Shown here piece by piece: positions 1 to 52,066 of a DNA stretch of 52,066 nt (positions are counted from its first letter, which is position 1; the number at the start of each line of letters is the position of its first letter). The notes beneath the pieces are model-generated. The model was not told where the DNA came from and searched no databases. It saw only the letters and a program-made list of their open reading frames with translations. Origin of the DNA: Bacteroidales bacterium (GTDB lineage Bacteria; Bacteroidota; Bacteroidia; Bacteroidales; UBA3824); the NCBI GenBank assembly GCA_017651345.1, contig JAGCDD010000460.1:1-52066 (forward strand). Direction: 5' to 3'. A program made the position numbers and the translations under genes.

Positions 1-63
1 GAGACTCGGACTCGCGACCCCAACCTTGGCAAGGTTGTGCTCTACCAACTGAGCTATTCCCGC
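1..63 (-). tRNA. tRNA-Gly (GCC), 3' end cut by window edge
   Basis: Read on the minus strand from 63, the sequence begins GCGGGAATAGCTCAG and has a GCC anticodon in the CTTGCCAAG loop, then the T-arm GGTCGCGAGTCCGAGTCTC. The acceptor 3' strand lies outside the window. It matches the complete tRNA-Gly at 208-280 over its whole visible length. It is the distal member of a Gly-Leu-Gly cluster transcribed leftward. Confidence 0.93.
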
Positions 64-89
64 AAAATAAATATTTCAAAAAACTTTTG

Positions 90-175
90 TACCCGAGACC
101 GGCATCGAACCGGTACTGCCATTTCTGGCAACGGGATTTTAAGTCCCGCGCGTCTACCAATTCCGCCACCCGGGC
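90..175 (-). tRNA. tRNA-Leu (UAA)
   Basis: On the minus strand the gene starts GCCCGGGTGGCGGAATTGG, the typical tRNA-Leu D-arm (GGTAGACGC). The anticodon loop reads ACTTAAAATC (anticodon UAA), followed by a long variable arm (TTGCCAGAAATGGCA) and T-loop GGTTCGATGCC. The acceptor pairs GCCCGGG with CTCGGGT. The 86-nt length fits a class II tRNA. CCA is not encoded. Confidence 0.95.
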
Positions 176-207
176 TATCCACGATAAACGTTATTTATCT
201 GAAAAAG

Positions 208-280
208 AGCGGGAAACGAGACTCGGACTCGCGACCCCAACCTTGGCAAGGTTGTGCTCTACCAACTGAGCTATTCCCGC
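208..280 (-). tRNA. tRNA-Gly (GCC)
   Basis: Complete 73-nt tRNA on the minus strand: acceptor GCGGGAA pairs with TTCCCGC, D-arm AGCTCAGTTGGTAGAGC, anticodon loop with GCC, T-arm GGGTCGCGAGTCCGAGTCTC. It is the promoter-proximal gene of the cluster and identical to the visible part of the copy at 1-63. CCA is not encoded. Confidence 0.95.
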
Positions 281-316
281 ATTATGTTAAAGAACTTGGT
301 TTTCTCAAACGCGGTG

Positions 317-347
317 CAAAGATAGAACTCATTTTCGTATCTACAAA
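317..347 (-). promoter_or_regulatory. Promoter of the tRNA cluster
   Basis: On the minus strand TTTG (347-344) is followed after 19 bases by TATCTTTG (324-317), an excellent match to the Bacteroidota TTTG / TAnnTTTG promoter. Transcription would start near 310, about 30 bases before tRNA-Gly. Confidence 0.75.
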
Positions 348-429
348 CTTTTGCAGCTGTTTTTTTGAAAAATTTATCCAAAAAATCTTTAACATTTTTA
401 TTTTCAGGTGCTAATACCTAAACTTTTTT

Positions 430-1902
430 TTAGTACGAACGGGCAAAAACCACACGCTGTTTTGAGGGCTTGCCTGAAATCATATCCACGCCGTCTTCCA
501 AGGGGTTGTTTAACGGAATGCAGCGTATTGTGGCTTTGGTTTCCTCTTTGATGCGAGCCTCGGTTTCTTCGGTGCCGTCCCAAGGTGCGTATACAAAGCC
601 GCCTTTTTCGATAATGGCTTTAAACTCATCGTAAGTGTCGGCTTTGTAGGTGTGCTCCTCGCGGAATTTGAGGGCTTTTTGGAACATATTTTTCTGAATA
701 TCGTCCAAAAGATTTACGATGTAATCCTCAATGCCATTGATAGATACCGACGATTTTTCTAATGTATCGCGGCGGAAAACCTCAATTGTGCCATTCTCCA
801 CGTCGCGCATACCGATGGCAAGACGTACGGGAATGCCTTGGAGTTCGTATTGAGCAAACTTCCATCCGGGTTTGTTTTGGTCGCTGTCGTCGAATTTTAC
901 CTCTAAACCTTTGGCTTTGAGGGCATTGATTATGGGGTCAACCTTTTGGCTGATAGCGGCGAGGTCTTCGGCTTTTTTGAAAATCGGAACTATAACCACG
1001 TGAATAGGAGCAAGTTTCGGAGGAAGCACAAGACCATTGTCGTCGCTGTGAGTCATTATCAACGCACCCATAAGACGTGTAGAAACGCCCCACGATGTAG
1101 CCCAAACGGTTTCTTGCTTGCCCTCCTTGTTGAGGAATTTAACGTCGAAAGCCTTGGCAAAATTCTGTCCGAGGAAGTGCGATGTACCTGCCTGCAATGC
1201 CTTTCCGTCTTGCATCATAGCCTCTATACAGAAGGTCTCCAACGCGCCTGCAAAACGCTCGGTGGGAGTTTTTACACCTTTGAGTACAGGAATGGCGAGG
1301 AAATTTTCGCAAAAATCGGCATAAACGTTGAGCATACGTGTAGCCTCTTCCAAAGCCTCTTCTTTGGTGGCGTGTGCGGTGTGTCCCTCCTGCCAAAGAA
1401 ATTCGGCGGTACGGAGGAAAAGACGTGTGCGCATCTCCCAACGTACTACGTTGGCCCATTGGTTAACGAGAATCGGGAGGTCGCGATACGAACGTATCCA
1501 ATTTTTGTATGTGTTCCAAATAATGGTTTCGGAAGTTGGGCGAACAATAAGTTCTTCTTCGAGTTTTGCGTTTTCATCTACCACAATGTCTTTACCATCG
1601 TCGGAATTCTTTAAGCGATAGTGAGTTACCACTGCGCACTCTTTGGCAAAGCCTTTTACGTGTTCGGCCTCACGGCTAAAAAACGATTTTGGAATAAAAA
1701 TGGGGAAATAAGCGTTTTTGTGACCCGTTGCCTTAAACATAGCGTCGAGAGCATCGTGCATTTTTTCCCAAATAGAATAACCGTAGGGCTTGATTACCAT
1801 ACAGCCCCTAACAGCGGAGTTTTCCGCCAAGTCAGCGTTGATTACCAAATCGGTGTACCATTTGGAATAGTCGTCAGCGCGTTTTGTAACAAAATCTGCC
1901 AT
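430..1902 (-). CDS. proS: Prolyl-tRNA synthetase, short archaeal/eukaryotic type
   Basis: Charges tRNA-Pro with proline in the cytoplasm. At 490 aa with no editing insertion it is the short ProS type found in Bacteroidota and archaea rather than the roughly 570-aa E. coli type. Class II core motifs are visible: the TSETIIW stretch near residue 123 and motif 2 with [20 protein letters not shown] near residue 154-173. An anticodon-binding region ([10 protein letters not shown] onward) follows from about residue 300, and the protein ends in the typical ...[10 protein letters not shown]. The ATG at 1902 gives the family N-terminus ([15 protein letters not shown]). It is a single gene lying between the tRNA cluster and the divergent gene at 2091. 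Confidence 0.95.
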
Positions 1903-2090
1903 TGTATAAACAATTTTCTTAAATAAATTTTCAGATTACAAAGAAAAACAATATTTTTGACATTTGGATTATGCTTGTTAACTTTTTTTAGCAAGATGCG
2001 AGTTCATTTTAATTTTTATTCGCCAACAATTATAGCAAACATTTCGATATAATGATTAAAAGATGTCTAACCCGATAAAAATTTAAGACT

Positions 2091-3290
2091 ATGATAAAGA
2101 AATTATTTTTAATAATGCTTTTGGCGGCTTTCGCAGTTACAGGCCGCGCTCAAAGCGACTATTACGAGTACGACGACAACGACGGCTACGAAAACACCGG
2201 CGTTTACGAAATCGAAGACGATGTTTACGACTCGTACGAGGTGAGAATCAAACGTTTCCATCACCCCAAGACCGTTATCCGCAAAACCTACTACGACGGA
2301 TTGTTTACCATCGGTGCCGCCGCCGCCATCATCACCGTGGCAGCCACACCTTATTATTGGCATCCGCTCTACTATTCGTGGTACCGTCCCGTGGTTTATC
2401 ACCGCTATTACACTAACTGCGTAAGACACAGTTACTACCGCTATTCGTATTACCGTCCGGGAGTGGTGGTTTGGCACGATTACGGATACCGTCCAGTGCA
2501 CACAGTTTATCATTACGATTACTACTATCGTCCTGTGTATCATACCACTTACCACTATTATCACTACACCCCGCGCTACTACGACCGCTATGCCTACAAT
2601 CACGCCCGCTGGAACGCCAACCGCTACAACTATTACCACGGCTACAACCGCCATTACAGCCCGTCGTACCAACGCAGCCACTCGTATTCAAACCGCAGCA
2701 ACGACTACAACCGCAGCAACAATGTAAACCGTAGCGACCATTACAACTCGCATTCGGGCACATCAAACCGCAATTCACATTCGGGTTCTACCAATCGTTC
2801 AAACGGTTACAGCAACAGTCATTCGGGAAGCAGCCATTCAGGAAGTGCCAACAGCCACAGCGGATCATCAAACCGCTCAAACGGATACAGCAACGGCAGC
2901 CACTCAGGTAGCAGCCACAGTGGAAGTTCTTCAAGCCATAGCGGAAGTTCATACAACCGTTCAGGCAGTTCTTCAAGCCATAGCGGAAGTTCTTCGAGCC
3001 ACAGTGGAAGTTCATACAGCCGTTCTGGAAGTTCTTCAAGCCATAGCGGAAGTTCTTCGAGCCACAGCGGAAGTAGCACACGCTCAGGCAGTTCTTCTTC
3101 ACACAGCGGAAGCTCGTCAAGCCATAGCGGTAGTTCTTCAAGCCGTAGCGGTAGTTCTTCAAGCCATAGCGGTAGTTCTTCTTCACACAGCGGAAGTTCA
3201 CACAGTGGAAGCTCATCATCTCATAGCGGAAGTTCTCACAGTGGAAGCAGCCATTCAGGAAGTAGTCATTCCGGCAGCAGCCACAGATAA
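2091..3290 (+). CDS. Secreted Tyr-rich protein with long Ser/Gly/His repeat tail
   Basis: Not recognised as a known family. Residues 1-20 form a signal peptide (MIKKLFLIMLLAAFAVTGRAQ). Next come an acidic tyrosine-rich stretch (about 21-50), a conserved-looking segment with one hydrophobic helix (GLFTIGAAAAIITVAATPYYW, about 70-90), and a Tyr/His/Arg-rich region (90-205). From about residue 220 to the end the protein consists of SHSGSS/SRSGSS repeats, with slightly varied codons (agccatagcggaagttct). A lipid-kinase gene starts 12 bp downstream and may be co-transcribed. The composition suggests an extended surface or matrix polymer, possibly metal-binding through histidine; this is inference. 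The long open frames on the other strands here are by-products of the repeat. Confidence 0.8.
   Translation: MIKKLFLIMLLAAFAVTGRAQSDYYEYDDNDGYENTGVYEIEDDVYDSYEVRIKRFHHPKTVIRKTYYDGLFTIGAAAAIITVAATPYYWHPLYYSWYRPVVYHRYYTNCVRHSYYRYSYYRPGVVVWHDYGYRPVHTVYHYDYYYRPVYHTTYHYYHYTPRYYDRYAYNHARWNANRYNYYHGYNRHYSPSYQRSHSYSNRSNDYNRSNNVNRSDHYNSHSGTSNRNSHSGSTNRSNGYSNSHSGSSHSGSANSHSGSSNRSNGYSNGSHSGSSHSGSSSSHSGSSYNRSGSSSSHSGSSSSHSGSSYSRSGSSSSHSGSSSSHSGSSTRSGSSSSHSGSSSSHSGSSSSRSGSSSSHSGSSSSHSGSSHSGSSSSHSGSSHSGSSHSGSSHSGSSHR
2740..3287 (+). repeat. In-frame degenerate repeat encoding SHSGSS units
   Basis: About 30 short units coding Ser-(His/Arg)-Ser-Gly-Ser-Ser, for example AGCCATAGCGGAAGT, dominate this interval. 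Higher-order repeats (SSSHSGSSSSHSGSSYSRSG) are seen at 2930-3080. Such tracts are prone to copy-number change by slippage. Confidence 0.85.
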
Positions 3291-3302
3291 CATAAAATAT
3301 TA

Positions 3303-4175
3303 ATGGACAATAAATTAAAGATTCTATTTATAGTAAACCCAATTTCGGGCATTGGACGGCAAAAAAAAATTGAGCAGTTGATCGACCTCAATTTAAACAA
3401 AGAGCGGTTCATGCCCGAAATTTGCTATACCCAGTATGCGGGACATGCCATAGAAATTGCCCGCCAAGCCGTTGATAATTACCACATTGTAACCGCAATT
3501 GGCGGCGACGGCTCTATCAACGAAACCGCATCGCAATTAGTAGGAACAGAAACCGCTTTGGCAGTAATCCCTTGCGGATCGGGCAACGGTTTTGCACGCA
3601 CATTAAACATTCCGCTGAAACCCGAAGATGCCGTAACACATTTAAACACAGCCGATTTTAAAACCATCGACACCTGCACCGTCAATGATAAGTTTTTTAT
3701 AAGCATAGCCGGAACTGGATTTGATTCGGTGGTGGCAGCCAAATACGAACAGATGCCCGGACGCGGCTTTAAAACATATTTTAAGGCTGGGTTCGGCAGT
3801 TTTTTTAAATACCAACAAGACGAATACACATTATTATATAACGGCATTGAGCGCAAAGAACGGGCATTTTTGATAACAGCCTGCAATTCAACTCAATACG
3901 GATACAATTTTAGAATAGCCCCGCAAGCCGTTTTAGACGATGGATTGTTGGACGTTGCCATTGTCCGCCGTCCTCCCCTATGGCGCATACCCTACACCGC
4001 CGCCGGCATAATGCTTGGACGTGCCCATCGCTCAAAATACATCGACATAGTAAGATGCCCCTCCATCACCATCAAAGGCAGCACCAGCGGCTACATCAAT
4101 CTCGATGGCGAAACCGTTGAATGTCAGGGAGATTTGGTGTTTAAAGTGGCTGGAAAGGTGAAGTTTTTTGGATAG
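3303..4175 (+). CDS. Diacylglycerol kinase family lipid kinase (YegS/DgkB-like)
   Basis: A 290-aa member of the DAGK catalytic-domain family. NPISG at residues 12-16 and GGDGSINE at 67-74 are the nucleotide-binding signatures, followed by CGSGNGFAR near 97-105. The C-terminal half has the family's beta-sandwich pattern ending in a Y-I-N-L-D-G-E motif (about 265-271). Members phosphorylate diacylglycerol or a related lipid at the inner membrane; the substrate cannot be told from sequence. It lies 12 bp after the Ser/Gly/His-repeat gene and immediately before the repeat/remnant region at 4181. Confidence 0.9.
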   Translation: MDNKLKILFIVNPISGIGRQKKIEQLIDLNLNKERFMPEICYTQYAGHAIEIARQAVDNYHIVTAIGGDGSINETASQLVGTETALAVIPCGSGNGFARTLNIPLKPEDAVTHLNTADFKTIDTCTVNDKFFISIAGTGFDSVVAAKYEQMPGRGFKTYFKAGFGSFFKYQQDEYTLLYNGIERKERAFLITACNSTQYGYNFRIAPQAVLDDGLLDVAIVRRPPLWRIPYTAAGIMLGRAHRSKYIDIVRCPSITIKGSTSGYINLDGETVECQGDLVFKVAGKVKFFG

Positions 4176-4180
4176 AATTT

Positions 4181-4266
4181 TACAGATAGAAATGTATTTA
4201 TGGATAAAATTATTACATTTTGAAATGTAAAAATAGCCAGAAATTTGCATTTGGGAATGTAAAAAA
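4181..4266 (+). repeat. Three 32-bp tandem repeats, each with a dyad (locus B)
   Basis: Units start at 4181, 4213 and 4245. The central one is a perfect inverted repeat TTACATTT-TG-AAATGTAA (4213-4230); the flanking ones are diverged (TTACAGATAGAAATGTAT; TTGCATTTGGGAATGTAA). They directly precede the ATPase C-terminal remnant at 4266. The arrangement parallels the repeats before the intact ATPase gene (38686-38773). Confidence 0.7.
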
Positions 4267-4391
4267 TGCTCAATATGGGCAACTCTTTTGACCAAATCAA
4301 AGATATAGAAGATAGTTACCTTGCCGTTGACGACACCGAGATAGGATACGGAAATAGGATTCCGCTGTGGATGTGTGGGTTGGTGTATTAA
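4266..4391 (+). pseudogene. C-terminal remnant of a DUF4143-type AAA ATPase
   Basis: A 41-codon frame (ATG 4266, TAA 4389-4391) encodes ...DSYLAVDDTEIGYGNRIPLW... and ends MCGLVY. The last 24 residues differ from the C-terminus of the intact ATPase at 37434-38639 (DSYLAVDDMEVGFGNRIPLW, then MFGFLY) at only six positions. Everything upstream that should encode the Walker motifs is missing; only the three 32-bp repeats remain in front of it. This looks like a deletion scar of a paralogous ATPase gene. Expression as a peptide is possible but not supported. Confidence 0.8.
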
Positions 4392-4399
4392 GCAACCGT

Positions 4400-4450
4400 A
4401 TATTTCATATTATACATTTTTAGGTGTTTATTTTTTAGCGCTGTAAAGAT
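4400..4450 (-). repeat. Stray copy of the CPBP-protease gene start region
   Basis: Positions 4400-4450 match 8274-8324 without gaps at 45 of 51 bases. The copy at 8274 spans the junction between the nuclease stop codon and the CPBP protease start. The stray copy retains the reading MYNMKY on the minus strand (ATG at 4417) and then stops after three unrelated codons (TVA). Confidence 0.7.
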
Positions 4451-4494
4451 AATAAAAAAAAACAAAAATAATTCTACGTTCAGAAAAATATAGT

Positions 4495-4502
4495 TATATT
4501 TG
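4495..4502 (+). promoter_or_regulatory. -7 element upstream of the TPR-CHAT gene
   Basis: TATATTTG fits TAnnTTTG and lies about 40 bases before the ATG at 4543. No convincing -33 TTTG is seen at the expected distance, so this is a weaker call. Confidence 0.45.
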
Positions 4503-4542
4503 TATCAACTAAAAAAACATTAATATTTGGTGTTTAAAATTG

Positions 4543-7344
4543 ATGAAGCAACTCACTGTTATTATTATACTTATGTTAATACCTTTGGTGTCGATGCCGC
4601 AGAGCAAACAATCGGAACAAAGGTTTCAGCAGGGTATAGAACTTTTCAACTCACAAAAATACGAAGAGGCTTTGTTGTGTTTCAAAAAATGCGATGCTCT
4701 CGATAAGAAAAAACTCAAATCAAATGATTACAACTATTTTCGCGCAGAATTAAAAATGGCCGACTGTTACAACGGTTTGGCAGATAATTGTTACGAACGT
4801 CTCAACTACGACGATGCTATCAGGCTTGAAAACTTAACGATTGAGATAAGAAAGAAAATTTTGGGTGAAAACCATCACGACTATGCCGCTGCCTTAATAA
4901 TTCTTGGCAGATTTTATCACAAAAAAGGTAACGATACCGAGGCTATAAGGCTTGTAACCAATGCGATGAATATTTTAAAGAGGATTGGCAACGACGATGC
5001 CGAATATGCCGAATCGCTCAACGACTTGGCTTTATACAACGATTACAACGGCGATACTCCCGAAGCTATCAGGCTTGGCACTGCGGCTATTGAGGTGTGG
5101 AACAAGTGTTTAGGTAACGCACATCGCAACTATGCCATCGCCGTAAGCAATATTGCAAGATATTATTTCAACCTTGGCAACGTTGACGAGGCGATTAGCA
5201 AAGAGACCGCCGCATTAGAGATTTTCAAAAAATCTGTCGGTGAAAATCATTTCGACTATGCCACTTCGCTCAACAATCTTGCGTGGTACAACAACTACAA
5301 AGGCAACCATAAAGAGGCCATTAGGCTTGGTACTTTGGCAGTAGAAACATACAAAAAAGTATTAGGAAACCGACACTCTTATTATGCCATCGGGCTCAAC
5401 AATCTTGCCGGATATTACAGTGAAACAGACAATTACAATGAGGCTAAAAATTTTTTATCCGAATCGATACAAATAAAAAAAGATATTTTGGGTAATCAAC
5501 ATCCTTCGTACGCTTTGTCGCTCAACAATCTTGCTGAATTATATTGCAATTTGGGTAATTACAACGAGGCTATCAGAGTGGGCACAAATGCATTGTCTAT
5601 CCGCAAAAAAGTTTTGGGAGCAGGACATTTCCGCATTGCCGAATCGCTAAAACAACTTGCCGACATTTACCTTATTGTGGGCAAATACGACAGCGCAGCT
5701 AATTATTATTTAGAATGTTACAAAAGCATCACCTCGTTTATATTAAAAAATTTTTCGTCGATGACAAACAAAGAACGTGCTGACTTTTGGAACAAAAACT
5801 CTCAATTTTTCAACAAAAACTTGCCTTACGCAGCTTACGTTCATCCCGATTCTGCGTTATGTTCGCTCGCATACGACAGTCAGATTTTTGCCAAAGGTCT
5901 GCTGCTCAACACCGAACTCGAAATTCAAAAACTCATAGAACAGAGCGGCGACTCCACATTCTCAAATCGATACTACAAAATAAAGCAAGACCGCGCGAGG
6001 CTCGACAATCTTTACCAAAAAGCGGTGGAAAATAGAAAGATAAACACAGATTCGCTTCAAATAATAATCGACAACGAAGAACGCTTGCTTGTGGCATCGT
6101 CGAAGGCTCTTGGTGATTATACAAAAAACCTCTCCATTAGTTGGAAAGATATACAGAAGAATCTAAAAAACAACGATTTAGCAATAGAATTTACTATTGT
6201 AAAAGACTCCGTCAACAAACAGATTTTTTATGTAGCCCTTGTGCTCAACAACCAAATGCAACATCCTAAACTCGTAAAACTGTTTTCTACCGACGACTTT
6301 TGGTGTATCCGAACCAAAGATTATTACACCTCCCCCCTACTCTACAACCTTGTTTGGCAACCGTTGGAGCCGTATCTCAAAAATGTTAAAACAGTGTATT
6401 TTTCGCCCGCAGGACATTTTCACAAAATAGGCATCGAGTATCTTCCCGACGACAAAGGCAACATTTTTGCCGAACAATTTGATACTTATCGTCTGTCGTC
6501 AACTCGCGAACTTACTTTAACTCACCCAGTAAACCCAGAGAGAAAAGCAACCACCTACGGCGGCATTCAATACGACTTTTCGGAAGAAGAATGGCAAAAC
6601 CTTAAAAACGAAAATGATTCTATCCGCCGTCAATTTCGCGACATTCCGCAGATAAACAACGATTTTAGAGGCAACGACTTTGGCTACCTCGCCGGCACTA
6701 AAATAGAATCAGTGTCTATTGCAAAACTCTTATTTGCAGCGCATTACGATATTGACGCACTTACCGACGCCGATGCTACCGAAGAATCTTTTAAACGGCT
6801 TTCGGGCTCTAACATAAAAATACTGCACATTGGCACTCACGGTTTTTATCAAACTGAAAACGATTTGATTAGCTCAGGTTATAGTTTTTTTAAAGAGACA
6901 CAAAACGACGAAGACCGTTCGCTCAGTTGCAGCGGATTGCTATTTGCAGGGGCAAATTCAGCGTTAGACCCGCTTCGCCACATCGAAATTCCCGATGGCA
7001 CCGAAGACGGAATTCTAACTGCCAAAGAAATATCGCGACTCGATTTTAGCGGATTAGATTTGGTGGTGCTGTCGGCGTGCCAAACAGGATTGGGAAAGAT
7101 AACAAGCGAAGGAGTTTTCGGATTGCAGCGAGGTTTTAAAAAAGCAGGAGCCCAGACCATTGTTATGAGTCTTTGGGAGGTGAGCGACGAAGCAACACAA
7201 CTACTTATGATAGAGTTTTTTAAAAACCTTACAGGAGGTCAATCAAAACGTGCCGCCTTTCTCAACGCACAAAAAATAGTGCGCCAAAAATATCCCAATC
7301 CGCTGTATTGGGCTGCATTTATAATGGTGGACGGAATGGAATAA
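4543..7344 (+). CDS. Secreted TPR-CHAT domain protein
   Basis: A 933-aa protein with a hydrophobic signal peptide (residues 1-20, MKQLTVIIILMLIPLVSMPQ). Tandem TPRs of the 42-residue kinesin-light-chain type (repeated GN..EAIRLGT.A...KK.LG, about 25-400), a helical linker (about 400-560) and a C-terminal CHAT domain follow. CHAT is a caspase/separase-like cysteine peptidase fold. The expected His (LHIGTHGF, residue about 766) and Cys (VLSACQTGLG, about 846) are both present, followed by GLQRGFKKAGAQTIVMSLW. An active protease is therefore plausible; the substrate is unknown. An alternative TTG lies one codon upstream (4540), but ATG 4543 is preferred. The gene converges on the CPBP protease gene with 5 bp between stop codons. 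Confidence 0.9.
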   Translation: MKQLTVIIILMLIPLVSMPQSKQSEQRFQQGIELFNSQKYEEALLCFKKCDALDKKKLKSNDYNYFRAELKMADCYNGLADNCYERLNYDDAIRLENLTIEIRKKILGENHHDYAAALIILGRFYHKKGNDTEAIRLVTNAMNILKRIGNDDAEYAESLNDLALYNDYNGDTPEAIRLGTAAIEVWNKCLGNAHRNYAIAVSNIARYYFNLGNVDEAISKETAALEIFKKSVGENHFDYATSLNNLAWYNNYKGNHKEAIRLGTLAVETYKKVLGNRHSYYAIGLNNLAGYYSETDNYNEAKNFLSESIQIKKDILGNQHPSYALSLNNLAELYCNLGNYNEAIRVGTNALSIRKKVLGAGHFRIAESLKQLADIYLIVGKYDSAANYYLECYKSITSFILKNFSSMTNKERADFWNKNSQFFNKNLPYAAYVHPDSALCSLAYDSQIFAKGLLLNTELEIQKLIEQSGDSTFSNRYYKIKQDRARLDNLYQKAVENRKINTDSLQIIIDNEERLLVASSKALGDYTKNLSISWKDIQKNLKNNDLAIEFTIVKDSVNKQIFYVALVLNNQMQHPKLVKLFSTDDFWCIRTKDYYTSPLLYNLVWQPLEPYLKNVKTVYFSPAGHFHKIGIEYLPDDKGNIFAEQFDTYRLSSTRELTLTHPVNPERKATTYGGIQYDFSEEEWQNLKNENDSIRRQFRDIPQINNDFRGNDFGYLAGTKIESVSIAKLLFAAHYDIDALTDADATEESFKRLSGSNIKILHIGTHGFYQTENDLISSGYSFFKETQNDEDRSLSCSGLLFAGANSALDPLRHIEIPDGTEDGILTAKEISRLDFSGLDLVVLSACQTGLGKITSEGVFGLQRGFKKAGAQTIVMSLWEVSDEATQLLMIEFFKNLTGGQSKRAAFLNAQKIVRQKYPNPLYWAAFIMVDGME

Positions 7345-7349
7345 AAACC

Positions 7350-8291
7350 CTACTGCATTTCAAATGCCTCTTTTAAATTCCACCCTAACTTTTTGTGTAG
7401 CAGCGCATACATCACTACTGTTACCAATATCGGGGTGAGCCACATAGCGATAGAAAACTCCTCTTTGGCTTGAACAAACAGCGGCGAGGCTCCAAAGGTG
7501 CTACCTTCATTACCAAAAATTGCAAACGCCACAAAATTATTAATAAAGTGTATGCCCCACGAAAACTCTAATCCATCGTCAACAATGGTAAAGAATCCGA
7601 GCATCGCTCCCATTAAAATAAAGACGGGTATCGCCTTAAAAAATCCATACTCAAACACCTCAGGATTGATGCTATGCATTAGTCCAAAAGTAACAGATGT
7701 AATTACCAAAGCCCAAATCTTGCTTTTGGTGCAAAGTCCCAAACCTTGCATAATGTAGCCGCGAAAAATCAACTCTTCGCAACCTGTTTGAAAAGGCACA
7801 AGAATAATGGCAAGTATCACAAATACAATGTATTTGCTACCGTCAAATTGAAAAGTAATATTAGTTTCGGGAGAAATCAACAGGGCAACCACAGTTACCA
7901 AGCCCATTATAACAAAATAACCTGCTACACCAACAAAGAAACGACCAAGACGGAAACGTTTTTCGCCCGAAATCAAAGTCATACGGTCGCGCTTATGGAA
8001 CGGCTTGAATAGCAGCCAAGTAACACCAATCCAAAATACAAACGAGAGCATCAGCACCACAAATCCGGGCAGGTCGTTAAGCATATTCATTGAAGTTTTT
8101 ATAGCCTCAGAAAAATCTCCGTTTTGAAGTCCGGGCATTTCACCGTTGATAGCCTTGCGGACATACAAAATAGGCATATATACCACACTCGGTATCTGTG
8201 CCACCACATATCCGATTGCTAATAGTGCCACATATAGTAGCCAATGGTTCTTGCCTTCGCGGGCGTTTTCAAAATATTTCATATTATACAT
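7350..8291 (-). CDS. CPBP family intramembrane metalloprotease (Abi/Rce1-like)
   Basis: A 313-aa protein with about eight membrane segments. It carries the three CPBP signatures: EExxxR (CEELIFRGY, E172/E173/R177), FxxxH (FGLMH, His206) and HxxxN (HFINN, His248/N252). Family members are Rce1-like glutamic/metallo proteases acting on membrane or prenylated substrates, or in peptide maturation and immunity; the substrate here is unknown. The start is taken at the MYNMKYF codon (8291), 10 bp after the upstream nuclease stop; 8282 is possible. A longer frame (to 8426) overlaps the nuclease gene and is unlikely. It is the last gene of a leftward cluster. Confidence 0.88.
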   Translation of the reverse strand: MYNMKYFENAREGKNHWLLYVALLAIGYVVAQIPSVVYMPILYVRKAINGEMPGLQNGDFSEAIKTSMNMLNDLPGFVVLMLSFVFWIGVTWLLFKPFHKRDRMTLISGEKRFRLGRFFVGVAGYFVIMGLVTVVALLISPETNITFQFDGSKYIVFVILAIILVPFQTGCEELIFRGYIMQGLGLCTKSKIWALVITSVTFGLMHSINPEVFEYGFFKAIPVFILMGAMLGFFTIVDDGLEFSWGIHFINNFVAFAIFGNEGSTFGASPLFVQAKEEFSIAMWLTPILVTVVMYALLHKKLGWNLKEAFEMQ

Positions 8292-8301
8292 TTTTAGTTG
8301 T

Positions 8302-11235
8302 TTATTTTTCAGCATTGCAAAGTTCGTAAAAATCGCAATATTTGCAATAGTCGTTTGGCTTTGGTTCAAATTTTTCGCAGTTAAAAATCTCGTTGACCAA
8401 CTGTTGCAGATGATCGGCAAATTCATCGGTCAACTGCTTGATATTTGCACCGTTAACAGGTACTACATCAGCAGAGAGATAAGTGTCTTTTTCGCTAATG
8501 GTGTTTCTAACAGCGTAGACGGCGGGTGTGGGACGCTCGTCGGGGTGCTTGCGCATATAGACGTAAGAATAAAACAGAAGTTGGAACGCAATTGGACGAC
8601 GCAGTTTTTGCGAATCGTCAAAAAGGTCTGCCAAGTTGCTGAATTTCATCTTTTTGGCTGTGTTGCCCGTTTTGTAGTCCACAATACGGAGATTGCCGCT
8701 GCGGTCGATATCCAAACGGTCGAGTTTGCCGCCAATCCAAACTTTTTCGGGTAAACCGTTGATAGTAACATCGATAGGGCAATAGGCATTTTGCTCGGCG
8801 GCAAGAAATTTAAACGGCGCAACACTCTTGTCGTACTCGATAATTCTGCCGAGATACTGCTTTACAATCTCAAAAAATATCTTGTGAAAACCTTCAAGAC
8901 TCTCTTTGTCTTTGAGTTTCTGCTTGAAATTCTGATTGTAAGCGTTGAGAATATGCTGTTCGGCAATGGGTTCCGATATGTTGAGGGCTTGTGCGGTGAT
9001 AAGTCCGTCGGCACCTTTTATCTGAGTGTAAAGCGTTTCCACAGATGCGTGAAGAATAGTTCCAAAATCGGCGGGCGAAATATCCTCCTCCACCTCAGCC
9101 TCGGGAGTAAGCCGCGCAATGTATTGAAAATAAAATTTGAGCGGACAATCCAAATAGGTGCTCAGAGCCGACGGCGAGAGTTTTGAATTGTGGTAATCGT
9201 TTGCAAGATAACGCTTTAAGATATTCCTGCTGTCCTCGTTGTTTTCCACATTCACATTGTTGGTATGCGACGGTTTTATCTGACGCATAAACTCGCGTTC
9301 GGTTATAGACAACTTAGAATCAGCACGATAGGTATTTGAAGCCTCTTTTTGAATCTGTGTGGCAAAACGGCTCAACTCGCCCGAAGTGCTTTGCCCGAAA
9401 ACATTGTTGTACAGCACTTTGATATTTTTGGCACGCTGAAACAGACGGTAGAAGAAATACGCAAAAATAGCATCCTTGTATTTAAGCACTGGCATATCAA
9501 ACGCCATACGCATTCCCTCGGTTATAAACGAGTCATTTTCAGAGGTTTTGGGGAATACTCCCTCATTAATTCCAAGCATAATTATGTTGTCGAAATCGAT
9601 ATTTCGGCTCTCAATCATACCCATAATTTGCACGCTGTTGCCAACCGACTCGGAATCAAACGCAACCGACACAGAATCAAGATTTTGCCGCAAAAGATTT
9701 AAAACCAATTCGTCGGAAAGTTGGTACTTTTCGCAGTTTTCGATAAGCACATTGTAGAGCGACTTGATTTTTAGATAGGCGTTGTAAATGTACTCATTTT
9801 CAACATTTTTTTCGGGTTTTGGGTTCGGATTCTTGATAAAGAAATATTCCGAAAGCACATTCATCAATTGAAAAAGTATGTCGGTAGGCGCATTTTCGGT
9901 AAGAGGAAAACAGAAGATAAGTTTCAGCAACTGACACTCGGGTTCAAATAATTTTGCATAAACTCTTATCATTCTGTTGTTTACAATAGTATCTGTAATA
10001 ATTTTAGAATTTACCCCCGGAAGGTTGCAGATAAGGGGATGTTGAAGAATAGCCGTTACATCTTTGTAATAAAAAGTGGACTTTTCGCCCTTACCCCTGA
10101 GATTTTTGCGCAATGCGATACAATTGCTAAGTAACGAATAAACGGGAGTCTCCTTAAATGGATACCCCATTGTAACATTCACAGAACCAATACTTTCGGG
10201 CAGACTATTAAGCACAGGAAACAAGAGATGTTCGTCGCCAAGGATAACGGCAGTTTTCTCTGGCACAAAACCTTCTTGGTGGGCAAAATCATCAAGAATA
10301 CCATACACAGCCTTTGCCTGCGCCACAGATAGCGGCACACCGATGTATTCTACATTTTTGGGCTGAGTTAAAATATTACTTGGCGGTTTTGGATTTCTAT
10401 CGTCGGGATAATCAATAAGATAGCGGCGCATAAAAAGTCCCGCCTCCTGAGCGTGGTCGTTGATATAATATTCGTCGGAATCCCAATAAAAATGACCCGA
10501 GCCGTTTTGTCTAAACCACGAGAAAATTTTTCGTTCTGCCTTATTCAACGCATTGAAACCCACAAAGATATATGTTTTATATTTTGGAGTGATAGAGCCG
10601 TTGTCGATTTTTTGACAAATCATTCGGTTAATCATTCCCGAATATCCAGTGCGATTATCGGTGAGTTTCTGCGCAAATAGGTTGTGAACTCGTGGCAAAT
10701 TGATCCAAAGTTCTTGATAGCGGAGTTTTTCTTTGCTAAGACGGTCGGGCGAAAAGTTTGCCCAAAAGGTCTTGATAGCCTCAATCTGCTCTTGCGAGAA
10801 ACTTTCGTTGGCATAAAAAGCGTCGATTTCAGCAATATCGGCAAAGTTGGTGCAAAGTTGGTCGATATCAATTAGATAGTTGTCGATTTCGTTGAAATCT
10901 TTTAGCAGTTTGTTGCCAGTATCAAAAAATTTATCGAACCCCGACGCCAACGAAGCATTGTAATCACTATCTTTAAACACCTCGTAAAAAGCATCGTAGA
11001 GAGTGAAAAGCAGTTTTACACTATTCTCCTCCAACGGGAAATAACCCGAAAGTTGTTTTATTATCTTATTGATAGTAAAGAAATTGCCCGAAAACGACGT
11101 AGCACCCACCGCCTCTGCGTAAGCCTTACGGAAAAAACTCAGCGAGCGTTTGTTAGGAAACACCACGCACACCGAATCTTGGTTGCCATATTTCTGCAAA
11201 ATATCTTTTGCGGTCTCTTGTAAAAAGGTCTGCAT
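8302..11235 (-). CDS. PD-(D/E)XK nuclease family protein, AddB/RecB-like
   Basis: A 977-aa protein with a degenerate UvrD-like helicase N-terminal part (FPNKRSLSFFRKAY near residue 30) and a C-terminal RecB-type nuclease. The nuclease is marked by LSPSALSTYLDCPLKFYFQY (about 690-710), DFGTILHASVETLY, GGKLDRLDI and IVDYKTG (the DxK-type catalytic core). Cys in LDCPLKFY plus YCKYCDFYELC near the end match the four-cysteine Fe-S cluster of AddB/Cas4-type nucleases. It likely works in double-strand-break end processing with an AddA-like partner not present here. ATG 11235 is preferred over TTG 11247 because it gives the typical MQTFL start. A good promoter lies upstream. Confidence 0.85.
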   Translation of the reverse strand: MQTFLQETAKDILQKYGNQDSVCVVFPNKRSLSFFRKAYAEAVGATSFSGNFFTINKIIKQLSGYFPLEENSVKLLFTLYDAFYEVFKDSDYNASLASGFDKFFDTGNKLLKDFNEIDNYLIDIDQLCTNFADIAEIDAFYANESFSQEQIEAIKTFWANFSPDRLSKEKLRYQELWINLPRVHNLFAQKLTDNRTGYSGMINRMICQKIDNGSITPKYKTYIFVGFNALNKAERKIFSWFRQNGSGHFYWDSDEYYINDHAQEAGLFMRRYLIDYPDDRNPKPPSNILTQPKNVEYIGVPLSVAQAKAVYGILDDFAHQEGFVPEKTAVILGDEHLLFPVLNSLPESIGSVNVTMGYPFKETPVYSLLSNCIALRKNLRGKGEKSTFYYKDVTAILQHPLICNLPGVNSKIITDTIVNNRMIRVYAKLFEPECQLLKLIFCFPLTENAPTDILFQLMNVLSEYFFIKNPNPKPEKNVENEYIYNAYLKIKSLYNVLIENCEKYQLSDELVLNLLRQNLDSVSVAFDSESVGNSVQIMGMIESRNIDFDNIIMLGINEGVFPKTSENDSFITEGMRMAFDMPVLKYKDAIFAYFFYRLFQRAKNIKVLYNNVFGQSTSGELSRFATQIQKEASNTYRADSKLSITEREFMRQIKPSHTNNVNVENNEDSRNILKRYLANDYHNSKLSPSALSTYLDCPLKFYFQYIARLTPEAEVEEDISPADFGTILHASVETLYTQIKGADGLITAQALNISEPIAEQHILNAYNQNFKQKLKDKESLEGFHKIFFEIVKQYLGRIIEYDKSVAPFKFLAAEQNAYCPIDVTINGLPEKVWIGGKLDRLDIDRSGNLRIVDYKTGNTAKKMKFSNLADLFDDSQKLRRPIAFQLLFYSYVYMRKHPDERPTPAVYAVRNTISEKDTYLSADVVPVNGANIKQLTDEFADHLQQLVNEIFNCEKFEPKPNDYCKYCDFYELCNAEK

Positions 11236-11260
11236 AACGAGAAACAAAATGATAATACCG

Positions 11261-11292
11261 CAAATGTAACATTATTATGCGAAAAATGCAAC
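11261..11292 (-). promoter_or_regulatory. Promoter of the nuclease-CPBP gene pair
   Basis: On the minus strand GTTG (292-289) is followed after 20 bases by TACATTTG (268-261). The predicted start near 11254 gives a leader of about 20 nt before ATG 11235. Confidence 0.65.
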
Positions 11293-11297
11293 AATCT

Positions 11298-11744
11298 TTA
11301 CACACCCTTGTTGATATTCCATATCTCGTTGAATATCAAGAAAATTACAATTAAAACGATAAGATACCACGGAATTTTTTTTCGTGCTACATTAAACATC
11401 GATGGCTGCCCAACCACCAAATCGCGTATCGACCATATCAACACCACCACCATAGCCGTACCCACAAGCACAGCTATCGGATTCATCATAAAAGCCTCGC
11501 AAGGCATAAGGTGAAAAAAAAATTTCAATCCACGCGTAGTGCCGCAAGCAGGACACGGATAGCCTGTCAAATTTTTAAAAATACAAACAATAAAATGAGG
11601 AGTTCCTCGCGGAATATCACTCAATATAAACCACAGCATAGCAGCCACATCCAAAAACAATACAGCCGCATATCTATACACCACAGGCGTAGTTGTCCGC
11701 GTAAGCGAAAACATTGCCTTAAAAAACAACTTGATTTTTTCCAT
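11298..11744 (-). CDS. DUF2752 membrane protein
   Basis: A 148-aa protein with three likely membrane helices (about 25-42, 85-105, 120-140). It has the DUF2752 signature GYPCPACGTTRGLKFFFH (about residue 60-77), whose CPxCGxTR core may bind a metal or be redox-active. Function of the family is not known. It sits between the TM2 gene and the nuclease gene, but hairpin 11756-11779 separates it from the TM2 gene upstream. Confidence 0.85.
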   Translation of the reverse strand: MEKIKLFFKAMFSLTRTTTPVVYRYAAVLFLDVAAMLWFILSDIPRGTPHFIVCIFKNLTGYPCPACGTTRGLKFFFHLMPCEAFMMNPIAVLVGTAMVVVLIWSIRDLVVGQPSMFNVARKKIPWYLIVLIVIFLIFNEIWNINKGV

Positions 11745-11755
11745 AACACAAAAAA

Positions 11756-11788
11756 GGCTTCGGAGATAAAACCGAAGCCAATTTTTTT
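11756..11788 (-). terminator. Rho-independent terminator after the TM2 gene
   Basis: Perfect 8-bp stem GGCTTCGG (11756-11763) / CCGAAGCC (11772-11779) with an 8-nt loop, A-rich on the left and T-rich on the right, so it can act in either direction. The context is the 3' side of the leftward TM2 gene (stop 11806). Confidence 0.8.
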
Positions 11789-11805
11789 AATGACCAAAAA
11801 GATTA

Positions 11806-12045
11806 TTAGTCTTTTTTCAAAGGTGTACCGTCGGCCATAGGCATTTTGTCGGTAAGAATCATAATCAAGTCGTAAAGAGTCCAGATACCACATCCGCCAC
11901 AGGTAATCAACTGAATCCACCAGTTGCTATAACCCATCATAAGACGGTGAATACCTAAAACACCTACAAACCAGCAAATTAATGCCATCATAATTTTCGA
12001 TTGGGGCTCTTTAGCAGCTCCTTGGGGTACGTTTTCTTCTGCCAT
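11806..12045 (-). CDS. TM2 domain-containing small membrane protein
   Basis: A 79-aa protein with a short polar N-terminus followed by the TM2 domain: a first helix (ALICWFVGVLGIHRLMMG), the GIHRL turn, and a second helix (LITCGGCGIWTLYDLIMIL). TM2 proteins are common small membrane proteins; some associate with secretion or stress genes, but no defined role can be assigned here. It is followed by a terminator and is probably monocistronic. Confidence 0.88.
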   Translation of the reverse strand: MAEENVPQGAAKEPQSKIMMALICWFVGVLGIHRLMMGYSNWWIQLITCGGCGIWTLYDLIMILTDKMPMADGTPLKKD

Positions 12046-12118
12046 AATAATATGAATTAAATTGTTAATAAATTTCGAGTGTAAATGTACGATATTTTTT
12101 ATTACGTGTCAATAGTTT

Positions 12119-14176
12119 TTAAAAAAATCTTTCAAAAAATATTTCTACTATTAAAAAAAGTAGTGCTAAAAACACAAACCATCGCCACAAGGGCTCAGTA
12201 TTGGCATTTTGCATTATAGAATCAACAAATGATATGCCAGATGTGTCAACAATTTTAACCTTTTTTAAGATTTTTGCTTCTAATTTGTCAACCACATTAT
12301 CGGCTTCTAGATAATTTAATTGCGATTCGTTGCGGTTGTAGTTGAATGATAGCGTGGCTATCGGTTTTCCGTCCACTGTGAGGTCGTAAAATCCTGCTTG
12401 CTGTGCACCATTTTCGGCAAATATCATATAGTTTTGTCCTGCATCAGGACCTGAAATTCTTGGAATAAACTCATACCCACTGTCGCGGTATCTCAGAAAT
12501 ACTTTTGAACCTTCAGCAAAGTTGTCGATTTTTTGAGGAACTCCGTCGTTGCGCCCTACTATAATATAAGGTGTATCCATCTGTCCACCCATAGTAGCAG
12601 CATTGTAGACAAGCGGAACAAAAATACGGTGAGTTACCATATTGCCCGATTTTTCGTCTAAAGGACAATAAAAAACAAACACACGGCCCGAACGGTATTG
12701 ACTCTGTGTGAGTATTTTTTTGTAAGAGTCGGTTTCGAGCACCACATCTTCTTGAGCGTAGGCATTGCTCATCGAATTGAAATAACGGCTTATATAGGGC
12801 AAGTCGGTATTTTCTTTTATCTCCTTAATAGCCGAACGCAGCAAAGAAGATGTAATATCAACTTTTGAAACATTGCAACGTATTGTATCTTTGGAGATTA
12901 TGGCATTACACTGCAAAAGATTCAGCAGATAATTGTAATCAGAAATACTACCCAAAAACGACGGCACAAAAATCAGATTTCCACCCGACGACACAAATGT
13001 ATGAAGCGCAGTGGCCAAATTATGAGGAAGCGCATCGGGTTGGTTGAGTATCACAGTTTTGTAACGCTGCAAATCAACGGGAACTTTGCTTAAATCTGTT
13101 GCAACATCAATTTTGAATGCCTCATCGCCATCGAAAAGAGCTGTAAAATATTTATTAACTTGCTGATTACCAATCAATAAAATATTAGTTACAGTATCCA
13201 ACCGATACGAAAAATAAAGCGAATTGTCGAAATCTACTGGCGAATCGGCAATGGTAATAACGCCATTGACAAACTCTTGAGTTTCGTTGACATATTTAAT
13301 TTCAAGCTGTTTGCTCTCGCCCGGGGCAATCGAAAAATTCTGAACGCTTTTTTGCTTGCCATTGATTACAAGGGCAAGCGGCACATTATTATAAGTGTTT
13401 TCGCCATAGTTTTTTACAAACACCGAAATATTTTCCTGACCGCCGGCGCGACGCAAAGGAGTATTAAAAATACAGGTATCCACTGCCAAGTTTGCTATAC
13501 TCTGTGGCTGAATAGGCACAATATTAATCTGAGTAAGCGAATCGGTTTGAATATTGTCGAAATCGCATATATTATTTTGAAAATCAGATATTAAATACAT
13601 AGATTTCGACACGTCGGCAGAAACATCAAGAAGGTTAAGATTTTGCTCAGCCTTGTTTATCACCTCCGACAAAGTGCGCACCGAAGGCGAGATTTTCACA
13701 TTTTGCAAAAAATCTCTGATAGTAAGCGCATTTACAAAACGAAAATGCTCTTGCGAAAAATCATTAGTGAGAAAAAGAAACTTGGTTTCAGACGGATATG
13801 CATCCACAATTTTCAAAACATGATTTTTAGCCGTTTCGACAGCCGACACCACACCATCGCCTGTTTGCATACTAAACGAATTGTCGAGATAAATCACCGG
13901 CGGAGCAGATTGCTGTTGACCTACAGGCATTGTCGACGACACTTTTACCGGCTGTGCAAACGCAATCACGATGGCGGCGATAGCAAGCATACGCAAAATC
14001 ATAATGATGATATGCTTGATCACAGATTTTCGTCGGGTTGTCTGCCTAATATTGTCGATAAACCGTATATCGCTGAAATATACAGTTTTGTATTTTCGAA
14101 AATTAAACAGATGTATTATAGGCGGAATAAGCACGGCGAATCCCGCCCACAGAAACATCGGATTTAAGAAAAACAT
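12119..14176 (-). CDS. BatA-domain (aerotolerance N-terminal) membrane protein
   Basis: A 685-aa protein. The N-terminus FFLNPMFLWAGFAVLIPPII...LFNFRKYKTVYFSDIRFI is the BatA/aerotolerance regulator domain with two membrane helices. A von Willebrand A-like segment follows, with an intact DxSxS metal-site start (YLDNSFSM, about residue 97). The large periplasmic region (about 200-655) ends in a C-terminal membrane helix (WRWFVFLALLFLIVEIFF). Family members are widespread in Bacteroidota; mechanism unclear. The 189-aa gene upstream ends 15 bp before its start, implying one transcript. Confidence 0.87.
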   Translation of the reverse strand: MFFLNPMFLWAGFAVLIPPIIHLFNFRKYKTVYFSDIRFIDNIRQTTRRKSVIKHIIIMILRMLAIAAIVIAFAQPVKVSSTMPVGQQQSAPPVIYLDNSFSMQTGDGVVSAVETAKNHVLKIVDAYPSETKFLFLTNDFSQEHFRFVNALTIRDFLQNVKISPSVRTLSEVINKAEQNLNLLDVSADVSKSMYLISDFQNNICDFDNIQTDSLTQINIVPIQPQSIANLAVDTCIFNTPLRRAGGQENISVFVKNYGENTYNNVPLALVINGKQKSVQNFSIAPGESKQLEIKYVNETQEFVNGVITIADSPVDFDNSLYFSYRLDTVTNILLIGNQQVNKYFTALFDGDEAFKIDVATDLSKVPVDLQRYKTVILNQPDALPHNLATALHTFVSSGGNLIFVPSFLGSISDYNYLLNLLQCNAIISKDTIRCNVSKVDITSSLLRSAIKEIKENTDLPYISRYFNSMSNAYAQEDVVLETDSYKKILTQSQYRSGRVFVFYCPLDEKSGNMVTHRIFVPLVYNAATMGGQMDTPYIIVGRNDGVPQKIDNFAEGSKVFLRYRDSGYEFIPRISGPDAGQNYMIFAENGAQQAGFYDLTVDGKPIATLSFNYNRNESQLNYLEADNVVDKLEAKILKKVKIVDTSGISFVDSIMQNANTEPLWRWFVFLALLFLIVEIFFERFF

Positions 14177-14191
14177 TTGTTAATCAATGTC

Positions 14192-14761
14192 TTATTGTTT
14201 TTCTATCTGTTTTTGGGCAAGTTCGATAATTGACTCATCCCACGGAGCAATCATACACACAACATTGTCGAAAATTCCATCAGGATTTTTGGCAATCACG
14301 TGGTAAAGTTCTGCAATTCCGTCGATTCCGTCTTTTACATACTGCACTATTTCATCATCCGAAGAAAACGAAGAAATGGCTTTGTAACGAGGGAACTCCA
14401 CTCCTACTCCACCTCTAAACGATGAAAAATTAGATTCTTGATTAGTAATCCAATTAGCAAGTTGATGACGGAAAAATTTCAGATATTGAGTTCTCAGTTG
14501 AGGATTAGAGCCATTGGTACGCAACAAAACGTTAACACCGGCATGACTATACGCCTGTCCGGGAACGTCCTGTTTGCGGAAGAATCCGGCGTTGAAACCG
14601 AACACATACTGCATTTCGTCGCGGACAAATCCAAGACCATAAAAATGCCACTCCTCGCTTATGCGTTGATGGGTATATCTACCGAGTCGCTGTGTATAAT
14701 AATCGCGAATTTGAGTTATTATCTTGCGACGACGTTCTTTAATTTCTTCTGCTTCAATCAT
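14192..14761 (-). CDS. Conserved-looking hypothetical protein (189 aa)
   Basis: I do not recognise this family. It is soluble, with no signal peptide or membrane helix. It opens with a basic helix (EEIKERRRKIITQIRDYYTQRLGRY), contains aromatic Gly-rich segments (EWHFYGLGFVRDEMQYVFGFNAGFF at about 40-65; SSFRGGVGVEFPRYKAISSF), and ends in an acidic helical tail. It is co-directional with the BatA-domain gene, 15 bp apart, so the products may act together in the envelope or its regulation. A possible -7 box (TATATTTG) is at 14821-14814. Confidence 0.7.
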   Translation of the reverse strand: MIEAEEIKERRRKIITQIRDYYTQRLGRYTHQRISEEWHFYGLGFVRDEMQYVFGFNAGFFRKQDVPGQAYSHAGVNVLLRTNGSNPQLRTQYLKFFRHQLANWITNQESNFSSFRGGVGVEFPRYKAISSFSSDDEIVQYVKDGIDGIAELYHVIAKNPDGIFDNVVCMIAPWDESIIELAQKQIEKQ

Positions 14762-14851
14762 TTCCGAATCAATAATTATTTATATCTGTTGTATTATTGT
14801 ATGTTTGGGGTTACAAATATACAAAATTTAATACAAATATGCAGCCAATTT

Positions 14852-17020
14852 CTACATTTTTACGGATATTTTTACATTAAAACGTCGAGAAGTTAGTCGA
14901 TCGGGCACGGCATATTGGGCAAAGTTACCTTCGGATGCATTAGATTGCGACGGCACTACTGTTACCCAACTATATGATACTGTGTTTTTTATATCAAAAA
15001 GATTGAAAATATCAAAACCAATTTTTACAGAACGTCCGTTTTTGAGACGATCTCTAAAAAGTGCTGCCTCCAACCCAAAATCTGTTCGCAAATAGTGTTT
15101 GCTGCGCAAAACCGCTGTATACCTTGGCATATTTTCAGGTCCGAATGGCAGTGGTGTGGCATACACCAATGTAATATTCATTCCCAAAAAATCAAAACGA
15201 GGAAAATAATCGCGAAAAAAAACACTTGATGTAAACCTACGATCGTCGGGTCGAGGAATATAACCGTGACCATCGTCTTTGATATCCTCTTCGGTTTTAA
15301 GAAACGACATACTCAACCACGAATCCATTCCTTTTACAAATTCGCCATAAATTTTAAAATCGGTTCCTGCTGCATAACCATCGGCACGCTCACTTGCATA
15401 ATATGTAATTTTTACATTATCAACGGTGTAAGGCACAATGTCGGAGAGTTTTTTGTAATAAGCCTCGGCTGTAATTTTAAAGGGACGGTTCCACATCAAA
15501 AAATCGTGATAAACACCAGCCACTAAATGCAATGATTTTTGAGGATTGCGCGAAATCAATGGTGAGCCGTCGGTATTCATCAATTCGCGGAATGTAAGCG
15601 GCTGCACATAGCGTCCTGCCGAAAGCCGAAAAGTGTAATCACTTAATGCTTTGGGTGTTATCATCACAGAGCCTCGCGGACTAACTGACACTTTTTGCGA
15701 ATAATCAGAATAACAACCCCTTGCTCCCACATTTATCGAAATATCAGCAAATTCAGTATCAAAATCGTATTTATCGTAAAGATATGCTGCAAAATCGGGA
15801 CGGGCTAAAGCAGTAGTTCCATATTTGCTCCGAAACATAGTCAACGATTTATCAGCATTGACAAAAAAGCCTGCCGAATCCATTGTTTGCCACTCGTTAA
15901 CAGAGCCTTCCACATCATACAACATAGTTTGGAAACCCCAACCAATCTTGTTGCCAATGCCATAATAAACCCCACTGTATTTCAAAGATGTAATATGAGC
16001 AATAACCGAATTGCGGGCATGGCTAAGGCTCTCTCCTACACCCATATCGGTTGAGGCAAATTCTTCATCGGGCTGTCCCATACGACGGTCGAGACTACGA
16101 AGAAGATATGCAGCAGCAATATCGTACCCCACATTCTCTTTAAGTGCGTAAACCGCTGCTGTGGCAGTCATTTTGATATTTTTACGGTCGGAAAACTCTA
16201 TTGCCATCGCTCCAATTGCATTAGAATAATTATCTTTTTCGCTTCCGGCATAATAGATATTCATCTGAAGAGCGTCTTGCATAGTGCCAAACGAAGTTGT
16301 CTGACTTTGAGGCACAAACAAAAATCTGTTTGACGAAACCATCCCGAGAGCCCACAAATTAAACTTTTGAGACAATCTATAAGTACTAAAAAGCTGAAAA
16401 TCTGCATACTCAGGATTATATTCGCCTTTTTTTTCAAGAGAATTGAGGATATATTTCGATGTGCGGTATCTAATCCCCGAAATCAAAGTAAATTTAGAAT
16501 TTTTAGAAACCACCTCGCCTTCGATTGAGCCTCCCATCAATCCTGCAGAAAACGAAAATGCATTTCGATCGGGTCTGCGATAAGCCACATCAAGCACAGA
16601 TGACATTTTATCGCCGTATTCTGCCCCAAAACCTCCCGACGAGAATTCCACTTTGCCAGCCAGTCCGCTGTTGACAATCGAAAGTCCCTCTTGCTCACCA
16701 CTACGCACAAAGAGCGGACGGTAAATTTCCACACCATTAATATATACAAGATTTTCATCAAAACTACCACCGCGTACATTGTATTGCGACGACAATTCTG
16801 ACACAGAGCTTACTCCGGGCTGCATTTTTACCACCTGCTCGATATAATTTCCATCAGAAGAAACAGTATGCTGAAAATCGGCACGATGAATAATCTGTCC
16901 TTTGTTGCCGCCCCTGCCTTTAACTGTAACAGTATCAATCTCCACATACATAGAATCGGTTTGCGCCATTACATCGCTAACAACCAACAACAATAATAAT
17001 ATGTTAAACAACACTTTCAT
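14852..17020 (-). CDS. TonB-dependent outer-membrane receptor
   Basis: A 722-aa protein with a signal peptide (about 1-19, ...LLLLLVVSDVMAQ). A TonB-box-like segment (IDTVTVKGR, about 28-36) and a plug domain follow (VVKMQPGVSSVSELSSQYNVRGGSFDENLVYINGVEIYRP, then GGFGAEYGDKMSSVLDV). The rest forms the 22-strand barrel, ending SRRFNVKISVKM. It lacks the N-terminal carboxypeptidase-like domain of SusC proteins and no SusD gene is adjacent. This makes a small ligand such as a siderophore, haem, cofactor or peptide more likely than a glycan; that is inference. It is divergent from the polysaccharide operon, sharing a 93-bp promoter region. Confidence 0.9.
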   Translation of the reverse strand: MKVLFNILLLLLVVSDVMAQTDSMYVEIDTVTVKGRGGNKGQIIHRADFQHTVSSDGNYIEQVVKMQPGVSSVSELSSQYNVRGGSFDENLVYINGVEIYRPLFVRSGEQEGLSIVNSGLAGKVEFSSGGFGAEYGDKMSSVLDVAYRRPDRNAFSFSAGLMGGSIEGEVVSKNSKFTLISGIRYRTSKYILNSLEKKGEYNPEYADFQLFSTYRLSQKFNLWALGMVSSNRFLFVPQSQTTSFGTMQDALQMNIYYAGSEKDNYSNAIGAMAIEFSDRKNIKMTATAAVYALKENVGYDIAAAYLLRSLDRRMGQPDEEFASTDMGVGESLSHARNSVIAHITSLKYSGVYYGIGNKIGWGFQTMLYDVEGSVNEWQTMDSAGFFVNADKSLTMFRSKYGTTALARPDFAAYLYDKYDFDTEFADISINVGARGCYSDYSQKVSVSPRGSVMITPKALSDYTFRLSAGRYVQPLTFRELMNTDGSPLISRNPQKSLHLVAGVYHDFLMWNRPFKITAEAYYKKLSDIVPYTVDNVKITYYASERADGYAAGTDFKIYGEFVKGMDSWLSMSFLKTEEDIKDDGHGYIPRPDDRRFTSSVFFRDYFPRFDFLGMNITLVYATPLPFGPENMPRYTAVLRSKHYLRTDFGLEAALFRDRLKNGRSVKIGFDIFNLFDIKNTVSYSWVTVVPSQSNASEGNFAQYAVPDRLTSRRFNVKISVKM

Positions 17021-17024
17021 GCTG

Positions 17025-17032
17025 CAAAAATA
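17025..17032 (-). promoter_or_regulatory. -7 element near the TonB receptor start
   Basis: TATTTTTG on the minus strand fits TAnnTTTG but ends only 5 bases before the ATG at 17020. The transcript would then be nearly leaderless; a match by chance is possible. Confidence 0.35.
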
Positions 17033-17061
17033 TCAAATTGCCTGAAAAAACACTATCAACA

Positions 17062-17093
17062 TTTGATTTAATAAAAAAAGAAATATAACTTTG
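17062..17093 (+). promoter_or_regulatory. Promoter of the polysaccharide operon
   Basis: TTTG (17062-17065), 20 bases, TAACTTTG (17086-17093): a consensus Bacteroidota promoter. Transcription would start near 17100, about 14 nt before ATG 17114. Confidence 0.75.
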
Positions 17094-17113
17094 CACCAAA
17101 AATTTAAAATAAA

Positions 17114-18286
17114 ATGGCAGAAAATACAAACCAATCCTTAGACAATCAGGAAAAAGACCTTTCGGAGAAAGATCTCCACGATATCGTATTAAAACAATAC
17201 GAATTACTTAACAATCAGAGTCATACCATTCGTCAACTTCAAATCGACAAAGACGAAATGGGCGAAGAGTTCTCATTCTCTAAAATCTTTTCGATATTTA
17301 AACGCGACAAAAACAAACCCAAAAGTGATAAAAGCGGATGGTTAAAAGCCATTGGATCCTTTTTATATAGTTTTGCGGTTGGTTTTATTCGTTTGATTTA
17401 TTCTTTCCGTATACCGGTTATTATATGCACATTACTTGGTCTTGCCGCAGGTATAGCAATCTATGTTACCAGCGAAAAGATTTATGAAAGTAAAATTGTG
17501 TTTGCGTCTGGAGTTCTCACCAACGATTTTTACAAAAGTCATTCAGAGGTGCTCGGCGATGCAGCCAAATATTCTCCATCTGCCCTTTCCAAAGCATTGA
17601 ACATTAGCCAAGACATGGCAGAAAAAGTTAAAAACATTGAATTTTCGGTTTACACACAGTATCAAGCACAAAAGATAGTTCAAGTAAACGACACTACCAA
17701 TGCATACGTAATGTATTTCCCATTTTTCACTCTTACCTACGAAGTTACTGATGGTTCTATCATGGACGAGGTGGAAAAAGGTACATACAACTATTTTGCA
17801 AACAACAATTATAGTGAAAACCTCCTCAAAAGCGAACGCGAACTTATCGACGAACAGTTGAAAGAAATCGAAAAAGGTCAGCAGACCAACGATTCGCTCA
17901 ACGCCGCTATCAACAAAAAAATATCTAATCAAAACAAAGATCAGTTTTTTGTTAAAGAAACAGGTATGGACGGGAAAGGTATAATTCTTAGCCAAGAAGA
18001 AGAAGTTGACAAAATTCTCAATGCCGTTTACAATATTAATTCGCGATTCACCAACGACAAAAAACTTATCAAAGAGCAACAAAACAAACTCGAAAACGAC
18101 AAATTTGAAATTGTTTCGCACCACACTTCTGGTTTTAAACCAATTTTCCCGCGCGTAAGGCACATTGCTCTCTATACATTTTATGGTTTTCTTTTAGGCA
18201 CAGTAATTGCTTTTATCATTATGGTTTTAAAAGGATTAAAATCATTCTTAGAAAAAGCTGAAAAAACTGAAAAAGAAAACAAATAA
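17114..18286 (+). CDS. Wzz-like polysaccharide co-polymerase / chain-length determinant protein
   Basis: A 390-aa inner-membrane protein with the Wzz topology. A cytoplasmic N-terminus (about 100 residues, charged, helical) is followed by a first membrane helix ([20 protein letters not shown], about 103-122) and a periplasmic domain of about 220 residues with a coiled coil ([20 protein letters not shown]). The second helix near the end ([22 protein letters not shown]) is preceded by a proline-containing stretch ([10 protein letters not shown]). No kinase domain is present. It probably sets O-antigen or capsule chain length. Its TAA overlaps the rfbA ATG (TAATG), so it heads the sugar-nucleotide operon. 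Confidence 0.75.
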
Positions 18287-19170
18287 TGAAAGGAATAATC
18301 CTCGCCGGCGGTTCGGGTACACGGCTATATCCGATTACCAAAGCAATTAGCAAACAGTTGCTGCCGGTATACGACAAGCCGATGATTTATTATCCTTTGT
18401 CAACACTTATGCTGGCAGGGATTAGAGATATTTTGATTATTTCTACGCCACAAGATTTACCTATGTTTGAGCGGCTTCTCGGTTCGGGCGAAGACCTCGG
18501 ATTGAAGTTTTCGTATGTAGAACAGCCACGTCCTGAGGGACTTGCACAAGCTTTTATTCTCGGCAAGGATTTTATCGGAGATGATAGTGTTTGTCTTGTG
18601 CTTGGCGACAATATTTTCTACGGACACGGGTTGCCTGCACTTTTAAAAGATGCTCGCAAAAATGTGGAAGAGAAAAACATAGCCACAGTTTTCGGTTATC
18701 AGGTTACCGACCCCGAACGTTATGGTGTAATTGCATTCGACAAAGAGGGTCGCGCTACTTCAATTGAAGAAAAACCCGCTCATCCAAAATCTAATTATGC
18801 CGTGGTAGGTCTCTATTTTTATCCCAACGATGTGGTTAAAATTGCATCCGAGATAAAACCCTCAGCACGAGGCGAATTAGAAATCACCACCGTTAACCAA
18901 TGCTACTTAGAGCAAAACCGTATTGGCGTAGAACTTATGGGTCGCGGATTTGCTTGGCTCGACACCGGCACTCACGAATCGCTCAACGAGGCTGGCAGTT
19001 TTATCCAAACCATCGAAACCCGTCAAGGCTTGAAAATTTCGTGCGTTGAGGAAATTGCATTCAAACTCGGCTACATCTCTGCCGAAAAATTAAAACAACT
19101 TGCCACACCGTTGGCTAAAAACGGATATGGACAGTATCTTTTGAAACTTGCAGAAGAAGGAAACAATTAA
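18286..19170 (+). CDS. rfbA: Glucose-1-phosphate thymidylyltransferase
   Basis: Makes dTDP-glucose from dTTP and glucose-1-phosphate, the first step of dTDP-sugar synthesis. The 294-aa length fits the family. The N-terminus has the nucleotidyltransferase signature [20 protein letters not shown], then [18 protein letters not shown], and [13 protein letters not shown] near residue 105-117. [13 protein letters not shown] is present near 222-234. It is translationally coupled to the Wzz-like gene (1-base overlap), with rfbC starting 4 bp after its stop. Confidence 0.96.
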
Positions 19171-19174
19171 CATT

Positions 19175-19747
19175 ATGGAATTTAAGCAATTATCAATTCC
19201 CGGACTTTGGGTAATAGAGCCCAAAGTTTTTGGCGATAAACGCGGATATTTTTGCGAAACGTTTAAGAAAGAACTTTTTGAACAGAATATCGGCAAGGTA
19301 AATTTTATTCAAGAAAACGAATCGAGTAGTAGCTATGGAGTTTTGCGCGGATTGCATATTCAACGTCCGCCTTACACTCAGGCAAAACTTGTTAGCGTGG
19401 CTCTCGGCAAGGTACTTGACGTAGCAGTTGACGTGCGCACCGACTCCCCCACTTTCGGCAAATACGAAATGGTAGAACTTTCTGACGAAAATCACCGCCG
19501 TTTCTTTATTCCGCGCGGATTTGTTCACGGATTTGTAGTGTTGAGCGAAAAGGCAATTTTTCAATACAAGGTTGACAATGTTTACAACAAAGAATCTGAA
19601 CAAGGCGTTATCTTCAACGACAAAACCATTGGTATAGATTGGCAAATTCCTGCAAGTCAGATGATTTTATCCGAAAAAGACCTCGCACAAAAAGTATTAG
19701 ATAAAAACGACTTTTACACAACCCAACAATATTCTCAAAACGTATGA
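19175..19747 (+). CDS. rfbC: dTDP-4-dehydrorhamnose 3,5-epimerase
   Basis: Cupin-fold epimerase acting on dTDP-4-keto-6-deoxyglucose. 190 aa from ATG 19175; the longer frame from 19148 overlaps rfbA and adds an atypical N-terminus. Family motifs are [10 protein letters not shown] (about 19-28), [20 protein letters not shown] with the catalytic-region His, [12 protein letters not shown] and [16 protein letters not shown]. Its TGA overlaps the rfbB ATG (ATGA). Confidence 0.95.
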
Positions 19748-20805
19748 AAGCAATAATGGTAACAGGTGGAGCGGGTTTTATCGGCTCCAACTTTATAAGA
19801 TATGTATTTGAAAAAACTGATTTTCAAGGCACAATCATCAACGTTGACAAACTGACATACGCTGGCAACCCCGAAAACCTCAGCGACATTGCCGCAAAAT
19901 TCTCTGGCAACCGCTACTTTTTTGAGCAAACCGACATTTGCGACAAAGAGGGTATCGCCAATATTTTTAAAAAGTACGACATCGACACTGTAGTACATTT
20001 CGCAGCCGAAAGCCACGTTGACCGCTCTATTCTCGGTCCTAAGGACTTTATCGAAACCAATATTGTTGGCACGTTCAACCTTTTGGAAAATGCCCGCAAC
20101 TATTGGGGCGACCGCAAGGATGTGCGTTTTCACCATATCTCCACCGACGAGGTTTACGGAAGTCTCGGCGAAACAGGATATTTCTACGAAACCACTCCTT
20201 ACGACCCGCGCAGCCCGTATTCGGCATCAAAAGCATCGTCAGACCATCTTGTGGAGGCATACAAACACACTTACGGATTGCCCGTTACCAAATCTAACTG
20301 CTCCAACAACTACGGACCTTACCATTTCCCCGAAAAACTTATTCCGCTGTTGATTCTCAATATCTTGGCAGAAAAACCGCTACCTGTTTACGGCGACGGT
20401 CTTAATGTTCGCGATTGGCTATATGTTGAAGACCATTGCAGCGCCATCTATACCATCCTCACCAAGGGCAAAGTGGGCGAAACCTACAACATCGGCGGCG
20501 AAAACGAACGCACAAATATCGAAATCGTAAACACCGTTTGCGAAATTATGGCAGAAAAACACGGCAAGGAGAAGGATTTTTACAAAAAACTTATTACCTT
20601 TGTAAAAGACCGTCCAGGTCACGACCGCCGTTATGCTATCAATTGCGACAAGATTAAGAGCGAACTCGGTTGGCGTCAGTCGGTTAACTTTGAACAAGGT
20701 ATCCGCAAAACCGTTGAATGGTATTTATCTAATGCTCAATGGATTAAAAACGTCCAGTCGGGCGAATACAAAAATTGGATAAACAAGAATTACGAAAAAA
20801 GGTAG
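19744..20805 (+). CDS. rfbB: dTDP-glucose 4,6-dehydratase
   Basis: Short-chain dehydrogenase-type enzyme producing dTDP-4-keto-6-deoxyglucose. 353 aa. The NAD-binding motif [10 protein letters not shown] (about 7-16) is followed by [22 protein letters not shown], the catalytic YxxxK ([11 protein letters not shown]) and [15 protein letters not shown], all typical of RfbB. The gene order rfbA-rfbC-rfbB is seen; no rfbD follows in this operon. It is translationally coupled to rfbC by a 4-base overlap, and ugd begins 2 bp after its stop. Confidence 0.96.
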
Positions 20806-20807
20806 AA

Positions 20808-22196
20808 ATGATAAAAAACATCTGTTGCATAGGCGCAGGTTACGTAGGCGGACCCACAATGACTGTGATGGCCTACAAATGTCCCGAAATAAATATTACG
20901 GTTGTTGACCTCAACAAAAACCGCATTGCCGCGTGGAACTCCGACAATCCACACGATATTCCTATTTTTGAACCCGGATTAGCCGAGATTGTGATGCAGG
21001 TTCGCGGCAAAAACCTGTTTTTCTCTACCAACGTGGAAACAGCTATTGATCAAGCTGATATGATTTTTATGTCGGTTAACACGCCCACCAAGGAGTATGG
21101 CAAAGGCAAGGGAATGGCGGCAGACCTTAAATATATCGAGCTCTGCGCCCGTCAAATTGCAGCAGTGTCAAAATCCGACAAAATCGTTGTTGAAAAATCT
21201 ACACTTCCCGTGCGCACAGCTGAGGCTATCCGCTCTATTTTGGATAACACCGGCAACCACGTGAAATTTCAAATACTTTCAAACCCCGAATTTCTTGCTG
21301 AGGGAACGGCCATCAACGACCTTCTCAATCCCGACCGTGTGCTTATCGGCGGATTGCAGACTCCCGAAGGCAAGGCGGCAATTGAGGAACTTACAGCCAT
21401 TTACGCTCATTGGATTCCTCGTGAAAAAATCATCCAGACCAACGTGTGGAGCAGCGAACTATCGAAACTCACCGCTAACGCATTTTTGGCACAGCGCATC
21501 TCGTCGATAAACTCATTATCAGCACTTTGCGAAAAAACAGGTGCCGACGTTACCGAAATAGCCAAAGCCATTGGTTCCGACAGCCGTATTGGCAACAAGT
21601 TTCTCACAGCATCGGTTGGTTTTGGCGGCTCGTGCTTTCAAAAAGACGTGCTCAATCTCGTGTACATCTGCAAAACTCTTGACTTAGAAGAGGTTGCCGA
21701 ATATTGGGATTGGGTTATAAAAATGAACGACTATCAAAAGCACCGTTTTGCCGACAATATCATCACCACATTGTACAACACCGTGTCGGGCAAGAAGATA
21801 GCATTTCTCGGATGGGCATTTAAAAAGAATACCAACGACACCCGCGAAACTCCCGCTATGTACGTGGCAGACATTCTGATGAACGACCTTGCTAATATTG
21901 CGGTGTTTGACCCAAAAGTATCGCCAAATCAGATATTTACCGACATCAACCACGTAAACGGCAAGAGCGACGAAGAAAATCAAAAGCAACTTTCGTTCGT
22001 TAACGACCCTTACGAGGCTTGCAAAAACGCTCACGCTGTGGTAATACTAACAGAGTGGGATATGTTCAAAGACCTCGATTGGAAACGCATCCACGACGGT
22101 ATGATGAAGCCAGCATTCCTCTTTGATGGTCGCAACTTGCTCAACGCCAGCGAGATGAAAAATCTTGGATTCTATTACAAAGGAATAGGAAAATAA
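20808..22196 (+). CDS. ugd: UDP-glucose 6-dehydrogenase, eukaryote-like type
   Basis: Oxidises UDP-glucose to UDP-glucuronate with NAD. 462 aa from ATG 20808. The N-terminus [20 protein letters not shown] carries the Rossmann motif and, with [14 protein letters not shown], resembles animal UGDH rather than the shorter E. coli enzyme. The catalytic Cys lies in [14 protein letters not shown] (about residue 270-283). The C-terminal domain includes [18 protein letters not shown]. It closes the polysaccharide operon and meets the 22215 gene tail to tail with 18 bp between. Confidence 0.94.
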
Positions 22197-22214
22197 ATTT
22201 CCTATCCCTTGATT

Positions 22215-23042
22215 CTATATATATAAGGTGTATTCAAACTCCCTTATCGTGTTAAAATCCTCTTCGCGGATAGTTGCGCCGTCTTCGTTATTAGTGGTAA
22301 TGGTTTGATTTACAATTCGTCCAGTGCCAGTAGCGGTGGTGGTGGTAACGGTGCGAGCTTCGTCGTCGTATTCGGTGGTGATTTTTCCGCGTGAACCTAT
22401 GGTTTGAAGTGTTTCGCGACCCTTTTCGTCGTACTGATAAGCGTAACTATCAAGGAGTTCCTTCTTAGGATTGAGAATGCCCATAAACGACAGTTTGCCA
22501 TCGTCTTGATATTTGTAAATGCGGTGGTCGGTTTCGCGACCGTCTTTATCTAAGTTCTTAGCGATTATTACCTTACCGTTTTCAAATTGCGAAACTTGAT
22601 GCAGCGAAATATCACCATTGTAGTCGGTGATAAGATGCTCGGTAACATTGCCATCAGCATCGGTAGTGAACTCCTCTTTTTCTTCTACATTACCATCTTC
22701 GTCTACTGTGGTAATTATTAAGCTATTAGGATTATGTTCGTAGGTTTTGATTGATTTAAAACCGCCTTGATATTCAATGGTTTCTTTGGCGATACGACCT
22801 TCGGATGTGTATTCGTAAAAGTGTGTTTCGTTGGGTTCGTCCTCGCCGCAAAATATCTGCATTTCGGTTTTTTGGTTGCGGTCGTTAAACTTGGTTACTG
22901 TTTTTGAGGTTTCGGAACCATCGTAATCGTAATCAACAGCAAGAGTTTCATTGCCATTTTGGTCGTATTCAGAATAGGCATTGGTGTAAATTGTGCCTGA
23001 TTCTTTAATAGTAGTTTTTTGTGTAAGAGTCTTTATCTTCAT
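22215..23042 (-). CDS. YD-repeat-like hypothetical protein
   Basis: A 275-aa protein with no signal peptide or membrane segment. It is made of roughly 20-residue beta-hairpin units with D-x-x-G-N/K-x-x turns (YDQNGNETLAVDYDYDGSE, DEDGNVEEKEEFTTDADGNV, YDEKGRETLQTIGSRGKITT). This is the look of RHS/YD repeats but without a core or toxin tip. It could be a decayed or short relative of wall-associated/RHS proteins. It lies 24 bp downstream of the 23067 gene, also repetitive, so the two are probably one transcript. Function unknown. Confidence 0.65.
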   Translation of the reverse strand: MKIKTLTQKTTIKESGTIYTNAYSEYDQNGNETLAVDYDYDGSETSKTVTKFNDRNQKTEMQIFCGEDEPNETHFYEYTSEGRIAKETIEYQGGFKSIKTYEHNPNSLIITTVDEDGNVEEKEEFTTDADGNVTEHLITDYNGDISLHQVSQFENGKVIIAKNLDKDGRETDHRIYKYQDDGKLSFMGILNPKKELLDSYAYQYDEKGRETLQTIGSRGKITTEYDDEARTVTTTTATGTGRIVNQTITTNNEDGATIREEDFNTIREFEYTLYI

Positions 23043-23066
23043 AAGTAATTAATTTTTAGTCGGTTA

Positions 23067-23759
23067 TTAATTAATAAGCATACCTTCGGGATTAAATTTT
23101 ATAATATCGCCCGGATGTTTGGTAACGGTGTTGCCGTTTTGGTCTACAAATGTAGCTTTTTTGGCAGAAATACCTTGCATAACGTATCCGTCGCGGTTAA
23201 AAACTATCGGACGATGTGCCATAAATGATATTTTTTCGTTGTCATTGATATTCAGTTTAACGTTGTCAACGGGTGTTATTTGCCGGATAGTACCTGAGGG
23301 ATAAAACCTTATCTCTGCACCCGGGTCTGAAAAAATCACCGTTCCATCGCGACAAACATATTCAATACCTTGCGCCGCCGAACCCGCCGACACACGTCCC
23401 AGTTTGTCAAAAAACGTTACAGCCATTGCCTTAAATTCGTAAAACTTTCCGTTGCTTGCCTCGCCGATAAAGTTTACCGCCGGAAAACCTTCGAACACCT
23501 TGCCGTCTTCGTTTATCATAATTCGAGTGCCACCTTGAAAAAGCACAAGCGGACCGGTTGTCCACAAATCGGTGTCAACAGCAAGTACGCCCTCAATCAC
23601 CTCGCCTTTGTGGTTGAGCACCACGTTGGTACCGCCTTTAAACATTACCCCGATGGCGGGAGTATTCAACACGGTGTCGCAACTGAGTGTGTCGCCCGGA
23701 ATACCTGAGCATGGCAATATCGTTAATATCAATAATATGACTGTAATCCAAATTTTCAT
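23067..23759 (-). CDS. Exported repeat-containing hypothetical protein
   Basis: A 230-aa protein. The start is placed at 23759, giving an N-terminal signal sequence (MKIWITVILLILTILPCSG); a longer frame to 23975 overlaps the divergent era gene and is rejected. A cysteine at residue 17 could be a lipid site, but Pro at -1 is atypical. The mature part has four or more imperfect units of the form (V/L)xFxGGTxxxxNxxGxVxEGxxA, suggesting a small beta-solenoid or propeller. Not recognised. A TATCTTTG box lies at 23785-23778. Confidence 0.65.
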   Translation of the reverse strand: MKIWITVILLILTILPCSGIPGDTLSCDTVLNTPAIGVMFKGGTNVVLNHKGEVIEGVLAVDTDLWTTGPLVLFQGGTRIMINEDGKVFEGFPAVNFIGEASNGKFYEFKAMAVTFFDKLGRVSAGSAAQGIEYVCRDGTVIFSDPGAEIRFYPSGTIRQITPVDNVKLNINDNEKISFMAHRPIVFNRDGYVMQGISAKKATFVDQNGNTVTKHPGDIIKFNPEGMLIN

Positions 23760-23777
23760 TGCGTCATTATTTCGGTA

Positions 23778-23785
23778 CAAAGATA
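23778..23785 (-). promoter_or_regulatory. -7 element for the 23067/22215 gene pair
   Basis: TATCTTTG on the minus strand, 19 bases before ATG 23759, fits TAnnTTTG. No clear -33 box is seen at the usual spacing. Confidence 0.5.
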
Positions 23786-23814
23786 TTAATTTAATAATGA
23801 ATTTACCCACGAGT

Positions 23815-23845
23815 CTTGTCTGCCGCAAAAAAATTTTTACCTTTG
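23815..23845 (+). promoter_or_regulatory. Promoter of era
   Basis: CTTG (23815-23818), 19 bases, TACCTTTG (23838-23845). Predicted start near 23852, about 17 nt before the era ATG. Confidence 0.7.
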
Positions 23846-23868
23846 CATTGTTAAAAAACGAAAACAAA

Positions 23869-24750
23869 ATGGCTTTTAAATCAGGCTTTGTAAATATTGT
23901 AGGCAATCCTAACGTAGGCAAGTCCACGTTGATGAACATACTGGTAGGCGAACGGCTCTCTATCATTACCTCCAAGAGTCAAACCACTCGCCACCGCATT
24001 ATGGGCATCGTTACTGGCGACGATTATCAAATTGTATATTCCGATACCCCGGGTGTGCTAAAACCCGTGTACAAATTGCAAGAGAGTATGTTAAAGTATT
24101 CAGAAGACGCTCTCGAAGATGCCGACGTAATACTATATATCACCGACGTGCTTGAATCCAAAACCAAAAACCAGTTCTTTTTGGATATGGTTAACCGTTT
24201 GGATGTGCCTATTGTGCTGTTAATCAACAAAATTGACCTTGCCGACCAAGCCAAAGTGGAGGAACTTATTCAGCAATGGCACAGCCTGATACCCAAGGCA
24301 GAAATTCACACCGTTTCGGCATTGCACAAATTCAACACCGAAAACATTTTAAAACGCATTGTTGAGCTTTTGCCCGAAAATCCACCCTATTTTGAAAAAG
24401 ACCGCCTTACCGACAAGCCCGAACGTTTTTTTGTTAGCGAAATTATCCGCGAAAAAGTGCTCGAACTCTACGAAAAAGAGATTCCATACTCGGTAGAAGT
24501 GGTGGTAGAAACCTTTAAAGAAGAAGAATCCATTATCCGTATTCAAACGGTAATCAATGTAATACGCGATTCGCAAAAAGGCATTATCATTGGCAAAGGC
24601 GGCACGGCACTAAAACGTCTCGGAAGTGCTGCCCGCAAAGAAATTGAAGCATTTTTTGGCAAAAAAATCTACTTAGAGATATTTGTAAAGGTCTGCAAAG
24701 ATTGGCGCGACAATGCCGGTCGTTTGCGCGGATTCGGTTACGATCTTTAA
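23869..24750 (+). CDS. era: GTPase Era
   Basis: Ribosome-assembly GTPase that binds 16S rRNA near its 3' end. 293 aa from ATG 23869; the frame extends upstream but that part overlaps the divergent gene. G1 GNPNVGKST (about 12-20), the switch region TTRHRIMGI, G3 DTPG, G4 NKID and G5 SAL are present. A C-terminal KH domain follows (IVIRDSQKG-like: RDSQKGIIIGKGGTALKRLG, about 243-262). It ends in ...NAGRLRGFGYDL, the usual Era terminus. dnaN follows 67 bp downstream with its own promoter. Confidence 0.97.
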   Translation: MAFKSGFVNIVGNPNVGKSTLMNILVGERLSIITSKSQTTRHRIMGIVTGDDYQIVYSDTPGVLKPVYKLQESMLKYSEDALEDADVILYITDVLESKTKNQFFLDMVNRLDVPIVLLINKIDLADQAKVEELIQQWHSLIPKAEIHTVSALHKFNTENILKRIVELLPENPPYFEKDRLTDKPERFFVSEIIREKVLELYEKEIPYSVEVVVETFKEEESIIRIQTVINVIRDSQKGIIIGKGGTALKRLGSAARKEIEAFFGKKIYLEIFVKVCKDWRDNAGRLRGFGYDL

Positions 24751-24763
24751 CCTAAAAATTAAT

Positions 24764-24793
24764 ATTGGAATTGTAAAAACATTCGTACATTTG
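24764..24793 (+). promoter_or_regulatory. Promoter of dnaN
   Basis: ATTG (24764-24767), 18 bases, TACATTTG (24786-24793). The -7 box is a full match; the -33 is weaker. ATG is at 24818. Confidence 0.65.
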
Positions 24794-24817
24794 CATAAAC
24801 ATTAAAAAACACACAAC

Positions 24818-25948
24818 ATGAAATTCGTAGTATCAAGTTCAGAACTTCTTACCCGCTTGCAATCAATCAATAGGGTAATCAGTAGCAAAAATACGCTGCC
24901 CATTTTAGATAATTTCTTGTTTGAGATAAACGAAAACATTCTTACCGTTACTGCCTCCGACATCGAAACCACTATGCGCACACAAATTACCCTCGACAAT
25001 GTTGACGGCGAAGGTAAAATTGCTATCGAGGCTAAACGTTTGACCGACATTCTCAAAGAGTTTCCCGAACAACCCCTTATTTTTGAAATCAACCTCGAAA
25101 CCTTGGGCGTTGACATCCTTTCAGAAAACGGTAAATACTCTGTTGTAGGTCAAAACGCCGACGAGTATCCCAATATGCCGCAATTAGACGAATCTCAGAC
25201 ACTTACCGTAAATATTCCTGGCGAAGTATTGCTCAAAGGCATCAACAAAACTCTCTTTGCCACATCCGACGACGAACTCCGTCCTGTTATGACCGGTATT
25301 TTTATGCAGTTTAGTGGCGAAGGAACCACATTTGTGGCATCCGACGCTCACAAATTGGTACGCTACAAACGCAAAGACGTTAACGCCGAAAGCGAAGCAG
25401 CGTTTATCCTGCCCAAAAAACCTGCAACAATGCTTAAAAACATTCTTGCAAAAGAATCTGGCGTTATAAAATTGCAGTTCGACGACAAAAACGCTCATTT
25501 TACTCTTAGCGATTACGAAATGATTTGCCGCCTTTTGGAAGGTCAGTATCCCAAATACGAATCGGTTATCCCCAAAGATAATCCTAACAAACTAACTATC
25601 AACCGCGCCGACCTTGCCACCACATTAAAACGTGTTTCGGTGTTTGCAAATCAGGCAAGCAACCTTATTAAATTAGAACTCACTTCAAGCCAAGTAACAG
25701 TTTCAGCACAAGATATCGACTTTTCGATTTCGGCTTACGAGCACATCAACGCTCAATACGACGGCGAAGAAATGGGAATCGGCTTTAAATCAGCATTTAT
25801 GTTCGACATTCTTCAGGCTATCGAATCAGAAAACGTTGTGGTAGCAATGTCGGATCCTTCTCGTGCATGTCTTGTTTTCCCGTTAGAAAACGAATCAGAA
25901 CAAGAAGACCTTTTGATGCTCATTATGCCCATGATGATCAACGACTAA
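24818..25948 (+). CDS. dnaN: DNA polymerase III subunit beta (sliding clamp)
   Basis: Ring-shaped processivity clamp. 376 aa; three repeated clamp domains. MKFVVSSSELLTRLQSINRVI and KNTLPILDNFLFEI mark domain 1; RPVMTGIFMQF and VASDAHKLVRYKRK domain 2; and the C-terminus ...LVFPLENESEQEDLLMLIMPMMIND has the M-P-M-(M) ending typical of clamps. It is not beside dnaA, which is common in Bacteroidota. A strong terminator follows. Confidence 0.97.
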   Translation: MKFVVSSSELLTRLQSINRVISSKNTLPILDNFLFEINENILTVTASDIETTMRTQITLDNVDGEGKIAIEAKRLTDILKEFPEQPLIFEINLETLGVDILSENGKYSVVGQNADEYPNMPQLDESQTLTVNIPGEVLLKGINKTLFATSDDELRPVMTGIFMQFSGEGTTFVASDAHKLVRYKRKDVNAESEAAFILPKKPATMLKNILAKESGVIKLQFDDKNAHFTLSDYEMICRLLEGQYPKYESVIPKDNPNKLTINRADLATTLKRVSVFANQASNLIKLELTSSQVTVSAQDIDFSISAYEHINAQYDGEEMGIGFKSAFMFDILQAIESENVVVAMSDPSRACLVFPLENESEQEDLLMLIMPMMIND

Positions 25949-25975
25949 TCATCATTTTTCATACGCATATTTGTT

Positions 25976-26011
25976 GTAGAGACGTGCCATGGTGCGTCTC
26001 TACTTTTTTTT
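25976..26011 (+). terminator. Terminator after dnaN built from a 28-bp palindrome
   Basis: Stem arms GTAGAGACG (25976-25984) and CGTCTCTAC (25995-26003) with a CCATGG centre; interior mismatches would be G-U pairs in RNA. Eight T residues follow. It terminates dnaN transcription. The palindrome has the look of a dispersed repetitive element. Confidence 0.8.
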
Positions 26012-26038
26012 AACCATAATTTCAAATTATTTATTTGG

Positions 26039-26072
26039 ATTGTATCCTATTTTCTGTAATTTTGTACCTTTG
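26039..26072 (+). promoter_or_regulatory. Promoter of the TPR / PorE-like operon
   Basis: ATTG (26039-26042) and TACCTTTG (26065-26072), spacing 22. The -7 is a perfect match. The predicted start near 26079 lies 27 nt before ATG 26106. Confidence 0.6.
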
Positions 26073-26105
26073 CAGAAATACAGACAACAATACAATTACA
26101 AAACT

Positions 26106-27128
26106 ATGAATAAAACAACATTACTCAGCGCAGCACTATTAATTTCAGCCCAGTGTGTTTTTGCGCAATCCGAAGACAAAACTTTAGTGGTAGTAGCAGG
26201 ACAAGAAAGCGCCCTCGCCTACAATCAAGGCATCAAAGACCACAACAACAAAAACTTTGCAGTTGCCAACGACAACTACACCAAAGCACTGCAAACCAAT
26301 CAACAATTTTATCAGGCTCTCTACAACCGAGGTCTTGCAGAACTCAGCCAAAACAAAAACGGAGACGCTCAAAACGATTTTAACCAAGCCGTTTCGCTCA
26401 ACGAAAATCCCCGTTACTACCTTGCCCGCTCGGTTAGCAATGCCCGTTTGCGCAATTTCAAAGAGGCTTTGCAAGACATCGACAAGGCTCAAAATCTTGG
26501 CTACGACAATGCCGAAATTTCATATTTCCGCGGAATGGTTTACCTTCTTGCAGGTAATTACGCCGAAGCCGAAAAGCAATACAATTTTGCCGTTAGTGCC
26601 AACAACCGTTTAGCCAAAGCTTATTGCGACCGCGGCACTGCACATTATCTCCGTGGCAATTACAAAGCCGCCATCGACGATTACAATACAGCCATCGAAA
26701 TTGACCATTCAGCCACATACGCCTACGTTTTTCGTGCTCAAGCTAAGGCAGAATCGGGCAATCTCACCGCTGCAATTGCCGACATTAATTCAGCTCTCGA
26801 AATCAATCCCGACGATTACGACCTCATCAACACTCGCGGTCAGCTTCAAGCCAAAAACAAAAAATACGACAAAGCTGCTGCCGATTTTGACGCTCTTATC
26901 GAAAAATATCCCGATGAACCTTCGGCTTACATAAGCTACGGCAATATGTATTTCGACCGTCAACAGTTTGAAAAGGCAAAAGAATATTTTACCAAAGCTA
27001 TCGAAAAAGACCCCTACAACTATATTGCATACAACAATAGAGCAAACGCCTCTGAAATGCTATTTGAAACTAAGAATGCCGACAGCGACCGCAAAAAGGC
27101 CGAAAGTTTTCTTAATCCCAAGTTGTAA
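26106..27128 (+). CDS. Exported tetratricopeptide repeat protein
   Basis: A 340-aa protein with a signal peptide (MNKTTLLSAALLISAQCVFAQ). About eight 34-residue TPRs follow (for example AKAYCDRGTAHYLRGNYKAAIDDYNTAIEID and PSAYISYGNMYFDRQQFEKAKEYF). ATG 26106 is chosen because it starts the signal peptide; an earlier in-frame start lies in the terminator. The next gene begins 2 bp after its stop. Co-transcription with two PorE-like proteins suggests a periplasmic scaffold for the same envelope complex; inference. Confidence 0.88.
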   Translation: MNKTTLLSAALLISAQCVFAQSEDKTLVVVAGQESALAYNQGIKDHNNKNFAVANDNYTKALQTNQQFYQALYNRGLAELSQNKNGDAQNDFNQAVSLNENPRYYLARSVSNARLRNFKEALQDIDKAQNLGYDNAEISYFRGMVYLLAGNYAEAEKQYNFAVSANNRLAKAYCDRGTAHYLRGNYKAAIDDYNTAIEIDHSATYAYVFRAQAKAESGNLTAAIADINSALEINPDDYDLINTRGQLQAKNKKYDKAAADFDALIEKYPDEPSAYISYGNMYFDRQQFEKAKEYFTKAIEKDPYNYIAYNNRANASEMLFETKNADSDRKKAESFLNPKL

Positions 27129-27130
27129 AT

Positions 27131-29122
27131 ATGAAAAAACTATTTGCAATATTAGCATTAATGATTGCAGCACAGGTAGTTGCAGCGCAGGGTCAAGTGG
27201 CGGCTATCGATCAATTTGAATTTAAAATCAAGCCAGAAGGTTTTTCGGAGGCTTGGAAAGCTGTAAAAAACGGCAACAAATTTTTCGATACCAACAACCC
27301 CGCCATGTTTAGCGATGCCCTACCCTACTACCTCGAAGCCTACAAATACAACAGCGCAAACCCCGAACTCAACTACCGAATTGGCGTGTGTCAACTTTCG
27401 GGCAACGATCGCGAATCTGCGCTCAAATATTTGCAGACTGCATATCGCCACGACCATACCCTTGCTCCAATGCTTCCTTATTACCTTGCCCGTGCCGAAA
27501 TGCTCAACCTCATGTTCGATTCGGCTGAGGTGCATTTCAACGAGTTTTCTAAAAACAAAGCATTGCTTGCAAAAGTGGGTACAGCCACCGTTAGACAATA
27601 TAAGGAGCAATGCAGCACTGGTCGTCAGTTGATGAAAAATCCCGTTGACGTTACCATCACCAACATCACGTCAATCAATTCTGAATGGCCAGACTACAGC
27701 CCGATTATCTCTGCCGACGGTAGCATGATGTTGTTTACATCGCGTCGCGAAGGTTCGTCAAACAACAATACCGATAAGGTAGACGGCATTTACAACGAGG
27801 ACATCTACATTTCGTATTTTAAAAACGGACAATGGCAAGCACCTGTCAACGCCGGAAAAAGTCTCAACACCGACGCTCACGATGCCACTGTGGCTCTATC
27901 TGCCGACGGTCTTACACTTCTCACCTACACCATGGGCGACCTCTACATCAGTTACCTCAAAAAAGAAGGTTGGACCAAACCCGAAAAACTGCCCTCCACC
28001 ATCAATTCAGAACTGATTGAAAACTCGGCTTGTTTCTCTTACGACGGCAACACTATATATTTTATCCGCGGACGAAACCAAGACCCAGCCAAAAGCAACG
28101 GCGACATCTACGTTTCAAAACGCACCGGCAAAACTTGGGGACGTGCTGTAAAACTGCCTCCTAACATCAACACAAAATACGATGAAGACGGCGTGTACAT
28201 GCTTCCCGACGGCAAAACTTTGATTTTTTCGTCGAAAGGACACAACAGCATGGGCGGATACGATATTTTTAAAACCACACTTAAATCCGACGGCACTTGG
28301 ACCGACCCCGTAAACCTCGGCTACCCAATCAACACTCCTGCCGACAATGTTTACTATGTGCTTTCTGCCGACGGCAAAACAGGTTATTATTCGGCAGAAC
28401 GCTCTGATTCTAAGGGTTATACCGATATTTATATGGTAACTTACAACCAAACCCAACAACCAGTAATTGCCGACAAACCCAAAGACGAAGAACCCGCCAT
28501 TGTAACGCAGATGACCCTCGTCACTGGCTCTGTTACCGACTCTAAGGGCAACGCAATAGCCGCCGAGGTAGAAATCTACGACAACGACAAAAACGAACTT
28601 GTTTACAGCACATCAACCAACAGTGCAACAAGTCGTTACGTAGTTTCGTTGCCCGCAGGACCTAATTATGGTATGTCGATCAAAGCCGATGGATTCTTGT
28701 TTCATTCCGAAAACTTCAACCTCAAAAACGACAGCACATTCTCTAAAAAAGAGATTAACGTTAACCTTCAAAAAATTGAAGAAGGCAGCAAAACCGTGCT
28801 CAACAACCTGTTTTTCGATACCGACAAATGGGATATTAAACCCGAATCAGAAAGCGAACTAACTCAAATTGTTGCACTTTTGAATCAAAACGCCAGTATC
28901 AAACTCGAGATTTCGGGACATACCGACAGTAGCGGTTCAAAAGACCACAACAAAACCCTCTCACAAAAACGCGCCAACTCGGTAATTGAATGGCTTGCGG
29001 CTCACGGAATCAACAAATCGCGCCTTACAGCTCGTGGTGCAGGCGATTCGGAACCCGCCGCCGACAATGCTACCGAAGAAGGAAGAAAAATTAACCGTCG
29101 CGTTGAAATGAAAATCCTATAA
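27131..29122 (+). CDS. PorE-like protein: TPR, PD40 propeller, carboxypeptidase-like and OmpA domains
   Basis: A 663-aa protein with a signal peptide (1-19, ending AQ). TPR-like helices (about 40-165) are followed by WD40-like PD40 repeats (YSPIISADGSMMLFTSRR, ACFSYDGNTIYFIRGR, LPDGKTLIFSSKGHNSMGGYDIFKT; about 185-430). A carboxypeptidase-regulatory-like beta domain (VTGSVTDSKGNAIAAEVEIYD, about 460-540) precedes a C-terminal OmpA domain (LNNLFFDTDKWDIKPES; ISGHTDSSGSK; TLSQKRANSV). The Asp and Arg that bind diaminopimelate in OmpA domains are present. The same domain order is known from PorE of the type IX secretion system, but no lipobox and no PorK/L/M/N genes are seen. It likely anchors an envelope complex to peptidoglycan. 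Confidence 0.88.
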   Translation: MKKLFAILALMIAAQVVAAQGQVAAIDQFEFKIKPEGFSEAWKAVKNGNKFFDTNNPAMFSDALPYYLEAYKYNSANPELNYRIGVCQLSGNDRESALKYLQTAYRHDHTLAPMLPYYLARAEMLNLMFDSAEVHFNEFSKNKALLAKVGTATVRQYKEQCSTGRQLMKNPVDVTITNITSINSEWPDYSPIISADGSMMLFTSRREGSSNNNTDKVDGIYNEDIYISYFKNGQWQAPVNAGKSLNTDAHDATVALSADGLTLLTYTMGDLYISYLKKEGWTKPEKLPSTINSELIENSACFSYDGNTIYFIRGRNQDPAKSNGDIYVSKRTGKTWGRAVKLPPNINTKYDEDGVYMLPDGKTLIFSSKGHNSMGGYDIFKTTLKSDGTWTDPVNLGYPINTPADNVYYVLSADGKTGYYSAERSDSKGYTDIYMVTYNQTQQPVIADKPKDEEPAIVTQMTLVTGSVTDSKGNAIAAEVEIYDNDKNELVYSTSTNSATSRYVVSLPAGPNYGMSIKADGFLFHSENFNLKNDSTFSKKEINVNLQKIEEGSKTVLNNLFFDTDKWDIKPESESELTQIVALLNQNASIKLEISGHTDSSGSKDHNKTLSQKRANSVIEWLAAHGINKSRLTARGAGDSEPAADNATEEGRKINRRVEMKIL

Positions 29123-29163
29123 ATAAATTAATTAGAATAACAAAACAGAAAACAAATATAACG

Positions 29164-31245
29164 ATGCAAAACATGAAAAAGTCACTGTTAATCATCTCTG
29201 CCATATTGCTCGGCATACAAATGCCTGCATTTTCGCAGTTTAAGCCAAAAATCTCTAAAAGCGAATTTTTGACATCGCCCGAAGGCTCAAAAGAGGCTTG
29301 GAAAAACGTCCGCATTGGCAACCGTCACTATCGCCACATGGAATCGGGACACATGAAAATTGCCGCCAACTACTACAACTTGGCTCTTGAATACAACGAA
29401 GACAACGCTGCTCTTCTTTACCGTACTGGTGTTAGCGAAATTTGGGTTTCGCATAATGCTGAAGCTCTCAAACATTTAGATAATGTTTTTTCTTCTAATG
29501 GCAATTCCATAGCTCAAGATTGCGAATACTATCTTGCAATTGCCCAACAGCGCAACAATCAGTTCGACAAGGCGTTATCAAGCTTTGAGTCTTGCACCGA
29601 AACCATGACTCCACGCTATCTTAAAAAATACTCATCAGATGTTGCTCTCCGCAAACAGCAATGCGAAACAGGTATAAAACTCACTAAAGAACGTCCTCGT
29701 GCTATTAGCCGCAAAATGGATGGAACAATCAACACCATCTTTGCCGAATATGCACCTATTTTTGGTAATGTTGATTCGCTATTGTATTTTACATCGCGCC
29801 GTTACGAAGGCCACCGCAACCGCCGCAACTCGCTCAACTTTGAGTTTTTTGAAGACATCTACACATCGTCGCCCACCAACGGCGTTTGGAGCGATGGTCA
29901 GCGTCTTTCAAAACCCATCAACAAAAGACGCAACGATGCCACCTGCGCAATGGACATCACCGGCACCGAAATGATTATTTATCGTGGCAAAAAAGGCAAC
30001 GGCTCGCTCTACAGCACCCAACGCAAACAAAATGGTAAATGGAAACATCCGAGCAAAAACGTTAAATTCAACAAAAACAACTCAAAAGAGATTGCACTTG
30101 CATTCTCAAACGATAGCACACGTTGCGTATTTGCATCCGACCGCAAAAAAGACAGTCAAGGCGGATTCGACCTCTATTACAGCACACGCAACGCCAAAGG
30201 CAAATGGAGCAAACCTCAAAATTTTGGAGCCCCCATCAACTCGCAATACAACGAGGTTTCGGCTTGCTTTGGCGCAGGCGACACCTTATTATATTTTGCA
30301 TCTAACAACGAAAAAAGCGTTGGTGGATACGACCTTATGGTAAGCTCGTATCGCGACGGTGCTTGGCAAGAACCCATCAACCTTGGTCTCCAAGTAAACT
30401 CAGGCGACGACGACCAATATTTCTCTCTTATTCCCGGTAACGACCGCATTGGTTTCTACGCATCTAAACGCGCCGGCGGACAAGGCAACTTCGACATCTA
30501 CCGCATTATGGTTATCAACAAACCTGCACGTCAATTGCCTGCATTGCCCCCGCTTGTGGCTGTTAACGCTGCAAAAGAACCCGCCCTTCCCCTCGAAGAC
30601 CCCGTGGTTATCAAAACTATGCGTATGACAATCGTTAAAGGTGTTGTAACCGATTGGGATTCAACCAAATTCCTCAAAGCAAAAATCGAAATCACCGACA
30701 ACGCTACAAACGCTGTAATCGAAACCATCACCACAATAGAAGGCGACGGCAAATACACAGTAATGCTTCCTTCGGGCAAAAACTACGCTATGACAGTTAG
30801 TAGCGAAGGATATATGTTCCATTCCGAAAACTTCAACATTCCTGCCGCCACCAAATATCAAGAAATCACAAAGAATATCCGTCTCCTCTCGATGGACCCT
30901 GGAAGCAAAGTTGTGCTCAACAACGTATTCTTCGACACTGGAAAAGCAACCCTCCGTCCCGAATCGTACGGCGAGCTCAACCGTCTTGCTGACGTATTCA
31001 AACTCTATCCCAAACTCGTAATCGAGATTTCGGGTCACACCGACAATGTGGGTAGCAAAGCCGCCAACAACAAGCTTTCGCTCAACCGTGCCAAAGCCGT
31101 GGTAGACTACATGATAAGCATCGGCGTAGAAAAATCGCACCTTATTGCCAAAGGCTACGGACCGAGCCAGCCCCGCGACACCAACAAGACTCCAGAAGGA
31201 CGTCAGAACAACCGCCGCGTAGAAGCTAAGATCATTAGCAAATAA
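29164..31245 (+). CDS. Second PorE-like TPR/PD40/OmpA protein (tandem paralogue)
   Basis: A 693-aa protein, same architecture as the preceding gene and clearly paralogous: signal peptide (about 1-23, ending FSQ), TPR region with PEGSKEAWKNVRIGNRHYR (compare PEGFSEAWKAVKNGNKFF in its neighbour), PD40 repeats (ASDRKKDSQGGFDLYYSTRNAKGKWSKPQNFG; FASNNEKSVGGYDLMV), regulatory-like domain (IVKGVVTDWDSTKFLKAKIEI) and OmpA domain (ISGHTDNVGSK, KLSLNRAKAVV). The gap to the upstream gene is 41 bp. A second ATG (29173) would also fit the signal peptide. A strong terminator closes the operon. Confidence 0.88.
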   Translation: MQNMKKSLLIISAILLGIQMPAFSQFKPKISKSEFLTSPEGSKEAWKNVRIGNRHYRHMESGHMKIAANYYNLALEYNEDNAALLYRTGVSEIWVSHNAEALKHLDNVFSSNGNSIAQDCEYYLAIAQQRNNQFDKALSSFESCTETMTPRYLKKYSSDVALRKQQCETGIKLTKERPRAISRKMDGTINTIFAEYAPIFGNVDSLLYFTSRRYEGHRNRRNSLNFEFFEDIYTSSPTNGVWSDGQRLSKPINKRRNDATCAMDITGTEMIIYRGKKGNGSLYSTQRKQNGKWKHPSKNVKFNKNNSKEIALAFSNDSTRCVFASDRKKDSQGGFDLYYSTRNAKGKWSKPQNFGAPINSQYNEVSACFGAGDTLLYFASNNEKSVGGYDLMVSSYRDGAWQEPINLGLQVNSGDDDQYFSLIPGNDRIGFYASKRAGGQGNFDIYRIMVINKPARQLPALPPLVAVNAAKEPALPLEDPVVIKTMRMTIVKGVVTDWDSTKFLKAKIEITDNATNAVIETITTIEGDGKYTVMLPSGKNYAMTVSSEGYMFHSENFNIPAATKYQEITKNIRLLSMDPGSKVVLNNVFFDTGKATLRPESYGELNRLADVFKLYPKLVIEISGHTDNVGSKAANNKLSLNRAKAVVDYMISIGVEKSHLIAKGYGPSQPRDTNKTPEGRQNNRRVEAKIISK

Positions 31246-31281
31246 TTTTTGTGCTCCATAGTTATTTTAATTATTCAACAG

Positions 31282-31311
31282 CCGCCGAAAAAAATTTTTC
31301 GGCGGTTTTTG
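31282..31311 (+). terminator. Strong terminator of the TPR/PorE-like operon
   Basis: Perfect 11-bp stem CCGCCGAAAAA (31282-31292) / TTTTTCGGCGG (31295-31305) with a 2-base centre and T tail. Confidence 0.88.
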
Positions 31312-31328
31312 CGTTTTCTTATAGAAAA

Positions 31329-31361
31329 ATTGTAATAAAAAATAGATTTTTCTTACCTTTG
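31329..31361 (+). promoter_or_regulatory. Promoter of the kelch lipoprotein / barrel pair
   Basis: ATTG (31329-31332), 21 bases, TACCTTTG (31354-31361). The leader to ATG 31428 is about 60 nt. Confidence 0.65.
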
Positions 31362-31427
31362 CAACGAATTGGAACGATTTTGGCAATAGCGAATTAAAGA
31401 TTAAATAAAATATAATAACTAAAACCT

Positions 31428-33104
31428 ATGAAAACATCTCACCTTATCCCATATTTGATGACCATAGCGGTAGTTACAGGCTGCATCAAGGAAGATGGCG
31501 AACCGTATACCATTGAGAGACAGATTGACCAAACAACCTTAGTATCTTCGCTCAAAGGATATATGTACGGAAATGCTAGCACCGATGTTATAACCAAAGA
31601 CACCTTTGAACTTTTCTTCAACAACAGAAATATTCAAGATTTGGACGTTTACCTCGGAGTTAAATCAAAATTTTATGTTTACGACACTTCGCGCATTATT
31701 CAATGCGGATATGTCTATTCATATTCCGACACTATGCCAACCATAAAAAAGAAGGATTGCGAGGTGTTTGAAACTATCAATTGGAATCAAGACAACAATC
31801 ACGATTCAATATCTTTTGAAGGCGAGCAACACAAACTCCAATTCCATACAGATGTTCATATCCGCTCATTTGTTGTTAACCAAAAAGGCGACACTTGCTA
31901 CAATCCTCAAGTATTAACACACAAAACAAGCATGCCGAGCGACGTTTGGTATCAGAGAAACGATGCTCCGGGACTTTTCCCTGCCCGCGAAGGCATAATA
32001 ACCGCCACTACCGACAAAGGTACAACTTATTTTTACGGTGGTCGTGGCACAATCGACTGTTATTCCGATATGTGGGTATACATTGCAACAACCGATACTT
32101 GGGAACAGAAATGTACATTTAATCCCACTGATGCACACACATATTCTTCACCTGTAGAACGTTGCTACGGCGCAGCTTTTACGTATTACAATACAACAAC
32201 AAACGACACTTTGATATACATAATAGGAGGTGAAGACGCTACAGGAGCTGCTACTAAATACAACTTCATTTATAGTATCAAAAACAACCGTTTTGGATAC
32301 CATGCCGACCATCCCAACGGTCGCCAATATGTAGAACCGTTAGACAATCCTCGCACAGGTATGATAGCTTTCAACGTAGAATCTCCCTCTGGCGAAACAG
32401 TTCATGTAGTTGGTATGGGCATGTTTAAAGACGAAATGTCATCTATCGAAGCAGTAGAACCTAAGTTATTCTACTACGATGTAGTTAAAGACAAATTAAC
32501 TCCAAATCCCGAAACCAACGAAGACGACGGAACTCACATTTACACATGGAAAACTTTTGGTAGCGTATCCAAAGAAGGTGTTCTTGGCGACAAGGCTGCT
32601 ATTGGTTTCCACCATTCAATTGCGGTTAAAATTAACAAAAGCACCGTTATTGTTGGCTCTGGAGAAGACTCTGATGGAAATTTTGGCAGAGTATTCTATG
32701 AAATAAAGAGCAACAAGGCTTCCGAAATAGAAAGCAAACAATTGCCGCTTCCTCCTGAGGATTTTAAAGCTCGCAAAAACGCTACTGCATTCTATCTTGA
32801 ATACAATCACTTAGGTGGCTCTTACAGTAAATTCTACGTAGGCACAGGTGTTGACAAAGACGGCAATCTGCTCAACGATTTCTGGGCATACGATTTAGCC
32901 AACGGCACATGGAATCAAATCAGAGATTGCAGCAATATTCTACGTCAAGGTGCGGTAGGATTCTCTATTATGCGTATCGACGACCTTGTAAACAAAGGCG
33001 CAGAACCTCAACAACGTGGAATTGTAGCTTTTGGCAAAGGTACACAAATTGGTGGCGATGGTGGCTACACTGTCCGCAACGATGTTTGGGAATACTTACC
33101 GTAA
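31428..33104 (+). CDS. Kelch-repeat lipoprotein
   Basis: A 558-aa protein with a lipoprotein signal peptide (MKTSHLIPYLMTIAVVTGC; lipobox VTGC, Cys19). Residues about 25-170 form a non-kelch N-terminal domain. From about 180 onward six or so kelch-like blades are seen: ARE(G)...TYFYGGRGTIDCYSDMWVYIATTDTWEQ, YIIGGEDATGA, VVGMGMF, HHSIAVKINKSTVIVGSGED, and a last blade NDFWAYDLANGTWNQ. Such lipoproteins sit on the outer membrane. It is 38 bp upstream of a beta-barrel gene, so the two may form an outer-membrane pair. Ligand unknown. Confidence 0.82.
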   Translation: MKTSHLIPYLMTIAVVTGCIKEDGEPYTIERQIDQTTLVSSLKGYMYGNASTDVITKDTFELFFNNRNIQDLDVYLGVKSKFYVYDTSRIIQCGYVYSYSDTMPTIKKKDCEVFETINWNQDNNHDSISFEGEQHKLQFHTDVHIRSFVVNQKGDTCYNPQVLTHKTSMPSDVWYQRNDAPGLFPAREGIITATTDKGTTYFYGGRGTIDCYSDMWVYIATTDTWEQKCTFNPTDAHTYSSPVERCYGAAFTYYNTTTNDTLIYIIGGEDATGAATKYNFIYSIKNNRFGYHADHPNGRQYVEPLDNPRTGMIAFNVESPSGETVHVVGMGMFKDEMSSIEAVEPKLFYYDVVKDKLTPNPETNEDDGTHIYTWKTFGSVSKEGVLGDKAAIGFHHSIAVKINKSTVIVGSGEDSDGNFGRVFYEIKSNKASEIESKQLPLPPEDFKARKNATAFYLEYNHLGGSYSKFYVGTGVDKDGNLLNDFWAYDLANGTWNQIRDCSNILRQGAVGFSIMRIDDLVNKGAEPQQRGIVAFGKGTQIGGDGGYTVRNDVWEYLP

Positions 33105-33142
33105 TTAATTAACTGAATATTAAACCGAAAAAATATAACAAG

Positions 33143-33946
33143 ATGAAACATCTGACTTTAATATTACTATTCTGCCTCGGATGCGTAGCAGTAGCCTCAG
33201 CGCAGATAGAAGAGGGAAGCAAGGGCGAATACCGCTATTGGGGCATTATTATTGGTCTCAATCACGGTTTTAGCGCTCCCGAAAACACCAACGAAAACGT
33301 TATGCTCCACACCGCCAAAGGCGACATGTACAAAACTCGTGCAAGTGGTTTTAGTTATACTCCCGGTTACCAAATTGGTGCTGTTTACAACATTGACTTT
33401 AAAAACAACAAGTCGGGTATTCAAACAGGTCTTGAATTTACCAACTACGGTTGCCGCACCAAATACGAAACACGCGACAACAACCTCCCTTACGACATGA
33501 AAGAGTCATTTCGTGCAATGGCAGTTTCGGTTCCGTTGCTCTTAAAATTTGGCGCAAGCGACATTTATCGCAATATGACATACGTAACTCTCGGAGTAAG
33601 AGCTCATTACAATATTTCAGTAATGCAGGGGCAGAAAGCAAGTTGGAACTCGCAAAAATACGGCAAAAAACTCACTGGCGACGAAATAAACCAGTTTTCT
33701 GTTTGCGGCGTACTTGGATTCAACGTGGGAATGCTTAGCATCAACGCTAACTATATGTTTATGAACTTTATCAACGATGAGTGCCAAATTGTTGAAAACG
33801 GCATGACAAAAAAACCGTTTGAAGGTATCAAAGGTGGTCTTTATATCTACACAAGCCTCAATATTCCTATGTGTCGTTGGCTGACGGTACACAATTGGCA
33901 AGCTGAAAAAATCCGTCGCAAACTTCACGGCGGCTCTACTTTCTAA
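33143..33946 (+). CDS. Outer-membrane beta-barrel protein (PorT-like fold)
   Basis: A 267-aa protein with a signal peptide (MKHLTLILLFCLGCVAVASAQ). Amphipathic strands of a small barrel follow (GIIIGLNHGFSAP; GYQIGAVYNIDFKNNKSGIQTGLEFTNYG; VSVPLLLKFGA; VTLGVRAHYNISV; GFNVGMLSINANYMF). These fit the OMP_b-brl/PorT-like group of Bacteroidota. The last ~25 residues are basic. Cys at -7 within the signal is not followed by a lipobox-like context. Same transcript as the kelch lipoprotein, with a terminator downstream. Confidence 0.75.
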   Translation: MKHLTLILLFCLGCVAVASAQIEEGSKGEYRYWGIIIGLNHGFSAPENTNENVMLHTAKGDMYKTRASGFSYTPGYQIGAVYNIDFKNNKSGIQTGLEFTNYGCRTKYETRDNNLPYDMKESFRAMAVSVPLLLKFGASDIYRNMTYVTLGVRAHYNISVMQGQKASWNSQKYGKKLTGDEINQFSVCGVLGFNVGMLSINANYMFMNFINDECQIVENGMTKKPFEGIKGGLYIYTSLNIPMCRWLTVHNWQAEKIRRKLHGGSTF

Positions 33947-33973
33947 AACAACTAAAAGTATCCATATTTCAAA

Positions 33974-34008
33974 AACGGGATTCTCTATTGGGAATTCCGT
34001 TTTTTTTG
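33974..34008 (+). terminator. Terminator after the beta-barrel gene
   Basis: Stem AACGGGATTC (33974-33983) / GAATTCCGTT (33992-34001), one G-T pair, followed by a run of T. Confidence 0.8.
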
Positions 34009-34036
34009 TATACTTTTACGCATTAAATCTTTAAGC

Positions 34037-35086
34037 ATGAAAACTAAAATTATAATCTCTTCTATCATATTGCTTGTATGCGGATGCACCGCAATACAAA
34101 AAACCACCGATTCGTATCAAAACGAGTTTGTGGTAATGTTCTACAATCTTGAAAATATGTTTGACATTATTGATAGTCCCGACACCAACGATTCGGATTT
34201 TACACCCACAGGAGCTAAAAACTGGACTCACAACCGCTACGAAACCAAGAAAAAACGCATTTGGCAGGTGATTGCCTCGGTAAACGAAAAACGCTTTCCC
34301 GACATTATAGGTGTGTGCGAAATCGAAAATCACAGCGTTATGCAGGATATCATCAACACCACGCCTTTAGGTGCGCTGGGCTATAGTTGCTACTATCACG
34401 AAACTCTCGACCGAAGGGGTATTGATGTGGCTGTAATGTATCGCAGCGAAACTTTCCAGATTATCGACACCACATTTATACACATATACTTTCCCACCGA
34501 CCCCACTTACAATTCGCGCGATATTGTATATATCAAAGGCATTGCAAAAGAGTTTGGCGACACACTCCACGTGTTTGTAAACCACTGGCCAAGCCGCTAC
34601 AGCGGTCGTATAGCAAGCGAAGAACTACGTATGACGGCAGCTCAAACCCTCCGCCACTGCACCGACTCTATATCAGCCATCAACCCTCTTGCCAAAATTG
34701 TTTGCATTGGCGACTTTAACGACACTCCGCTCGACCGCTCGGTAAACGAAGGACTCAACTCTCTCACCACATTCGACACCATACAGCCAAACCGTCTTTA
34801 CCACCTTGCACACTATATGCAAACCGTAAAAAAAATGTGGACTTACAATTATCAGGGAATCTACGATATTCTCGACCAAATATTTGTTTCGGGAGGACTT
34901 ATGCTCAACAGCGGACTTTGCTGCACCAAAGACGATGCTCAAACCGTATACCGCGATTTTATAATCGAAGACAACGGACAAGGACCTAAGCCCAAGCGCA
35001 CTTATATCGGCATGAAATACAACGACGGATTCTCCGACCATCTGCCCGTGATGCTCACCCTTCACGAGCCAGTACAACACAAATAA
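34037..35086 (+). CDS. Endonuclease/exonuclease/phosphatase family lipoprotein
   Basis: A 349-aa protein with a lipoprotein signal (MKTKIIISSIILLVCGC; lipobox VCGC). The EEP fold motifs are complete: FYNLENMFD (metal-site Asn), IGVCEIENH (catalytic Glu), RRGIDVAVMY, FVNHWPSR, CIGDFNDTPLDRS (GDFN) and a final SDHLPVML with the catalytic His. As a surface-anchored Mg-dependent phosphoesterase it may hydrolyse extracellular DNA or phosphate esters; the substrate is not determinable. It is separated from the barrel gene by a terminator. Confidence 0.88.
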   Translation: MKTKIIISSIILLVCGCTAIQKTTDSYQNEFVVMFYNLENMFDIIDSPDTNDSDFTPTGAKNWTHNRYETKKKRIWQVIASVNEKRFPDIIGVCEIENHSVMQDIINTTPLGALGYSCYYHETLDRRGIDVAVMYRSETFQIIDTTFIHIYFPTDPTYNSRDIVYIKGIAKEFGDTLHVFVNHWPSRYSGRIASEELRMTAAQTLRHCTDSISAINPLAKIVCIGDFNDTPLDRSVNEGLNSLTTFDTIQPNRLYHLAHYMQTVKKMWTYNYQGIYDILDQIFVSGGLMLNSGLCCTKDDAQTVYRDFIIEDNGQGPKPKRTYIGMKYNDGFSDHLPVMLTLHEPVQHK

Positions 35087-35097
35087 TCAAAAAAAAA

Positions 35098-35126
35098 GAG
35101 CGGCATCCTAAGGATTGCCGCCCAAG
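35098..35126 (-). terminator. Hairpin terminator between convergent genes
   Basis: Stem GCGGCATCCT (35100-35109) / AGGATTGCCGC (35111-35121) with one bulge. The A run at 35089-35097 becomes a T tail on the minus strand, so it best serves the 35151 gene, and may also stop the lipoprotein transcript. Confidence 0.72.
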
Positions 35127-35150
35127 TTTCACATTTTAAAAAATCACTAA

Positions 35151-35513
35151 TTATGCTTTCTGTATACCTTGTTCGCGCATATAACGCTCAACTACATCGT
35201 CTAAGCCACCTGCATCGGCAATAATTTGCTCGCCTTGTGCATTTTCCATAAGTTTGAGCTTAAGACCATTAGCTGTGGCGGGACCAAACGAGCCGTCGGC
35301 TTCTACGCCTACAAACTCTTGAAGCGCTTTTATTGTTTTTGGACCGAGTTTACCGTCTTCTGTTAAGCCGGCATTGTTCTCGCTGTTGAGCCATGCTTGA
35401 AGTTTTTTGATAGTGTTTTGACCTATCATTCCATCGGGTTTAGTACCTATTTTCTCTTGCAGTTTGATAATTGTGTCGTGATCTAACTGCCAAATTGAAT
35501 TAATGTCTGCCAT
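35151..35513 (-). CDS. Small peptidoglycan-binding-domain protein without signal peptide
   Basis: A 120-aa protein with two PG_binding_1-like half repeats (LQEKIGTKPDGMIGQNTIKKLQAWL at 18-42; LTEDGKLGPKTIKALQEFV at about 50-68; a third partial DGSFGPATANGLKLKL). The C-terminal tail is acidic and helical. There is no signal peptide, membrane helix or enzymatic domain, which is unusual for a wall-binding domain. It could be released by another route, be part of a phage-like or contractile system, or bind something else. No neighbour clarifies this. Confidence 0.75.
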   Translation of the reverse strand: MADINSIWQLDHDTIIKLQEKIGTKPDGMIGQNTIKKLQAWLNSENNAGLTEDGKLGPKTIKALQEFVGVEADGSFGPATANGLKLKLMENAQGEQIIADAGGLDDVVERYMREQGIQKA

Positions 35514-35656
35514 TCTGAATGTGTTTTTTGTTTAAATATTGTTAGTTTCTTTCAAGCGTAAATATACGAAGTTTTTTAATACACTGAATAAATTTTGTAA
35601 AAAAAAATTTCGTTTTTTTCAATTAATTTACGTTGCAAAAAATATACCACTGACTA

Positions 35657-36199
35657 CTAATAGTTTTGGGCTTTTAATTGGAAATATGATTGAGGATGGT
35701 CGCACACGGGACAAACTTCGGGTGCCGACTTGCCCACAACTATGTGTCCGCAGTTGCTACATTGCCAAATGCAATCGCCATCGCGCGAGAAAACTATTTT
35801 GTCTTCGATATTTTTCAGCAGTTTGCGGTAACGCTCCTCGTGTTCTTTTTCAATGGCAGCCACACCTTCAAATAGGTCAGCAATTTCGTTGAAACCCTCT
35901 TCGCGAGCTTCTTTTGCCATACGGGGATACATATCTGTCCATTCAGAATTTTCACCCTCGGCAGCATCTTTTAGGTTAGCAAGAGTATCTTGGATTTTAC
36001 CTCCACAGAGCAGTTTAAACCAAATTTTAGCATGTTCTTTTTCTTGGTTTGCGGTTTCTTCAAAAAGGTTACCAATCTGCACAAAGCCATCTTTTTTTGC
36101 CTTAGAAGCATAATATGTGTATTTGTTACGAGCTTGGCTTTCACCTGCAAACGCCTCCATCAGGTTCTGTTCTGTTTTTGTGCCTTTTAGTGATTTCAT
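35657..36199 (-). CDS. rbr: Rubrerythrin
   Basis: Non-haem diiron peroxidase that detoxifies hydrogen peroxide in anaerobes. 180 aa from ATG 36199 ([13 protein letters not shown], the family start). The four-helix bundle carries [10 protein letters not shown] (ExxR), [12 protein letters not shown] and [14 protein letters not shown] (ExxH iron ligands). The C-terminal rubredoxin domain has CSNCGHIV and [11 protein letters not shown] for the Fe(Cys)4 centre. Single gene. Its presence indicates an anaerobic lifestyle with oxidative-stress defence. Confidence 0.96.
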
Positions 36200-36317
36200 T
36201 GTGTGTGAATTTTGATTGTTTGTAATATGTGATTTATTTATAATGTGCAAATATAGGGAATTTTATGAAATAAAGAATTACCCTCTGCAAATTAATTCAA
36301 AATTCCAAATAAAAAAA

Positions 36318-36346
36318 GCCCGCAGCGTTTTGCCACGGGCTTTTTT
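36318..36346 (-). terminator. Terminator downstream of the 36377 lipoprotein gene
   Basis: GCCCG (36318-36322) pairs with CGGGC (36336-36340), loop about 13 nt, flanked by A7 on the left and T6 on the right. It terminates the leftward lipoprotein gene. Confidence 0.75.
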
Positions 36347-36376
36347 ATATTTGTTTGTTAAAACTTTCGACTAAAA

Positions 36377-37198
36377 TTATTTAGAGAAAGTGTAACCGCT
36401 TACGTCTACAGTAAGACCAGATACTGATTTAATCAATACAGCGTCGATAGAAGCGTTGCCATCAGAAGTATTGTTGAATTTGTTAATTTTAACAATGCAA
36501 CCGCTTTCGGTGATAACAACACCACCTTCTTTTACTAAATCAGTAGCAGCACCGCCTTGGAACAAAGCAACTTTACCAGCTTTAGAAGCAACGTCTGCGC
36601 TATTAGCTTTAGAAGCAGCTTTCAAACCAACAACTGTATAACCATCACTTGAAGATTCAGCGATCACCTCAGTTTTGTTGCTTTTAGCATCAGCCAACAT
36701 ATATTGTTTGTTGTCAACAATAGAGAGGTATGAACCAACGGTTAAACATTTTGAAGCACCGATAGTGTATTTGAATTCTTCACCAAGTGCAGCATCTGTT
36801 TTAGCTTTCTTTGTTTTGATAACTAAAGTGTAGAAATCAACAGGAATTTCAGAGCTTTGAATGTTGGTCATGCTGAATACTTTTTCTTTGGTAACTTTGC
36901 CGTCTTCAGCAATGTTTTTGAGTTTTTCTTTTACTTGGTCGTTCTGCTCGGTAAAGTCGTAAACTTTCTTACCAGTAGCATCCTGAAGTTCGAAAGTTTT
37001 GATTTTTGCGTTAGAAGAAACGTCACCGATGAATGTGATAGTACCGTTAGCGTTAGCTTTGATTTTGAAGTTAGCTACGTCGATTACTTCGTCAACGTTT
37101 AAAGGATCTACCTCGTCTTCTTCACCACAAGAAGTGAAAGATGTTGCTGCGAACATAGCAGCTACCATAAATGCTGAAAATTTTGCTAATTTTTTCAT
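36377..37198 (-). CDS. Hypothetical lipoprotein
   Basis: A 273-aa protein. Lipoprotein signal MKKLAKFSAFMVAAMFAATSFTSCGEEDE with lipobox TSC at Cys24 and acidic residues at +2 to +5, the pattern that exports Bacteroidota lipoproteins to the cell surface. The mature protein looks all-beta (FKIKANANGTITFIGDVSSNAKIKTFELQDATGKKVYDF), suggesting one or two Ig-like domains. No family recognised. The promoter is upstream at 37250-37282. Confidence 0.78.
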   Translation of the reverse strand: MKKLAKFSAFMVAAMFAATSFTSCGEEDEVDPLNVDEVIDVANFKIKANANGTITFIGDVSSNAKIKTFELQDATGKKVYDFTEQNDQVKEKLKNIAEDGKVTKEKVFSMTNIQSSEIPVDFYTLVIKTKKAKTDAALGEEFKYTIGASKCLTVGSYLSIVDNKQYMLADAKSNKTEVIAESSSDGYTVVGLKAASKANSADVASKAGKVALFQGGAATDLVKEGGVVITESGCIVKINKFNNTSDGNASIDAVLIKSVSGLTVDVSGYTFSK

Positions 37199-37249
37199 TT
37201 TTTTGTAGTTTTTGTTTGTTTATAATAATATTAATTGTAAATTGTATTG

Positions 37250-37282
37250 CAAATGTAAGAACGTTTGAAATACGGTGGCAAG
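37250..37282 (-). promoter_or_regulatory. Promoter of the 36377 lipoprotein gene
   Basis: On the minus strand CTTG (37282-37279), 21 bases, TACATTTG (37257-37250). Leader about 45 nt. Confidence 0.65.
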
Positions 37283-37433
37283 TTTTCGAGTTACATTATT
37301 GTTAAGTTTTGTTACCGCTCTGCCGCGTTTCCGAATATTTAAACGCCGGTGTAAAAAAAATGTTGCAACCTCGGCAATTTTTTTTTCGGTTCTCGATAAT
37401 GTAACACCTAACAAAGTGGATACCCTAATAATT

Positions 37434-38639
37434 TTAATATAAAAAACCGAACATCCACAGTGGAATACGGTTCCCAAAACCAACTTCCATATCATCAACA
37501 GCCAAATAACTATCAGGCATATCGGCTATCTGTCGATAACTTTTTTTGTTTCCTCCTACCTCAAATGTGTATCTGCCATCTACAACAAAATCTCCTGCCA
37601 CAGGTATTTCGATAGTATGAAGAGTTCGTGTTTGATTGGCAAAAAAAGTCTCCCTAACTGTACCCTGAGTAATATTCTGTGTTAATGCGTACATTAGATT
37701 GGTGTTTTCGGTATAAACCTTTTGCGGACTTGCAAGATGCTTGTAACTATTAGCGGGCGAATTTACACATAGAACAAGACCTGCAGAATGAAGTATGTTC
37801 AGCATTTTTAGTGCGTGCTCTCGCGACACCTGTAGTTGCTCAGCAAGTTTAGAAATGTTTGGCACAAACGGCAGGCTACCCGAAATCACCATCAAAAGCC
37901 TCTTAAGTTTCTCCAAGGTAATATATGCGACATCCTCCACTGCTGGTATATCTATGTCAATGATCGTTTTGGCTACATCAGCAAGACGCATATAATAGGA
38001 ATTGACAGTTTCTTTGTAAAATGGATAGTACCCTCGGAGCAAATAATCGTTGAAACATTTTAGCACCTTGATATTCTCGGTAATTCTCAACGCCATGTTT
38101 TTGTGATTATCAAGCAATTCACTCAAACTCAACGGATTATATTTCAGTTGGAACTCAAATTCCAAATACTCTCTAAACGATAATCCACTCAAACTATATA
38201 GAGATTGACGGCGCGACAAATCAGCTTTTGAATGGTCAATCGCTAACATTGCAGAGCCTGTGTAAACGATTTTCAGTTTTGGATAATTGTCGTAACAATG
38301 TTTGAGATATTGCTGCCAATTTGTTAGTTTATGCACTTCATCCAGAAAAATTGTCTCCACTCCTTGTTGATACAAATACTCCACCAGGTCTGCAAGATCG
38401 TACTTGTTGAACCAAAGATTGTCGAGCGAAACATACAATGCCTTGTCGTAATTGTTGTAATTTTCTTTGATGTATTGCAGCATAAGTGTGGTTTTGCCCA
38501 CTCCGCGAGCACCTTTGATGCCAATAAGACGGTCTGTCCAATCTATCTGCGAATACAAATAGCGTTTAAACTGGCAATCTGTGTCTCTTAATAGTTGGTT
38601 ATAATTGTTAATCAATGGTTTAATATCTGAGTATTCCAT
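37434..38639 (-). CDS. AAA family ATPase with DUF4143-type C-terminus
   Basis: A 401-aa protein from ATG 38639; the frame continues 20 codons into the repeat region, which is unlikely to be coding. Walker A GARGVGKTT (43-51), Walker B TIFLDEVHK (about 93-101) and a sensor-like YTGSAMLAI follow. A winged-helix-like part (KLAEQLQVSREHALKMLNILHSAGLV) precedes a nuclease-like C-terminal region (FVVDGRYTFEVGGNKKSYRQI) ending IPLWMFGFLY. This AAA_14/DUF4143 class is abundant in Bacteroidota with no settled function. Its promoter overlaps three 33-bp dyad repeats, suggesting autoregulation. A C-terminal remnant of a paralogue lies at 4266-4391. Confidence 0.85.
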   Translation of the reverse strand: MEYSDIKPLINNYNQLLRDTDCQFKRYLYSQIDWTDRLIGIKGARGVGKTTLMLQYIKENYNNYDKALYVSLDNLWFNKYDLADLVEYLYQQGVETIFLDEVHKLTNWQQYLKHCYDNYPKLKIVYTGSAMLAIDHSKADLSRRQSLYSLSGLSFREYLEFEFQLKYNPLSLSELLDNHKNMALRITENIKVLKCFNDYLLRGYYPFYKETVNSYYMRLADVAKTIIDIDIPAVEDVAYITLEKLKRLLMVISGSLPFVPNISKLAEQLQVSREHALKMLNILHSAGLVLCVNSPANSYKHLASPQKVYTENTNLMYALTQNITQGTVRETFFANQTRTLHTIEIPVAGDFVVDGRYTFEVGGNKKSYRQIADMPDSYLAVDDMEVGFGNRIPLWMFGFLY

Positions 38640-38671
38640 AACATGTAATGTTTTTACGAGGTATAACGCTG

Positions 38672-38679
38672 CAAATATA
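38672..38679 (-). promoter_or_regulatory. -7 element of the ATPase gene, adjacent to the 33-bp repeats
   Basis: TATATTTG (38679-38672) on the minus strand fits TAnnTTTG. The expected -33 position falls inside the first repeat (TTGG at 38699-38696, 16 bases away). A protein binding the repeat would therefore contact or occlude the promoter. Confidence 0.55.
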
Positions 38680-38685
38680 CTAAAA

Positions 38686-38784
38686 ATTGCAATCTCCAAC
38701 TTGCAATTTTACCCAAAAATTGCAATCTCCAACTTGCAATTTTACCTAAATATTGCAATCTCCAACTTACAATTTGTATTTAAA
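38686..38784 (-). repeat. Three 33-bp tandem dyad repeats upstream of the ATPase gene (locus A)
   Basis: Units begin at 38686, 38719 and 38752, spacing exactly 33. Each contains a 22-bp dyad ATTGCAA-N8-TTGCAAT (third copy has one changed base, TTACAAT) followed by a T/A-rich linker. Read toward the ATPase gene the core is GTTGGAGATTGCAATTTTT. Confidence 0.88.
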
Positions 38785-38801
38785 TGCAAAAAATAGCGGC
38801 A

Positions 38802-38833
38802 GTTGCATTGTTGCGCTATTTTGTTTACTTTTG
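38802..38833 (+). promoter_or_regulatory. Promoter of the PD40/OmpA gene with very short leader
   Basis: GTTG (38802-38805), 20 bases, TACTTTTG (38826-38833). The predicted start around 38840 leaves only about 5 nt before ATG 38845. Confidence 0.65.
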
Positions 38834-38844
38834 CGAAAAAAATT

Positions 38845-40335
38845 ATGCAGAAACTATCTATTATATATATGGTGTGCGTGGCGGCACGGCTATTATGCCC
38901 CGAAGATGTTTGTGCACAAACTCAGCCGTTACGCAAAACGCCCCTCTCGCAAATCTCCACCAACCATACCGAAATTGCCCCCGTAGAATCAGACAATGGT
39001 GAAAGGCTCTATTTTGCAAGAATTACTCCCGAGGGTAATCCCGAACGAAACTGCGATGTGTGGTTTGCCGACTTAAATACCAACGGAGAGATTGCCGCTC
39101 CCAAAAAGATGCCGTCGCCCCCAAATAGTGTCAGCGACAATGTGGTAATCAAGGCTTCGGGTAATACGCTTTTTCTTGAAGGGATTTACAATAGTAGTTT
39201 TGAGCATGTTTCGTCGGACGGCATCACAAGGGCAGAACTCAAAAACAATCAATGGCATATCACTCCTATCACCATCAAAAATCTCAACAACAAAAGCATC
39301 CACTCGTCGTATGCGCTTAGTGCCAACAACAATGTGCTAATTATTGCCGCCGACCGTGATGTCGGATTTGGTCAGTTAGACCTTTATGTATCGTTTTTGA
39401 TAAGCGAAAATACTTATTCTCAACCTATTAACCTCGGCGCAACGGTAAACACAAGATTCAACGACGGTACGCCTTTTATAGCTGCCGACAACACCACTTT
39501 ATATTTTAGCAGCTATGGACACAACTCTATGGGCAGCGCGGATATTTTTATGACCCGCCGCTTAGACGACACATGGACCAATTGGACCGAACCCATAAAC
39601 CTCGGCCCTCAGTTTAACACTCCCTATTGGGATGCCTACCTGCATATCTCTGCCGACAATAAGAGGGTGTATATGGTATCGTCGAACGCCTCTGCCGATG
39701 AAAATATCTACATTGCCGAACTACCTGCGGAACTTTTGCCGTTGGAACATTATAAAATCCGTGGCACTGTGGCGGACAACAAACATCGGGCAGCGGTTTC
39801 TACCAAAATTATTCTTAAAGATGCGTCGGGCAAAGTGGTAGGCAATTGCTTCACCAACGACCAAGGTGCATATTCGTTTAGCGTTAGGCAATGCGGACGA
39901 TACTCTATCGAAACCGAATCAAACAATTATATCGGTTGGGAAAATTCTATCACTATCAAAAAAGATAAACACATCTATATCAACAATATAGACTTAATAA
40001 AGATAGAAAATGGTGTGGCTTTTACGCTTGGGAAAGTGTATTTTCAGCCATCGTCGCACCAATTGAATACCGAATCTACCAACGAACTCAAACGCCTTGT
40101 TAAGTTGATGAAAAGTAATACAAAACTGCTCCTGACAGTAAACGGCTACACGGCTTCGGGTATCGACAAAAAAGAGTTGGAAATACTTTCTGAAAATCGT
40201 GCAAAAGCTGTTAAAGCATACCTTGTGCAGCAGGGCATCTCCCCTACCCGCATTACATGCAAGGGCTTTGGCGAACTTACCAACCCCAACGAAAAAGATG
40301 ACCGCAAGCGCGTGGAGTTTATCTTATCTTATTAA
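38845..40335 (+). CDS. PD40/OmpA-domain protein lacking TPRs (third PorE-like paralogue)
   Basis: A 496-aa protein from ATG 38845. Signal peptide to about residue 25 (ending CAQ), then PD40 propeller repeats (LSANNNVLIIAADRDVGFGQLDLYV; IAADNTTLYFSSYGHNSMGSADIFMTRR; ISADNKRVYMVSSNAS). A carboxypeptidase-regulatory-like domain (IRGTVADNKHRAAVSTKIILKD) and a C-terminal OmpA domain (LGKVYFQPSSHQLNTES, LSENRAKAV) follow. Compared with the 27131 and 29164 proteins the N-terminal TPRs are absent. The diaminopimelate-binding Asp of GHTD is replaced (GYTASG), though the Arg is kept. The gene is divergent from the ATPase gene, and the 33-bp repeats lie between their starts. It converges on mutS with no visible terminator. 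Confidence 0.84.
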   Translation: MQKLSIIYMVCVAARLLCPEDVCAQTQPLRKTPLSQISTNHTEIAPVESDNGERLYFARITPEGNPERNCDVWFADLNTNGEIAAPKKMPSPPNSVSDNVVIKASGNTLFLEGIYNSSFEHVSSDGITRAELKNNQWHITPITIKNLNNKSIHSSYALSANNNVLIIAADRDVGFGQLDLYVSFLISENTYSQPINLGATVNTRFNDGTPFIAADNTTLYFSSYGHNSMGSADIFMTRRLDDTWTNWTEPINLGPQFNTPYWDAYLHISADNKRVYMVSSNASADENIYIAELPAELLPLEHYKIRGTVADNKHRAAVSTKIILKDASGKVVGNCFTNDQGAYSFSVRQCGRYSIETESNNYIGWENSITIKKDKHIYINNIDLIKIENGVAFTLGKVYFQPSSHQLNTESTNELKRLVKLMKSNTKLLLTVNGYTASGIDKKELEILSENRAKAVKAYLVQQGISPTRITCKGFGELTNPNEKDDRKRVEFILSY

Positions 40336-40337
40336 GC

Positions 40338-42979
40338 CTATTTCAATCCGCAGATTTTCTTAATATCGTTCAACTTGTTGAGCGCCTCGATGGGTGTGAG
40401 CGAGTTGATGTCGATTTTGCGGATTTCGTCGCGGATTTGCATTAATACTGGGTCTTCTAAGTTGAAGAAACTCAATTGTATACCGTCGGTTGCTTTGTTT
40501 TTTGGCTTGATGGATTCTTTTACACCTTTTACCTCTGGTGCAGCAGACTGAGGGGTAGAAAGTGCCGCTCCTCGGCTTCCCGATTCAAGTTCTTTCATAA
40601 TTTCGTTGGCGCGGGCTACAACCACGGGAGGCATTCCGGCGAGTTTTGCCACGTGTATACCAAAACTGTGTTCGCTGCCGCCGGGGACAAGTTTGCGCAT
40701 AAAAATCACTTTGCCGTCGATTTCTTTTACCGAAACGTTATAGTTTTTTATACGGTGGAATGTCTCCTGCATATCGTTCAACTCGTGATAATGGGTGGCA
40801 AACATTGTTTTGGCTTTGGCATTGGGAAACTCGTGAATATACTCCACAATAGCCTGTGCAATAGAAATGCCGTCGTAGGTGGATGTTCCGCGACCGAGTT
40901 CATCAAAAAGCACAAGACTGCGAGGGGTGATATTGTTGAGGATTCCAGCCGCCTCATTCATCTCTACCATAAAGGTGGATTCGCCGCTCGAAATATTGTC
41001 TGACGCGCCCACACGTGTAAAAATCTTGTCGATAAAGCCAGCCTCCACAGCCTTGGCAGGCACAAAACAGCCTACTTGGGCAAGCAACATTATTAGTGCC
41101 GTTTGACGAAGCAATGCAGATTTTCCCGCCATATTTGGACCCGTAATCATCATAATCTGCTGGTTTTCAGAGTCTAAAAACACATCATTTGGAATATACG
41201 GTTCGCCCACGGGCAACTGTTTTTCGATAACAGGATGGCGGCCTTCGGTAATTTTGATATAGTCGCTGTCGTTGATAACGGGGTGGCAGTAGTGGTTTTC
41301 GATAGAAACCTGCGCAAACGATGCAAGGCAGTCGATTTTTGCCACAAGTTTGGCATCGGCTTGAAAAATCTCGATATACTGCCCAAGAAAAGCCACAAGG
41401 GCATTGAAGGTTTGCTGTTCAATTTCGGTCATACGGTCTTGTGCATTGAGGATTTTTTCCTCATACTCTTTGAGTTCTGGCGTAATGTAACGCTCTGCAT
41501 CAGTGAGAGTTTGCTTGCGAGTCCAATCGTCGGGCACTTTGTCTTTGTGAGTGTTGCGCACTTCGAGATAATATCCAAAAACATTGGTGTAGCCAATTTT
41601 GAGCGATGAGATACCAGTTTGACGCACAAGGTTTTCGCGCATATTGGCAAGATAATCTTTGCTGTCGGTAGAAAGCATACGCAGGTCGTCGAGTTCGTCG
41701 CTAACTCCCTGACGGATAACGCCGCACTTCTGCACCATTACGGGCGGGTCGTCGTTGATTTCGCGGGCAATGCGCTCCGAAACATTGGAGCAAGGGTTAA
41801 GTTGCTCGCACAGAGGCATAAACACGTTTACACCTTTGGCAGTTTCAGCGTTGAGAAGTCTTTTGATTTCGGCTATATTGGTGAGAGCCAACTTGATAGC
41901 GTTAACCTCGCGCGGATTGATACGCTGCATAGCAATTTTAGATGCAAGTCGCTCCATATCGCCGACCTGACGCATACAGGCGCGGAGATTATCCAAAAGT
42001 TCCTGATTGTCAACGAGTGCCTGAGTAAGATTCAAGCGTTCGTTGATAAGGTTGACATTGCGCAAAGGCAATGCGAGCCAATGTTTTAGGCAGCGTCCGC
42101 CCTGAGGACTTGACGTTTTGTCGATAACATCTAAAAGAGTTTTGCCCGAAGGACTTAACGGATTGAAAATCTCCAAGTTGCGCACGGTAAACTTGTCGAG
42201 CCAAACATATTTACCCTCGTCTAAGGGCGAAATTTTCATAATGTGGCTCAATTGCGTATGTTGCGTAATATCAAGGTAATGCAGCATTGCGCCAGCAGCA
42301 ACGGTGGCGGCTGTCATATCCTCGATGCCAAAACCTTTGAGCGACGTGGTGCTAAACTGTCGCAAAAGGCGTTCGCGGGCGGTGTCGGGCACAAAAGCCC
42401 AATCTTCGAGCGGATAAAAATAGTATATAGAGCCAAAAAGCGAGATAATCTGCTCTTTGCAAGCACGTTCGTAAAGCACCTCCTTGGGCATAAGCGAGGC
42501 AAGTAGTTTGTCGATATAGTCGGTGCTGCCCTCTGCCACAAGAAAAACACCAGTAGAGATATCCAAAAAAGCAACTCCCGACTTATCTTTGCCGAGGTTG
42601 ATGCAGGCAGCAAAATTGTCTGATTTGTTTTCAAGAACATTGTCGTTGAGCGAAACTCCGGGCGTAACCAACTCTGTGATACCACGTTTTACGAGTTTTG
42701 TGGCGAGTTTAGGATCTTCCAACTGTTCGCAGATAGCCACACGCTGACCCGCACGCACAAGGCGAGGAAGATAATTGTCGAGAGCGTGATACGGAAATCC
42801 TGCAAGAGGGTCGCCCGCACGTTTGGTAAGCGTAATACCAAGAATTTCAGACGTTTTAACAGCGTCGCTGCAAAAGTTTCGTAAAAATCGCCCACGCGGA
42901 AAAGCAAAATTGCGTCGGGGTAACGTCCTTTGATTTCGTTGTACTGCCTCATAAGAGGCGTTCTTGCTGTTGCTGCCAC
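40338..42979 (-). CDS. mutS: DNA mismatch repair protein MutS, interrupted by an apparent single-base frameshift
   Basis: Together two frames encode a near-complete MutS of about 880 aa. The N-terminal frame (GTG 42979; ATG 42952 possible) gives [30 protein letters not shown], containing the mismatch-contacting F-x-E region (FYETF). At about 42871 the frame shifts; the rest continues in another frame with [23 protein letters not shown] and on to the ATPase core: Walker [13 protein letters not shown], Walker [13 protein letters not shown] and ATHYHEL. One missing base (expected TTTGGCAGC, found TTTGCAGC) explains it. This is either a real mutator allele or a sequencing error. Without correction neither half would be a functional MutS. 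Confidence 0.9.
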
Positions 42980-43005
42980 TTGTGATACCTTATATTAAAA
43001 TATAA

Positions 43006-43581
43006 TTATTTGGTTGAGTCATTGTCGGGAAAAACCACACGGAATGCCGGATTAAAACCGTTTTCGTTGGTACCAGGGTGAGCTTCGTAGCCCCAAGTCA
43101 ATGCCTTAACCTTTTTGTAAAACTTCAAATTTTTCTCGTCGAAAAACCACTCTTCTTCAAACTGAATCTGACCTATCGACTTGCGGCTGCGCTCTTTGTC
43201 CATTTTCTTAATATCTGCCACCGACATTTCCTGCTCAGAATAATAGTCGTAGGCTTTTAGGCGACCTTTGATAACTGCCTGAAACACACAGGCTGCAAGA
43301 GCGTCGATATTGGTGTGGGCAAGGCATTCGGCTGTCCAATCATCGTCGGGATTGTAGTTTTTAACGTTAAACTGATATGTTATCGGGTTGGCAATCACCA
43401 CCGATTTGCCGGGAGCGGCATCAATATAAGAGACTGTTTCGGCATATGCCGGATTTTCTATCACTATAACCGTGTCTACACGAGCCTCTTGTGGTTGTGG
43501 AGTAGTGTTTTTGCAAGATGTAAACATTGCGGCAGAAGCCATAGCCGCAAAAAGTAGTAATGATGAAATGTGTTTTTTCAT
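43006..43581 (-). CDS. Hypothetical lipoprotein with a weak GldN/PorN-like motif
   Basis: A 191-aa protein with a lipoprotein signal (MKKHISSLLLFAAMASAAMFTSC; lipobox TSC, Cys23). The mature part contains IGQIQFEEEWFFDEKNLKFYKKV (about 138-160), reminiscent of the (K/E)E(D/E)W(F/I)FDK segment of GldN/PorN, a type IX secretion component. The similarity is short and I would not assign that function. It is followed by mutS (26 bp gap) and preceded by pyrC, possibly in one leftward transcript. Confidence 0.7.
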   Translation of the reverse strand: MKKHISSLLLFAAMASAAMFTSCKNTTPQPQEARVDTVIVIENPAYAETVSYIDAAPGKSVVIANPITYQFNVKNYNPDDDWTAECLAHTNIDALAACVFQAVIKGRLKAYDYYSEQEMSVADIKKMDKERSRKSIGQIQFEEEWFFDEKNLKFYKKVKALTWGYEAHPGTNENGFNPAFRVVFPDNDSTK

Positions 43582-43587
43582 AATGCT

Positions 43588-44946
43588 TTATAATTTTTTA
43601 TTAAACTTCAACTGCATAGCCGATTGTGTATCGTAAACTCGTCCGTGGAGAAAAATAAACTTACCGTTTACCATAGTGGCGGCAGGCTGCGAACCAAACA
43701 TAAGTCCGTTGAATGGTGTCCAACCGCATTTGCTTACCACGTCTTTGTCGGTGATGCGGACGCGTTTTTTGGGATTAATTAACGCAAAATCAGCATAATA
43801 ACCTTCGCGGATAAAGCCACGCTCTTGAATACCAAAAATAGTGGCGGGCGCGTGACACATTTTTTGAGCCATAACAGGCAGAGTGATAATGCCTTGCTGC
43901 ACCAATTCCATCATTATGGTAGACGAAAACTGCACACTCGGCATACCCGACGGCGAAAGAAAATACGGTTGGTCTTTTTCGCTGAGCAGGTGCGGTGCGT
44001 GGTCGGTGGCAACGCTGTCGATAAGGTTGGTATTCAACGCCTTACGCAGATTATTGCGGTCGCGACGACTCTTAATCGACGGATTGCATTTGATTCGATA
44101 GGTGCGAGTAAGATAGTCGTCGTCGTCGAACCAAAGGTGAGGTATGCACGCCTCGGCTGTTATATGCTTGTTATTCAAAGGAATATCCTCAAAAAGTTCC
44201 AACTCACGCTTGGTAGAAATATGCGTAACGTGGAGTTTTGCGCCAGTATCTTCGGCAAGTTTCACAGCCTTCTGAGTGCTTTCGTAGCAAGCCTTGGCGT
44301 TGCGCACGTGCTGATGAATTGTAAACGGAGCGTTGCCATCGGGATAGAGAGCCTTAAAACGTTCGGTTTCTGCCTTGATAACAGCCTCGTCTTCGCAATG
44401 AACGGCAATGGTGGCGGGACTATTTGAAAACAACTTTCGCAAGGCTTCATCGCTGTCTACCAACATATTACCCGTAGACGAACCCATAAACACCTTAATG
44501 CCACACACTTTGGTGAAATCAAGCCGCATCAATTCATCAAAATTGTCGTTGGTGGCTCCGGCAAAAAACGAATAGTTTACAGCGGAGTTTTTGGCGGCAA
44601 TGCGGAATTTTTCGTCGAGTAGTTCTGCCGAAGTGGTTGGCGGCTTGGTATTTGGCATTTCGCACACAGAGGTAACACCTCCGGCTACGGCTGCACGCGA
44701 TTCTGAAAAAATATCTGCCTTATGGGTAAGTCCCGGCTCACGAAAATGCACGTGGGTGTCGATAAATCCAGGAAATAGCAACAGTCCCGAAGCGTCAAAC
44801 TCATCGTCAATGCCCGAAAGACTCTCATTGCCATTGCCATATTCTATAATTTGCGCTATTCGGTCGTCTTCTACAAGCACCGAGCCTTTGAAAGTGCGAC
44901 CCTCGTTAACTACTATTGCATTAGAAATCAGTGTTTTGTGCGCCAT
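43588..44946 (-). CDS. pyrC: Dihydroorotase
   Basis: Cyclises carbamoyl-aspartate to dihydroorotate in pyrimidine synthesis. 452 aa of the allantoinase/DHOase family. Zinc-site motifs are DTHVHFREPGLTHKAD (about 62-77), HVTHIST (second-metal His) and SVATDHAPHL (Asp/His). EMPNTKPPTTS and GIKVFMGSSTGNM are typical. The ATG overlaps the maf stop codon by one base (TAATG), so it is translationally coupled to maf. Confidence 0.94.
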   Translation of the reverse strand: MAHKTLISNAIVVNEGRTFKGSVLVEDDRIAQIIEYGNGNESLSGIDDEFDASGLLLFPGFIDTHVHFREPGLTHKADIFSESRAAVAGGVTSVCEMPNTKPPTTSAELLDEKFRIAAKNSAVNYSFFAGATNDNFDELMRLDFTKVCGIKVFMGSSTGNMLVDSDEALRKLFSNSPATIAVHCEDEAVIKAETERFKALYPDGNAPFTIHQHVRNAKACYESTQKAVKLAEDTGAKLHVTHISTKRELELFEDIPLNNKHITAEACIPHLWFDDDDYLTRTYRIKCNPSIKSRRDRNNLRKALNTNLIDSVATDHAPHLLSEKDQPYFLSPSGMPSVQFSSTIMMELVQQGIITLPVMAQKMCHAPATIFGIQERGFIREGYYADFALINPKKRVRITDKDVVSKCGWTPFNGLMFGSQPAATMVNGKFIFLHGRVYDTQSAMQLKFNKKL

Positions 44947-45548
44947 TATGAAATAAATTTTAAAAGTTCGTTGTAGAGCATTTGGCTCGGCAAACCCATT
45001 ACATTATAATAACTTCCCTCGATTTTGGCAATAGCCGCTGCGCCAATCCACTCTTGCACGGCGTATGCACCGGCTTTGTCGAACGGTTGGTAATTGTCTA
45101 CGTAATAGGTGATTTCATCGTCGGAGAGTTCTCTGAACCACACTTTTGATTCGGCAAAAAACGAGCGTTGTCTATCCTTGGTTTTGATGCAGACACCCGT
45201 GAGCACCTGATGGCATCGTCCCGAAAGTGTGCGCAGCATTTCTATTGCTCCTTCGCGACCTTTGGGTTTGCCTATTACTTTATTATCGATATAAACTATT
45301 GTGTCAGAGGCGATAATGATAGTATTATCGGGCATAGACTGCAATTCAGAATCGAAAGCCGAGGCTTTGAGTACGGCAATATGCTCAGGGATTGCTCCGC
45401 CTTGCAATTCGGGAGGGAAAGTTTCGTCGGTATCTTTGACAACTACCTTGAAATCAACGCCGAGCATTTTTAAAATCTCCCGTCTGCGCGGCGACTGCGA
45501 TGCAAGAATTATATTGTAGTTTTTTAATCTGTCGTTTAATGTGGGCAT
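44946..45548 (-). CDS. maf: Maf-like nucleotide pyrophosphatase
   Basis: A 200-aa protein of the Maf/YhdE group, which hydrolyses non-canonical or methylated nucleoside triphosphates to limit their incorporation. The signature ILASQSPRRREILKMLG (about 14-30) carries the SxRR motif. SDTIVYIDNKVIGKPKGREGA (about 81-101) and YQPFDKAGAYAVQEW (about 150-164) are the other conserved blocks. It forms an operon with pyrC and has a good promoter at 45576-45606. Confidence 0.94.
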   Translation of the reverse strand: MPTLNDRLKNYNIILASQSPRRREILKMLGVDFKVVVKDTDETFPPELQGGAIPEHIAVLKASAFDSELQSMPDNTIIIASDTIVYIDNKVIGKPKGREGAIEMLRTLSGRCHQVLTGVCIKTKDRQRSFFAESKVWFRELSDDEITYYVDNYQPFDKAGAYAVQEWIGAAAIAKIEGSYYNVMGLPSQMLYNELLKFIS

Positions 45549-45575
45549 TAGTTGAGTAATTAAATTTGTTTAGCG

Positions 45576-45606
45576 CAAAAATAGCGATTGTTTCGGAGAA
45601 TCCAAA
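45576..45606 (-). promoter_or_regulatory. Promoter of maf-pyrC
   Basis: On the minus strand TTTG (45606-45603), 19 bases, TATTTTTG (45583-45576): consensus. Predicted start near 45569, about 20 nt before ATG 45548. Confidence 0.75.
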
Positions 45607-45706
45607 ACTTTTTTAACCTACTACACAAACGGAGCAAAGTATACTGGAAGGCAGGTGGTTTCGCCTAAATACCATAATAACCGTAATTAACTGATTTAAG
45701 ACACAT

Positions 45707-45787
45707 TTGCACGTTCCGCAAAATTTATTTTGGTAAAAATTGCACTTTCCGCAATATTTTTTTAGGCAAAATCTGCACTTTCCGCAA
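45707..45787 (-). repeat. Three 33-bp tandem repeats (locus C)
   Basis: Conserved 15-mers at 45707-45721, 45740-45754 and 45773-45787, spacing exactly 33. The plus-strand middle copy is TTGCACTTTCCGCAA. Outer bases form a short dyad (TTGC-N7-GCAA) and an A/T-rich linker separates units. Read on the minus strand the core is GCGGAAAGTGCAATTTTT, like the core of the ATPase-associated repeats at 38686. They lie in a 253-bp gap between maf and the 45802 lipoprotein gene. Confidence 0.8.
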
Positions 45788-45801
45788 AATGTTAGCGGTT
45801 G

Positions 45802-46320
45802 TCAAGGAGTTTGATTCCGTTTTCTTTCTTCGTCAGAGGAAAATGCACTTTCTATTTTACAGTTAAACTGTTTGAGAGATTGCTCAGTTTTACCAAGTTT
45901 ATGAAAGTCGAACTCCATTTGATCAATACAACCACTTCTTAAAGTGTGATTATTAACAATATCTTCTGGTCTCAAATATCCTCCTCCTTCATTTATATAA
46001 TTACCATAGTATTCCCAGTTGTCATAATATATATGAGAATAACCTTTACTATTTAGACAAAAATTAACGGTTCCTCTACTGAATTTTATATTCTCTGGAT
46101 TGGAATAATAAATATGAGTGAACGTGGTGTCATTATGAAGAATAAGATATTCATTTCTATCATAATCATTATTGTAAATACCAACAATATCACTCCAAGA
46201 CTCTATTCTCTCATATTGTAAAAATATCACTATAGAATCACCTATTCCAAAACAGGATAGCAAAGTTGTATTTACCATTAAAAATACCACTACTGATATT
46301 TTATTTAAATATTTGTTCAT
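45802..46320 (-). CDS. Small AT-rich hypothetical lipoprotein
   Basis: A 172-aa protein from ATG 46320 (MNKYLNKISVVVFLMVNTTLLSC; lipobox LLSC). The mature protein is rich in Tyr, Asn and Asp (IVGIYNNDYDRNEYLIL; YSHIYYDNWEYYGNY), perhaps an eight-stranded beta fold in which IVGIY starts a lipocalin-like unit; this is only a guess. The DNA is visibly more AT-rich than the flanking maf/pyrC genes, suggesting transfer. Function not recognised. Confidence 0.7.
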   Translation of the reverse strand: MNKYLNKISVVVFLMVNTTLLSCFGIGDSIVIFLQYERIESWSDIVGIYNNDYDRNEYLILHNDTTFTHIYYSNPENIKFSRGTVNFCLNSKGYSHIYYDNWEYYGNYINEGGGYLRPEDIVNNHTLRSGCIDQMEFDFHKLGKTEQSLKQFNCKIESAFSSDEERKRNQTP

Positions 46321-46428
46321 CGATTGTAATGTCAAATAAAAAGTCTTGTTGAATTGTCGATAAATTTTTATACGGAGTTTTGTCTCTTGGAATATTATCA
46401 GTTATGTGTAAAAATATATCGTTTACCG

Positions 46429-47994
46429 TTATCGATTACCTTCAATCACCTCCATCTCCACCTCGTGTTTGGATGTGGATTTATTGTAGTTGATGCCGCA
46501 GAGGATGATGCGTTTGGAGAAGCCTTTGAGCGAAGCGGGGTATTCTTTGCGGTGGATTTGGTCGATGGCAGAGTCGGCTGATTTGTCGTATTTGAGTTCT
46601 ACAACGATGGCAGGATGTGATGAATTATGCAAAGGTATGAACACCATATCGGCAAAGCCTTTACCCGTAGGTAGTTCGTGGAATATCTTATAAAAAGGTT
46701 TGGCAGCGTAATATGCCAATACGATGGCGCAGCGCATTGAATTTTCGTCGTTAAACTCCAAAAGGGATGATGCCTCAAAATGGTAGGAGTCGAATGCACG
46801 GGCGATTTTATCTTTGCGCAAGTTGAGAGTGTCGTCCAAAAGGTTGAGCGACGAGTTCACCGCCTTAGATAGTTCGCCCCAACCTGCCACACTGACAGCG
46901 TTTTCAAACTCTTCGGAAACCTCTGTGTTAGGAATTGTTACGCTGCGGGTCTCAGGATTGTACGAAAGGTATCCGAGGTGAACGAGAAGGGTTAGCACGT
47001 CGTCGCAATTGTCGATATTCTTCATATCGTTGCGGAAACTCGACACTCTCACTGTGGCACTCTCTCCGTTCATCATACCTATAATCTTTGACCTTACATT
47101 GTCTGCGTCGGTGTGAAGGTAGGTTTCGATAGCCATAAAGGATGCCGTCTTCGACCAATAACTGTTGTAGTTGCGAAACAGAATCGACTGCATTACCGAA
47201 AACGGATTGAACATAGATTTTTCGCGACCTATAATATAGCCATCGTAGGCGTGTTTCATAAGTTCAAAGTCCATATCGTTCTCCGCACAGAGTATTTTTA
47301 CCTCGTCTTCGGTAAAACCATAATATTTGTCGGTTATGCCCGGATTTACGATGCTGTATTCCACAAAATTGTTCAACGCCGACTGAGTCCTTATCTTGAT
47401 AATGGGCAGTATACCAGTCATATACACCAAGAGGAAAATCTTTTTAGCATTGTTCGATTTGAACATAGCACGCAGAAAGTTAACATACTCGTCTTGAATA
47501 TCTTGATCTACATCTCTCACGAGCATATCCCACTCGTCGATTATGAGGATAAAGCGGTCGCCAGTTTTGTCGTTGATTTCTGCAAGTGCTTTGGCAAAAG
47601 ATTCTTGTTCTTGCAAAAAAGGATATGATTTTTTTAGGTCGGCAACAAAGCATTTCTGAGCCTCTTTCAATATCTCGTTTTTGGGAATGTCGGCAAACCT
47701 ATTCCAATCAATGTAGATTGTGGGATATTTGTTGAGGTGGGTCTTGAAGTCGGGATTCTTTGTGATTTCCAAGCCCTCGAACAGTTCTTTCGACTTTGAC
47801 GAACGGTCGTAGTAAGCATACGCCATCTGAGCCGCCACCGACTTGCCGAAACGGCGGGGACGGGAAATGCAGATAAACTTGTTCTCTGTATCGAGATTAT
47901 TGTTTAAAAAGGTCAATAATCCTGACTTGTCAACAAAATTGCTGTTGATAACGCTCCTAAAATCGCTATTGCCGTAATCAATGAAATCGCTCAT
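46429..47994 (-). CDS. AAA-ATPase-like / PD-(D/E)XK nuclease-like protein (DUF1703 type)
   Basis: A 521-aa protein. The N-terminus DYGNSDFRSVINSNFVDKSGLLTFL and Walker A ISRPRRFGKSVAAQ (about 43-56) are typical of the AAA-ATPase_like family, with Walker B-like FILIIDEWDML (about 149-159). The C-terminal PDDEXK_9 part has GKGFADMVFIPL and AIVVELKYDKSADSAIDQI (D...ExK core, about 455-490). The family is expanded in Bacteroidota and gut anaerobes and is of unknown role; mobile-element or defence links have been suggested. It has its own consensus promoter. Confidence 0.87.
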   Translation of the reverse strand: MSDFIDYGNSDFRSVINSNFVDKSGLLTFLNNNLDTENKFICISRPRRFGKSVAAQMAYAYYDRSSKSKELFEGLEITKNPDFKTHLNKYPTIYIDWNRFADIPKNEILKEAQKCFVADLKKSYPFLQEQESFAKALAEINDKTGDRFILIIDEWDMLVRDVDQDIQDEYVNFLRAMFKSNNAKKIFLLVYMTGILPIIKIRTQSALNNFVEYSIVNPGITDKYYGFTEDEVKILCAENDMDFELMKHAYDGYIIGREKSMFNPFSVMQSILFRNYNSYWSKTASFMAIETYLHTDADNVRSKIIGMMNGESATVRVSSFRNDMKNIDNCDDVLTLLVHLGYLSYNPETRSVTIPNTEVSEEFENAVSVAGWGELSKAVNSSLNLLDDTLNLRKDKIARAFDSYHFEASSLLEFNDENSMRCAIVLAYYAAKPFYKIFHELPTGKGFADMVFIPLHNSSHPAIVVELKYDKSADSAIDQIHRKEYPASLKGFSKRIILCGINYNKSTSKHEVEMEVIEGNR

Positions 47995-48019
47995 AACTTT
48001 TTTGGTTATATGTTATGTG

Positions 48020-48050
48020 CAAAAATAGAGAATTGTTTTGACATAACAAA
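48020..48050 (-). promoter_or_regulatory. Promoter of the AAA-ATPase/PD-(D/E)XK gene
   Basis: On the minus strand TTTG (48050-48047), 19 bases, TATTTTTG (48027-48020). Predicted start near 48013, about 20 nt before the ATG. Confidence 0.75.
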
Positions 48051-48078
48051 AATAATTATGACAAGTGTTTCAACATAT

Positions 48079-49089
48079 CTAATCCCCTTGGCTATCGCTG
48101 AAATCCTGCACGCACATATTGCGGTATTGTTTGTGGGTGCCGATGGCGGTGCCTATGCGGGTGTATTTTTCGCCTAAAATGTTGCGACGGTGGCCGCAGC
48201 CTGACACGCCATCATCTATAAGTAATTGACGCACAATCTGCATTGCATCGGAATATCCAAACGAGATATTTTCGGCTATAAATCCGCCTCCAAAATAATT
48301 GCGTAGACGTTTGCCCATACTTGTACCGTCGGACGATTCGTGCTGAACCAAACCCTTTGGACCGATGTCGTTGACGTGGTATTTGGCGGCGTTGTACATT
48401 TTCTGATTGGGATAAAGCATTGGAAGATTCTTAACCTGAGGAAGTTCCTTTAACAGAGAACGTTCGTAAGAATTAGTTGAATTACGCAAATCGGTAAGAT
48501 AACTCGACACAAATGTTGCTCCATCAAGACGCGCAAGATTACAATAAATTATAACAAGTTTCTCCTCGTTGGTAAGATACGACGCATTGCCCACAGTGTT
48601 GGCCTTGGCTATCTGATCTGCCGTAAAGTTGCCGGGTTTGAAATTTGCCGGAAGGCTGGCAGAGGCATTGTTGTTGCTGATATTGTTGGTGTTAGATACT
48701 CCGCCCGCAACGGTGCAGTAACGCAGATACGAATCGTCGCTCCAAATGGTAAGCGAACCGTTGTCGGATTTGAGGAGTTGAAACCATTTTCGCTGACTGC
48801 CTGATATTGTGGATATTACTTCAATGTCGCCATCCGAATCGATATTCACCTTATAAACATTAAGGCTGCCGCTGTTGAGCCATACAAAAATATCGTTTGA
48901 CGCCAGCACAAATTCGTCGCGACCGCCTATTCTCTCCACGCTTCCCGATTGGCTGACCTTGCCGCCAGATACCTGTCCACGACATTGAGAATCTACTTTG
49001 AAGGTTTTGCCCACAAGATTGGCAAAACTTTGCGGAAATGCGGTGGTGCATAACGCCAATAGGGTTATTAACAATAGAATTTTTCTCAT
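48079..49089 (-). CDS. Exported CAP (SCP/PR1) domain protein
   Basis: A 336-aa protein with a signal peptide (MRKILLLITLLALCTTAFPQ). An N-terminal beta domain of about 110 residues (SFANLVGKTFKVDSQCRG..., with Trp-rich SDDSYLRYC) and a Ser/Asn linker (NTNNISNNNASAS) precede a C-terminal CAP domain. The CAP domain has AAKYHVNDIGPKGLVQHESSDGTS (first His), ENISFGYSDAMQIVRQLLIDDG and SGCGHRRNILGEKYTRIGTAIG (GHRRNIL, second His). CAP proteins are secreted with varied, often unknown, roles. It is divergent from the ammonium-uptake operon. Confidence 0.86.
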   Translation of the reverse strand: MRKILLLITLLALCTTAFPQSFANLVGKTFKVDSQCRGQVSGGKVSQSGSVERIGGRDEFVLASNDIFVWLNSGSLNVYKVNIDSDGDIEVISTISGSQRKWFQLLKSDNGSLTIWSDDSYLRYCTVAGGVSNTNNISNNNASASLPANFKPGNFTADQIAKANTVGNASYLTNEEKLVIIYCNLARLDGATFVSSYLTDLRNSTNSYERSLLKELPQVKNLPMLYPNQKMYNAAKYHVNDIGPKGLVQHESSDGTSMGKRLRNYFGGGFIAENISFGYSDAMQIVRQLLIDDGVSGCGHRRNILGEKYTRIGTAIGTHKQYRNMCVQDFSDSQGD

Positions 49090-49199
49090 AACTTCATAAT
49101 TTATAAGTGATTAATAAATAAATGTTACTACCTACAAATGTACGAAAAAAACGCAACCGCTGTTACGTATTTTTCGGTTTTGCACTAAGTTTTTCGCTT

Positions 49200-49231
49200 A
49201 AACCCCTCACAAACACTTGCAAAAGGGGTTT
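49200..49231 (+). promoter_or_regulatory. Inverted repeat over the promoter of the ammonium operon
   Basis: AAACCCCT (49200-49207) and AGGGGTTT (49224-49231) form a perfect 8-bp dyad with a 16-base centre that includes the -33 CTTG. Its position suggests an activator or repressor site for nitrogen control; inference. Confidence 0.5.
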
Positions 49232-49248
49232 CGGGTGCTTTATCTTTG
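49216..49248 (+). promoter_or_regulatory. Promoter of the OM protein-glnK-amt operon
   Basis: CTTG (49216-49219), 21 bases, TATCTTTG (49241-49248). ATG is at 49291. Confidence 0.68.
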
Positions 49249-49290
49249 CACCGTAAACAAGAAATAGTAATAACTAAAAGTAGAAAAAAA

Positions 49291-50028
49291 ATGAAGAAGT
49301 TATTTTTAACAGCGATGATGGCCGCAGCAGTTTTTTCGGCCGCCGCACAAGAGGAAGAAGCGGTAGAAAGTCCGCTAACGTTTGAAACAAATTTAAATTC
49401 AAATGCACTTTGGCGTGGAACACACGTTACAGGTCTCTCAGCCGAAGGCATTATTAATTACTCAGTTGCCGGATTCAGCGCAGGTGTTGACGCTATCTCG
49501 GCTATCGGCAAAGACGACTACAATGAGTTAGATTTTTATATAAGTTATCAGTTTAAGGGTGCTTTTGTTTCGCTCACCGACTATTCGTGGACGATGGACA
49601 AGTTTGAATATTTCGGACCTTACAAAGAGTACCATTTTCTTGAACTCGGCGTGGGATACGATTTTTCGGAAATCACCGACTTGCCGCTTTCAATAAGTTA
49701 CAACGTAATGCTTGCCGGTGCCAATCGCACAGCCGACGACAAACAAGGCTATTCTTCTTACTTAGAAATAGGTTTTGCCCCGTCGCTCGCTTGCGGAATT
49801 GATTTAGACATTGCCGTGGGTATGGCTTTGGAAGGCGAAGAATCGGCACTGATGTACACCAAAAAAGACGGTTTCAATGTCTGCAACACAAAATTTGGAG
49901 TGTCAAAAACTTACAATCTCAAAAATTTCTGCACCGTAACGCCTAATGTAAACATAATGTGCAATCCCACAGGATTTGGCGATCACGGCGAGGCTTATTT
50001 CTCAGCAGGCGTAGGTTTCGCATTCTAA
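49291..50028 (+). CDS. Outer-membrane beta-barrel protein of the ammonium-uptake operon
   Basis: A 245-aa protein from ATG 49291, giving a clean signal peptide (MKKLFLTAMMAAAVFSAAAQ). The mature part is alternating amphipathic strands (LTFETNLNSNALWRGTHVTG; YSVAGFSAGVDAISAIG; ELDFYISYQFKGAFVSLTDYSW; FLELGVGYDF) and ends GEAYFSAGVGFAF with a terminal Phe, as expected of an outer-membrane barrel. It resembles the porin-like group with the N...WRG start seen beside amt genes in other bacteria. A role in ammonium or urea diffusion across the outer membrane is inferred from position. Confidence 0.78.
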   Translation: MKKLFLTAMMAAAVFSAAAQEEEAVESPLTFETNLNSNALWRGTHVTGLSAEGIINYSVAGFSAGVDAISAIGKDDYNELDFYISYQFKGAFVSLTDYSWTMDKFEYFGPYKEYHFLELGVGYDFSEITDLPLSISYNVMLAGANRTADDKQGYSSYLEIGFAPSLACGIDLDIAVGMALEGEESALMYTKKDGFNVCNTKFGVSKTYNLKNFCTVTPNVNIMCNPTGFGDHGEAYFSAGVGFAF

Positions 50029-50118
50029 CTAATTTTTTTAGAGCAAATGTAAAGTTTAATATATTTATAGTTAAATACGTATTACACGTATAGAGCCATA
50101 AGTAAAAATCGTAAAACT

Positions 50119-50466
50119 ATGAAAAGGATAGAAGCAATTATCAGAAAAACCAAGTTTGACGAGGTTAAAGAGGCGCTTTTAGACTCAGACATCAACTGGT
50201 TTGAGTATCACGATGTACACGGAATCGGTCAGTCGCGTCAGGAGAGAATATACCGTGGCGTGGTTTACAATACCGATATGATTGAACGTGTGGCACTTAC
50301 CATTATCTGCCGCGAAGTATGCGTAGAAAACACCATAAATGTAATTCTCAAAACAGCCAACACAGGCGAGATCGGCGACGGCCGTATCTTCCTTAGCGAC
50401 GTTATCGACTGCTGGTCGATACGCACCGGCGAACACGGCGACACTGTGCTGAGAGACAAGAAATAA
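50119..50466 (+). CDS. glnK: P-II family nitrogen regulatory protein
   Basis: A 115-aa trimeric signal protein sensing 2-oxoglutarate and ATP/ADP, expected to block the adjacent Amt channel when nitrogen is ample. MKRIEAIIRKTKFDEVKEAL is the family start. The T-loop QERIYRGVVYNTDMIERV retains a Tyr at the position modified in E. coli GlnB/GlnK. The B-loop TGEIGDGRIFLSDV is intact. It lies 90 bp after the barrel gene and 39 bp before amt. The symbol glnK is chosen because of the linkage to amt. Confidence 0.93.
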   Translation: MKRIEAIIRKTKFDEVKEALLDSDINWFEYHDVHGIGQSRQERIYRGVVYNTDMIERVALTIICREVCVENTINVILKTANTGEIGDGRIFLSDVIDCWSIRTGEHGDTVLRDKK

Positions 50467-50505
50467 TGCATAATTCATAATTAGTAATCATTAATAAGAA
50501 TTATT

Positions 50506-51750
50506 ATGGAAAGTATTTTATTAGATATAGCCCCCGTTGTAGAGGAGGCAAAAGACTATGTAAACGGTCTTGACACACTTTGGGTATTGTTGGGCGCGAT
50601 GTTGGTATTTTGGATGCAGCCCGGATTCGCACTCGTGGAGGCTGGTCTCACACGCGCAAAAAACACCGCCAACATACTTATGAAAAACTTCTGTGACTTT
50701 ATGTGCGGCTCGGTATTGTACTGGATAGCAGGCTTTTCGATTATGTACGGAGCAGGCAACGCATTTATAGGCTGGGAAGGATTCGGCTTTATAGGTTCGG
50801 ATTCAAACGTACCCGCCGAGGCAACATTTATCTTTCAGACGGTGTTCTGCGCCACCGCCGCCACAATAGTTTCTGGCGCTATGGCAGAACGTACAAAATT
50901 CTCGATGTATTTTGTATATTCAATTGTTATCTCATTGATAATCTACCCGATAGAAGGACATTGGAGTTGGGGCGGCGGCTGGCTTTCCGAACTTGGATTC
51001 CACGATTTTGCAGGTTCAACAGTAGTTCACCTCTGCGGTGGCGTGTTGGCATTGGCTGGCGCAATAGTTTTAGGTCCGAGGGTTGGCAAATACGGCAAAG
51101 ACAGCAAATCTAAGGCTATTCCCGGTCACAACCTCACACTCTGCGCATTAGGCGTATTCTGCCTCTGGGTAGGTTGGTTTGGTTTCAACCCCTGCTCTAC
51201 TGTGGCTGCAACAGGTTTCGACAACGCCACAAGTATGTCGCACGTGTTTGTAACCACCAATATGGCGGCTGCCACAGGCGGTATAGCAGCATTGGTTTAC
51301 ACTTGGATTATCGACGGAAAACCCTCTCTCTCAATGGTTTGCAACGGTATTCTTGCAGGATTGGTAGGTATCACAGCAGGTTGCGACTGCGTTCCGGTAT
51401 GGGCTGCCGCTGTAATAGGCGTGGTAACATCTGTAATTATGTGTTTCTCAGTATCTTTCCTTGATAAGAAATGCCACATCGACGACCCCGTTGGTGCAGT
51501 TTCGGTACACGGCGTTGGCGGTATCATCGGAACAGTTCTCACCGGCGTATTCTGTGATTCGGCAATCAACGGTAGCGAGGTATCAATTGGTGTTCAAACA
51601 CTTGGCGCAGTTGCAGTAGCCGCTTTTGCTTTCGCAATCGGTTATGTAGTGTTTATCATCATCAAGAAAACTCACGGTCTCCGCGTTGAAAAACGCATTG
51701 AGGAAGAAGGACTCGATGTTTACGAACACGGCGAGGCTTGCTACAACTAA
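50506..51750 (+). CDS. amt: Ammonium transporter
   Basis: A 414-aa membrane channel with about eleven helices. LVFWMQPGFALVEAGLTRAKNT opens the first helix. GHWSWGGGWL holds the Trp near the recruitment site. The two pore histidines lie in GHNLTLCALGVFCLWVGWFGFNP and SVHGVGGIIGTVLTG. The cytoplasmic tail RVEKRIEEEGLDVYEHGEACYN carries the conserved GLD...HGE segment involved in gating and P-II contact. It is the last gene of the operon, followed by a strong terminator. Confidence 0.96.
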   Translation: MESILLDIAPVVEEAKDYVNGLDTLWVLLGAMLVFWMQPGFALVEAGLTRAKNTANILMKNFCDFMCGSVLYWIAGFSIMYGAGNAFIGWEGFGFIGSDSNVPAEATFIFQTVFCATAATIVSGAMAERTKFSMYFVYSIVISLIIYPIEGHWSWGGGWLSELGFHDFAGSTVVHLCGGVLALAGAIVLGPRVGKYGKDSKSKAIPGHNLTLCALGVFCLWVGWFGFNPCSTVAATGFDNATSMSHVFVTTNMAAATGGIAALVYTWIIDGKPSLSMVCNGILAGLVGITAGCDCVPVWAAAVIGVVTSVIMCFSVSFLDKKCHIDDPVGAVSVHGVGGIIGTVLTGVFCDSAINGSEVSIGVQTLGAVAVAAFAFAIGYVVFIIIKKTHGLRVEKRIEEEGLDVYEHGEACYN

Positions 51751-51773
51751 ACAATTGTTGATATCCATTATAC

Positions 51774-51816
51774 TCGCGGAGGGAAGCGCAAAAAACTTCT
51801 CTTCGCGATTTTTTTT
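51774..51816 (+). terminator. Terminator after amt
   Basis: 13-bp stem TCGCGGAGGGAAG (51774-51786) / CTTCTCTTCGCGA (51796-51808) with two G-U pairs, then eight or more T. Confidence 0.85.
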
Positions 51817-51830
51817 GTATGATGGAGAAA

Positions 51831-52066
51831 AAAAGGAGCAAGTAACCATTAATGAGGGATTAAATAAAAATGAGCCTGTAAATGATGGAGAAAACAAGAA
51901 GGAGCAAGTAAATGATGGAGAAAATGATGGAGAAAACAAAAAGGAGCAAGTAAATGATGGAGAAAAAAAAGGTACAAGTAACCAAATATGAGGGATTAAA
52001 TGAGGGATTAAATAAAAATGAGCCTGTAAATGAGCCTGTAAATGATGGAGAAAACAAAAAGGAGCA
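51831..52066 (+). repeat. Modular tandem repeat array, running off the window
   Basis: The last 236 bases are built from a few modules in varying order: ATGATGGAGAAAA, CAAAAAGGAGCAAGTAA, ATGAGGGATTAA(ATAAA) and ATGAGCCTGTAA. In one frame they encode NDGE, NKKEQV, NEGL, NK and NEPV peptides. A larger duplication is visible (51834-51893 versus 51959-52050). An A7 run in the first copy is A8 in the second, which breaks the peptide frame. No start or promoter for such a peptide is visible after the amt terminator, so I do not call a gene. Confidence 0.8.

Follow-up and report, generated by a model that had tools for sequence, protein, structure and literature searches.

Tandem repeat arrays as candidate private operators of AAA_14/DUF4143-type ATPase genes in a Bacteroidales bacterium

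The window analysed here is a stretch of 52,066 nucleotides from a Bacteroidales bacterium, one contig of a draft genome of 4.64 Mb in 483 contigs. It contains an array of three 33-bp repeats (array A) next to the promoter of an ATPase gene (locus A), and this array is interpreted, with a probability of roughly two in three, as the private operator of the neighbouring ATPase, whose protein would bind the array and control its own promoter. The ATPase belongs to a very common family which is suspected of phage defence and whose genes usually carry a nearly unique array next to the promoter. Self-recognition and autoregulation are supported by the enrichment of arrays before these genes, together with the covariation between the repeated unit and a winged-helix segment in the largest protein class.

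Array A (38682-38780) consists of three abutting units of 33 nt, located at 38682-38714, 38715-38747 and 38748-38780 with a spacing of 33 and 33; units 2 and 3 are 97% and 79% identical to unit 1. Its self-match score at lag 33 is 53.5, compared with a maximum of 14.5 among 1000 shuffles that preserve the dinucleotides of this 360-bp region. The original prediction had placed three repeats at 38686, 38719 and 38752, exactly 33 bp apart, and the motif ATTGCAA-N8-TTGCAAT starts at these three positions; however, the dyad claimed for every repeat is imperfect in the third one, where the right arm reads TTACAAT. The octamer TATATTTG (minus strand, 38672-38679), which we take to be the Bacteroidota-type -7 box of the ATPase gene, lies 6 bp from the nearest dyad of the array, the distance that had been foreseen. 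The gene, recognised by Pfam, PADLOC and class alignment, likely starts at the ATG at 38639 and thus spans 37434-38639 of the minus strand, coding for 401 aa; position 38699 is part of the mechanical TTG-to-stop frame of the same gene. An orthologue that is 98% identical is found in genome G002, where the unit is kept in four copies instead of the three of the window.

In Pfam comparisons the locus A protein matches AAA_14 with 103.9 bits (cut-off 27) and DUF4143 with 25.1 bits, just under the cut-off of 28.1. The protein L014, a representative of the main class, is over the cut-off for both (88.2 and 98.9 bits, respectively). The locus A protein is composed of an AAA_14 domain, a segment that appears winged-helix-like from its sequence, and a C-terminal DUF4143/PD-(D/E)XK-like domain. 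The core Walker residues and the PD-(D/E)XK residues D374, E387 and K389 are invariant among 31 aligned sequences of the main class. In the locus-A class (A3 numbering) D350 is invariant and E360 is conserved in at least 90% of the sequences, followed by G362-G363 and by K366, again in at least 90%. Two glycines therefore occupy the place where the K of E-x-K is expected, and a conserved K stands a few residues on (residues ~350-366); the nuclease of this class may, from these residues, be altered or inactive.

L014 matches the PADLOC model PDC-S01 over residues 4-436 of 439 (E 2e-140), and the locus A protein matches it partially (residues 35-323 of 401, E 7e-28). L079, from a class of about 480 aa whose arrays have units of about 53 bp, matches PDC-S27 at near full length (E 1e-202). 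Unlike PDC-S01 and PDC-S27, locus A is devoid of the K of the E-x-K motif. Sequence searches of the PDB yielded P-loop or chance-level matches only, or none. According to the accessible parts of PMC12988326, both PDC-S01 and PDC-S27 are ATPase domains fused to the PD-(D/E)-X-K superfamily and are phage-defence candidates; most PDCs still await validation, and PDC-S01 is the fourth most common defence across prokaryotes. Among the defence systems of the rumen it is also the individual locus met most often, as stated in the accessible parts of PMC13356809. Upstream arrays are unmentioned in the available portion of the account of both systems in PMC12988326. The available text of the literature searched, which comprised few subscription journals and no bioRxiv preprints, includes no description of such arrays, and DUF4143 appears there as a mere domain label.

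The frequency of arrays before these ATPases was determined in the own genome of the window and in its genus. In the own genome, 109 open frames with AAA_14, DUF4143 or PF09820 matches were listed by merging the profile matches (two AAA_14 matches were without placement), and the 99 with at least 100 bp upstream were scanned. A self-match score of at least 18 around the frame start was reached by 38 of the 99 ATPase frames and by 5 of 135 control genes; at lag 31-34 the figures were 30 of 99 and 2 of 135. When the threshold was set at 13, arrays were found in 33 of the 35 frames with both AAA_14 and DUF4143 (28 of them at lag 32-33), in 16 of 30 with AAA_14 only, in the single one with DUF4143 only, in 2 of 31 with PF09820 only (one at lag 33, one at lag 23) and in none of the two with AAA_14 and PF09820. 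The window itself contains a negative control, a PF09820 ATPase (AAA-ATPase_like + PDDEXK_9; 46429-47994, minus strand) without an array (score 8), to whose protein the PADLOC models gave no match. PF09820 genes, this one and 36 other matches of the own genome, are expanded about as much as the DUF4143 ATPases. The own genome was covered in 536 kb of the 4.64 Mb, a non-random sample made of the surroundings of ATPases and some long stretches, and it holds 64 arrays (score at least 18, lag 18-60), 44 with lag 32-34 and 9 with lag 52-54. An ATPase frame follows 41 of these 64, and solo arrays occur as well. Other lengths are also found: a divergent DUF4143 ATPase (L012; C244, frame start 584) carries about seven units of 23 bp, and at C222:3500 there is an array with lag 22.

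Relatives of the locus A protein (E <= 1e-60) are present in 15 of the 18 genomes of the genus, the own one included, and those of the main class (E <= 1e-40) and of the 480-aa or PDC-S27 class in all 18. For the counts by class, genes were classified by profiles, proteins identical in the first 150 residues were removed and genes with too little upstream DNA were dropped, 277 of 295 being kept. Arrays of lag 32-34 with a score of at least 12 precede 146 of the 198 genes of the main (DUF4143-type) class and 29 of the 30 genes of the locus-A class, against 8 of 407 control genes, a control set that was left uncleaned and in which several of the matches stem from solo arrays or from those of ATPases nearby. 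The remaining 52 of the 198 main-class genes have no lag 32-34 array at this score. In the PDC-S27 class, arrays of lag 51-55 were found in 30 of 49 genes, against 1 of 407 controls, and in 59 of 105 genes of an enlarged set; one locus set of this class includes 29 of 30 loci, L188 being left out. Such a survey had been proposed with the original prediction, and homologous ATPases do carry tandem arrays far more often than controls (175/228 against 8/407).

Outside the genus, 79 of 80 named loci from GTDB genomes were scanned, one being too short. Arrays of lag 32-34 with a score of at least 12 precede 26 of 34 loci of Bacteroidota and 16 of 45 loci of other phyla, the latter including Spirochaetota, Acidobacteriota, a Chlamydiae MAG, Legionellales, Akkermansiaceae and Victivallales. 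In 28 of the 45 non-Bacteroidota loci the best lag is 32-34, which by chance is expected in about 3 of 46, related loci not being independent. A sample of 21 named plasmid and phage records contained six with a score of at least 18 at lag 32 or 33 (Segatella, Criblamydia, Fusobacterium, Collinsella, Acinetobacter and Agathobacter); in the Acinetobacter record, lag 60 outscores lag 32/33. A gene of the 480-aa class from Wolbachia phage WO has a 56-bp array. The array is weak or ambiguous in the records of Glaesserella, Parabacteroides, Desulfosarcina and Vescimonas, and no array was found at the periods tested in those of Vibrio, a gut phage contig, a Bacteroides cellulosilyticus plasmid, Ruminococcus albus, Rhizobium and Emticicia, the last of which has one long palindrome. 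Four haloarchaeal relatives of the PDC-S27 class are without arrays at 32-34 or 51-55 bp. A 15-bp tandem repeat stands before a haloarchaeal relative of this class on a plasmid of Haladaptatus halobius (L479).

The pattern had also been predicted at two further loci of the window. Both arrays exist, but neither precedes an intact ATPase gene. Array B (4180-4265) is made of about three degenerate units of 32-33 bp, TTACATTT..GAAATGTAA. It is weak when taken alone (score 13.5, reached by none of 500 shuffles, the best of which gave 13), and it has a close counterpart in the array of L139, a G004 module whose gene is open. Directly after it, at 4266-4391 of the plus strand, there is a 41-codon C-terminal remnant of an ATPase of the locus-A class, nearly identical to the C-terminus encoded at L139. 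A gene coding for a TPR-CHAT protein (4540-7344) is situated shortly after this relic. Array C (45695-45790) is strong, with three 33-bp units, TTGCACTTTCCGCAA, and a score of 31.5 against 12 for the best of 500 shuffles, and it is solo: the surrounding 3.1 kb gave no ATPase match. In G006 and in G007 its unit stands before DUF4143 ATPase genes (that of G007 is truncated by the contig end), and the orthologous site has one unit with both flanks in G012 and G013. Arrays B and C look like relics rather than partners of their own intact ATPases. The window includes other tandem repeats, of 21/63 bp (2913-3204) and 28-42 bp (51880-51981), which are unrelated to the arrays.

In related genomes, too, arrays are found without their gene. 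At the locus A site, array and gene are present in G000 and G002, and G004 has a three-unit array without the gene; neither of them is found in the sequence read from G012 and G013, and in G011 BLAST matched neither the array nor the gene. At another site a gene of the locus-A class is present in G004, and G000 retains the array without it. In these two cases the promoter and the gene are missing while the array remains; the direction of each gain or loss is one that we infer. Solo 33-bp arrays also lie beside unrelated genes (L110 near C287:6058 and L076 near C306:10889), and that of L110 carries the unit of the ATPase on C365. The comparison of L339 with L332 revealed two different arrays side by side at one site of G002; one of the two is without its gene, and it is present in both genomes.

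Upstream sequence may also recur after the gene. In the PDC-S27 class, it is found again within 300 bp after the stop codon (score at least 20) in 16 of 45 genes in direct and in 10 of 45 in inverted orientation, two counts that may overlap due to the palindromic units; 12 of the best 14 downstream copies start at most 20 bp from the stop codon. The corresponding values are 12/182 direct and 3/182 inverted for the DUF4143 class, not all of them array copies, and 0/29 for the locus-A class. With shuffled pairing, recurrence was observed in 0/40 (PDC-S27), 0/181 (DUF4143) and 1/28 (locus-A class). L079 and L171 (C286) are among the PDC-S27-class genes whose array is repeated soon after the stop codon, and the C286 module with both arrays is missing as a block in G002. 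The pair L128 and L117 shows a clean empty site, with AATTTG at both ends. At C482 a search for joined flanks revealed no empty site: five genomes possess both flanks, at a distance of 1.8-3.4 kb from each other. At L007 (C32) the second copy of the array lies past the ATPase and shortly before the apparent start of the next gene, on which it may also act.

A plain operator explains neither the arrays without an ATPase nor the second copies after the stop codon, and both leave room for the idea of a mobile module. One such idea, which we regard as unlikely, is that the private array serves a selfish module as its operator and its identity tag at once; the ATPase-nuclease encoded by the module would control itself and would move, keep or protect its own gene. 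Were this true, genomes would collect many mutually blind modules with one array each, and solo arrays would be the scars left after gene loss. Quite unlikely is a second form, in which the array is a cis-acting end used by the ATPase-nuclease to move or maintain its gene, the unit of movement extending from the array to the stop codon and sometimes having arrays on both sides. The recurrence after the stop codon in the PDC-S27 class, the absence from G002 of the C286 block with both its arrays and the empty site of L128/L117 speak for it. However, most genes of the DUF4143 class are without a second copy, no target duplication has been established, the borders beyond one AATTTG pair are ambiguous, and in the two cases above only the promoter and the gene are missing. 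Besides, the arrays mostly adjoin the promoter, which would be needless for a transposon end. Tn7, too, has arrays of binding sites at its ends, which enclose genes for an ATPase and for a nuclease of the PD-(D/E)XK type. In the modules described here, however, there is one protein, the arrays are mostly one-sided and transposition is hypothetical.

The sequence of the unit bears on the choice between a private operator and regulation by a shared factor. No further match in the 536 kb of the own genome was found for 27 of 38 units scanned, a count in which the C166 gene, broken by a stop, enters twice. Units of paralogues differ and close orthologues share them: orthologues retain the core of the unit while the linkers vary, as with TTTCTTTNNAAAGAAA, which is found in six loci of the genus. 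The main-class paralogues of C129 and C367, by comparison, are 57% identical as proteins and have different units. In the main class, 138 of 198 genes, those with a lag 32-34 array of score at least 14, were compared in pairs. A unit match of at least 15/18 was observed in about 1% of the pairs below 35% protein identity, 3-4% at 35-50%, 8% at 50-60%, 28% at 60-70%, 85% at 70-80% and 93-94% above. Descent alone could yield some of this co-divergence of unit and protein; the sharp private divergence between paralogues, together with the cores kept among orthologues, suggests a function. A perfect 7+7 inverted repeat is present in 57% of the units of the locus-A class, 68% of those of the 53-bp (PDC-S27) class and 22% of those of the main class, and in 3-7% of shuffled units; dyads of the kind originally predicted are common in the first two classes and are no general rule. 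It could be argued that another protein of the host binds the arrays and regulates all these genes jointly, and some sub-motifs do recur by eye among units, for example AAAAATGT. A single common regulator would, however, keep one site, and the private units, which differ between paralogues and diverge along with each protein, speak against it; we consider this explanation improbable.

The covariation analysis that had been proposed with the original prediction was run to find the segment of the protein whose variation goes with that of the unit. The similarity of 20-residue windows was correlated with that of the units, whole-protein identity being held constant (partial correlation). In the main class, with pairs of 35-72% identity (up to 1991 pairs), the peak is at residues ~236-275 of L014, with r up to 0.225, a segment taken to be the winged helix in view of its sequence and position; a second rise is observed at 290-340 (r up to 0.194). 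The remaining windows are at or below ~0.16 beside the first peak (225-255) and ~0.10 elsewhere, many of them negative. At 40-65% identity the highest value is that of window 321-340, where the nuclease domain starts, with r 0.267 versus 0.255 for the winged helix. After collapse at 80% identity (88 sequences) the winged-helix windows come first in each of the six settings, in one of them jointly with a P-loop window. Their mean in the standard setting (752 pairs) is attained by 2 of 200 permutations, and in 100 bootstraps of the collapsed class the top window falls in the winged helix 47 times, in the second rise 14 times and in other places 39 times.

In the main class the winged helix is, in most settings, the segment that best follows the unit; this is not so in the two smaller classes. 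The profile of the PDC-S27 class is diffuse, without a winged-helix peak and highest at 180-199 (r 0.20), and the 29 genes of the locus-A class give a best window of 91-110 (r 0.24), the winged helix reaching at most 0.17. These absences count against the winged helix as the reader of the array, although they may be due to the narrowness of the identity ranges and the small number of related pairs. The winged helix as the reading part has statistical support in the largest class only, as supporting evidence and not as proof. The proposal that the ATPase or its winged helix binds the array and regulates itself is favoured by the enrichment and by the main class, and not by the profile of the class to which locus A belongs; binding itself is what we infer.

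The position of the promoter bears on a further explanation. TAnnTTTG is the -7 box of Bacteroidota, and among 163 array-bearing genes of the genus of the window, to whose loci all counts of promoters and periods refer, it occurs within 110 nt before the ATG in 154. It lies at or past the array end in 127, and at most 25 bp from this end in 101; it is found only inside or before the array end in 27 and is absent in 9. The median distance from the array end to the nearest TAnnTTTG is 5, 3 and 10 bp in the three classes, with wide spread. In the 110 nt before the array the motif is found in 23 of 163 (14%), compared with 8% in random windows. The period of the array follows the protein class: at a score of at least 12, it is 32 bp in 35 and 7 genes and 33 bp in 72 and 22 genes of the two DUF4143-type classes, respectively, and mostly 52-54 bp in the 480-aa class. 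Periods of 32-34 and 51-55 bp correspond to about three and about five helical turns.

Type III toxin-antitoxin systems have tandem repeats directly before the gene, and it is conceivable, but very improbable, that the arrays are likewise transcribed as an RNA which neutralises the protein. The likeness is an outward one, consisting in system-specific tandem repeats of ~35 nt directly before the gene. In our genes, however, the promoter motif mostly lies past the repeats and the repeats would thus fall outside the gene's own transcript; the motif is near background before the array, the periods are close to three or five helical turns and some copies lie after the gene. As for a neutral minisatellite or a dispersed repeat (MITE-like or BrickBuilt-like) that is near these genes by chance, variable copy numbers (3 in the window and 4 in G002 at locus A; 3 and 1 at locus C) and the solo arrays would fit, but the enrichment over controls, the largely private units, the period set by the protein class and the adjacency to the promoter make it hardly credible, and a neutral minisatellite was rejected on these four grounds.

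Two known kinds of repeats were also considered and rejected. The arrays are not of the CRISPR type; their 32-33-bp units abut in few copies without long unique spacers. A relation to the dispersed repeats of Porphyromonas, suggested at first, is not upheld. The BrickBuilt MITE of Porphyromonas gingivalis is, in the accessible part of PMC4596501, a single dispersed sequence with a 23-nt unit, a leader and a tail, which occurs 19 times in one genome. It resembles the arrays in being a tandem repeat between genes in Bacteroidales, but the unit here is of 33 bp and mostly private, and the word ATPase is absent from the main text of that paper (PMC4596501).

The mechanism proposed for the private operator is the following. 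The protein, with its AAA/STAND-type ATPase, winged helix and PD-(D/E)XK-like domain, would bind the phased repeats through the winged helix. Binding would probably be cooperative, by an oligomer that contacts the DNA once every three helical turns (every five in the PDC-S27 class). The bound protein would cover the -33 region and adjust the activity of its own promoter, repression being the simplest case. It would be released by some signal, possibly infection, and may have an antiviral role. With its own array for each paralogue, dozens of copies per cell would be controlled separately. Autoregulated operons are known from defence and toxin-antitoxin systems, with controller proteins and antitoxin operators, respectively. 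The ATPases are like them in that the protein is thought to bind repeats at its own promoter. They are unlike them in that the ATPase-nuclease itself would be the regulator, and in that the ~2-7 units are phased near three or five turns and are largely private to dozens of paralogues.

A private and predictable DNA target before most copies of the family would serve as a ligand for purification, as the basis of reporters and as a means to discriminate between paralogues, and hundreds of natural pairs of protein and array would allow the specificity code to be deciphered. Solo arrays would mark past gains and losses of these genes. Finally, sites that are private to each paralogue would let dozens of nearly alike regulators work in parallel.
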